Assembly (NCBI GenBank): GCA_027031765.1
Contig: JALVPN010000041.1
Location: 1 to 47,128 of the forward strand
Length of the DNA stretch: 47,128 nt
Source: Promethearchaeota archaeon
GTDB taxonomy: Archaea; Asgardarchaeota; Thorarchaeia; Thorarchaeales; Thorarchaeaceae
Direction: 5' to 3'
The notes beneath the pieces were generated by a model that worked only from the letters and a program-made list of their open reading frames with translations, did not search any database and was not told where the DNA came from. This document shows, one piece after another, positions 1 through 47,128 of the stretch (within the stretch, counting starts at the first letter, position 1; each line of letters starts with the position of its first letter). The position numbers and the translations under genes were made by a program.

Positions 1-1
1 C

Positions 2-490
2 GTGCGTATGTTCGTGAGGATACCTCTGATACCGGGGCTCGTCGAGCTCACGCCGGGCTTCATGTTCTCGGAGCTCGGTGGGGTCATGGCGGGCATCCCG
101 GGTGGCCTCCTTGTAGGGGCGATTGTCGGGTTCGGCGGTGCGATGGCTGCGAACGAGCCGCCGTTGCTCCTGATGATTGGCAACATCGCCCTCGGCGTGG
201 GGACGGGCATTGCACTGCACATTGAGCCTGACCGTAACCGCCTGCGCTACATCGTCATGGTCATCCTGGGCGGTGGCATAATTGGCGGCCTGTTACCAAG
301 TATGACGATTTTTGCTCCACTGACGGAGTCTTTTGCAATCACCCTCAGTTATGCAATGCTTGACATGTACCAAGGGTTCGTCTGGGGGGCTGCTGCACTG
401 CTTGTCGAGGCGTTCCTCCTCCGCCCCATGCTTGCCCGCTACATGTACGCCGAGGAGAAAGAGCTCCTCTTGGACGAGGATGAAGGCTAG
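2..490 (+). CDS. Multi-pass membrane protein, probably 5'-truncated by the window edge
   Basis: ORF open from the window start; several Gly-rich hydrophobic segments; stop TAG just before hypB. Confidence 0.6.
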   Translation: MRMFVRIPLIPGLVELTPGFMFSELGGVMAGIPGGLLVGAIVGFGGAMAANEPPLLLMIGNIALGVGTGIALHIEPDRNRLRYIVMVILGGGIIGGLLPSMTIFAPLTESFAITLSYAMLDMYQGFVWGAAALLVEAFLLRPMLARYMYAEEKELLLDEDEG

Positions 491-496
491 ACCGCA

Positions 497-1150
497 ATGG
501 CTGACAGGAAGACAGTATCAATCGATGTCCGGCGAGACCTGTTCGGCGCGAACGATGACGTGGCCGCACTGAACGCTGAGATGTTCAGGGAGCACGGTGT
601 GCGTGTCTTCGACATAATGGGCTCCGTGGGGACCGGGAAGACCCAGCTCATCGAGGCCATGTGCGACCGCCTGTCGCAACAGTACCGGGTCCTGATGGTC
701 GCCGGCGACCTCGCCACCCGGATTGACGCCGACCGTGTCGGTTCGCATGGTGTCGACACCGTACAGATCAATACGGGCACGGCATGTCACCTCGATGCAC
801 GGATGGTACGTGTTGCCCTGCGTGGTGTTGACCTCTCAAAGTACGACATCGTGTTCATCGAGAATGTCGGGAACCTGATATGTCCTGCCGGCTACAGCCT
901 CGGTGCCGAGAAGAAGGTCGTGGTCGTCAGCATCACCGAGGGGCCGTACATGATCCGCAAGCACCCGCTCACAATCAAGCGGTCTGACGCAGTCGTCATC
1001 AATAAGGTCGACCTGGCAGAGACCTTGGAGTTCGATGTCGACGCACTCGTCCGGGACATACGTGCGGTCGATGCCAACCTCCCCGTCTTCAGGGTCAGTG
1101 CAAAGACGGGGGACGGCATAGACGACCTCATGGCTGGGCTAGGCCTCTAG
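497..1150 (+). CDS. hypB: Hydrogenase/urease nickel incorporation GTPase HypB
   Basis: GSVGTGKT P-loop, GDLATRIDADR, NTGTACHLDA, ENVGNLICPA, NKVDL: the HypB motif series. Confidence 0.93.
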   Translation: MADRKTVSIDVRRDLFGANDDVAALNAEMFREHGVRVFDIMGSVGTGKTQLIEAMCDRLSQQYRVLMVAGDLATRIDADRVGSHGVDTVQINTGTACHLDARMVRVALRGVDLSKYDIVFIENVGNLICPAGYSLGAEKKVVVVSITEGPYMIRKHPLTIKRSDAVVINKVDLAETLEFDVDALVRDIRAVDANLPVFRVSAKTGDGIDDLMAGLGL

Positions 1151-1836
1151 CCACCGTGGTCCCCACTGCACATCTCTTCCAGGGCCCGCCTGACCCCAGC
1201 AACATGTCCAGCACCGAGTACGGCCACCACTTTTCCGGTGGTGTCGCCCAGTACCTGTCTGAGTGCCCTGGCCACGTACCTGTCACGTCCCTCAAGGAGT
1301 ACTGCATACATCCCCGGGAACTGCTCCCTGAACTCCTTGAGCACAGACTCAACACCGTCCTCTGTCTTGAGTTCTCCCACGACCTCATGGGCATCACAGT
1401 TGCCTAGCTCTTGGGCTGCGCTCGCCGCCATGTCCAGGAACGTATACACCTCTTCCAGTGAGACCTGCCGTTCCAGTTCGCGCATGGTCTCCGCAATGGG
1501 CCTGTCAACAAGTGCTACCTTTGCTCCCACGGCCCGTCCCTCCTCGATGGCTGCAAGCATCTCGTTCCCGACGCCAGCGCCAGTGGCAACACCTATGCTC
1601 TCCTCGAGAGTTGCGAGTTGCCACATCAGGTCGGTGACCGGGTCGCCACCCGCCGGTGGCATAGCTGTTACGTCCCCCGCTGCGCTCACCATGTGACTGT
1701 ACCTGTCCACGTCCAGTTCCACGGCAACGACCTCTGGTCGTACCTCCCTTATCACTCGCCTTACACGGTCCGTGCTCTCGTTGTCTGTGTGGATCACTGG
1801 CACGATGACGAGCCTCTCGATGTCAGCTGGCACCAC
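1147..1836 (-). CDS. TraB family protein
   Basis: VIHTDNEST near the N-terminus, VVAVELDVDRY, VALVDRP, VVAVLGAGHVAGV; overlaps the hypB end by 4 bp, convergent. Confidence 0.75.
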   Translation of the reverse strand: MVPADIERLVIVPVIHTDNESTDRVRRVIREVRPEVVAVELDVDRYSHMVSAAGDVTAMPPAGGDPVTDLMWQLATLEESIGVATGAGVGNEMLAAIEEGRAVGAKVALVDRPIAETMRELERQVSLEEVYTFLDMAASAAQELGNCDAHEVVGELKTEDGVESVLKEFREQFPGMYAVLLEGRDRYVARALRQVLGDTTGKVVAVLGAGHVAGVRRALEEMCSGDHGG

Positions 1837-2030
1837 TGTTCCCTCACCTGAGAGGGTGCTGTCTACAGATATAAGCGCGTCCTGTCAGGCATGCGCCCAG
1901 AGTGTCCCATGTGCAGGTCGGGGGTCAGTGCGCCACGGACAATACATACTCTCATCAATGCACGCCAACCTTTTTCACCGGCTGCAGGTGTGACACACAG
2001 CAGTCCTGACTCACTGAAGGGGCGACCACT

Positions 2031-2396
2031 GTGCCAAGACCCGAGCTGGAACTCACACTGTCGAAACTCAAGAACCCACGCATGAGCGCCGGTCTGATGG
2101 TGCTCTACAGTCTGTTGGCTGGACTGAAGGGCCCAGTAGTGCCCCCAAGGGAAGTCCGCGAGAGGACTGAGGTGTGGACTGGGGGCCGCCCCCCTTCAAA
2201 ACAGTCCATCAGCAATGCTGCACGTCGCCTCGACGAGGCCGGCCTGGTAGAACGCACCGAGGGCTACTCGGTCAAGTACGGCTACCTGATTGCGGTACTG
2301 TTGGACTCGTTGCTCGACCTGTCAGACCGTGTGGCCGAGCTCGAGGAGGAACTGGCGTCCATGCGCTCGAAGATGCGCACCCCGGTCGAGGCGTAG
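2031..2396 (+). CDS. Small winged-helix DNA-binding protein with C-terminal coiled coil
   Basis: SKQSISNAARRLDEAGLVERTEG wHTH pattern followed by heptad-like DRVAELEEELASMRSKM. Confidence 0.6.
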   Translation: MPRPELELTLSKLKNPRMSAGLMVLYSLLAGLKGPVVPPREVRERTEVWTGGRPPSKQSISNAARRLDEAGLVERTEGYSVKYGYLIAVLLDSLLDLSDRVAELEEELASMRSKMRTPVEA

Positions 2397-2470
2397 TGCA
2401 GCAGCGTCCTGCGACGACTGACACACTGTATGACAGTCCCGGCCACAAGACTGCGTGGTAGCTGCTACGT

Positions 2471-3652
2471 TCAGTCTGCCGGTATCGTCGTGGAGACCAC
2501 GTCGAGGTCGTTGAACAGGGCATTGAGAGTGCCCCGTGTGACGTGTGGCATTATTACCAGCCTGATTGACGACGGCAGTGGAGATGTCGCCATCCGCCAC
2601 CCGCGCCCCTCCATCGCTTCCACAATCCTGTCAACAGGCACCTCGCGGCTGGTGATTGCCACTATGTTCATGACCGGCGGGATTACGGCTTCGAGCATCG
2701 GGTTCAGGTGCACCCGTTCTACGGCATGCTGTGTCGTCTCCATGCACTGTGCAACGACCTTGCGGTACCCTTCCCTTCCGAGGTGACGCATGATTGCCCA
2801 TGCTGCAATTATGGACGCCGCCGGACGTGTGCCGAGCATAGATGCCTGGCGTGACGATGCACCGGGTAGATATGGGACTCGTGTCGTTATCGCCTTCAGG
2901 TACTTCGACGACCTGAACAGTATGCACCCCGAGGGGATCGGTGCCAGCCCCATCTTGTGCGGGTCGGTGCTCACACTGGTCACCCCCTTCACTGAGAAGT
3001 CGAACGGGTAGTCCCCGAGACCCAGGTCTCTCAGGAATGGTATCACGAAGCCACCGAACGCAGCGTCTACGTGGAGCGGCAGCCCGTACTCGGAGGCAAT
3101 CTCTCCAATCTGTTCAATGGGGTCCACCTGGCCCAAATAGGTCGTACCGGCGGTCACAAAGATACCGACCGTGTCTGGGGTTATTGCCCGCTCGATTGCC
3201 CGTGGTACCGCACGGTATGACCTGTCCACGCGTGTCGCGACCAGCCGCACACCTAACAACCATGCAGCCTTCTTGACCGAGGAGTGTGCAGTCCTCGGAG
3301 CAATCACCTCTGGCCTGTCTGTCCTCTTCTTGGCGAGCTCTCTCGCAGCCAGCATTGCAAGGATGTTGGACTCTGTGCCCCCGGAGGTCGTTGTCCCATG
3401 TGGCCTGCGGAGGCCGAGCAGGTCTCCTATCATCTCTAGGAGCTCCTGTTCGATTTTCGCCGAGCCCTGGAAAGTGTGCAGTCTACCTGCGTTCTTCTCC
3501 AGTGTCCTCACGAAGACCTCCGCACCGAGTGCATGTGGTATCGTCGACATCGATGCTGTCGGATGGCCAGAACGGTAGGTCGCATCCGCCCTGAGGGTTC
3601 TGTCCAGGGCTGCAAGGACCTCCTCTGCGCTCACTCCGTGTTCGTCAAACAT
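2471..3652 (-). CDS. mfnA: PLP-dependent L-tyrosine/L-aspartate decarboxylase (MfnA-like)
   Basis: HSSVKKAAWLLGV, VDAAFGGFVIPFL, STDPHKMGLAPIPSGCILFR (PLP Lys context). Confidence 0.85.
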   Translation of the reverse strand: MFDEHGVSAEEVLAALDRTLRADATYRSGHPTASMSTIPHALGAEVFVRTLEKNAGRLHTFQGSAKIEQELLEMIGDLLGLRRPHGTTTSGGTESNILAMLAARELAKKRTDRPEVIAPRTAHSSVKKAAWLLGVRLVATRVDRSYRAVPRAIERAITPDTVGIFVTAGTTYLGQVDPIEQIGEIASEYGLPLHVDAAFGGFVIPFLRDLGLGDYPFDFSVKGVTSVSTDPHKMGLAPIPSGCILFRSSKYLKAITTRVPYLPGASSRQASMLGTRPAASIIAAWAIMRHLGREGYRKVVAQCMETTQHAVERVHLNPMLEAVIPPVMNIVAITSREVPVDRIVEAMEGRGWRMATSPLPSSIRLVIMPHVTRGTLNALFNDLDVVSTTIPAD

Positions 3653-3824
3653 GCTCAGAGCTCCACCATTGTGGTGGGCGAGTGTCTGCCGGGCTAAGTA
3701 TAATGCTTGTGGAACATGCTTCTCCCGGCCGACGTGGTCATTGTGTCCAACACTACTGGGACAACTGCGTGACCGATGACCTGGTGGTGCAACTACCTGG
3801 AGGACCGGAAGACCTGGTCAAAAA

Positions 3825-3930
3825 TGGGGCCCGGAGCGGGAATTGAACCCGCGGCTAGGGATCCACAGTCCCCAAGGTTGCCATCTGGCTCCACGGCACT
3901 GCATGCCAGCGGAACTACCCCATCCGGGCC
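3825..3930 (-). tRNA. tRNA-His(GTG) with apparent D-loop intron; G-1 and CCA encoded
   Basis: Reverse complement: acceptor GCCCGGA/TCCGGGC with extra 5' G opposite C73, D-stem GGGT/ACCT, anticodon arm GGGGA-CTGTGGA-TCCCT, T-arm GCGGG-TTCAATT-CCCGC, 3' CCA; about 27-29 nt extra in the D-loop (around 3883-3911) containing CTGGC/GCCAG. Confidence 0.9.
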
Positions 3931-4099
3931 ATGGCTGAATACCTGCGCCCTCTTGGGCACGGTGCAGGGTGTCCTGTCCTCTTATTAGCTTTGTCCATGT
4001 GCCACAGTCCTTCCACTCCGCACCAGTACTGGTACCATATGTGTGGCTATGCTCCCACTGTCCTGGACTCTGTGCCGTCCAACGCGTACACGGCACGGC

Positions 4100-4543
4100 T
4101 CATAGGTGGTAGTCGTGGTGATGGTGGTGGTCTTCGTCACTGTCAGGTAACGAGAATGTGAACAGTCTGACGTACTCGATGCCAGAGAGCCCTCCTATCT
4201 GGTCAGCAAGCCTCTGGATGCTCTCACGGTTGCCACGTATTGTGAGGATTTCAAGGCAGTGGCTGCTGGTGAGGTGCACATGCACTGTCGACATTACGTG
4301 GGCCTCCGCATCGTGCTGCATCTTGATCAGTTTCGCCATCAGTACGGGCCTGTGCCGGTACACGATGTTGAGGGCAGCAAGGTTCACGTCTCTGTCCGAC
4401 TCCCAGTCGTCCTGACTGAGGTACAGGCGCATGGCGTCCCTGATGGCCTCTGAACGCCCCACGTACCGGCGACGGGCAACGAGCCGGTCAAACCTCTCGA
4501 GCAGGTCCTCTGGGACTGACACTCCAAACCGCTTGAGCGACAT
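4100..4543 (-). CDS. nikR: Nickel-responsive regulator NikR (RHH + ACT)
   Basis: From internal Met: MSLKRFGVSVPEDLLERFDRLVARRRYVGRSEAIRDAMR (ribbon-helix-helix), VHVHLTSSHCLEILTIRG metal-binding ACT-like part, C-terminal DEDHHHHHDYHL. Confidence 0.92.
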   Translation of the reverse strand: MSLKRFGVSVPEDLLERFDRLVARRRYVGRSEAIRDAMRLYLSQDDWESDRDVNLAALNIVYRHRPVLMAKLIKMQHDAEAHVMSTVHVHLTSSHCLEILTIRGNRESIQRLADQIGGLSGIEYVRLFTFSLPDSDEDHHHHHDYHL

Positions 4544-4638
4544 GCTTGGCACAACCTGCACAGTTAGTAGCACGATTTCGGAAGAAGTAACACATTTAAG
4601 TCTGCCTGCCGGCGCTGCCCCCGGAGGTATCTGGACGT

Positions 4639-5352
4639 ATGCATGTAGGCGACGGCATTGTGCCACTGTGGCTGCTCCTCGTGATGTACGTTGTGAGCGG
4701 TGCCATGCTTGTCCTGTCGGCGCGCCGTATCCGGGCCAGGTTTGATGACCGCCTTGTCCCATACATGGGTGTACTTGCTGCTGTGATCTACGCAGCGCAG
4801 TATGTCAACTTCCCTGTGTCGGTGTCAAGCGGTCACCTCATCGGTGCCACCATGATTGCAGTGATGGTGGGCCCCTATGCTGGTGCGCTTATCATGGCAC
4901 TCGTGCTCTTTGTACAGGTTTTGGGTGGTGACGGCGGGATACTGACGTACGGCCTAAATACGTTCAACATGGCTGTGTTCTCCTGTTTTGTGGGCTGGGC
5001 GCTCTCGGCCTATCTCTACAGGGTGCTGGCGCAGCGTCTGACAGAGGAACGGGCCGTGCTTGTAGCCACCTCTGTAGCATCATATGTCACAACAGTGGCA
5101 GCCGCACTGGTGCTCGGTATTGAACTGTTCACAGTCCCAGGGTTTGGCATCGTGCCGTTCACCGCAATAGTGGGGATCCATGCCCTGATTGGGATTGGCG
5201 AGGCAGTCCTCACATTTGTAATCCTGCTCTACTTTGTGAGGGCACGGCCGAACCTGATATCGTTCCTATCAGGCAACGAGGTCTCCGAGATAGCACAGGT
5301 GGGCGGGGCCCCGTGGGCAACACCGGAAGCGGCTGCTCCGACTACCAGCTAG
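4639..5352 (+). CDS. nikM: ECF-type nickel/cobalt transporter substrate-binding component CbiM/NikM
   Basis: N-terminal MHVGDGIVP, QYVNFPVSVSSGHLIGATMIAVMVGPYAG, multi-TM. Confidence 0.9.
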   Translation: MHVGDGIVPLWLLLVMYVVSGAMLVLSARRIRARFDDRLVPYMGVLAAVIYAAQYVNFPVSVSSGHLIGATMIAVMVGPYAGALIMALVLFVQVLGGDGGILTYGLNTFNMAVFSCFVGWALSAYLYRVLAQRLTEERAVLVATSVASYVTTVAAALVLGIELFTVPGFGIVPFTAIVGIHALIGIGEAVLTFVILLYFVRARPNLISFLSGNEVSEIAQVGGAPWATPEAAAPTTS

Positions 5353-5364
5353 ATGTGATGTGGG

Positions 5365-5658
5365 GTGTTACCAGTGGAACGAGATGAACTTGTCCGGTTC
5401 GTACTGCCCATAGTCGTAGTACTCATTGCTGTTGTCACGTTCCTCGTGCTCGGGGGCCTGGCCTCTCAGAACCCTGACGGGTTTGAATGGGCACTGTTCG
5501 AGGTGGCCAACGTCACGGAGCCTGAGGGCGTGTTCGAAGGCATCTGGGCCCCCTTGGGCGAGGGGCCTTTGGTGGACGCACTCGTAGGCACCATTGGCAT
5601 AGTCTTGGTGTTCGTCCTTGCCATGTTGGTCTTCTACCTGATGGCCCGCAGGGAGTAG
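5365..5658 (+). CDS. nikN: PDGLE-domain small membrane component (CbiN/NikN-like)
   Basis: NPDGFEWALFEV motif between two TM segments; lies between the CbiM-like and CbiQ-like genes. Confidence 0.75.
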   Translation: MLPVERDELVRFVLPIVVVLIAVVTFLVLGGLASQNPDGFEWALFEVANVTEPEGVFEGIWAPLGEGPLVDALVGTIGIVLVFVLAMLVFYLMARRE

Positions 5659-5675
5659 TCCCACGGGCCGGGTGA

Positions 5676-6497
5676 GTGCTGTCCGGTAACACCGACTGGA
5701 GCGGACATGGTGGTGCTCTGATGGCGAGGTTCCTGTTGCCACTGAGAGAGGGCCGCACGGAGCCCGGCCCTTTCTCACCCGCTGCGCTGTTCGTGTCTGC
5801 AGTGGTGGCTGCGGTCGTGGTGAACCTTGTGACTGAGCCCATGGTGGTCCTCTCCCTTTTCTTTCTCGTGCTCATCGGGGGGACCGTTGCACGTACAAGG
5901 TGGCGTGCGGTCCTGGGCCTCGCTGCTAGGTTCGAGTTCGTAGTCCTGTTCTGGGTCCTCTTGGAGCCCATCACGTATGGACAGACCGTTGTCGGTGTCA
6001 TCCAGACGCCATGGGGGCCCTTGCCTGTCTACCGGGAGGGCATCCGGATGGGCATACTGCTCGGGCTGCGCATGGTGACAATCCTTACAACAGTGCTTGC
6101 GGCCCTCTCCCACATGACACTGAGCGACCTGATTGGGGCGCTCCAGACGATCAGGTTGCCCGGCATCATCCTGGGCTCTCTGGTCATCATGATGAGGTAC
6201 CTGCCTGTCTTCATGGAGGAGCGCAGGCGTATGGAGGACGCCCTGGCCCTGCGGGGGCTACAGACTGGCAGTCGTCGGGAGCGGCTCAGGGCACTTGGTT
6301 CCATGGTCGGCACTACCATCGACCGTGCATTCACCAGGAGCGAGGCGGTATATGATGCCATGAAACTACGTGGGTTCTCCGGCTGCGTACCCGTCACCGC
6401 AGCGGGCCTGCGACGTACAGACGTACTCCTCCTCATGCTGCTGGGCCTGTTCGCCCTCGCGGCGTTCTATGTGTTCCCTGCGGTGGTGGTACTGTGA
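5676..6497 (+). CDS. cbiQ: Energy-coupling factor transporter transmembrane protein CbiQ
   Basis: SLVIMMRYLPVFMEERRRMEDALALRGL and YDAMKLRGFSG: CbiQ coupling motifs; true start may be ATG 5721. Confidence 0.88.
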   Translation: MLSGNTDWSGHGGALMARFLLPLREGRTEPGPFSPAALFVSAVVAAVVVNLVTEPMVVLSLFFLVLIGGTVARTRWRAVLGLAARFEFVVLFWVLLEPITYGQTVVGVIQTPWGPLPVYREGIRMGILLGLRMVTILTTVLAALSHMTLSDLIGALQTIRLPGIILGSLVIMMRYLPVFMEERRRMEDALALRGLQTGSRRERLRALGSMVGTTIDRAFTRSEAVYDAMKLRGFSGCVPVTAAGLRRTDVLLLMLLGLFALAAFYVFPAVVVL

Positions 6498-7285
6498 CCT
6501 GCGCCATTGATATCATTGACCTGAACTTCCGATACGACTCCTTTGCACTCCGGGACATTACGACACAGCTGCATATCGGCGAACAGAAAGCGGTCGTTGG
6601 GCTGAACGGTTCGGGCAAGACGACCCTGTTCAAGCTCATTGTGGGCCTCCTGAGACCGCTGTCCGGCGAGGTCTACGTGTTGGACCGTCGCGTGACGCCC
6701 GAGGACCTCTGGGAGATACGGCAGCAGGTCGGTTTTCTGTTCCAGAACCCTGAGGACCAGCTCTTCGCACCAACGGTGTGGGAGGATGTGGCCTTCGGCC
6801 CGCAGAACATGGGCCTTTCCAACGAGGAGGTCGAGGACCGTGTGGTCGAGGCGCTCAGTACTGTTGACCTGCTCGACCTCGCCGACCGGCCGGTCAACCA
6901 GCTGAGCCATGGCCAGGCGAAACGTGTGGCACTGGCAGGCGTCATCGCCATGCGTCCCAAGGTGCTGCTCTTGGACGAGCCCTTTGCTGGCCTCGACTTT
7001 CCCATGGTGGAGGCGGTGGTGGACACGATAGAGAGGCTGCGCAGACGTGGTGTGAGTGTACTGTACACTACTCACAGCCGCTTCTTCCTTGAGAACTGGG
7101 CCGACTCTGTGCTGGTACTTGAGAGTGGGCGTGTGGTCTATGACGGCCCGGCAGACGAGGCCCTCCGGGAGCCCCGCGTCCTCGGACAGGTCGGGGACTG
7201 GGGACGTCTGCGGGAGTCGATTCACCGGTCACGCACGGTACCCCTTGATATCGATGCCGGGCTTGGTGCCGACATGGAACCGTGA
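6494..7285 (+). CDS. cbiO: Energy-coupling factor transporter ATPase CbiO
   Basis: Walker A GLNGSGKTTL, LSHGQAKRVALAGVIAM signature, VLLLDEPFAGLD; GTG start. Confidence 0.93.
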   Translation: MTCAIDIIDLNFRYDSFALRDITTQLHIGEQKAVVGLNGSGKTTLFKLIVGLLRPLSGEVYVLDRRVTPEDLWEIRQQVGFLFQNPEDQLFAPTVWEDVAFGPQNMGLSNEEVEDRVVEALSTVDLLDLADRPVNQLSHGQAKRVALAGVIAMRPKVLLLDEPFAGLDFPMVEAVVDTIERLRRRGVSVLYTTHSRFFLENWADSVLVLESGRVVYDGPADEALREPRVLGQVGDWGRLRESIHRSRTVPLDIDAGLGADMEP

Positions 7286-7452
7286 TGCCGGTTGGTGGCG
7301 GGGAGTGGGTCCGGGTGCAGGGGTCAGCCTGTCCTCTGTCTGATGGGATTGATCTGTGTGCGTTGTGGGCCTACACACTCGGGAAGGACTGCTATGTTTG
7401 CCCGAAAAGGTAAAAAGACATACCACATCATTGCAGCGTGCCTGTTCTCAGT

Positions 7453-7540
7453 GCGGAGGTTGCCAAGCCAGGTCAAAGGCGCAGGGCTCAGGTCCCTGTC
7501 CCGCAGGGGTTCGCGAGTTCAAATCTCGCCCTCCGCACCA
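7453..7540 (+). tRNA. tRNA-Leu(CAG), CCA encoded
   Basis: Acceptor GCGGAGG...CCTCCGC, anticodon arm CAGGG-CTCAGGT-CCCTG, long variable arm, T-loop TTCAAAT, A73 then CCA. Confidence 0.93.
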
Positions 7541-8025
7541 CTCTCTCCAGTCCCCTCATGCGGGGGGATGAGGAACATGGTCTCTACCTTCTCGACACCA
7601 TCGATACGCTCAAGGTCTCCAGTCAGGAACCTCGACAGGTCTGCCATGTTCCGGAACCGTGCCACACAGACGAAGGTCGCCGGACCTGTCGTCCAGTAGA
7701 CCCGTGTTATGTCCTGACATGTCAGGAGTGTGTCGTATACGGTTCTCGTCACGCCGGGCCGTACTGTCACGAGGAGCACGGCCTGGATGTCATATCCGAG
7801 CCTCCGCCAGTCGACGTCCACCGTGAACCTCTCGATGATCCCCTCGTCCCTCAGACGCCTTATCCGGTTGCGTACAGCCCCTGGACTGAGTGACACCTGT
7901 CGCCCTATCTGCCGCAGGGAGCTCCTCGAGTCCTGTGTGAGGAGCCCGATTATTCTCATGTCCTTCTCGTCCACTTGTTCCAAAGGCCGCACCTGGCGAA
8001 GACCGCTCTCCCTCCAGTGGCACAC
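7519..8025 (-). CDS. Lrp/AsnC family transcriptional regulator
   Basis: VDEKDMRIIGLLTQDSRSSLRQIGRQVSLSPGAVRNRIRRLRDEGII HTH followed by RAM-like domain. Confidence 0.88.
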   Translation of the reverse strand: MCHWRESGLRQVRPLEQVDEKDMRIIGLLTQDSRSSLRQIGRQVSLSPGAVRNRIRRLRDEGIIERFTVDVDWRRLGYDIQAVLLVTVRPGVTRTVYDTLLTCQDITRVYWTTGPATFVCVARFRNMADLSRFLTGDLERIDGVEKVETMFLIPPHEGTGESGAEGEI

Positions 8026-8121
8026 TCAGATGTGATAAAGCTTCTCCGGTTGTCTGTCCACATGGCCCGGTGGTCCTGGCTCCCAAGCTGCTGTCCGGCC
8101 AGTCCCGGCGACTGGTCCTGT

Positions 8122-8520
8122 TCACTTCACACGCACAATCACTCTGCGGCCCATTATCTCCCAGTACTCGACCTCAGCATTGAGGGCAATCTTTGCGGCA
8201 AGCTCCTCGTCCGTCGGCCGTGCTATCTCAAAGGTCTCGTACGTCTCGCTGTCCATCAGGCTGAGGGTCTCGCCCATGTCGGCTATTATTGTTGCAGCCC
8301 TCTTGTCTATCACCGGTACGTCGACCATGCGGTCTGCAGGCATGACCACATTCCGTTTCCGGTTGTCGAAGAACCCGATGGCCATTATGTTGGCCTTTGC
8401 AGCACCGTGTTTGCCCGGCTTTGACTTCTCAATGCTCACCACACGGCAGGGCTCCCCATCAATGATGAAATAGCTGCCTGGTTTCAATGTCTTGACGCTA
8501 GTCTTCCTGACACTCAACAC
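8122..8520 (-). CDS. eif5A: Translation initiation factor aIF5A
   Basis: VVSIEKSKPGKHGAAKANIMAIGFFDNRK: hypusination loop. Confidence 0.93.
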   Translation of the reverse strand: MLSVRKTSVKTLKPGSYFIIDGEPCRVVSIEKSKPGKHGAAKANIMAIGFFDNRKRNVVMPADRMVDVPVIDKRAATIIADMGETLSLMDSETYETFEIARPTDEELAAKIALNAEVEYWEIMGRRVIVRVK

Positions 8521-8657
8521 ACTTCACCAATCCAGTCTTGCAGACCGTCATGGGGTCACCTGCCGTCCATCTAAATACTTTGTGGGGGCCGGGCAGGTAC
8601 GGGGCCTGCCGATAATAGTAAAAGGCGCCCCCAGTTGGGTCACCCCGGTGCGTCTCG

Positions 8658-9527
8658 GTGATTGAACACAACCCCACCATTCTCAGCGGGCGTCGGGCCG
8701 TAGGCCTCGTGTGCAAGCCTGGCCGACCAGAGACCGAGCAGGTCGCACGTGAGTTGGTGGACATGCTCCTGTCTAGAAACATCCGGGTGCTCGTAGACCC
8801 CGGTTCATGCCATGTCGTCCATGAACGGACAGAACAGGTCGATATCCGTGACATGGACGTCGACTTTGTCATCACCATTGGCGGGGACGGCACAATCCTC
8901 TATACACTGGCGCATCTCAGACGACGTAACACGCCGCTCTTCTGCGTGAACAAGGGCACTGTGGGCTTCATGACCGAGAGTGACCTCACAGATGCTGCGG
9001 CAGCACTGTGCAAGATTCTTGACGGGGAGTGCGTCATCGAGTCTGCAGTCAACATTGCATCTGGGGTGGGGGAGCGTGAGTTCGACAATGCCCTCAACGA
9101 GGTATATGTGGTGTCGGCCGTACCTGGACGACTGTTGACCTTCAACGTGTTCTTGGACGGAGTGCACATCGACTACGGCCGCGCGGACGGTGCCATGCTG
9201 GCCACTCCAACTGGTTCCACCGCATACGCACTTGCAGCTGGCGGCTCTGTCCTTACCCCCAATGTGCATGGCCTGATTTTCGTACCTGTGTGCCCACCGC
9301 GGTTTGAATTGAAGTCCCTGGTAATACCTGACGACAGCCTGCTTGAACTGGAGCTGGCAAAACCGGGTGCCCCTGGCCTTGCAGTAATCGACGGCCAGAC
9401 CCGCCACGAGGTGCACCCACGCGAGACCGTGTGGATGAGAAAGGCACAGGGCGTTAGCAGGTTCATCCGGCTCTCGGACAACTACTATCACCGGTTGAGG
9501 ACACGACTTGTTCCTAGGACGCTGTAG
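8658..9527 (+). CDS. nadK: NAD kinase
   Basis: ITIGGDGTILYTLAHL, NKGTVGFMTE, LATPTGSTAYALAAGGSVLTP. Confidence 0.93.
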   Translation: MIEHNPTILSGRRAVGLVCKPGRPETEQVARELVDMLLSRNIRVLVDPGSCHVVHERTEQVDIRDMDVDFVITIGGDGTILYTLAHLRRRNTPLFCVNKGTVGFMTESDLTDAAAALCKILDGECVIESAVNIASGVGEREFDNALNEVYVVSAVPGRLLTFNVFLDGVHIDYGRADGAMLATPTGSTAYALAAGGSVLTPNVHGLIFVPVCPPRFELKSLVIPDDSLLELELAKPGAPGLAVIDGQTRHEVHPRETVWMRKAQGVSRFIRLSDNYYHRLRTRLVPRTL

Positions 9528-9536
9528 GCGAGGACT

Positions 9537-10058
9537 ATGTCCGAGGTCTACGTGCTCGATACAGCAGCACTGCTGTCAGACTGGCCCCACCGGCACCCGG
9601 ACAGACCGCTCATCACTACGCCGGGTGTTGTCGCAGAGGTGCAGAACAGGCCCAGCAGACGGCGAGTGTCAGACCTCATGTCCATCGGTCGTCTCTCTGT
9701 CGTCGAGCCTGATACCCGTCACCTCTCAGATGTGCGCCGGGTCGCCAGCAACACAGGTGATGCCCCTGTCCTGTCAGACACCGACCTCTCAGTGCTCGCC
9801 GTTGCACTTGCCGAACGCAGCTCTGGACGCAGGGTCACTATGGTCTCTGCCGACACAGCGGTACTGAATGTTGCGCGCCACCTGGGCCTTGACATTGCCG
9901 ACCTGTCAGGTGTCATGCGCGATACGGTTGTCTGGCGCTACCGTTGTCCGGCCTGCGGCCACTCAGAGCCGAGGTGTCCGCCCAACTGGGAGTGTCCTGT
10001 GTGTGGTACTCGCATGCGCCGTTCAGTACGTTCCCGGAGGCCCGTGTCACGGCGCTAG
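9537..10058 (+). CDS. nob1: Nob1-like rRNA maturation endonuclease (PIN + zinc ribbon)
   Basis: VYVLDTAALL PIN start, LSDTDLSVLAVAL, C-terminal CPACGH...CPVCG. Confidence 0.88.
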   Translation: MSEVYVLDTAALLSDWPHRHPDRPLITTPGVVAEVQNRPSRRRVSDLMSIGRLSVVEPDTRHLSDVRRVASNTGDAPVLSDTDLSVLAVALAERSSGRRVTMVSADTAVLNVARHLGLDIADLSGVMRDTVVWRYRCPACGHSEPRCPPNWECPVCGTRMRRSVRSRRPVSRR

Positions 10059-10183
10059 CAGTACCCCTGTTATGCCACCTGCTATTGGGCCAGCCCCGTG
10101 TGTCAGTCGGCAGGTGCAATGTGGGGTGGGTAATACCGGTGTCGTACAGCTTGTTATCTTGTCATCAAGAAACAGTGTGGCGG

Positions 10184-10441
10184 ATGACGATGAGTGGTGA
10201 TAGGTTCTCTACGGTCCGGCGGGACCTGGACGAGGTCCGGGCCCGTGTGCAGGAGGAGCTCATGACGGTGCGCGAGCTCATGGACACCCTGCCATACCAC
10301 AGGGACAGTACCGACTGGCACACTCCCTTCCAGCTCCACAGGTTGCGACGGGCGCTCAGGGTGCACTACCTCGCCATGCGCCTGAGGGACTCCCGCATGC
10401 CCGTGGCCACACCACCGATGGCGTGGCACCTTGAACAGTGA
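10184..10441 (+). CDS. Small hypothetical helical protein
   Basis: In-frame ATG of the 9944-10441 ORF; helical composition; convergent with yjbQ. Confidence 0.4.
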   Translation: MTMSGDRFSTVRRDLDEVRARVQEELMTVRELMDTLPYHRDSTDWHTPFQLHRLRRALRVHYLAMRLRDSRMPVATPPMAWHLEQ

Positions 10442-10460
10442 GGACAGCACCCCAGTACCG

Positions 10461-10880
10461 TCACTCACCCACCAGCATTATCTCCACCGTGCGACTCCGT
10501 GCCCTGACATCAAAGTCCACAAGTGTGATCTGTTGCCACGTACCAAGGACAAGGCGTCCGTCAACAAAGGGCACTGTCAGGCCCGGCCCCACTATTGAGG
10601 CCCGGATGTGTGAGTGCCCGTTCTTCTCTCCCCATCTCTTATCATGTCTGTAGTCCCCGGTCTGCGGGACGAGCCGTTCCATTGCGTCCCCGAAGTCGTC
10701 CAGCAGTCCACTCTCGTACTCGGTGGTCATAATGGAACAGGTCGAGCCCGTACAGTACACAGTACAGGTCCCGTTCTTGAGCCCGCTCTCCGCAAGGATT
10801 CCTTTGACCCTGCTGGTCATGTCAATCATATCACACTTGCCCGCTGTATCGACAGTCAGTGTCTTGTGGTAGGTTGGCAC
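10461..10880 (-). CDS. yjbQ: YjbQ/UPF0047 family protein
   Basis: GTCTVYCTGSTCSIMTTEYE and GHSHIRASIVGPGLTVPFVDGRLVLGTWQQITLVDFD. Confidence 0.9.
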   Translation of the reverse strand: MPTYHKTLTVDTAGKCDMIDMTSRVKGILAESGLKNGTCTVYCTGSTCSIMTTEYESGLLDDFGDAMERLVPQTGDYRHDKRWGEKNGHSHIRASIVGPGLTVPFVDGRLVLGTWQQITLVDFDVRARSRTVEIMLVGE

Positions 10881-10940
10881 ACCATCACCTCCCGGCGTGC
10901 TCTGTCAGTGTATATTATTCAAACTTGTGACGACCACATG

Positions 10941-12881
10941 TCACCGGCCATACCTCTTCGACACACCACGTCCTGTCCGGGGCCTCCGGATCTCGACCAG
11001 ATGACGCAGCGTAGTGAGCTTGTCGCCCAGCTCCTCCTCTCTCTCCTGGAGTGCCAGTACTGCAGCGACGTAGTTGTCCTCCACCAGTGGGCGGACGACA
11101 GCCATTACAGCCTCCATGTGTGCGTCCTTGCGGCGCCTTATAGTCCTCTCCATGGCCTCCACCACCCCCGTGACCTCCTCACGTTCCGCGGGCCTGTGTT
11201 CGAATATGGTTGCGAAGACCCGGAAGTAGTCGCTGAAGGCCTCCGCAAGCTCGCCCATCTCTTCGAAACCTGCAGCAGCGTCCATCAGGTACTCGATTGC
11301 TCTGTCGGTGTCGTCCTGACTGCCTGTCTTGAGCGCCTCAATCCCGGCGCTCCTCTTCCAGAGCGTTGCGAGTTCTGTTACTTCAAGTCCTGCATAGAAC
11401 TGGGCGGCAGCAGCTGCTCTCTCACTCGCCAGCCTGTGGAACTTCACGGCCGCCGGGCTGTCGCCCATGCGTTGTGCACACTCGCCGGCCTTGCTATAGT
11501 ACTTTGAGGCCTCGTCCTGTTGTCCGGCGTCCTCGCTCTCCTTCGCCAGCTCCTCGTAGAGTGCAATCACCCTCTGATACTGGGCCCAGGCCTCGGCATC
11601 ACGTCCGGCCTCAGACAGTACCTCTGCTGCCTCCTCAAGGGCCACTGCCTGTGCCTCCTTGTCGCCCCGGGCTGCCTCCTGCTCGGCCTCCACCAGATAC
11701 CTCTGCACGACGGTGTCGTATATCTCATCTGCCTCCTCTGTACTGCCCCATCTGCGGAGGCACATCGCTTGGAAGCGCAGGTAGTTCCTCTCTGCCTCCA
11801 TGTCCCCCTGTTCGGCCGCGCGCTCGACGAGTTTTGCGAACAGGCTGCTTGCGTACTTGTATGCCCATTTGGCCTTCATCTCACGCCCGATTTCTTGGAA
11901 CATGTCGGCCGCCTTGACCACAAGTGGTGCTGTGACCTCAAGCTTCCCGCCCGCCATGACGTAACAGAGTGCTGCTCTGTTCATTATCTGTCGGCGGGCC
12001 CACGTCTGTCTGAGCGCCCTGTAGACCTCTTGGGCGGCGTCATACATGTTGCCTGCCTTTTCAAGGAGGCGGGCCCGCTCGTAGCAGTGGCCTGCGTCCA
12101 CCATGTGTTTTGCCGCCTCTGTGAGCTCTCCCATTGCCTGGAGGATCTGTGCTGCCTCTGCAGAGGCGTTCGCGGCCGTGGTGTAGTCCTCCCTGTCCTT
12201 TGCCTCACCGGCCCACCTCTGACATATCCTGATTGCCCGGCGGTATATCCTGTCCGACAGCTCCTGGTCGCCCCCAGCATAGTACAGTCTGCCGACCCGC
12301 TTGAGCAGGCTGACCGCCTCTTCAAAGTCACCCTCTTCCTCGTAGGCGTCTGCAAGTTCCTCTAGGGCATCGGCTGCAGCTATCATGAGCTCCGCCTTCT
12401 CGTCTCCGACTGCAAAGTCAGCAGCCCTGAGATAGAAGTCGGCAGCCCGCCTGTGTTCTTCTGCCATCACTGCAATCCTGCCGGCATCCCTGTTGAGCCG
12501 GACTATCTCAGTATGGATTTCTGGTGACCCCTCCAGTCTAATGAGCATCAGGGTGGCTGAGTCGAACGCATCGAGGCACTCCTCTGCGAGGTACAGCTCA
12601 CTGTAGAGTAGTGCCATCTCCTCGTAGACCTCAGCAGCCTCCCTGTACTGTCCAGCCGCGGCAAGCTGTTGTGCTGCATCTTTGAGCACTCCCACTGCCT
12701 CCATCTTCTTGTCCGCCCGGGCAAGTTCCTTTGCCCTTTCAATGAGCGAGTTGGTAGCGGTCAATATGTGGTCTCCTGGAAGGACGGGCCTCCTGATGAG
12801 TTGCAATGCGGACGCAGTGCAAATATTAGTTGCCTTGGTGGAGTCGTAATCCACATTGCTGGCGGGCCAGTACCCAGTCAC
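10941..12881 (-). CDS. Long TPR-repeat protein (SNAP-like helical repeats); exact start uncertain
   Basis: Repeated A-x-x-Y-x-x-A-A motifs (REAAEVYEEMALLYSEL, EASKYYSKAGECAQRMGD and similar) over about 550 aa. Confidence 0.8.
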   Translation of the reverse strand: MTGYWPASNVDYDSTKATNICTASALQLIRRPVLPGDHILTATNSLIERAKELARADKKMEAVGVLKDAAQQLAAAGQYREAAEVYEEMALLYSELYLAEECLDAFDSATLMLIRLEGSPEIHTEIVRLNRDAGRIAVMAEEHRRAADFYLRAADFAVGDEKAELMIAAADALEELADAYEEEGDFEEAVSLLKRVGRLYYAGGDQELSDRIYRRAIRICQRWAGEAKDREDYTTAANASAEAAQILQAMGELTEAAKHMVDAGHCYERARLLEKAGNMYDAAQEVYRALRQTWARRQIMNRAALCYVMAGGKLEVTAPLVVKAADMFQEIGREMKAKWAYKYASSLFAKLVERAAEQGDMEAERNYLRFQAMCLRRWGSTEEADEIYDTVVQRYLVEAEQEAARGDKEAQAVALEEAAEVLSEAGRDAEAWAQYQRVIALYEELAKESEDAGQQDEASKYYSKAGECAQRMGDSPAAVKFHRLASERAAAAAQFYAGLEVTELATLWKRSAGIEALKTGSQDDTDRAIEYLMDAAAGFEEMGELAEAFSDYFRVFATIFEHRPAEREEVTGVVEAMERTIRRRKDAHMEAVMAVVRPLVEDNYVAAVLALQEREEELGDKLTTLRHLVEIRRPRTGRGVSKRYGR

Positions 12882-12940
12882 AACTCCCTGTCTGAGTTGC
12901 GGCTGCTTCCAAATAAATAAGACTCATATACGGCGCCCAC

Positions 12941-14065
12941 ATGGTCTACCCCGGTAGTGAAGGCCAAGTGACGCCGCGGATTGGCATCGGTCTGATTGGA
13001 GCCGGAAGCGCCGGGCTGCAACACCTCAAGGGGGTCGAGGCCCTCCGCAAGGCCGCACTCTTGGACCTGGAGGTCGCGGCCCTCTGTGACAAGGATGATG
13101 GCCGTCTCACATCGGCTGCACGGGAGTTCCACCCACAGAACACATACCACGACTATCACGACCTTGTGAACGACGAGCGCGTTGACGTCGTGTATGTGTG
13201 TACACCGACGACAATGCAGTCTGATGTCGTGAAGGCTGTCGCGGCTGCCGGCAAGCCGGTCCTCTGTGAGAAGCCGTTGGCACACAGCTGTCCACAGGCA
13301 CGTGACCTGCTGGCGGTGGCCAACAGTGCTGGGATTGCAACTGCCGTTGCACTGTTGCTGCGCTACGATGCGTTCCTGCTATATGCCCGCCGCCTTATCT
13401 CCTCGAACGAGTTCGGCCGTCCAATCCTCGCCCACATCCGTGATGACCGGCATGTACCGGCTGACTACATCGAGGAACAGCGCACCAGCAACCATTCTGT
13501 TGCGGCAGGCGGTGCAATCCTTGAGGACAGCATCCATGACATTGATGTGTTCCTGTGGTTCTTGGGTGATGTCGAGCGCGTGTTCGCGACTGTGAGGTTT
13601 GACGAGGAACGCCGGACGGAACACCTGGCCTCGGTCATACTGACCCACAAGAACGGGGCCATCAGCACCCTCGACTCAGTGTGGCACTGGGTCGACCGGC
13701 CCGATGAGCGGCGTGTCGAGCTGTTCTTTGAGGATGGGTTCCTCGGCATAACTCTCGAGACGGGCAACCGACACTTGGACTATCAGCTACGGGGTGAGGG
13801 CCCCGTCCGGGTCTCTGAAGAGAGCGCTCGGGAGGCGCTGCTGGATACGCTGGGCATACGTACATCAACCGTGGCGACAACGGTGTTCGTGTCCTCAGTC
13901 CGCGCTGGTGACGAGCGGTACCCCGCGCTCAGCTATGCGTTCTTGACGTCGCTCCTTGGAGGCCGACAGAGCTGTCCCACTTTCAAGGATGCTGTTGCCG
14001 CTCACAAGATAATTGATGCTGCCTACGAGTCGGCCTCTTCGGGACATGCAATCGACCCGCTGTAG
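12941..14065 (+). CDS. Gfo/Idh/MocA family oxidoreductase
   Basis: GIGLIGAGSAGLQHLKG Rossmann motif, VYVCTPTTMQSDVVKAVAAAGKPVLCEKPLA. Confidence 0.92.
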   Translation: MVYPGSEGQVTPRIGIGLIGAGSAGLQHLKGVEALRKAALLDLEVAALCDKDDGRLTSAAREFHPQNTYHDYHDLVNDERVDVVYVCTPTTMQSDVVKAVAAAGKPVLCEKPLAHSCPQARDLLAVANSAGIATAVALLLRYDAFLLYARRLISSNEFGRPILAHIRDDRHVPADYIEEQRTSNHSVAAGGAILEDSIHDIDVFLWFLGDVERVFATVRFDEERRTEHLASVILTHKNGAISTLDSVWHWVDRPDERRVELFFEDGFLGITLETGNRHLDYQLRGEGPVRVSEESAREALLDTLGIRTSTVATTVFVSSVRAGDERYPALSYAFLTSLLGGRQSCPTFKDAVAAHKIIDAAYESASSGHAIDPL

Positions 14066-14128
14066 CCCGTGCACCGTTCCCCATGCCAGTCATGCTTAAG
14101 TATAGGGGGCCCACACCTACGTGACATC

Positions 14129-15505
14129 ATGGATGAGATCTCGGTCAGTGATGTCCGCTCCTCGGAGTATGATGTTGTGGTTGCTGGCGCGGGGGCCGGA
14201 GGTCTGCTCACGGCGCTGGCCCTAACAGGTGCTGGGCACCGTGTGCTCGTTGTCGAGGCGCAGGATCATCCCGGTGGGGTGTGGTGGGGACACAGTGTTG
14301 ACGGCTTCCGGGTCGACCAGGGGCTCCACGTTATCACCCGTGTGCGGTCCGGTCCATTCGCCCGTTTCATTCGCAGGTACCTGCGCCCTCCACCGTCCAT
14401 TGTCCTCCATGATGGGTGGTACTTCAGGGTTCATGACCGGGTCGGTACAATCCCCAACAGTATTGGTGCAGCACTACGCTGGCCGCTCACGGGTCTTGGT
14501 GGCCGGTTCTCGCTTATCCGCATCGGTGCAAAGATCAAGACGATGGATGTTGCGGAGATGCGGGAGTACAAGGACATCACGTTCCTTGAGTTCATGCATG
14601 CGAACGGTGTGACGGACCAGAACATCCTTGACGTGATGCAGAGCGCCATCTACATGGCTGCTGGTGTCCCCATTGACCGGGCCTCCGCCTATGAGGCACT
14701 GAGGACACTGAAGGACACTGATAAGGAGCTACCACGGGGCGAGTCGCTGCGGCGCATACTGTTCGGGAGCGAGGAGTACGACGAGGGCGTTGTTGTGGGC
14801 GGGATGCGCGCCCTTGTTGAACAGGTTGTGGATGCCATCAATGGTGACTACGTACTTGGTGCTCCTGTGGAGCGGGTCATCGTGCGTGATGGCCGTGTGA
14901 AGGGCCTCGTTGTGGCCGGCAGGGAGATTGGACACCATTGTGTGGTGAGCAACATCCCACTACGTAACATGCCCCGGATTGTGGACTCTACGAGCCCGGA
15001 GGTGACGTCCTTCTTTGAGCGCTGGAGCAACATGTTGCCCACTCGCGGCCTCACCCTGTGGCTGGGCCTCGACCGCGTCGTCATTGGTGACCGCAAGTCC
15101 CGTGTTGTCGTCCATCCTACCCCCTGCACATGGATTGTCTCGCTGTCCAGTTTTGACCCGACCTGTGCACCAGAGGGAAAGGAGCTCGTAGGAGTCGCGA
15201 CAGTACTGTTGGAGGGGGACAGGCCGGACAGCGTCCTCAAACAGGTCAAAGAGAACGTGCTCGCCAGATACTTCCCGGGCCTGCTCAGGCACACTGTGAT
15301 GGAACACGTGCAGGTGTCATATGCCACACGGGCCGCGCTGGTGCCCGGTCAGACAGCACTTGACCGTCCCGGCCCCCGCACACCAGCCCGCGGACTATAT
15401 ATCGTGGGCACGGACACTGCTGGTGAAGGGGTGGGACTGCAGCAGGCAGCCAACTCCGCAACTGGTGTCGTGCGCGCTCTGCTTGACGACATCGAGTACC
15501 TGTAG
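14129..15505 (+). CDS. FAD-dependent oxidoreductase (phytoene desaturase/amine oxidase-like)
   Basis: YDVVVAGAGAGGLLTALALTGAGHRVLVVEA dinucleotide fold; C-terminal GLYIVGTDTAGEGVGLQQAANSATGV. Confidence 0.88.
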   Translation: MDEISVSDVRSSEYDVVVAGAGAGGLLTALALTGAGHRVLVVEAQDHPGGVWWGHSVDGFRVDQGLHVITRVRSGPFARFIRRYLRPPPSIVLHDGWYFRVHDRVGTIPNSIGAALRWPLTGLGGRFSLIRIGAKIKTMDVAEMREYKDITFLEFMHANGVTDQNILDVMQSAIYMAAGVPIDRASAYEALRTLKDTDKELPRGESLRRILFGSEEYDEGVVVGGMRALVEQVVDAINGDYVLGAPVERVIVRDGRVKGLVVAGREIGHHCVVSNIPLRNMPRIVDSTSPEVTSFFERWSNMLPTRGLTLWLGLDRVVIGDRKSRVVVHPTPCTWIVSLSSFDPTCAPEGKELVGVATVLLEGDRPDSVLKQVKENVLARYFPGLLRHTVMEHVQVSYATRAALVPGQTALDRPGPRTPARGLYIVGTDTAGEGVGLQQAANSATGVVRALLDDIEYL

Positions 15506-15513
15506 CCAGTCCC

Positions 15514-15984
15514 TCACCGCTGGTCTAGGCCGGACATGGTGTCTAGGAGCCTGCGTATCAGGTGTACAAGACGGTCTGCACAGGCCTCGTAGGCCGCCAC
15601 CGGTCTGCCCCAGCAGTCCTCAATCTCACCCTCTTCCCCAACATACTCGGTCAGTAAGTGGACCCTGCCCTCACCACTGGCCTCCCCTGCTGTCATGTCC
15701 AGTACGGCCCTCTTCTGAGCCCCGGTCATTGTGAGTACTACGTCTGCCCACTCCATGCACCCACGCGTGAGCTGCCTTGACAGGTGTGACGACATATCCA
15801 CTCCCCGTGCCTTGAGCACAGTGACTGCAGCATGTTCGGGCCCTTCTCCATCAACTGCTGAGACCCCAGCTGAGCGGGCCTCCACGAGGTCGTCAAGTCC
15901 ACGTATTCCCGCCTCGTGTCTGAATATCGCCTCTGCCATTGCGCTCCGGCCTGTGTTGCCAGTACACACAAACAGTACTCGCAT
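15514..15984 (-). CDS. Low-molecular-weight protein tyrosine phosphatase family
   Basis: MRVLFVCTGNTGRSAMAEAIF (CX5R loop), VVLTMTGAQK. Confidence 0.87.
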   Translation of the reverse strand: MRVLFVCTGNTGRSAMAEAIFRHEAGIRGLDDLVEARSAGVSAVDGEGPEHAAVTVLKARGVDMSSHLSRQLTRGCMEWADVVLTMTGAQKRAVLDMTAGEASGEGRVHLLTEYVGEEGEIEDCWGRPVAAYEACADRLVHLIRRLLDTMSGLDQR

Positions 15985-16217
15985 GTGTGGTCGCGCCTCC
16001 ATGTGCGGCCCACCTTTTCCGTGCTGCCAGCTCCCCGGATGTGCAGTAGTACACTGGCTGGAGTCATCTTGCACTCAAGGGAGTGTCCACAACGTGTGCA
16101 GGCCACCCGGTCACGGTCGGCTGGCATGACCTCGTGTCCTCTTGGTCTCAGCGAAAGAATTTTGTTGTTGCGATGTGGCCTGCACTCTGACTTCAGTGTG
16201 ACGAAGGAGTCTTTTTC

Positions 16218-16775
16218 ATGCTGGTAGAAATCCGGTGGCACGGAAGAGGCGGACAGGGTGGCGTCACATCCGCCGAGCTATTGGCAAAAGCAGCATATCT
16301 TGACGGCTACAAGGGTGTCCAGGCGTTCCCGTTCTTTGGCGCTGAACGGCGTGGTGCTCCTGTCAAGGCCTTCACGCGGATATCGGACCGCGAGATCAAT
16401 GTCCGCTGTCAGATCTACGAGCCAGACATCGTGGCCGTGCTCGACCCCGATATCATAGACCTCATAGATGTCTGTGAGGGGCTGAAGGATGACGGTATAG
16501 TCATTGTCAACACCCCAAAGGCGCCGAGCGAGCTCGACCTGCGGGGTCATGTCTACACTTTCGACGGGACGGGCATCGCGCTCCGTCACGGCCTCCTCGT
16601 TGCAGGGCTCCCAGTGGTCAACACTACCATGCTGGGTGCTTTTGCAAGGGCCACAGGGCTGGTGAAACTGGAGACCGTGCAGCGTGTGATCATGGAGAAG
16701 TGGCCTGGCAAGGTCGGCGAGAGGAATGCCGAGGGTGCCAAAGAGGCCTACGACTCCTGCACCGACCAGGGCTAG
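16218..16775 (+). CDS. porG: 2-oxoacid:ferredoxin oxidoreductase gamma subunit (PorG/PorC type)
   Basis: IRWHGRGGQGGVTSAELLAKAA...FPFFGAERRGAPVKAFTRIS. Confidence 0.9.
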   Translation: MLVEIRWHGRGGQGGVTSAELLAKAAYLDGYKGVQAFPFFGAERRGAPVKAFTRISDREINVRCQIYEPDIVAVLDPDIIDLIDVCEGLKDDGIVIVNTPKAPSELDLRGHVYTFDGTGIALRHGLLVAGLPVVNTTMLGAFARATGLVKLETVQRVIMEKWPGKVGERNAEGAKEAYDSCTDQG

Positions 16776-16955
16776 CGCCGCCCCAATCTGTTGCTGCTAC
16801 GTGGTGACCGACTGGGGTACACCAGGTCCCGCCAACACTGGCACCACCGTGTGTCAGCGGCCGTCCTCATACGTGGCTGCAGGACTGCCCCTGCATGTCT
16901 TCCGTGCCGTGAGGCTGCCGACCGCGCCTCATAAGGGGTCTGGAAACTGCCCATG

Positions 16956-17735
16956 CTATGCATATATCCTCTCGTAGCCTGGCCGTGCCACCTCTGGCCT
17001 GTGTCTACGGAGGCCCTCGACCTGCTGTGCCATCTCCTCCATCTTCCTCTTTATGAGCTCAGCACTCTCTTTGAGCTCGGTCGTGTCGACGCCGACGCTG
17101 TACAACCTGTTGAGTGCTTCTAGCAGGAGGACTGCAGCTTCAGGGTCTGGTACGACGGCTATTGCGGGTGTCAGGAGGGCAAACCCGACCATGTCGCGAC
17201 ACAGGGTCTCGGAGAGGATGGAGCCCGCAATGCCTGTGATTATGCCCTTCTTTAGGATTTCCATCTCGGGGCCCTTTGAGAGCTCGTCAATCTTCTCCTC
17301 CTCCGCAACAAAGAGCACTTTCCTGTTCGTGGGAATCCCCTGGGATGGTATACCGTCGAGCACGACGGTCTCACGCACCCCGACGCCAGCGGCCCAGTCT
17401 AGGAGTGCCGAGCTGACAGCATACATCCCCTCGTCAGCCACTGGCAGCTCCGTTGTCACTACGAGGAGGTTCCTCTTCTCGTGGCCATAGACCCTGAACG
17501 GGTGTCGGAGCCGCCCCTCAAGGAACACCGCCGCAGATGGGATGTACTTTGACCGCACATGGGCTATCTCTCTCATGTCAAACTGCTCGATTATTGTGTT
17601 GGCTGCAATGGTCCCCACAACGCCCGCTGACGGAAAACAGCACACGAGCAGTGGCTGGTCCAGCTCCAGCGTAACGGTCTGGACGACCTCTGCATCTGGA
17701 GCACCAAGTATCTTGGACGCACACTCTTCCGCCAT
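16956..17735 (-). CDS. PAC2 family (proteasome assembly chaperone-like) protein
   Basis: LLVCCFPSAGVVGTIAANTIIEQ, VVLDGIPSQG, GIITGIAGSILSETLCRDMVGFALL. Confidence 0.87.
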   Translation of the reverse strand: MAEECASKILGAPDAEVVQTVTLELDQPLLVCCFPSAGVVGTIAANTIIEQFDMREIAHVRSKYIPSAAVFLEGRLRHPFRVYGHEKRNLLVVTTELPVADEGMYAVSSALLDWAAGVGVRETVVLDGIPSQGIPTNRKVLFVAEEEKIDELSKGPEMEILKKGIITGIAGSILSETLCRDMVGFALLTPAIAVVPDPEAAVLLLEALNRLYSVGVDTTELKESAELIKRKMEEMAQQVEGLRRHRPEVARPGYERIYA

Positions 17736-18156
17736 GACTTGCAAACCCACTGAAAGGGTGTTCAGTCGTTGAATATTAAGTTTGAGTGACCGAACGGGGT
17801 GTTGTCCCGGGCAGTGTAACACTCCTTGTGGTACGACAACAACGTAGTCCTGGTGCCCGGTCCTGACCCGTGTCGTGTGACCCATGAACAGGCCTCGGAC
17901 TGAGTGGACGCTAAGACCATGTCGTGTACAGTATGCTAGGTTGTGTACCCGGCCGGACGCGACCTGATGCAGATGTCACGCGCCGGTAGTATCCCTCGCC
18001 TCTCCCCAGTCCCTCGACCCGGGCCCATATGTTGCCGGTGCCTACATGACCGTCCCCGGGTGCCAGCACCACGGTGGTCTGCTCGACAACCTGTGCGGAC
18101 CCCTTAATAGCCGCTTTTTCCTACCTGTAGGTGCGGTTCTCTTCCGGCCGTGAACA

Positions 18157-19335
18157 ATGGAGTACGGAATGACGATGAAGTTCAGGACAGCATCCATTGT
18201 GCCTCCCCCGATTGTCGAACTGTCACTTGCTGCCCGTCGCTTTGCATCCAGACCGGACTACCTGGATCTGGGGCAGGGGGTACCGGGCTTCATCCCGCCA
18301 AGGGCTGCGCTGGCCGTCCTGAGTGACAGGATCCACCACCCCTCCGCACACAGGTATACTCCCGACGAGGGCCACATCGAGCTGCGTGAGGAGCTGGCAG
18401 TGTATCTGCGACGCATGTCTGGCGTGCTCGTGGACCCGGAACGTGAGGTGGTGATAACTGCGGGCGCGAACCAGGCCTTTGCTGGAGTTGTCCTGACGGT
18501 TGTGAGTCCCGGAGACCGTGTCATCATGCCTGCCCCCTACTACTTCAACTCGTACATGGCAGTCCAGATTGCCGGGGGCATACCGGTGCCGGCACCTGTG
18601 GACCACGAGTTCCAGCCCGTCCCGGAGGTGATTGAGGGGCTTGTTGACAGCCGCACGCGCGTGGTGCTCCTCGTATCGCCAAACAACCCTACTGGGGCTG
18701 TGTACGAGCGCTCACGTATCGACCAGATTGTGGACATCTGTCTGGAACACGACCTCCTCCTTGTTTCGGACGAGACGTATGCGCGTCTGGTCTTTGATGA
18801 CGCACGGCACTACAGTGCAAGGTCGCGCCGCGATGCCTGCGAGAATGTCGTAATGATTGGCAGCTTCTCAAAGGACTTTGGGATGAGTGGCTGGCGTGTG
18901 GGCTACATTGTGGCGCCCGAACACTTTGTCAGGGAGTACCTGAAGGTCCACGACACCGTGACGATATGTGCACCGACGGCAGGCCAGCTATTGGCACTGG
19001 AAGTCCTCAGGTATGGACTTGATACCCTCGACGATGAGATCCGGCGCATGGCGGCACTCCGTGACCTGGCGTACCGGCGTGCCTTCGAGATAGATGCCCT
19101 CGAAGTGGTGCGCACTGCTGGGACCTTCTATATGTTCCCGCGTGTGCGGTCATCGCTCTCGACGCGCGGACTTGCTCTCGACATCCTTGAGAAGAAGCAC
19201 ATCTTCCTGCTCCCCGGGAGCCTCTTCGGGGAGGTGGGCGAGGGCCACCTCAGACTATCCCTCGGCCCCTTGACCGCAGATGCTGTGGACGAGGCGTTCG
19301 ACCGTTTGGCCTCGTATTTCGCGTCGCGTCCCTGA
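18157..19335 (+). CDS. Class I/II pyridoxal-phosphate aminotransferase
   Basis: LLVSPNNPTGAVYERS, SFSKDFGMSGWRVGYIVAP (PLP Lys). Confidence 0.92.
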   Translation: MEYGMTMKFRTASIVPPPIVELSLAARRFASRPDYLDLGQGVPGFIPPRAALAVLSDRIHHPSAHRYTPDEGHIELREELAVYLRRMSGVLVDPEREVVITAGANQAFAGVVLTVVSPGDRVIMPAPYYFNSYMAVQIAGGIPVPAPVDHEFQPVPEVIEGLVDSRTRVVLLVSPNNPTGAVYERSRIDQIVDICLEHDLLLVSDETYARLVFDDARHYSARSRRDACENVVMIGSFSKDFGMSGWRVGYIVAPEHFVREYLKVHDTVTICAPTAGQLLALEVLRYGLDTLDDEIRRMAALRDLAYRRAFEIDALEVVRTAGTFYMFPRVRSSLSTRGLALDILEKKHIFLLPGSLFGEVGEGHLRLSLGPLTADAVDEAFDRLASYFASRP

Positions 19336-19349
19336 AACATCACCGCGCC

Positions 19350-20654
19350 TCAGAGGTCCTCGTAGGCCTCCCACTCCCAGTCAGTGACGGCGTACTTGAT
19401 GTAGCGTTCCCATTCCTCGGTCTTGAGTTCAAGGAACGCCTCTACTATGTCCCGGCCAAGGGCCTTGCGGATGACGGTGTCACGGCGGAGGGCGTCAAGG
19501 GCCGCTATCAGGCTCTCCGGCAGGACCTTAATCCCGAGCTTCTCGCGCTCTCTTTCGTCCATCTCGAATATGTTCTCCTTCCGTGGTTCGGGTGGTGTTA
19601 GACCTCTCTCTATACCGTCGAGGCCTGATGCGAGGAGCGCTGTGAACAGCATGTACGGGTTCGCTGTCGCATCGGACGCCCTGTACTCAAGGGCTGCCTT
19701 CTTGGCCCCCTCGAAGAGCGGCACACGCACAAGAGCGGTCCTATTGAGGGCGCCCCACGTAATGTATACTGGGGCCTCATAGTGCGGGACGAGCCTCTTG
19801 TAGGAGTTTATTGTTGGGTTTGCTATAGCGGTTATTGCCGGGGCGTGTTCGAGGAGTCCAGCAACGAACATCCTAGCGGTCTCTGAGAGCTCTCTGCCTC
19901 CTGCCCCGAAAAGGTTTTTGTCCTCCTCCCACAGCTGGAGGTGACAGTGCAGGCCGCTACCCGCCTCTTGCGGGAACGGCTTGGGCATGAACGTGACCCC
20001 GATGCCGTGTTTCCTTGCAAGTGCGTGTGCAGCATTCTTGAAGGTCAGGAATGCATCAGCCATCCTCCTGGCCTCCGCATGCTGTATCTCAATCTCCTGC
20101 TGCCCATGTCCCACCTCGTGGTGTATGACATGTGGCTCAAGGCCCATGCCCCTTATGACATGTGCGAGTTCGAGGAGCAGTTCGGCGTTCGAGCTCACAG
20201 GGTGGGCATCGGCATACTGTGCATCATCAAGTGGTCGCCTGCTGTCAGCAACAAAATAGAACTCGGGTTCAATTTTAACCCTCAGTTCTCTCTCTTCACC
20301 GAGCTGTCTCTCACAGAACCCGTGGAGCACTCCACGACAGTCGCGTGAGTAGTACTTGCGGTTGCTCTCAATGTCGCGAACCTTCCGGTCGACAAAACAC
20401 ATCACTGCCGCCCGTCTCGGCACCGTGTATGGCAGTTCGACGAGCGAGTCCGGGTCTGCTATCAGTCTGAGGTCTGAGGCCTCCACACTTGAGAGGCCAG
20501 CTATCGAGCTGCCGTCAAGCGAGGTACCGCGCTCTAGTGCGGGGTCTTTGCGCACCTCGCCCAGGGTGGCGACCGGCCTGCACGGGACGGTCATTGCTTT
20601 GAGCCTTCCTAGGATGTCTGCAAACCTGAACTCAATGAACTCTATCTTGTCCAT
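19350..20654 (-). CDS. glnA: Glutamine synthetase family protein
   Basis: LDGSSIAG, KIEPEFYFV, GVTFMPKPFPQEAGSGLHCHLQLW, NPTINSYKRLVP. Confidence 0.9.
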   Translation of the reverse strand: MDKIEFIEFRFADILGRLKAMTVPCRPVATLGEVRKDPALERGTSLDGSSIAGLSSVEASDLRLIADPDSLVELPYTVPRRAAVMCFVDRKVRDIESNRKYYSRDCRGVLHGFCERQLGEERELRVKIEPEFYFVADSRRPLDDAQYADAHPVSSNAELLLELAHVIRGMGLEPHVIHHEVGHGQQEIEIQHAEARRMADAFLTFKNAAHALARKHGIGVTFMPKPFPQEAGSGLHCHLQLWEEDKNLFGAGGRELSETARMFVAGLLEHAPAITAIANPTINSYKRLVPHYEAPVYITWGALNRTALVRVPLFEGAKKAALEYRASDATANPYMLFTALLASGLDGIERGLTPPEPRKENIFEMDEREREKLGIKVLPESLIAALDALRRDTVIRKALGRDIVEAFLELKTEEWERYIKYAVTDWEWEAYEDL

Positions 20655-20759
20655 AGGCGAGTGCTCCTAGGGAGTTGGTGGCCTGCTCTGCTCCGAGCCT
20701 GTATATAATCCCTATTGATGCGCTGCTGTCATGGTCCTGCTTTGAGCTGGCCTCCTGTG

Positions 20760-21068
20760 TCAGCTCCACAGCTCATTGTACCACTCCTGCGCGTCCCTGC
20801 CCACTTCAAGCCTTATTGACCCACTGAGGACGCTCACCTCATCGCCTTCCCTGACCTCGAAGTTCATGGCTGATATCCTGATGGCCTTCTTCTCAAGGTG
20901 GACGTTGTTGATGTTCCGGGCATGGAGTCGTGCAACTCTCTTTCCACCGTCCATCACGAGCATCAGGTCCTCATAGGTCACGTCGCACTTCATCTTGAAC
21001 TTCCGGTCACGTAGCGGGCCCATGTGCACCTCAAGGTTTGAGAACTCGGCCTTGACTCCCTTCGCCAT
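20760..21068 (-). CDS. Small conserved-looking protein of unknown function
   Basis: From internal Met: MAKGVKAEFSNLEVHMGPLRDRKFKMKCDVTYEDLM...; A+T-rich upstream element 'catatttaag' near 21126. Confidence 0.55.
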   Translation of the reverse strand: MAKGVKAEFSNLEVHMGPLRDRKFKMKCDVTYEDLMLVMDGGKRVARLHARNINNVHLEKKAIRISAMNFEVREGDEVSVLSGSIRLEVGRDAQEWYNELWS

Positions 21069-21240
21069 CACTGTGTTCACAGCCGTATGCTTACCTGTTT
21101 GGACCGCCCCCTCAGAGTACGCGTGCATATTTAAGTGCAAGGGGCCATGAGGACTCCTGAGTTGTCCGGGGCCCCTCACGGCCATCTCCCCGGGTCCGGG
21201 ACGTGGGCCTGTGGTCAGTGGGCCCCTATGGGTGGCGGTC

Positions 21241-22083
21241 ATGAGGAGCGGACTGTTCATTGGCACCAGTGGATGGTCATATCGTGAGGACTGGCGTGGC
21301 ATCTTCTACGATCCAGGTGCTCCCATGCTGGCCCAGTACTTCCTGTACTTCGACACCGTGGAGATCAACTCCACTTTCTACGGGCAGCCACGCAGGCAGT
21401 TCATCGACCACCTGACACACTCTGTAGGGCCGGACAAGTTCTTCACGGTCAAGATGCCACGCATGGTCACGCACGAGGGACGGCTCGATGTCCATGGTGA
21501 TGCCAGTCGACACCTTGAAGAGTTCCTGGCACTCCTCCACCCACTTGCCCCCAAGGTTGAGGCCGTGCTCATACAGTTACCCCCATGGGACATCGACCAG
21601 ATGGCCGACCTTGAGGCGTTCCTCTCAGGTCTTGACAGGACGTTCCGTTATGCCATCGAGTTCCGTCACGAGAGCTGGCTGGTCCCGAAGACCTGGCGCC
21701 TGCTCGAAGACTATGACATCGCCTATGTGGTGGTCGACCAGCCACTGCTCCCCGTGGATTTGCGGGTGACAACGGACTTCTCCTATGTGCGATGGCACGG
21801 GCACGGCGCCAGGCCATGGTATGATTACCGCTATTCACTTGAAGAGCTCAGTGCGTGGGTGCCACGGCTCCGCCAGCTGCAAGATGAGGTGCCCCTCCTG
21901 CTCGGCTACTTCAACAACCATTTTCGAGGCAATGCACCACTGAATGCGCTCCAGATGCTTAATCTCCTCTCGTCCCTTGAGGGACGACATGCAGCCAAAC
22001 TACAACGGATGATACGGGCTGCCTCTGTGGTCCAGATGTCCCTCTCCGACTTCGAGAGGGATGCTGAAGAGTCACAGTACTGA
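21241..22083 (+). CDS. DUF72 family protein
   Basis: LFIGTSGWSYREDWRGIFY, FDTVEINSTFYGQPRR, YAIEFRHESW, YVRWHGHGARPWYDYRYS. Confidence 0.92.
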   Translation: MRSGLFIGTSGWSYREDWRGIFYDPGAPMLAQYFLYFDTVEINSTFYGQPRRQFIDHLTHSVGPDKFFTVKMPRMVTHEGRLDVHGDASRHLEEFLALLHPLAPKVEAVLIQLPPWDIDQMADLEAFLSGLDRTFRYAIEFRHESWLVPKTWRLLEDYDIAYVVVDQPLLPVDLRVTTDFSYVRWHGHGARPWYDYRYSLEELSAWVPRLRQLQDEVPLLLGYFNNHFRGNAPLNALQMLNLLSSLEGRHAAKLQRMIRAASVVQMSLSDFERDAEESQY

Positions 22084-22670
22084 GCTGCACTGTACTTGCT
22101 GATGAGCTAGCGTAGTGATGTCGGGCAGTATGCGTCCACTCAGGGAGTGCAGCAATGTTTGGGTTCACAGATGGTGTCAGCTGCTACTACATGCGAATGG
22201 AGGTCTTGTTTGGGCTGAACACCGTCCCTGCATGACCGACCGGTGGTGGTGGCACGCCGTCCATACCGTGACTACCCCCTACAGTGTGTGCAGTCGGTTC
22301 AGTACTGTGACCGGGTGGTCCTCTAGGCCGCCCGCCTCTTCTTGTCACAGGCCTCCTGTTCTCGTCAGTACCACAACACATGTTGTGGTCTTCCAGTCTT
22401 CCTCCTCACGGCTCCTGCTGGCCGCTGGACGCAGCTACGTCCGTGGAGTGTTGGGGATCTGTGATGCTGGGTGAGCACGCTATGGACTCCTCCCGACCAA
22501 TCTCTGGTCCTACCCGACTGTGAGAGTGGTCTACGTGCAGCGGGTCGTGGCTTGCCGTGGAGCGATAGTGCCGGCCCCATGACGTCGGACTCGTGATGTG
22601 ATGTAGTCCGTCCCGACGGTGGCACTTGCCGCTCGGAAAGCCTAATAAGCAGTCCTCCTGTCCTCGCCCA

Positions 22671-23132
22671 ATGACAGGTGAACCGGTAATGAGCTCAGAG
22701 GTTGTTGCTGAGGCCATGATACGGTCTCCACGTGATGGTCGTCCGCGCAGGGGTCGTGGGTTCAGCCGTGAAGAGATAAGGCGGGCAGGGCTCACGGTAC
22801 ACGAGGCACGTCGCATTGGTCTGATGGTGGATGTACGACGGAAGACCGTGTATGACGAGAACGTGGAGGCGGTCAGGCAGCTGCTCGCTGACCTGGAGAC
22901 CATGGGGCCGGGGGTCACTGCTCCAGCGTCAGACAAGGGCCGTGACGCTGCAGTCCGTGCTCTCTCGTTCCTGAAGGAGGTGACAGAGGCCGACGCCGAA
23001 GCGCTCGTTGCCGCCGGAGTCCGTTCTCTTGAAGACCTTGCCTACTGCGATATCTCTGCTGTCGTGTCCAAGACGGGTATCGACCAGGACCGTCTCACAT
23101 CGATGGTAAAGGCTGCACTGAAGAAGGTGTGA
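22671..23132 (+). CDS. Eukaryotic-type ribosomal protein eL13-like domain with C-terminal helix-hairpin-helix-like extension
   Basis: PRRGRGFSREEIRRAGLTVHEARRIGLMVDVRRKTVYDENVEAVRQL resembles the eL13 core; C-term LVAAGVRSLEDLAYCDISAVVSKTGIDQDRLTSMV. Confidence 0.75.
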   Translation: MTGEPVMSSEVVAEAMIRSPRDGRPRRGRGFSREEIRRAGLTVHEARRIGLMVDVRRKTVYDENVEAVRQLLADLETMGPGVTAPASDKGRDAAVRALSFLKEVTEADAEALVAAGVRSLEDLAYCDISAVVSKTGIDQDRLTSMVKAALKKV

Positions 23133-23154
23133 TGCACAGGGACATCCCAACTAC

Positions 23155-23196
23155 GTAGAGTATCCCCTGCTGTTCGTAGAGTATTCCCTGCTGTTG
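23155..23196. repeat. Two-copy 21-bp tandem repeat
   Basis: gtagagtatcccctgctgttc followed by gtagagtattccctgctgttg. Confidence 0.85.
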
Positions 23197-23488
23197 CACG
23201 GTGTGCGTGGCAATGGGCACTGTTCCGACCGGCCCGACACGCCATTCCAGCACAGCAGGTCAGTGTGGTCACTGTAGTGCCGACCGGCCCACTCATTGTC
23301 CCGCCTAGCGAGCTGGCACGACCAGCTGAAGATGTGGTGCCCTGCTGAACAGGTGACTGGTGGGGGCTGTCAGTGTTGTCCATTCACCTGTTTCCACCGC
23401 TCCACCGGCAACATGTGCCCTTGCCAGTCACATCCCCTTGAGCGCTCGGAGAGTTGTGCGGGAAGCTACTTGAGCCACCGAACACCAC

Positions 23489-24437
23489 TTGTTTGCCATT
23501 CACCACTGGTACCCGTGGGACTGCTGGTGGTGCCGGTTGGGCCTAGAGCATGTGCTGACCAAACTCAGGTCTGACGAGTCCGTACGGGGGTATGCACTAC
23601 TGACCAGTTCCGGCCGGCCAGTCCTCTCATTCAGGCTGCCCGAGGAGGTCATGTCAAGGACACATGGCACCCTGCAGGTATTGGCGGCCTCGCTCAGGCC
23701 CGTGAATGTCATTGCTGACGAGGGGACTGCTGTTCTCGCACATCTGAACTCTGACTAGGTACTCACTGTCACATTTGATTCCAAGTTGAACCTTGGCGAG
23801 GCCCTCGAGAGAACCCCGGTTGTTGTGACCCTCCTCAGGCGGGCAGACCTCCCCGAACCCCCAGACTCAGAGGTCTCTGTGCCCACTGTTGAGATTCGGG
23901 TGGTCCACACTGCCGCCACTGTGGGCCCAACATGGTCCGCTTAGGGGCCCCTTTTGCCACGCCCCGCGTTCCAGATACGCCACGGCTGTGTGATGTCACC
24001 GGACAGACGCTACGATGAGGCAATCCGCATCGGTTACGACCTGGATGTCCAGATACGGTCATGGTTCTCAAACATGGGCCTTGACATGCTGATGTATGTT
24101 GACAGCAACAACACCCTCACATCGAGATTGCCGAAAACTTGCGCAGGATGTCGAGAGGGTGATCAATGTCCTGCAGTGGTGCTATGATAACTGGGTTGTC
24201 GGTGCTGAATGTCCTGAAGAGCAGGCGCCAGCAAAGAGGGAAATCCTTGAGATGCCCACGTACGAAGGGCACCTTGAGGACGCCAAGAAATAGCACCGGA
24301 GAGTCCTTGAACTGTGCTACGGTACGAGGACGGTCCAGGAGGTTGCCGACCATCTGGGCCTCCTCTACTTGGATGTGTTGAAGGCCATACTCCCCTATCG
24401 GGACAAGACTCTGAGAATGGTGCGTCGTACAAGATGA
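23489..24437 (+). pseudogene. Decayed paralogue of the Roadblock-like/wHTH protein at 26502-27485
   Basis: GLEHVLTKLRSDESVRGYALLTSSGRPVLSFRLPEEV aligns to DLERALSKLRFDDQVIGYSLMTKAGRPFVSFSFPDDL; VLTVTFDSKLNLGEALERT to ILTVLYVPELQLGLAIAKT; YGTRTVQEVADHLGLLYLDVLKAI to DGTRTPEEIAEALGIPHAKVVQAL; interrupted by TAGs at 23756, 23942 and 24291 plus frameshifts near 24115-24150. Confidence 0.85.
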
Positions 24438-24453
24438 CTGTGGAGGTCAAGTC

Positions 24454-24957
24454 GTGGGTGTGAAGGGAAAGTTGGCATGGGCACTGAAGACTGACAGGGT
24501 ATCGGAGCCGTCATTCCAGGCCATCTACCGCGAGTTCGTGAACCTGCTACTTGAGACATGCGAGAGCGTTGACGAGATCAACCGCCGACTGAAAGAGGTC
24601 GGCTTTCATGTTGGGGGGCGTATCCTCCCTTAGTATGCCGACAAGATACGGGAGCACGCAAAGGAGTTCCATGAGTCTGCGTCAACCTTGCAGCTGGCGT
24701 ACAAGGTGAACCTTGGACAGGAGTTCACGACCGTGTGGATTAGAAACGACCGAAAGACCATCAAGTTCAGCGATGAACGGTGTGTCATCTGCGAGGGAGT
24801 TGAGATTGCGGACATGCCGGGACTGCAGTACTGCAACCTTTTGAGTGGCGTGTTCCAGGCTGTCCTGGGCCTCCGGGGCTTCAAGGGCACGACGTATCAG
24901 GAGACCTGTCGGGCACTCGGCGACCCGGAGTGCATGTGGACAACCAAGTCCGAATAG
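24454..24957 (+). pseudogene. Decayed V4R/TRAPP Bet3-like gene
   Basis: YREFVNLLLETCESVDEINRRLKEVGFHVGGRILP*YADKIREHAKEF...ADMPGLQYCNLLSGVFQAVLGLRGF...DPECMWT; in-frame TAG at 24631-24633. Confidence 0.8.
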
Positions 24958-25136
24958 ACCGCGCACCACCCACACCCGGTGCACTTGGTATGTATGTTGG
25001 ACACTGGAGTGGTCAGCCCATCCTGACCGGCCGGTCTCCGCAAAGGTAAAGAGTGGTAGTAGTCTTACCAGGCCTGCATGTGTCGGCTGTCACCTGCACA
25101 ACAATGGTCGCCGTGTGCACGCGAGAGGAGATAGAC

Positions 25137-25637
25137 ATGGGTCAAATTACCGGTGCCTTCCTTGGATTCATCACTGCATTCATTGCCTGCTTCCTGATAC
25201 TGCTCTTCGGGACGTTCGTCCCAGAGGATGTCGTGGCGTCCAGCATAGTGGACGACTTCGTCGGGCACCCCGACTTGGAACTGAAGCTTGCCATTGTTGG
25301 GACCGTCCTGTACCCACCCCACCTGGGCCAGATGTTACCGTACGGTGCGCAGCAGAGCACCGTGCTCATGGCCCTAGTGTGGGGCCTCGGGGGCCTGCTC
25401 GCCGGCCTCGTTTCTCGTGACATCGTGAAAGGGGTCTTTGCAGCAATCTTTGCCGTGGTCATCGGTGCTGTGCTGACATGGCTGATGGTCTTCATTGTCC
25501 AGACTGCCGACATCGCCGCAATCTTTGGGTCGTTGTCACTCCTGATCTTACAAGTCACTTTTGAGGGGACATTATACCCGCTAATAGCTGCAGTGATTGG
25601 TGGTCTCCTCGGGAGTGCTATCACGCGCGAGCGGTAG
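25137..25637 (+). CDS. Multi-pass membrane protein of unknown function
   Basis: MGQITGAFLGFITAFIACFLILLFG... at least 4 predicted TM helices. Confidence 0.65.
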   Translation: MGQITGAFLGFITAFIACFLILLFGTFVPEDVVASSIVDDFVGHPDLELKLAIVGTVLYPPHLGQMLPYGAQQSTVLMALVWGLGGLLAGLVSRDIVKGVFAAIFAVVIGAVLTWLMVFIVQTADIAAIFGSLSLLILQVTFEGTLYPLIAAVIGGLLGSAITRER

Positions 25638-26360
25638 TCAGTCCTGATGACCTGCACCGACAGCCCCCACACATTCCTCCCACTCGTCCTCAGCGGCTCC
25701 CATCTCCAGCTGTCGTCCGCAATATGCACAGACGAGTGGGTTCGACTTGAAGACCGCGCCGCATGTGCACACCGTTTCGATTTTCAGTGGTGGTGGTACC
25801 TGCTGTCTGCGGGTGATGGCCGTCTTCAGGGTGGCCGTCGTCATCCACCCGGGCACGGAGAGGCCAGACGCCAACATCGCAGCAACGAAGTGCAGGAACA
25901 GTGCCCAGTTCCGGGCATCTCTGTCGCCAGTCCAAAGTGTGGGGTCAAGTAGGAGGGCTGATGTCAGCGAACCAAGGAGCACAAGCCCTCCCATCCAGAC
26001 GGATGTGCGCATACAGTTGCTGCGTGATGTGGCGGGGATCCCCGCAACAGCACCCATCAGGGCCCACACAAGGGCGTACTGAATCCATGCACCAGCACTG
26101 GCTGATGTCATGCTGACCGGGTGGAGGTGCTGAGTGCCTGTCAGGAACACCCACAAGGGCCAGGACAAGCGCACTGGATACCCGGGCTCCTGGAGGTCTT
26201 TCAAGACGACCACTGCAACTGCTCCCAGTGAAACGCCAACCATGGCGCCGAGAAAGTCTCTCAAGGCCTGCCGTCTCCGCGCTTGGGCACAGTTGTAGCC
26301 CGGGGGAGTGCTCCCGGCCATCGCCGGACGTCCATCCATCAGACGGACCCGTGCCCGCAT
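25638..26360 (-). CDS. Membrane protein with C-terminal zinc ribbon
   Basis: Four hydrophobic segments, then CTCGAVFKSNPLVCAYCGRQLE; stop abuts the stop of the convergent gene. Confidence 0.65.
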   Translation of the reverse strand: MRARVRLMDGRPAMAGSTPPGYNCAQARRRQALRDFLGAMVGVSLGAVAVVVLKDLQEPGYPVRLSWPLWVFLTGTQHLHPVSMTSASAGAWIQYALVWALMGAVAGIPATSRSNCMRTSVWMGGLVLLGSLTSALLLDPTLWTGDRDARNWALFLHFVAAMLASGLSVPGWMTTATLKTAITRRQQVPPPLKIETVCTCGAVFKSNPLVCAYCGRQLEMGAAEDEWEECVGAVGAGHQD

Positions 26361-26501
26361 GTGTGTGTCCTCTCGCTGATGCGGAACACTTAATGGTTTC
26401 TAAGGCGCCTTACAAGAATGGCTGAGTATGGAACCACAATGCTTTTCAGACCTCTAGACGACATACGAGCTTGTCCTGCAGGTCTGGACTAACAAGAGGC
26501 T

Positions 26502-27485
26502 GTGAGGTGGACCAGGGTGCCGGGTGACCTTGAAAGAGCGCTTTCGAAGTTGAGGTTTGATGACCAAGTGATTGGCTATTCGTTGATGACCAAAGCGGGG
26601 CGCCCGTTCGTGAGCTTCTCTTTCCCGGATGACCTGTTCCCCCGTGTCAAAGAGAGCATCAGCCTCTACAAGGCAGACCTGCGTCTCATGACCATTGACA
26701 CGGACAAGGGCCTCGTTGTCCTGTCACCCGTGGACAACAACTGGATCCTGACCGTGCTGTATGTGCCAGAGCTCCAGCTTGGGCTTGCCATCGCGAAGAC
26801 CAAGAACGTGCTCCGTCAGCTTGAGGGTGCCGAGCTGCCACCGCCGCCAGAAGACTTCGAGGACTCGGCCGAGGAGAACCTCCAGGTGTTGGAGCGTGTC
26901 GCAATCCAGGCTGCGTCGACATCCACAGTCACGAGCACAGTCGCGCCCCCAGCCGCCCCTGTAGAAGAGGCGGTGCCGGCAGAGAAGTCCCCTGAGGACT
27001 TTGTGGTGACTCCGAGCACGGTCCCAAAGAAGGGCCCCCAGTACTCTCTGGCCCTCTCCCTAGACTCGCCCCTCTACAATGACATGCGTGAGCGCTACCG
27101 CAACTTTGGTTTCGACGTCCTCATGCTTGTCGACGGCACGATGACCGCTGGTCAGATTGCCGAGGCGATGTTCCAGCCCAACGACCGCATCATCGAGCTA
27201 CTGAAGTGGGCTGCGTCAAAGGACATCGTTGAGGTGCCGGAGGCGGAGGCCGCAGGCCAGGCAGTTTCGGAGCCCACAGCGATAGGACGCTTCGTCAAGT
27301 GTCCAAAGTTCGAGGGCGACATCTCAAAGGTGCGGGCTGAGGACCGGCAGATAATCAGCATGTGCGACGGCACCAGGACTCCTGAGGAGATTGCAGAGGC
27401 GCTTGGAATCCCCCACGCAAAGGTAGTCCAGGCCCTTGGCCGGAACCGTCGTTATGGCCTGAAGATGATTGGCCGGGCCAAGTAA
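26502..27485 (+). CDS. Roadblock/LC7-like domain protein with two C-terminal winged-helix-like repeats
   Basis: DLERALSKLRFDDQVIGYSLMTKAGRPFVSF...ILTVLYVPELQLGLAIAKT; Ala/Pro linker; DGTMTAGQIAEAMFQPNDRIIELLKWA and DGTRTPEEIAEALGIPHAKVVQAL. Confidence 0.75.
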   Translation: MRWTRVPGDLERALSKLRFDDQVIGYSLMTKAGRPFVSFSFPDDLFPRVKESISLYKADLRLMTIDTDKGLVVLSPVDNNWILTVLYVPELQLGLAIAKTKNVLRQLEGAELPPPPEDFEDSAEENLQVLERVAIQAASTSTVTSTVAPPAAPVEEAVPAEKSPEDFVVTPSTVPKKGPQYSLALSLDSPLYNDMRERYRNFGFDVLMLVDGTMTAGQIAEAMFQPNDRIIELLKWAASKDIVEVPEAEAAGQAVSEPTAIGRFVKCPKFEGDISKVRAEDRQIISMCDGTRTPEEIAEALGIPHAKVVQALGRNRRYGLKMIGRAK

Positions 27486-27524
27486 GGACGGCCAGTTCCA
27501 ACTGTTCCCAGAGGTGCACCAGTC

Positions 27525-27998
27525 ATGGCAAAGGCACAGAACCCACTTTTCCTGAGTCTGTACTCGTTCAACGTCGACAGAATCCTTGAGGAGTCCAGCA
27601 ACGTCGAGGAGGCCAATGAACGGCTCCGTACCCTCGGGAGGGAGCTGGCCCAGCAGCTCTACTTCTCTACAGACATTGAGGAGCGGAGCAAGGAGACCAT
27701 ACTTACACGTGAGGATGTCGCAAAGCTCGTGGAGGTGGTCTTCAGGGCACTCTTTGACAAGAAGCCCACCGAGATTGACCTGGAGTCGGCGCGCGGGTCA
27801 ATCAGGGTGTCCGACCGTGACTGCATATTCTGTCAGGACATTCACCTTGAGGGGGTGCGCGGGGTCGGGTACTGCGAGGTCTTCAGTGGCATCCTTGAGT
27901 CCATTCTTGAGTTCAAGGGTGTTGACTCGAAGGTCTTTGAGGAGCTCTGCAAGGCCACAGGGGCCGACTTCTGTGTGTGGAACATCCGTTTGATCTGA
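27525..27998 (+). CDS. V4R/TRAPP Bet3-like domain protein
   Basis: SLYSFNVDRILEESSNVEEANERLRTLGRELAQQLY; RDCIFCQDIHLEGVRGVGYCEVFSGILESILEFKG; GADFCVWNI. Confidence 0.75.
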   Translation: MAKAQNPLFLSLYSFNVDRILEESSNVEEANERLRTLGRELAQQLYFSTDIEERSKETILTREDVAKLVEVVFRALFDKKPTEIDLESARGSIRVSDRDCIFCQDIHLEGVRGVGYCEVFSGILESILEFKGVDSKVFEELCKATGADFCVWNIRLI

Positions 27999-28120
27999 CC
28001 GGCACCCGGAGCGACACATGTTGCAGTCGCTATGAGATGGTCCGTTGTCATGTAGGCCATAGGTCAGCACAAAGCACTTAACTCACTATTCTGCCACAGG
28101 TGTAAACGGGAGAGTCCGCG

Positions 28121-28675
28121 ATGTCGAAGCAAGAAACCCTACATTGGTGGACTGGCAAGCTGAAAGAACGTGACCTGATGCGTGCGTTCTTTTCCAAGAC
28201 GTGGAACAAGATTGGCAGTCGGATTGCTGTGATGTTTCCCGACCGTGTCCGTGACCTCTACTACAGTGCAGGACGCCTTGCGGGCCTCGAGGCCCAGCGG
28301 GAGTACTTCAAGGTCGGGAAGCAGAAGCCCCCCGGCGACTTCAAGGGCATCGTTGAGTTCATCAAGATGGCCCTTGAGACCCTCATAATCCCGTTCGGTG
28401 ATGTCAAGATCACAAAGCTGTACAAGCTGTGGCTTGACGAGGAGGCAATAATCGAGATCAAGGACAACCCATACGCATCGGGATACCAGGCCGATGAGCC
28501 GTCGTGCTTCTTCCTGAAGGGCTTCATCGAGGCGGTTATGGAGTACCTGGCAGACTTCAACAGGCTCGAGTACGAGAAGATGTTGATTGTCGAGGAGACC
28601 TGCATGTCTGCAGGGGCGCCGTCTTGCACTTTCAAAATCACACTCTCGCACCCTGCACGCGGCCAGGAGCGGTAG
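28121..28675 (+). CDS. V4R-like domain protein
   Basis: SCFFLKGFIEAVMEYLADFNRLEYEKMLIVEETCMSAGAPSCTFKI: V4R-like C-terminus. Confidence 0.7.
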   Translation: MSKQETLHWWTGKLKERDLMRAFFSKTWNKIGSRIAVMFPDRVRDLYYSAGRLAGLEAQREYFKVGKQKPPGDFKGIVEFIKMALETLIIPFGDVKITKLYKLWLDEEAIIEIKDNPYASGYQADEPSCFFLKGFIEAVMEYLADFNRLEYEKMLIVEETCMSAGAPSCTFKITLSHPARGQER

Positions 28676-28732
28676 TACAGACGTTACCCAAACACATTCC
28701 TTAAGTGGGTGGACACGAGTGTCGCACTGGTC

Positions 28733-29497
28733 ATGACTATGGGCCGAGTCAAGGTGAAGACCGCTGTCACTGTGGGCACTGCACTGATAGTGACTTCTGT
28801 ATTGTTCGGGGTGCTGCTCGTACTCCCCACTGCTGTAGACAACAACGGTGCTCCCCACTCATACCATGCTATGGGGCCTGCCCACCATGCCCTTGCTGCA
28901 CTCGACCTCACAGTATCTCTCCCGTGTACCAGTGCAGGCACCTCGGTGGTGCTCCCGGGCCAGTCCCTCCCAGCACTCGCGACCTCCACATCGTTTGCCC
29001 TGCTCACCGGGACCGTGGTCATTGAACGGAAGGGCACCAAGTGTCGTTCGGACCTCAGGATACGGGTTGTGGACATCATCGCCTCTGAGCCCGGTATCCA
29101 CTTGCGAGGAATACGCAGGGCCCTTGGCTGTGCCATGGGAGCCCTCCAGTACCACATTGCCCAGCTTGAGTCTGACGGGGAAGTCGTGTCGGTCCGGACT
29201 GGCAACGCGCGCCACTTCTTCGTGTCCACTTTTTCGGATGACGCACGCGTCCTGCATCTTGCATCCGTACTGCGGAACCCCACGGTCAGCGCAATCGTGC
29301 GGGCCTGTATGGATGCCAGTCCGGTCACGCAGGCGCAGATTGGCCGGGCCCTCAGCATTGACAAGAGCCTTGTGGCACACTATGTCCGGTCACTGCTCGA
29401 CGCCGATGTGCTGCGTATAGTGCCCACCTTTGGCCGTGAGCGTCCGCTCGCCCTGACCGACTGGGCAATGACAGCGCTGACAGACCTGCTCACGTGA
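28733..29497 (+). CDS. Membrane-anchored winged-helix transcriptional regulator
   Basis: N-terminal TM (TVGTALIVTSVLFGVLLVLP), extracytoplasmic segment, second TM, then two wHTH units (GIHLRGIRRALGCAMGALQYHIAQLESDGEV; VTQAQIGRALSIDKSLVAHYVRSLLDADVLR). Confidence 0.75.
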   Translation: MTMGRVKVKTAVTVGTALIVTSVLFGVLLVLPTAVDNNGAPHSYHAMGPAHHALAALDLTVSLPCTSAGTSVVLPGQSLPALATSTSFALLTGTVVIERKGTKCRSDLRIRVVDIIASEPGIHLRGIRRALGCAMGALQYHIAQLESDGEVVSVRTGNARHFFVSTFSDDARVLHLASVLRNPTVSAIVRACMDASPVTQAQIGRALSIDKSLVAHYVRSLLDADVLRIVPTFGRERPLALTDWAMTALTDLLT

Positions 29498-29578
29498 CTG
29501 GTCTCGTCCTCACCCCTCGTGACGACCCGGTCAGTCCGGGTAGGACACACAGACACAGACTGGAGGCCTCTCCACTTG

Positions 29579-30325
29579 ATGGACAACACCGACGATACGA
29601 CTGAGCCCCTCACAATTGAGGAGACCGTGGCCCCCGAGAGGGAGGTCGAGTTTGCCGTAAGGCTAACGGATGTGACACGTACCTATGTACTGGGAAAGCG
29701 CGAGATACATGCGCTCCAGGGCGTCAGCTTCGAAGTGCGTCCCGGTGAGTATGTGGTCGTCCGGGGCCCCTCTGGTTCCGGCAAGACCACACTGCTGAAC
29801 ATCATCGGCTGCATCGACCTCGCCACAAGTGGCCGTGTGGTGGTCATGGACGTCCCGATTGCCGAGTACGATGAGGTGTTCAGGGCCACTTTCCGCCTCA
29901 CGTACACCGGGTTCATCTTCCAGAGCTACAACCTGATCTCGACGCTCACGGCCATGGAGAACATCATGTTCCCGATGCAGCTCTCGGAGCAGCCGGAGAG
30001 TGAGGTGCGTGAGAGAGCTGCCATGCTGCTCGAGCGCGTGGGGCTTGCCGACCGGGCAGACCATCTCCCATGGCAGTTGAGCTCGGGTGAGCAACAGCGT
30101 GTGGCCATTGCACGGGCCATGGCGAACGACCCGCCAATCATCCTCGCAGACGAGCCCACTGCGAACCTCGACCAGGAGAGTGCCGGGATGATCCGCGAGT
30201 TACTGCGGGAACTGAACGGGGATGGCAAGACCGTGATTGTCATGACCCACGACGACGAGATAGTCTCGACGCCGGGTGCTCGCCGGTTTGTAATGGACGG
30301 GGGTGTGCTGCTCCAAGATGACTGA
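29579..30325 (+). CDS. ABC transporter ATPase (LolD/MacB type)
   Basis: RGPSGSGKTTLLNIIGCID, LSSGEQQRVAIARAMANDPPIILADEPTANLD. Confidence 0.92.
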   Translation: MDNTDDTTEPLTIEETVAPEREVEFAVRLTDVTRTYVLGKREIHALQGVSFEVRPGEYVVVRGPSGSGKTTLLNIIGCIDLATSGRVVVMDVPIAEYDEVFRATFRLTYTGFIFQSYNLISTLTAMENIMFPMQLSEQPESEVRERAAMLLERVGLADRADHLPWQLSSGEQQRVAIARAMANDPPIILADEPTANLDQESAGMIRELLRELNGDGKTVIVMTHDDEIVSTPGARRFVMDGGVLLQDD

Positions 30326-32168
30326 ACTCGACTTCGCCTCCCGCGACCTGAAGCGCCGCCCGTTCCGCACGGCCCTCGTCCTGCTGTCGATGGTCACAGT
30401 TGTCACGGCGACTACATTCCTGTACCTCTTTGCAAATGTCCTCTTGGACATCAGCCTGTTCGTTGTGTCCGAGGGGCCAATGGCGTCGCTCAGTGTGCTC
30501 TTTGAGACCTTCGTCTGGGCTGTGCTCCTCCTTGTCCTGATCCTCGGTGTGGTGGTCGTTGCAAGCACAGTGTCACTTGAAATGGCCAGCCGGTACAGGG
30601 ACATCGGCCTGATGAAGGCAGTCGGTACCACTGTCGATGTGCTCTTCGACCACTTCACAGCCCAGTCGGTGTTGCTCCTGGTCTCCAGTGTCGTCTTGGG
30701 TGTGGCCTCCGGTACGGCCATCTATCTCGCCTCGTTGTTGTGGCTTGCATGGGTGTTACCGGGCGTCCACTTCGTCTTCCAGTTCCCGTACCTACAGGTC
30801 GGGCTCCTGGCTGTGGTGTACTTGCTCACTGGCTACTTTGCAGCCCAGAAGGCGATATACGATGCTGTGCAGGAGCCCCCTGTCCATACACTGAACCCGG
30901 ATGTGGGGACCCGTGTTCAGAGGGCTGGCTTCCTTGATGGTCTGGGCCTCTCCTTCAGGATTGCAGCCAAGGCCACTGGACGCAGGTTCCATGGCACACG
31001 CAGGGTGATACTCTCCCTGTCCCTCGGCATCATGCTCGCCTCTGTCCTCTGGGTCGGTGGCGGCGTCGTCGAGGCCACCACCCACTCGTACGTCGAACGC
31101 GCTATGGGTAGGAACATCGTGGCTGTTGGTCACCCGGCCCTCCTTGACAGGTACTATGAGGCATACTCTCTCTATGGACGTCCCCTCAACGAGTCGTGCT
31201 CGTTCATAGACGACTCCTACATGGTGCCGGACAGCCTGGTCAGTGCCCTCGCTACTACAGACGGTGTCCTGCAGGTCGACGCACGCCTGATAGACTTCAC
31301 GACGGTGGAGGAAAAGCGTGGTGTGGTCTGGAACCCCACGCTGGAACAGTACGAGCTCATCGGTCAGGAGCGTACCGGCCAGGCACTGGTCGTTGGTGTG
31401 GACTGGGGGTCTACGGTTTCGGACTGGTACTATGAGGGTGAGCCAATCAACGCGACTGGACAGGTATGGGTGGGTGGCCGGCTTGCGACCACGATGTTTG
31501 ACGACCCCTTGGTACAGAGCATGGGCGTCCATGGCCGTGCCCTCAAGGTGCGTGCCATCATGTTCGACATCGTGAACAACGGGATGGTGGCGGTGACGAC
31601 GCGGGACTTCCTCCAAGAGGCACTGGGCACTGATGGCGTGAACCTCGTCCTCGTCCAGCTGGAAAGCTATGATGGTGTGCTCCTCTCACGGATTGAGGAC
31701 ATGGCTGCGGAGTACGGCCTTGGCATCTATCTGCAGGAGGAGGTCCTCAGTCAGAACCACAGGGTGATCTCCACCCTCTGGTCCCTCATATCGCCGCTGT
31801 CCCTGATGGCCTTCGCAAGCGCTTTCTTCAGCCTGACAGACTACCTGCTGGTGGCAGTATTCTCCAGGCTCCGAGACTATGTCATCATGCGTTCCATCGG
31901 TGCAAAGCCACTGTTCATAGCAAAGTGCATTGTTGCCGAGGGCCTCGACATGGGCCTGCGCGCTGCCGTCCCGGGCATTCTGGTCGGCGTCGTGCTGAGC
32001 GTACTCTTCCTGGTGCCGGAGGCGGTCATCCCGACTGTGTGGTACCTCCCGGTTTCCATCGGCCTGATGCTCCTTGCCATAGTGGTCGTGGTCGTGCTTG
32101 CCGCAGCCCCAGTCTATGTCCTGTTCTCGACGAGGAGCGACCTCCGTGTCTCAGAGTTCCAGGTCTAG
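30318..32168 (+). CDS. FtsX/MacB-like ABC transporter permease
   Basis: YRDIGLMKAVGTTVDVLFDHFTAQS...; C-terminal RDYVIMRSIGAKPLFIAKCIVAEGLDMGL; 8-bp overlap with the ATPase gene. Confidence 0.88.
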   Translation: MTELDFASRDLKRRPFRTALVLLSMVTVVTATTFLYLFANVLLDISLFVVSEGPMASLSVLFETFVWAVLLLVLILGVVVVASTVSLEMASRYRDIGLMKAVGTTVDVLFDHFTAQSVLLLVSSVVLGVASGTAIYLASLLWLAWVLPGVHFVFQFPYLQVGLLAVVYLLTGYFAAQKAIYDAVQEPPVHTLNPDVGTRVQRAGFLDGLGLSFRIAAKATGRRFHGTRRVILSLSLGIMLASVLWVGGGVVEATTHSYVERAMGRNIVAVGHPALLDRYYEAYSLYGRPLNESCSFIDDSYMVPDSLVSALATTDGVLQVDARLIDFTTVEEKRGVVWNPTLEQYELIGQERTGQALVVGVDWGSTVSDWYYEGEPINATGQVWVGGRLATTMFDDPLVQSMGVHGRALKVRAIMFDIVNNGMVAVTTRDFLQEALGTDGVNLVLVQLESYDGVLLSRIEDMAAEYGLGIYLQEEVLSQNHRVISTLWSLISPLSLMAFASAFFSLTDYLLVAVFSRLRDYVIMRSIGAKPLFIAKCIVAEGLDMGLRAAVPGILVGVVLSVLFLVPEAVIPTVWYLPVSIGLMLLAIVVVVVLAAAPVYVLFSTRSDLRVSEFQV

Positions 32169-32220
32169 TGACTGGGCAAGCTTCATTAGAGGACGGCCTC
32201 TGTGAGCAGCGGGATTACAG

Positions 32221-33885
32221 ATGTCTGACGAGCCCCGAGAAGAGTTCTCAATACACTGGATCCGCGACATTGTTGACAGAGTAGCGGCACGTGACGTTGA
32301 CAGCCACCTCATCTCGACGGGCAAGAGTCCAAGTGGGGTCATCCACATCGGCTTCATGCGTGAGATCATAATCGCGGACATCATCAAACGGGAACTCGTC
32401 AGAATGGGGCACACTGCACGCACCATGTTCGTCGTTGATGACTATGACCCGCTGCGTGCGTTTCCACCTGGCATCACCCTGTCACCTGAGGACTGGCTTG
32501 GCGTCCCCTATTCGGACATACCTGATGAGTTCGGCTGCTGTGAGAGCTTTGGTGCACACTGGGCGAACCAGCTCATAGAGTCGTTCCCCGAGTTCGGCGT
32601 GGAGCCCGAGGTGGTCTGGACCAGCAAGCTCTATGAGACCCCTGAGATGCGCCAGGCCGTCCGCGTGTGCCTCAAGAACACCCCTGTGCTGCGCGACATC
32701 ATGGTGAAGTACGTGGCCCGGGACTTCAGTGAAGAACAACGTGCCCAGTACGTCCAGGCGATGAAGACATGGTACCCTGCCTCGGTCGTGTGTCCGGAGT
32801 GTGGCCGCCTCCAAGCTGGAGGGAAGGGGGCCATCCGTCCAAACCGTGTCCTGGACTACGACCCGGACTCTGATGAGATATCCTTCAGGTGTGAGCACTG
32901 TGGCACTTCCATGAAACTCCCCTTCGAAGAGGCACGGCTCAAGCTGACCTGGCGTGTGGACTGGCCCACAAAGTGGTACGTCTTGGGTGTGACCTGCGAG
33001 CCGGCCGGCAAGGACCATGCCGTCAAGGGTGGCTCCTATGACACGGGCCTTGAGATCTCGCGCAGGGTCTTCGGGTGGCCAGGGCCCGTCAAGGTGCCCT
33101 ATGAGTGGGTCCGGATTGGGGGCCGGGACATGAGCACTTCCAGTGGCATCGTGTTCACCCCGAGGTCATGGTCGCACATTGCACCACCAGAGCTGTTCAG
33201 GTACCTGATGCTCACGACTGACATCGAGCGTGCGGTCAACATCCGGCCCGAGAACATCCCCGATGCGGTCGACCAGTATGACCGGTTCGAGCGTGTGTAC
33301 TACGGTGTCGATGGTGCGGATGAACAGCGGGTACGCCTGGCACGGCTCCTGTACCCTCTCATGACCCGCGGCCCGCCGCGGCCCGACTACCTGCCCAAAC
33401 TCCCCTTCAAGTACGCAGTTGTGATGGCCCAGTTGCGGCCCGTGCTGGGGGACGGCACCGTGATGGAACGTTGCAGGGCCGCGCTCATGAAACAGTACTC
33501 CCTAGAGGCCATCACCGACGAGATGGAGGAACACATGGAGGTACGTCTGGCGCGTGCACTTGCTTGGGTCAGGGAATTTGGTACTGAACGCGACCGCATT
33601 GAGATTGCAGATGTCGTCCCGGAGGACATCACTGCGACCTTTACGGACGACGACCGCGAGTTCCTTGCACGGGTCGCAGAGTTCCTCCGTCAGGGCCAGC
33701 CGAGTGACGAGGAGGTCCAGACAGCAGTCTTTGAGCTTGCCCGTTCCATCGGTATCCGCCCCAAGCGGGCATTCATGGTCCTCTACAGGCTCATCCTGTC
33801 GCGGAAGTCGGGCCCGCGTCTGGGCCCCCTGGTCGTTGCGCTCGGCCCTCGCTGGGTCGCTGACAGGATATCCTCAGTGCTGTGA
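32221..33885 (+). CDS. lysS: Class I lysyl-tRNA synthetase
   Basis: STGKSPSGVIHIGFMREI (HIGH-like), CPECG...CEHCG, GGRDMSTSSGIVFTP (KMSKS-like). Confidence 0.92.
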   Translation: MSDEPREEFSIHWIRDIVDRVAARDVDSHLISTGKSPSGVIHIGFMREIIIADIIKRELVRMGHTARTMFVVDDYDPLRAFPPGITLSPEDWLGVPYSDIPDEFGCCESFGAHWANQLIESFPEFGVEPEVVWTSKLYETPEMRQAVRVCLKNTPVLRDIMVKYVARDFSEEQRAQYVQAMKTWYPASVVCPECGRLQAGGKGAIRPNRVLDYDPDSDEISFRCEHCGTSMKLPFEEARLKLTWRVDWPTKWYVLGVTCEPAGKDHAVKGGSYDTGLEISRRVFGWPGPVKVPYEWVRIGGRDMSTSSGIVFTPRSWSHIAPPELFRYLMLTTDIERAVNIRPENIPDAVDQYDRFERVYYGVDGADEQRVRLARLLYPLMTRGPPRPDYLPKLPFKYAVVMAQLRPVLGDGTVMERCRAALMKQYSLEAITDEMEEHMEVRLARALAWVREFGTERDRIEIADVVPEDITATFTDDDREFLARVAEFLRQGQPSDEEVQTAVFELARSIGIRPKRAFMVLYRLILSRKSGPRLGPLVVALGPRWVADRISSVL

Positions 33886-34040
33886 CCCGGGGACGCGTGG
33901 CCCCCTGAGTGCTCACGTGTCCGTGGCCGCCAGTCCAGTCCGGGATGCGTCAGTGGCCTTCCGGTCGCAGTCTATGTCCCCAGCACCTTTATTAACCGAC
34001 CAACGCCCGCGAGGGCAACGGTCCTTAGCGAGGCGGTCGC

Positions 34041-34727
34041 ATGCTAGGAAGACTCCGTGAACGCTACCAACGTGCAATGATGCCTGTAGGGCGGGCACTG
34101 GCGCGCACCGGTGTGACGCCCAACATGATTACGTGTATGACCCTTGTGGTGGCAATGTTGAGCGCCCTCGCGTTCTATCTTGGCGACCTGCTCCTCGGCC
34201 TCGCCATCATGGTCTTCACAGTGGTGCTTGATATGATGGACGGTGCGGTTGCCCGGGCTGCCGACATGGCATCGCCCTTCGGTGCCACCCTTGACCACAC
34301 CCTGGACCGCTATGCGGAGTTCCTATTCATGTTTGGACTGATGCTCGGGCCGGCCGGTTCTCCGCAGAAGTTCGTGCCATGGCAATGGGGCTACTTCGCA
34401 CTCTTCGGTATGATAATGGCCAGCTTCGTACGTGCAAAGGCCGAGTCTGTAGGTGGGATGGAGAGCTGTACGGTAGGCGTTGCCGAGCGACAGGAGAAGT
34501 TGATACTCATGATGGCTGGCATCCTCATCGTCGCCCTCTTCCCAGACTCATGGGCACAGGCCCTGTCGTTTGCACCCGCCGGACTGTCCTCCCTCCTACA
34601 GTCCCTTGAGGTTGTGAATGTCCTCACCCTGTTCGTGATCGTGGCGGGTGTGTTGTCACATATCACAGTCGTACAACGGCTCATGTATGCACGGAAGGTG
34701 ATACTCGGGACGCCAACAGGTGATTGA
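34041..34727 (+). CDS. CDP-alcohol phosphatidyltransferase (archaetidylinositol phosphate synthase-like)
   Basis: MMDGAVARAADMASPFGATLDHTLDRYAE matches DGx2ARx8Gx3Dx3D. Confidence 0.9.
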   Translation: MLGRLRERYQRAMMPVGRALARTGVTPNMITCMTLVVAMLSALAFYLGDLLLGLAIMVFTVVLDMMDGAVARAADMASPFGATLDHTLDRYAEFLFMFGLMLGPAGSPQKFVPWQWGYFALFGMIMASFVRAKAESVGGMESCTVGVAERQEKLILMMAGILIVALFPDSWAQALSFAPAGLSSLLQSLEVVNVLTLFVIVAGVLSHITVVQRLMYARKVILGTPTGD

Positions 34728-34786
34728 TGACCTGTCCCAATCAGACTAGAACCGGGGTTGAAGCGTGACAGCACTCCGAGCAAGGG

Positions 34787-35143
34787 CTAGTCCGTTAGGT
34801 CGAACACGCGTTCCATCGTCACTGTGAGGAAGTACTTTGCCTCACGCATGGCCTGTTGCCCCCTCTTTGTTATACCGTAGTATTTCCGTGGCGAGTCGTC
34901 ACCGTGCTGTTCCTCAATCAGGCCGTCCTTCATCAGGCGGTATATTATCGCGTACCCGCTGACGGTGGCTGGTGAGAACCCGAACCGCTCGTTGATGAGC
35001 TCCTTTATCTCATAGCCGTAGTGTGGCCGCTCCTGCAGGAGACGCAGGATGTAAATCCACAGCATCTCCTTTGTCAACTTCTTGACCAGTCTTGTCACGG
35101 CCTTTGGCTTCTTCTCATGCCCCTGTCCTTCGGCCTCCGTCAT
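34787..35143 (-). CDS. PadR family transcriptional regulator
   Basis: LWIYILRLLQERPHYGYEIKELINERFGFSPATVSGYAIIYRLMKDGLIEEQ. Confidence 0.9.
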   Translation of the reverse strand: MTEAEGQGHEKKPKAVTRLVKKLTKEMLWIYILRLLQERPHYGYEIKELINERFGFSPATVSGYAIIYRLMKDGLIEEQHGDDSPRKYYGITKRGQQAMREAKYFLTVTMERVFDLTD

Positions 35144-35727
35144 GTGTGGACCATCCTCTCAAAGTATGATATCACTGCTGCAATGCAGTGACTGCTCAGG
35201 TAGCTGACCGGACCCAGCCTTACCCGGGGCAGGTCGTACTCCACAATGACCTCTTCGGTCTGGGAATCGAAGCCCCGATGGTCTCCGAGCATAAAACTGT
35301 TCTGCGCACTGGTCCGCAGGGCCCCAACACGGTCTATTGGGGTGCCACTCTCATCAAGGACCCATACGTGGTCGCCACGTTGCTGCAGCCTCGAAACAAG
35401 TCCGGCCACAGACTCGTCACGGACTGAGACATATCCTACACTCTCTCCCCTGAGTGCATCCCGTATGAGCTCTGCCCACTCCACTTCACACTCTGGCACA
35501 ATGTCCGGCCCCCTGAACGTGAGCGTCTTCTGGTGCGCTACCGACACTACAAGTCGGAGCTGTGACCTGGGCCAGCATGATGGCCCCCAACCAAAACACG
35601 CAGCAAGACACCTGCACACAATATCAACACGACGGCCCGTACCCGGGAGATCCTTGTAGCTGAAGTCCCCGCGGACTGACATCCCGGGCATTACGAGGAT
35701 GAACGTGAGCTGTGTGCCGGGTGCCAT
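35140..35727 (-). CDS. trmY: tRNA pseudouridine(54) N1-methyltransferase TrmY-like
   Basis: DLPGTGRRVDIVCRCLAACFGW; FMLGDHRGFDSQTEEVI; RVRLGPVSYLSSHCIAAVISYFE (SPOUT C-terminus). Confidence 0.85.
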   Translation of the reverse strand: MAPGTQLTFILVMPGMSVRGDFSYKDLPGTGRRVDIVCRCLAACFGWGPSCWPRSQLRLVVSVAHQKTLTFRGPDIVPECEVEWAELIRDALRGESVGYVSVRDESVAGLVSRLQQRGDHVWVLDESGTPIDRVGALRTSAQNSFMLGDHRGFDSQTEEVIVEYDLPRVRLGPVSYLSSHCIAAVISYFERMVHT

Positions 35728-35812
35728 CTGGCATACCAGCTACCGGTGAGTGTGTTGTCCACCCATTGTACCCGTAGTGCACCCGGCTGACATCGTGAAG
35801 TGCAGGTGACAT

Positions 35813-36097
35813 TCAGCGGCGTGGCTGCGGACGCCTCTCGCTGGCGCTGCGGATCTGGACGCGCCCGGCATGCACTGCACAGCTCACGCAGTAGTACTGT
35901 GTCACAAGCCTGGTCTGGATGAAGCTCCCCTGCTTTCTCAGCTCCCTTGCGAGCTGCGGGTCGACTGCTGAGACCCTGCGGGTAAACTTCTTCGCCTTGT
36001 CCGCAGGCACGAGCCTGCCGCACATGGAGCACTGGACAGTACCGGTCTTGCCAGCCTTGCCCTTGCTCCGTCCTCTGGACTTTCTCTTCTTTGCCAT
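35813..36097 (-). CDS. rps26e: Ribosomal protein eS26
   Basis: MAKKRKSRGRSKGKAGKTGTVQCSMCGRLVPADKAKKFTRRVSAVDPQLARELRKQGSF...YYCVSCAVHAGRVQIRS. Confidence 0.92.
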   Translation of the reverse strand: MAKKRKSRGRSKGKAGKTGTVQCSMCGRLVPADKAKKFTRRVSAVDPQLARELRKQGSFIQTRLVTQYYCVSCAVHAGRVQIRSASERRPQPRR

Positions 36098-36261
36098 GAC
36101 TCACACCAGTAGCTGGCTCTGCCAACCGCTCGCCCGGTGGCCTTAAAACATTGTCCATGCTGCCCCCTGACCGGACCTCTTTTTTTTCCCCCCACAGCCT
36201 GGCCGCGCCAGTACTGTCTGGCCGTATGGAGGACATGCCCCTCCTGTTTGTCTGGCCGTCC

Positions 36262-37338
36262 TCAGAGGTACGGTGATATGGTGTCCAGTACTTGCTCTAT
36301 GACCTCGCGGTTGCCCCTGACAATCAACTCGTGAACAGTCCTCTTGAACCCCTGGTCAGACAGCTGCGGACAGGGCCGGCCCATCAGCCCCGCAAGACTC
36401 GCCTCAATACATGGCCCCATCACAAAGGGGTTATAGCCCCCTTCAAGCACCCAGAAGGAGCCATGTACCGGTGTGGACTCCGTGAGCCTGTGGACAAGGG
36501 CACCAAACTTCCAGAAGGTGGAGCTGTCCACACTCATGTTCCCTACAGGGTCGGCGTAGTGTGGGTCGTAGCCGGCGGACACGGCAATGATGTCCGGCTC
36601 GAAGTGCTCGACTGCGGGTGCAATGATGGAGTCCATTGCGTCGCCGTACGACTCGTCAGGCGACCCCATCAGGAGCGGGACGTTGATGTTCGTACCCACC
36701 GCCTCCCCATGCCCTAGTTCTTCGAAGTGGCCCATCCCACACCTGTCGTAGTCGTACTCGTGGAGAGAGATGTACTGGACGTTTGGGTCTGCATAGAATA
36801 TCTCGGCGGTGCCGTTCCCGTGGTGGTCGTCAAAGTCGACTATTGAGGCGCGCTCCACTCCCATGGTCTGCATGACGTGACGCAGGGCAATTGCCACGTT
36901 GTTGAAGTAACACAGCCCCATCGCATTCGATGTGCTGGCATGGTGTCCCGGTGGACGTACGAGGGCGAAACTGTGGTCGACATCCCCGCTCATGACCATC
37001 CTGGCAGCATGCATTGCACCACCCACTGCTGCCAGGGCTGAACGCGCAAGCTCAGGGCTCGCATAGGCCGACTCCCCGAGGTCACCAGTCCCGAGTGCCG
37101 ACATGATCAGCACGGCATCCACAATGTATGGGGAGTGTACCTTGAGGACATCTTCGACAGTCGCCTTTGTTGACGACTCGAAGGCCACCTCTCCCGCGAT
37201 GGCGCAGTCCCTGAGGTGGCGGAGTGCCATCTGTACGCGCAGGGGGTCATCAAAGGCCTCCAGGTTCGGGCGTGGGAACGGCTGTCGGTGACGACCGGCC
37301 TTGCGCGCCGTCACAAGGGCCACCGTGTGTTCTGTCAT
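36262..37338 (-). CDS. Histone deacetylase/acetylpolyamine amidohydrolase family protein
   Basis: RPPGHHASTSNAMGLCYFNNVAIALRH, SIVDFDDHHGNGTAEIFY, VSAGYDPHYADPVGNM, LEGGYNP. Confidence 0.93.
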   Translation of the reverse strand: MTEHTVALVTARKAGRHRQPFPRPNLEAFDDPLRVQMALRHLRDCAIAGEVAFESSTKATVEDVLKVHSPYIVDAVLIMSALGTGDLGESAYASPELARSALAAVGGAMHAARMVMSGDVDHSFALVRPPGHHASTSNAMGLCYFNNVAIALRHVMQTMGVERASIVDFDDHHGNGTAEIFYADPNVQYISLHEYDYDRCGMGHFEELGHGEAVGTNINVPLLMGSPDESYGDAMDSIIAPAVEHFEPDIIAVSAGYDPHYADPVGNMSVDSSTFWKFGALVHRLTESTPVHGSFWVLEGGYNPFVMGPCIEASLAGLMGRPCPQLSDQGFKRTVHELIVRGNREVIEQVLDTISPYL

Positions 37339-37376
37339 GGTGTGGTCACGCAGCTCTCGTGGCGCCCGGCCTTAAA

Positions 37377-38897
37377 TCATCGCATTTCACCCGGCGGCAG
37401 TACCGGTGGCCTCGGGGTCACCGGGTAGACGAACCTGTAGAGCACATTCAGCACCCTTGCTGATGCAGCCCCTGCTCTTGGTGACAGGCGGAGTCCCCGG
37501 ACGGGGTCTGCTGCAATCACAGCGTCAATGAGGTCGGCCGCACGCGTGAACTCGCGCCGCTCCCAGGCATAGAGGTGGCCGTCCTTCTCAACACAGTCGG
37601 GGTGGCGCCGTGAGAACTCTTCCACTGCCGCTTCCAGGTGCAGGGGTGGCCCCTTCCTGAGGTAGGTCGCCCCTATGGTCGGGTGTTCCACTATGACGCC
37701 AAGCGCGAGGGTCTCGCCATCAATCAGGACTTCGGTCAGCGACCTACCGAACCTGGGCTCGCCTGTCCTCTCCCGCAGCAGTGCCTTCTCAAGTCTCCTG
37801 CTGACCCGGTATAGCTTGTCTCGGAGTGTGGTGTAGTGTACGTCTCCGGTCATGACGAACTCGCGGGCGAAGGCGTGTGGGGCAAGCCACTCGGGCAGCG
37901 GGTCGGTGGGGATGGGCCTCTCAATGAACATCTGCTCCGCCTCCCTCGTGCTACTGGAGCTGAGCAGGTGCTCAAGGTGTGCGACCCGGTGGACGAGCCA
38001 CCTGTGACCCCGGGGGTCGAAACTTGATGCGACGTTCCGTCGTGGGTCTGTGGGGTCCACTATGAACAGCCGGTCATCCCTGAACGTCGGTACCTCTCTC
38101 AACTCAGCAAGGCCCCTACCAAGCGGGTCGACGGGCTCCTCTGACAGGCGGGCCAGCGCCCGCATTGCGCCTGTCAGGCCGCGTCTTGCTATCACCAGCA
38201 CCTCAATGGCGTACCCGGTGAAGCCCATCCGCCCCACTGCGCACATGTCCCCATAGGCATGAGAGGCACGCACAAATGACTTGAGCAGTCGTACGTCGTC
38301 CCGTAGCCTCTCGTCAAGGTGCTCGACAACGTACCGGGTGTGGTGTATGGTCCTGTCGACGGCGGTGACTGGTCCGAGGCGGGCAAGTTGTCCGGCCGGG
38401 ATGTCGAAGCAGCCGACGATGTCCACATCGAACCCCTCGTAGAGTAGCGACAGGTACGGGTGCTGCGAGTAGGTCTTCTGGATGTTGGAGGCGCCCAGTG
38501 CGCGTGCAGCCCCTGTGAACCACGTGCCCACAAGGCGGTCAAAGAGGGCGCTGAGTTGCTGCTGGCACTGGGCCCGGGGCAGTGAGAGTATGTCCTCATA
38601 GTCCTCGGGTCTGAGGGCCACGAACATGTCTATGTCAGACGCATCCCGCAGCTGGGTCTGTTTCCGCCCGGTGGAGCCCTGTGCCTCAATGAAAGAGTAT
38701 GAGATGCCGTGTTCCTCAGCCCATGTCCTGAGGGCCCCCTCTATGTTGTGGATTGCTATCTGTTGCTCCACGAGCTCGTCCTGTGTGGGCGTTATCTTTG
38801 CAAGCACGTGCTCTCTCAGTTGCTCCGGGACTTCCATGTCCACCACGGCCTGCACCGCAGGGCACGACCACTGCGGGGCCCCTGAACCCTGCTGCAC
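37377..38897 (-). CDS. cca: Archaeal CCA-adding enzyme (tRNA nucleotidyltransferase)
   Basis: QGSTGRKQTQLRDASDIDMFVAL, YSQHPYLSLLYEGFDVDIVGCFDI; upstream part of the ORF probably not translated. Confidence 0.9.
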   Translation of the reverse strand: MQQGSGAPQWSCPAVQAVVDMEVPEQLREHVLAKITPTQDELVEQQIAIHNIEGALRTWAEEHGISYSFIEAQGSTGRKQTQLRDASDIDMFVALRPEDYEDILSLPRAQCQQQLSALFDRLVGTWFTGAARALGASNIQKTYSQHPYLSLLYEGFDVDIVGCFDIPAGQLARLGPVTAVDRTIHHTRYVVEHLDERLRDDVRLLKSFVRASHAYGDMCAVGRMGFTGYAIEVLVIARRGLTGAMRALARLSEEPVDPLGRGLAELREVPTFRDDRLFIVDPTDPRRNVASSFDPRGHRWLVHRVAHLEHLLSSSSTREAEQMFIERPIPTDPLPEWLAPHAFAREFVMTGDVHYTTLRDKLYRVSRRLEKALLRERTGEPRFGRSLTEVLIDGETLALGVIVEHPTIGATYLRKGPPLHLEAAVEEFSRRHPDCVEKDGHLYAWERREFTRAADLIDAVIAADPVRGLRLSPRAGAASARVLNVLYRFVYPVTPRPPVLPPGEMR

Positions 38898-38947
38898 CCA
38901 TCACAGCTCACTTTTAAAGCGTCCTGCTGTGCGCCACAGACAGCGAC

Positions 38948-39457
38948 ATGTCGGACGGGCACACCATGACGGAAACGCTCCCAATTGCAATCACAGTCCT
39001 CCGGTGCGGCAGCGGGTTCGTGTTCCTGAGGCGGCGGAACCCACCGTATGAACACCTGTGGAGCCTTGTTGGTGGCAAGGTCAATGTGGGGGAGCATATC
39101 AGGAGTGCCGCCATACGCGAGGTCATGGAAGAGACCGGTGCCGATACCGTCCGCGACTACACGCTGAGGGGTGTCGTCTCAGAGCGCCTGCTTGACCACG
39201 ACGGCTCCCTCCTCGCACACTTCCTGATCTTCGTGGGACACGCCGAGATAGACTCGTTCGTGCCCTCGGGTCGGGAGGGCGAGCTCGCGCTCTTCACTCC
39301 GGCAGAGGTCGAGGCGCGCCGGGACGAGTTCCTGCCCTCTGACCTCGAAATGTTCAGGACAATGAGCACCCCCGGCTCCGGGACAGTCTTGTACGAGGCG
39401 GAGCTGGTACGGCTCGACAGGTATGTCCTCAGGTACTACAGGATGGCTGGGAATTGA
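38948..39457 (+). CDS. NUDIX hydrolase
   Basis: GGKVNVGEHIRSAAIREVMEETGAD Nudix-box-like motif. Confidence 0.85.
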   Translation: MSDGHTMTETLPIAITVLRCGSGFVFLRRRNPPYEHLWSLVGGKVNVGEHIRSAAIREVMEETGADTVRDYTLRGVVSERLLDHDGSLLAHFLIFVGHAEIDSFVPSGREGELALFTPAEVEARRDEFLPSDLEMFRTMSTPGSGTVLYEAELVRLDRYVLRYYRMAGN

Positions 39458-40494
39458 GGACTGGAGATATCGAAGTGCGTCCCCTTGCTGGGGAGAGCAT
39501 GGGTGTGCGGTCAATGTGCACAGAGGTCATCACACCTGACCTCCGCATTGTACTCGACCCATCGGCAGCGCTCTCCCGCAGGTCGGGCCTTGACCCACAC
39601 CCCACGGAGTACCGTCGTCTGCTCGCCACACTGGAGCAGGTCTTCAGGGCCGCAAGACGCGCTGATGTCCTGTTCATCTCCCACTACCACTATGACCACG
39701 TCCGCCCCGGCTTCACGGACTACCAGTACAACATGAGTTGCCGCGAGGAGCTCCTCCGCATGTTCGAGGGCAAGCATGTGCTGGCCAAGGACAACCGGTC
39801 AAAGATCAACCCCTCCCAGCGCAGACGGGGGTACTACTTTGAGAAGGACGTTGGACCAGTAGCCGTCGTACTCGAGTGGTGTGACGGCCGTACGTTCGAG
39901 TTCGGTGGCACACGCATAACGGTCTCACCTCCACTCCCACACGGCCCCGAGGGGACACGCCTCGGCTACGTTGTTGCAGCAACGGTCTCGCATGGCGACT
40001 CCGCCGTGGTATATGCCCCTGATGTCCAGGGGCCGGTCTCGTCCAGTTCCCTGCTGTACCTTGAGCGTCAGAAACCTGACCTGTGCATCGTGGGTGGCCC
40101 GCCGGTCTACCTGTCCCGGTTCACCGAAGAGAGCCGCAGCGCCGCGCGCGAGTCGCTCATCAGGCTCGCAACGGTCGTCCCGGTGCTTGTGGTCGACCAC
40201 CACCTGTTGCGCTCTGCGGACTGGGAGACGTGGCTGAGGCCGGTAGTCTATGCGGCCTCTCAGTACGGCCATCATGTCTACACTCTCGCCCACCTGGCAG
40301 GCCAGCCGCCAGACTGCCTCGAGAGCCGCCGTGCAGACCTGTACGCCGCATCCCCGCCGCCGCCAGAGTTCACTGGATGGACCGCACTGCCCCGGGACGC
40401 GAAGTCCAAGACGATGCCCCCAGTGGGCTCTCCGCCGCCAGCATGGTATTACGATAGAGACGACAAACCCTCTAATAGTATTGAGGAGGACTAG
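39454..40494 (+). CDS. Metallo-beta-lactamase-fold hydrolase (UPF0282-like)
   Basis: ADVLFISHYHYDHVRPG; VVYAPDVQGPVSSSSLLYLERQKPDLCIVGGPPVYLS; VVDHHLLR; TTG start overlapping the NUDIX stop. Confidence 0.8.
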   Translation: MRTGDIEVRPLAGESMGVRSMCTEVITPDLRIVLDPSAALSRRSGLDPHPTEYRRLLATLEQVFRAARRADVLFISHYHYDHVRPGFTDYQYNMSCREELLRMFEGKHVLAKDNRSKINPSQRRRGYYFEKDVGPVAVVLEWCDGRTFEFGGTRITVSPPLPHGPEGTRLGYVVAATVSHGDSAVVYAPDVQGPVSSSSLLYLERQKPDLCIVGGPPVYLSRFTEESRSAARESLIRLATVVPVLVVDHHLLRSADWETWLRPVVYAASQYGHHVYTLAHLAGQPPDCLESRRADLYAASPPPPEFTGWTALPRDAKSKTMPPVGSPPPAWYYDRDDKPSNSIEED

Positions 40495-40552
40495 ACATGA
40501 TGCCCCCAGCACCTGTTTCTGCTGCAGGACGTACCCTAGTAGGTGGGACTCG

Positions 40553-41140
40553 ATGGTGACGCCAGCGGTCGACTCAGATGATACCCGGAGCACCATGAGC
40601 TCCGATGTCTCCTCAACACGCGAGCTGCTACAACGCTTCAAGTCGGCAGTGAAGGAGGCCCACGGCCTACTTCAGGGCGAGGAGTACCAGCGGGCCATGG
40701 CACTGTACTTTGATGCCAGCCAGTCGGCAGACGAGATGTGCGAACGGTTCTTCACACTGCTCATGCGCACGGCCCCCAGCGATGCGCACCGCGTCCTACT
40801 TGTGGAGCTCCTCAGCTGGCGTCTCCGATACCTCACTGCACAGCACCAGTACCACCTGGCAGTGGCAAAGACCCTGACCGGCCTGCCAAGAGAAGAGTGG
40901 ATTGCACGGGTCGAGACAATAGTCATCCTCTCCCAGAGCCTCGTGGCAAAACTCCTCCCCGCACTGGAACTCGTCGGCTCGTCCTCACTCGGTCACAGGA
41001 TCCGCTCGCTCCTCGCTGACTGGACGGAGTCTGTCCGTGACCTTGTCACAAACCTCAGGAACTGGGGCCTCGCCAGCGCCCAGGCTGCACGTGTCCTGGA
41101 GTGGGCTATCGATAACAGACTTGTTGGTGACCGCACATAG
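40553..41140 (+). CDS. Hypothetical alpha-helical protein
   Basis: Internal Met of a 296-aa ORF; helical heptad-rich sequence, no recognised motif. Confidence 0.5.
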   Translation: MVTPAVDSDDTRSTMSSDVSSTRELLQRFKSAVKEAHGLLQGEEYQRAMALYFDASQSADEMCERFFTLLMRTAPSDAHRVLLVELLSWRLRYLTAQHQYHLAVAKTLTGLPREEWIARVETIVILSQSLVAKLLPALELVGSSSLGHRIRSLLADWTESVRDLVTNLRNWGLASAQAARVLEWAIDNRLVGDRT

Positions 41141-41226
41141 TGACTCAGCCCCTACTCGTGTGCTGTCCCATGTCCAAGAGCACCTGCATGGACAGTCCAG
41201 ACCAGACTACACCAGACCAGACCGAC

Positions 41227-41445
41227 TCACTCGGACTTGGACTTCCCCTCAACGCACGCAGTCGCGACCTCTGTATCGGCAATCTGATAGTGGCTGTCAA
41301 TATACACTATAAGGTAGTGGTCCTGATGTTTCACCACAATTGGTGCCGGGAACCGTTTCACGTCCTCCATGGCATTGTCAGGGATATTCCAGTAGATAGT
41401 CTCCTTGCACACGGGGCATTGGAGCCACTTCAGGCTTTCAGTCAT
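41227..41445 (-). CDS. Small CPVC-motif protein of unknown function
   Basis: MTESLKWLQCPVCKETIYWNIPDNAMEDVKRFPAPIVVKHQDHYLIVYIDSHYQIADTE; A+T-rich element near 41490-41510 upstream. Confidence 0.6.
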   Translation of the reverse strand: MTESLKWLQCPVCKETIYWNIPDNAMEDVKRFPAPIVVKHQDHYLIVYIDSHYQIADTEVATACVEGKSKSE

Positions 41446-42191
41446 CAGAACCACCTGTGTATGCCGACCGGCAGCGTGTGAATCAACAATCGTAGTAAAT
41501 AATGTTTTCTTGAACTATGTCTGGGCCGTCTTCTTGAATATGGCTGGTCAGTTCTGGGCACTGAAGAAGAGTGCGAGAAGTGGTATCCGGAGCAGGCTAC
41601 AGAGTGCAGCAACGGGAACAGAGCTGCCATGCGGGAGAGGAATCCTGGTACCTGCTGATAGCGTCATCATCTCGGATGGTATGAAGACTCTGACTTTCCC
41701 AAGATCACTCTTTGCAAATCCCTCCCGTGGACTCTTCTACCACTATCTCCGGAAAGACATCTCAGGTCCAAGATCCGAAGGGCTCTGGTCGACCTACCAT
41801 GTTCTGAACAACCGGACTTCACACCAGAAGCCATCCATCTTGCTGCAGGTACTGATGCTGGATCAATGCTATTGCAGGACAGCTCACAACCACCGCTGGA
41901 TGTCCATACTTGATAGGACCGTAGTTGGACGTTCTCGATTCCCAAGTAGGAAGAGCAATGCACGGAGCATAGGTCAGTCCTTGGGCCCTCATCTTGTGGG
42001 TACTAGTGTCCGAACGCCTTGGATGATGTCCCGAGTATTGCAGAGTATCGTAGTTGGATTCGGTTTGTTCCCATATGGTCATTCAACTCTCCCTGACAAC
42101 TCACACAGATAGTTGCATAGCTGCGGGATACGCACGGATGCCTTGTGGGGGATAGTATAGGGGCAGCACTGATTGCTAGTATCACAGTCGT

Positions 42192-42857
42192 CTATTCTGC
42201 TCCAGGTGAAACACGCCTCTGATAGTCACCAAGTATGGATTTTAGATGCAACATACCGCGCTCAGTAATCGTATCCCCACAGATGTAGTATGATGTCCTG
42301 CGTACTAGGAACGACATGCCAATGGCTAGTACTAGGAGAATGGCCCCACTACCAAGGACCGCATTGCCCAGTAGCAGGTATGCATTAGACGTGCCAAGGT
42401 AGAGCGGCACGGTGGTGTCATCGCCACGTCCAATCGCAATGTCCACAAGGCCAGAGATGATGAGGACGAGCGAGATGGACACACTCATGGGATGAGCAGC
42501 GACCGCAGCCATCCGCGATGCACAATAGCCCTCCGCAAGTATCCAGCGTCTTGCCTCTTCCAGGGCCTCATCACTTGGCCCGGGTCCGACTGCCTGTGCA
42601 ATCTTTGAGAACTTAAACGTGTCATAAGATGTGATGACCATAGACTCTGTAGTCTTCCAGAGATGGAACAGCGCTGCAAGACCCGCAAGATACGTGCCAA
42701 AGAGGAGCCAGTCCAAGTCCCCTGTGATATCCCAGTACCAGAGCCGCAGCTGTGTGAGGACTGCACTCACTGTAAACATGCCCACGACGACCCAGTACCA
42801 CCTTGCAGACCTATCAATCTCTCGTTCAATATGGGGGTTGAACCGCTTCACAGACAC
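42192..42857 (-). CDS. Membrane protein of unknown function
   Basis: MSVKRFNPHIEREIDRSARWYWVVVGMFTVSAVLTQL...; four hydrophobic helices; A+T-rich element 'ttatatgtaag' just upstream (minus strand). Confidence 0.6.
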   Translation of the reverse strand: MSVKRFNPHIEREIDRSARWYWVVVGMFTVSAVLTQLRLWYWDITGDLDWLLFGTYLAGLAALFHLWKTTESMVITSYDTFKFSKIAQAVGPGPSDEALEEARRWILAEGYCASRMAAVAAHPMSVSISLVLIISGLVDIAIGRGDDTTVPLYLGTSNAYLLLGNAVLGSGAILLVLAIGMSFLVRRTSYYICGDTITERGMLHLKSILGDYQRRVSPGAE

Positions 42858-43200
42858 CTCATTGGTCGCCTTACATATAAGTACCTCGCATCACAAATGC
42901 AAGATAGACCACTGATATGGCACAAGACGCCACAGGCCGAATAGATTGATGATGTCGAACAAGTTGGGATGTGACCATTGCTGCCAGCACAGCCGCGAGT
43001 GTGCCTCTTGTTGTCCATCCCTTGGCGCAGACCCCGATTGTTCCGTGAACAGTGCGTTCTGGAACACACTCTAGTCCTGTGCAGCTCCTGCGTGGCTGTT
43101 TGCCGCCTCTGTAGACGGTCTCTCCATGCCGTACACGTAATCCAAGCGAGTTGGGGCCTGGAACACTGGAATCGCCGTTTCGAGCCACAGGAGTCAATTA

Positions 43201-43233
43201 GTATACTCCAGAGTAAATTACTCGTGAGTATAC
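43201..43233. promoter_or_regulatory. 33-bp near-perfect palindrome, candidate operator/promoter
   Basis: GTATACTC-CA-GAGTAA-A-TTACTC-GT-GAGTATAC, ends 1 nt before ATG 43235. Confidence 0.7.
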
Positions 43234-43234
43234 A

Positions 43235-43348
43235 ATGTTCATAGACCGGGAGGCCGACATTGGTCTCCTCGAAGAAAGACTAGGGCTCAACAAGGCTGAG
43301 TTCATAGTCCTTCATGGGAGGCGAAGAATAGGGAAGACCCCGCTATAG
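43235..43348 (+). pseudogene. N-terminal remnant of an archaeal P-loop ATPase
   Basis: MFIDREADIGLLEERLGLNKAEFIVLHGRRRIGKTPL* : DRE start and Walker A (GRRRIGKT) typical of archaeal ATPases, then stop. Confidence 0.75.
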
Positions 43349-43449
43349 GTGGGAATTGCAGGTAGTATCTGCAGCGGGGGCTGAAACATTCATGCCTGAT
43401 ACTGTCGAGTTGACCCCTATTCTGTCGACACTTGACACCTACCAGTCCG

Positions 43450-43800
43450 ACTTGTTCATCACGAAGAACCGGCGCATTGCCCTGACCCATTGTGGCAATG
43501 TGTGGCTGGAAATGGACTCGCTCCTCTCACACCGAGAAGCGAGCCAGCGAGGGCGAGGGTCTAAGCATGATTGCCAGACGAATGGGTAATCCCGCCACCT
43601 GCCCGCCCCTCCTCCGTCAGGAGGCTGATGGCATTGCATGCTCCGCGGGACCTGAAGGCACCCACTCTGAAGGCCCTTGTATTTGAAGAACACCGTACAC
43701 CCAGCCATCCAGTCGATTGTGCGAGAGGCTGTGACGGGTGTGCGATGAGCAACACCTCTCAGCCTGTCGGCCGTAGCCCTGATGTCGTCTATGGTCACAG
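43450..43800 (-). pseudogene. N-terminal remnant of a threonine dehydratase/serine racemase-like PLP enzyme
   Basis: VTIDDIRATADRLRGVAHRTPVTASRTIDWMAGCTVFFKYKGLQ / GAFRSRGACNAISLLTEEGRAGGGITHSSGNHA / *TLALAGSLLGVRGA: three pieces separated by a frameshift and a stop. Confidence 0.75.
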
Positions 43801-43826
43801 CCAATCTGTGCACCCCTCGGGGGAGA

Positions 43827-44333
43827 CTATCCTCCGTACCGCTCGTACGATACGATCTTCTCAAGTGGCTCTCTTGAGCTCTCTGCGGTCTCCGCCGGAT
43901 ATCCTACCGGGAACGCACAGACCACGCGTAGACCCCTCGGAACCCCCAGTATCTCTCTGAACCTGTTCTCCATTGGTGTGTTACGCACACCGACCCAGCA
44001 TGTACCGAGGCCGAGGGCATATGCAGCCAAGAGCATGTTCTGCATTGCGTTGTGGGGGTCACAGAGATGGTACTTCTGATGTCTTGCCGGTATGGCTAGG
44101 ACGACTATGACCACCGGTGACTCTGCCATGAACCTCCCATAGGGATGCGCCTCCGCCAGACGCCTCCGGGTCTCTGCATCTCTGATGACGATGAAGTGCC
44201 ACGGTTGCCTGTTCGATGCCGATGGGGCCCACCGGCCCGCCTCGAGGATGGCCTGTATCTTCTCGTCCTCAACGGGGGTGTCCAGATACTTGCGGATGCT
44301 CCTCCGCTCGCGGATTGCCTGCAATACGTCCAT
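43827..44333 (-). CDS. Nitroreductase family protein
   Basis: MDVLQAIRERRSIRKYLDTPVEDEKIQAILEAGRWAPSASNRQPWHFIVI; GLGTCWVGV. Confidence 0.92.
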   Translation of the reverse strand: MDVLQAIRERRSIRKYLDTPVEDEKIQAILEAGRWAPSASNRQPWHFIVIRDAETRRRLAEAHPYGRFMAESPVVIVVLAIPARHQKYHLCDPHNAMQNMLLAAYALGLGTCWVGVRNTPMENRFREILGVPRGLRVVCAFPVGYPAETAESSREPLEKIVSYERYGG

Positions 44334-44788
44334 TGCTATCGTCCCCCACGACAGTATCCGACAGAATCAATCCTCCGTTCAGGGCCACGCACCACGGCAC
44401 GTAGTCCACCCTGTCCAGTACCCATAAGGCCACCACTCCCGACAACGTCATCTTCAGATGGCACAGACCGATGGACAGAGCTCCTCCTCACAACAAGCAC
44501 ATATGAGTTGGAGTGATATGATTGTCAGACCGCTGGGTGTGGCAGGCTGTTTCGAATACTGCTGCCTTGGGCCGGTATACCGCTAACAAGACTTCCCGCC
44601 AAGATTGACCTGAGCATATGATGTCTTCCTCGCGCTGTTACACCTCTTGAGGACTCGCATCACAGTTCGGCATTCGGTTTGAAGAGGAGGGAGCGTATAG
44701 ATGTGTACTGAACATGTCCGGATGGGATTTCACCGATACCGAGCATCTATGCATGGGCGTGGGTATGACGCGACGCCATCTTCCGTGT

Positions 44789-45814
44789 CTAGGTCGTCTG
44801 CCTGAACGGATCCAGCTGTTCGCCTAGGGGGCCAAAGGCGGCCTCTGCAGTATCCTCCATACTCCGCGGGATGACCAGGGTCTCGTGGAGCGTGTACCCC
44901 CTTGAGGTGACGAGGTTCTTCTGAGTCCGGACTGTCCCGGGGTACTCAGCCAAGAGGAACGCGCGGACAGGGCACGGCGCCTCGTCACGGATTAGGTCGA
45001 CGACTGCCTGGAGCGTGGAGCGGTTCATCTCCTTGATGGTCGGTGAGGCGAGGCGTGTGTCAACCTCTTGCTTGGTCTCGGGCGCCTTCAGTCTTCGTAG
45101 ACCATAGACCAGCAGCGACACCCCGGTGGCCACTGCTAGAAAGAGACCCACCATGAGCCACACGTAGAATTCACTGGGCAGCGAATAGGTGGTGATGATG
45201 AGGGGGAGCAGCCTCGCTACTTCAGCGACCACCGCTGTGATCAACAGCAGGGCCACACCGGCCACCATGTGCCCTGCACCCTTTATCCCTGACATGCTTG
45301 ACTTGATTGCCGAGTACCACTGTTCTCCTCGTTCCGGGAGCAACCGCCTGATGTATGAGGCGATGGTGTCAAAACCAGTACCCGTCTGGGTCTCCGGGGG
45401 TTGGTGGCCCTCAATCCTCCCTAGTTGAGAAATGCAGTTAGTGAGCATGTCCAAGAGCTGCAGTACTGCCGACAGGCTGAGCCTGTGGATGCCTCTCACG
45501 CCCATCGACCGCGCCATCCGTCTGCCCCGATATGCGCTCCTCACAGCAGTAGTGATGGCCACAACCCATGGGGCGAGGAACACTGCCCACGACACGAGCG
45601 GCGTCGTATCTCTCACGTCCGTCATCGAGAGGACGAGGAGGGCAAGAATGCTGACTGGAAAGGCTGCCAGCACAATGCAAAGGATTCTATGAGTCGGGGC
45701 GGTCTCATCGTAGATCCATGCCCGCTCCCCACGCAGATACGCACGCAGGTTTTCCTCGCATTGTTCCATCGGTCTCAAACCCGGGTCCTCCCAGCGGACA
45801 GAGCTGTCATCCAC
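44789..45814 (-). CDS. Membrane protein of unknown function
   Basis: 341-aa ORF with two N-terminal and two central TM segments, soluble C-terminus. Confidence 0.6.
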   Translation of the reverse strand: MDDSSVRWEDPGLRPMEQCEENLRAYLRGERAWIYDETAPTHRILCIVLAAFPVSILALLVLSMTDVRDTTPLVSWAVFLAPWVVAITTAVRSAYRGRRMARSMGVRGIHRLSLSAVLQLLDMLTNCISQLGRIEGHQPPETQTGTGFDTIASYIRRLLPERGEQWYSAIKSSMSGIKGAGHMVAGVALLLITAVVAEVARLLPLIITTYSLPSEFYVWLMVGLFLAVATGVSLLVYGLRRLKAPETKQEVDTRLASPTIKEMNRSTLQAVVDLIRDEAPCPVRAFLLAEYPGTVRTQKNLVTSRGYTLHETLVIPRSMEDTAEAAFGPLGEQLDPFRQTT

Positions 45815-46482
45815 TCGTCCCTGTCACCGTCAAGGGGATTACTCGGATGCCCGGACTCAGATGCAGGCACTAATAAACGGCTCTGCGCAGCTGGGGCAGC
45901 ACATTGCCCCGCTGAAACGGGCTTGTTGAGATGCGTGGGGACCACTCTGAGGACAACGATTCGTAGAGGCCAGCTCGCGCTGGTCGCCATCGGCCCGCGG
46001 ATGAGTCGGTCTGGAATCTGCTATGACCACACACCTGCATAGTGACGCGACTGCAGAGACTGGTCGTCACTATTGACAGGGACTTGCTCGTCGATAGTGG
46101 CTCCCTGAACATCACTGCCCGCAAGATTATCACCAGTCCACTGGTGGTCTTGCTGCCGTCTGTACCGCCTGCGGCCCCAACAGGCGGAGCCGGGGCCACA
46201 CACTGGCACAGTACCTTGCGGCCTGACTGTGGGTGGTACCGCCGCCTGAAATGGCAGCTCTCATCGCCATGGTCTCTGCCACCCGCAAGAAAAGAGCAGG
46301 CGCGGGTGACGAGCCACCTCCGTGGGCCCCCTCCCACTCTTCCCTCTCTCCTCTTCCTCTCTTCTCTCATTGAATCTGTTGATATGCGGTCTCCTGGGCG
46401 CTAGCGGAGTCCGACAGACTTTTCTGTGTCGTCGTCGTTCCCGAGTCCGAGAAGCCGCAGTTGGGGGCAAGACGCGTCGCCA

Positions 46483-47128
46483 ATGCCTGGGCAGTACTAT
46501 ATAGGGGCCGAAGAGTCAGCGCCTCTGTTCGGCTTGGACTTAGCGGAGATGAGTCTCATTGTTGGAGTGGCCTGGGGTCTCCTATGGATATATGTCGCAG
46601 ACCTCATCAGTCCGTTGGTGTGGCTCATCCTTGGTCTGCTTGTCGCTGTGCTGTTCAGTCTGCTAGTCCAGCGACTCATCAGGGCGCGGTTCCGACATCC
46701 TCTCGACAATGCTGAGGTGACAGGGATTGTTCACCGTGCGGCTCAGAAGTTGGGGATTAGTGATCAGGTGGAGGTCTGGTCACGTACGTCAGACCGCCTG
46801 ATCTGCATGGCCACGCGGAACTTGGTGTTTACCGCCATCCTGCTGTCTGACACCGCAGTGCAAGATATGATCCGGGACCCAGAGAATGCTGAGGTCGTGG
46901 TGGCGTACAAGCTGGCGAGTGCCTATCACTCCAGCCCGGTCAGAAGAGTTGTAGTATCGGTGGGGGCATTCTTTGTGGGCCTCCTCTTCGAGTCCCACTT
47001 CCTTTCGGGTGTCATCTCAGACATATTGTCAATGCTTGGACTCGTTTCCATAGCAGTGTTGCTGGTTGCAACTCTGCTGCTCGTTGCTCTCATACTCATC
47101 CTATCTGCTCGACGGAGCTACCGTGACA
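46483..47128 (+). CDS. Membrane protein resembling the M48 peptidase fold but apparently lacking HExxH; truncated by the window end
   Basis: Not in the ORF track because no stop is reached. Read directly: MPGQYYIGAEESAPLFGLDLAEMSLIVGVAWGLLWIYVADLISPLVWLILGLL...NAEVVVAYKLASAYHSSPVRRVVVSVGAFFVGLLF. Confidence 0.6.
   Translation, partial: MPGQYYIGAEESAPLFGLDLAEMSLIVGVAWGLLWIYVADLISPLVWLILGLLVAVLFSLLVQRLIRARFRHPLDNAEVTGIVHRAAQKLGISDQVEVWSRTSDRLICMATRNLVFTAILLSDTAVQDMIRDPENAEVVVAYKLASAYHSSPVRRVVVSVGAFFVGLLFESHFLSGVISDILSMLGLVSIAVLLVATLLLVALILILSARRSYRD

Follow-up and report, generated by a model that had tools for sequence, protein, structure and literature searches.

The locus considered here raises the question of whether a tRNA-His gene whose D-loop is split by an insertion is still a working gene and, if so, how the insertion is removed from its transcript. 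It lies in a window of 47,128 nucleotides (the whole stretch of DNA that was analysed), which is contig C41 in an assembly of 2.95 Mb that comprises 229 contigs and is 95% complete; its source is most probably a member of the Thorarchaeota, within the Asgard archaea. We consider it a tRNA-His(GUG) gene with a 31-nt intron of the BHB type between positions 15 and 16, cut by an (alpha beta)2-type EndA and with its exons joined by RtcB, and we assign this reading a probability of about 0.93.

The interrupted gene and its predicted mature form

Read along the minus strand, the gene is complete from 3930 to 3825, and the tRNA-His parts listed by a sequence-only reading of this DNA, including G-1:C73, the GTG anticodon and CCA, were all located there. 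G-1 at 3930 is followed by the acceptor 5' strand GCCCGGA (3929-3923), by T8 and G9, by GGGT (positions 10-13, 3920-3917) and by A14 and G15 (3916-3915). Directly after the insertion (3914-3884) the gene resumes with T16, G18, G19, C20 and A21 and continues, through an anticodon arm GGGGA-CTGTGGA-TCCCT and a T-arm GCGGG-TTCAATT-CCCGC, to C73 at 3828 and the CCA at 3827-3825. The TAATAAG core of a TATA-like element lies 57 nt before G-1, and across the family it is in most cases found about 34-57 nt before tRNA-His. Elsewhere in the window, positions 2471-3652 encode a tyrosine-decarboxylase-like protein. The features of the locus are as follows.

3981..3992, minus strand: TATA-like element AAAGCTAATAAG, upstream of tRNA-His; the TAATAAG core is upstream in most relatives examined
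3915..3930, minus strand: tRNA-His 5' exon, G-1 to G15 (GGCCCGGATGGGGTAG), read from the sequence; same layout in relatives
3884..3914, minus strand: tRNA-His intron of 31 nt, TTCCGCTGGCATGCAGTGCCGTGGAGCCAGA, in the D-loop at 15/16, placed by a joint tRNA and BHB scan; homologous site in G011, G021 and G009
3825..3883, minus strand: tRNA-His 3' exon, T16 to CCA, anticodon GTG, read from the sequence; the designed mature tRNA matches at 98%
3917..3919, minus strand: 5' strand of the predicted central BHB helix H (GGT of the exon D-stem), pairing with GCC at 3889-3887; three of four standard pairs
3914..3916, minus strand: predicted bulge 1 (AG|T), placed by BHB geometry, with the 5' cut between 3915 and 3914
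3883..3885, minus strand: predicted bulge 2 (GA|T), placed by BHB geometry, with the 3' cut between 3884 and 3883
3890..3913, minus strand: intron hairpin h' (TCCGC 3913-3909 with GTGGA 3894-3890), present also in the free minimum-energy structure

As expected of a gene with an insertion, ARAGORN recovers only a misfolded 69-nt form of the gene, without a proper D-arm, and the Rfam score of 21.7 bits falls below the cut-off of 29. Excision of 3914-3884 yields a standard cloverleaf, to which ARAGORN gives 122.4 instead of 100.3. The D-arm of this spliced form, GTAGTGGCAACC (GGGGTAGTGGCAACCTT), is identical to that of the intronless orthologue in G010, and the spliced forms of G011, G021, G015 and G024 give the same D-arm. 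We located the borders with a scan of possible deletions in which the ARAGORN score was combined with a BHB score devised in this analysis; the 31-nt cut (3914..3884) ranked first at 132.0, with a rival 29-nt cut, 1 nt inward at either side, close behind at 131.1. The proposal of an intron in the D-loop is thus supported, since orthologues with and without introns share one mature D-arm, and its original size of about 27-29 extra nucleotides is to be corrected to 31 nt, between positions 15 and 16. Where the Rfam cut-off rejects and ARAGORN misfolds a gene of this kind, Asgard genomes can seem to be without tRNA-His.

Predicted BHB motif and intron fold

The BHB motif predicted in the window is relaxed and weaker than that of the four relatives named above with D-loop introns. 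Its central helix has three of four pairs and its inner helix five, and the outer helix is absent. The motif scores 16. At this cut 0.9% of intron shuffles do as well, and 4.1% do so when slips to neighbouring cuts are allowed; by itself the motif is no better than the top-scoring BHB that shuffled sequences contain at any position (median 22). That the insertion is more than chance follows from its splitting two conserved exon blocks at a site that is occupied in three related genomes. In G011, G021, G015 and G024 the motif is perfect or near-perfect, with all four central pairs, and the best BHB in the whole gene sits exactly at the cut that leaves GTAGTGGCAACC; the scores range from 23 to 28.5, which exon-fixed intron shuffles reach in 0 to 0.04% of cases. 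The motif of G009 is comparable to that of the window, with a score of 13 and shuffle frequencies of 1.2% (same cut) and 10% (with slips). Between the window, G009 and G011/G021 the sequence of the inner helix varies with its pairing kept, although only these four sequences share the 15/16 site.

A CTGGC/GCCAG stem had been proposed earlier at the insertion borders. Both segments exist within the intron on the minus strand, CTGGC at 3909-3905 and GCCAG at 3889-3885, but their pairing is about 3 kcal/mol less stable (-48.6 kcal/mol when forced, against -51.6 for the BHB-compatible fold and -52.7 for the free minimum), and it cannot set cuts that leave a normal D-loop: when the stem is tried as the inner helix of a BHB, the adjoining cuts delete the invariant D-loop GG. 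In the BHB fold the GCC of GCCAG would form the 3' strand of the central helix, and its final G would open bulge 2. The CTGGC/GCCAG stem is therefore probably not the one used in splicing.

Relatives, splicing machinery and competing explanations

We searched 59 Asgard genomes for orthologues, using as query the designed mature tRNA-His with one extra D-loop base. Within the family of the window, tRNA-His is free of introns in G010, G018, G008, G004, G030, G014, G026, G020 and G012, carries an intron of 28-30 nt in G011, G021 and G009, placed as in the window at 15/16, and has introns of 32 and 26 nt at 20/21 in G015 and G024, respectively. An intron in the T-arm is found in G028 (L053), of the same family, and in G045 (L049), of another Asgard family, both with four pairs in the central BHB helix. 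Seven of the 12 matches to a phylum-wide intron pattern (G051, G058, G210 and G212-G215) proved to be intronless tRNA-His genes whose D-arm is slightly extended; they are left out of the counts. Intron presence thus varies among the tRNA-His orthologues of one family while the exons are kept, and the resulting series (no intron, two D-loop sites and a T-arm site in the same tRNA) is a good natural one for asking how introns come and go, and how specific the enzyme is, in the archaeal group nearest to eukaryotes.

Two EndA-family genes are encoded in the genome: a catalytic alpha subunit, whose gene meets a contig end so that its N-terminus lies beyond the assembled sequence, and a second subunit without the catalytic His. 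Alpha has the Y, H and K residues together with K-P-K at the position of the Crenarchaea-specific loop (CSL), whose lysine is characteristically followed by Pro or Val and then by Lys or Arg, and the EndA of Aeropyrum pernix is its closest counterpart. In A. pernix EndA the CSL residues K44-P45-R46 have been linked to broad specificity (PMC6379350). Two EndA-family genes occur in nearly all Asgard genomes searched; Y/H/K is present in all 31 Asgard alpha sequences read, as is K-P-K or K-P-R aligned to A. pernix K44-P45-R46 (L077, L079-L108), and the second subunit keeps Y and K and is missing His in 16 of 16 sequences, which makes it probably structural. Asgard archaea are not mentioned in a 2025 structural paper on the Crenarchaea-specific loop. 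The heteromeric or otherwise relaxed EndA expected by the sequence-only reading accords with this typing of the two genes, from which an (alpha beta)2-type heterotetramer of broad specificity is predicted. RtcB, of the archaeal tRNA ligase family, is also encoded.

Given these components, the D-stem GGT of the precursor would pair with the intron's GCC to form a short central helix, with the intron folded into a hairpin of its own. An (alpha beta)2-type EndA, composed of the catalytic alpha with its CSL lysine loop and the second subunit, would cut both flanking bulges, AG|T and GA|T, at phosphates that are here predictions. RtcB would then ligate the exons at the predicted junction GGGGTAG + TGGCAACC, and the D-stem bases, released from the intron, would form the normal D-arm. 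A two-part enzyme of this kind very probably removes the intron.

Among other explanations, the likeliest, which we nevertheless consider very improbable, is that the insertion has disrupted the gene and left a pseudogene, with a working tRNA-His gene elsewhere. Standard tRNA finders do miss or misfold the locus, and an assembly in 229 contigs and 95% complete could be missing a second copy. A second tRNA-His was not found across this 95% complete assembly by BLAST, by a search with the tRNA family, or by patterns that either allow for an intron or do not. Moreover, every exon part is intact, the TATA-like element upstream is conserved in relatives, and in related genomes an intron interrupts the detected tRNA-His at this D-loop site or one close by.

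The stable hairpin into which the insert folds could also be understood as an expanded D-loop, retained in a functional tRNA. This is less probable still: the sequence, length and position of the insert vary among relatives (15/16, 20/21, T-arm or none) around a constant mature form, and the genome encodes a splicing enzyme of predicted broad specificity. Least probable of all is an artefact of assembly or binning, a chimeric or foreign contig, for which the fragmented metagenome assembly gives some cause; the tRNA exons are best matched by genomes of the Thorarchaeota family, and independent assemblies (G009, G011 and G021) have an intron at the homologous site.

Non-canonical introns in this genome and in other archaea

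A tRNA family search of the genome gave 39 matches, with about 22 introns in about 21 genes; outside tRNA-His, the exact intron positions were judged visually on the scan output. Five introns lie in the D-arm (His, initiator Met, Ala-GGC, Pro-CGG and Pro-TGG), seven in the T-arm (Gly-CCC, the second intron of Asn-GTT, Lys-TTT, Thr-CGT, Tyr-GTA, Leu-TAA and Ser-GCT), about seven at or adjoining 37/38, and three in the variable region. Most of the four D-arm introns outside tRNA-His and the seven T-arm introns have clear BHBs. The 39 matches include no tRNA for Phe, Trp, Val-GAC, Pro-GGG or Arg-TCT/CCT; these may have been lost to assembly gaps or may carry introns that put them beyond recognition.

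The intron of the window is a further case of the non-canonical tRNA introns already published for other Asgard and other archaea. In the Asgard Atabeyarchaeia and Freyarchaeia, 92-95% of tRNA genes have been reported to contain introns, many of them non-canonical, with two or more introns frequently in a single gene (PMC11291895). The present genome resembles theirs in its Asgard origin and in introns outside 37/38, and differs in belonging to another Asgard lineage, most probably Thorarchaeota, and in having introns in about half of its tRNA matches rather than 92-95%. A search covering part of the literature found no paper on Thorarchaeota tRNA introns. Thermoproteales, which have multiple non-canonical tRNA introns and an (alpha beta)2 EndA (Sugahara et al. 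2008; reviewed in PMC4090602 and PMC4033280), share with this genome short BHB introns in the D-, anticodon and T-arms, and their listed sites include 20/21 and 59/60. They belong to a different phylum, and 15/16 is not in the review's list, but as that list closes with 'etc.', the omission is no sign of novelty. The (alpha beta)2 EndA of A. pernix (3P1Z, 3AJV; PMC6379350) is the best solved match of our predicted alpha (E 1.4e-33), and in this comparison, made at the level of sequence, its Y, H, K and K44-P45-R46 align to the alpha Y, H, K and K-P-K. The second subunit is more remote from solved structures, its best match being 5X89, a Methanopyrus kandleri EndA chain.

A wider scenario, to which we give somewhat worse than even odds, is that gain and loss of tRNA introns continue at several sites of the D- and T-arms in a single Asgard family, that Asgard EndA generally has the 'Crenarchaea-specific' loop, and that broad-specificity splicing predates the Asgard/TACK split. 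If this were true, broad-specificity tRNA splicing belonged to the lineage that gave rise to eukaryotes.

Two further details of the genome's tRNA set may be recorded. The initiator tRNA-Met (L074, G000:C217:56400-56700) has a 31-nt D-loop intron between G18 and G19. The tRNAs for Asn, Lys-TTT, Thr-CGT, Tyr, Leu-TAA and Ser-GCT (L069, L070, L071, L073, L075 and L076) have T-loop introns of about 30 nt, mostly with strong BHBs, and that for Asn has two introns.
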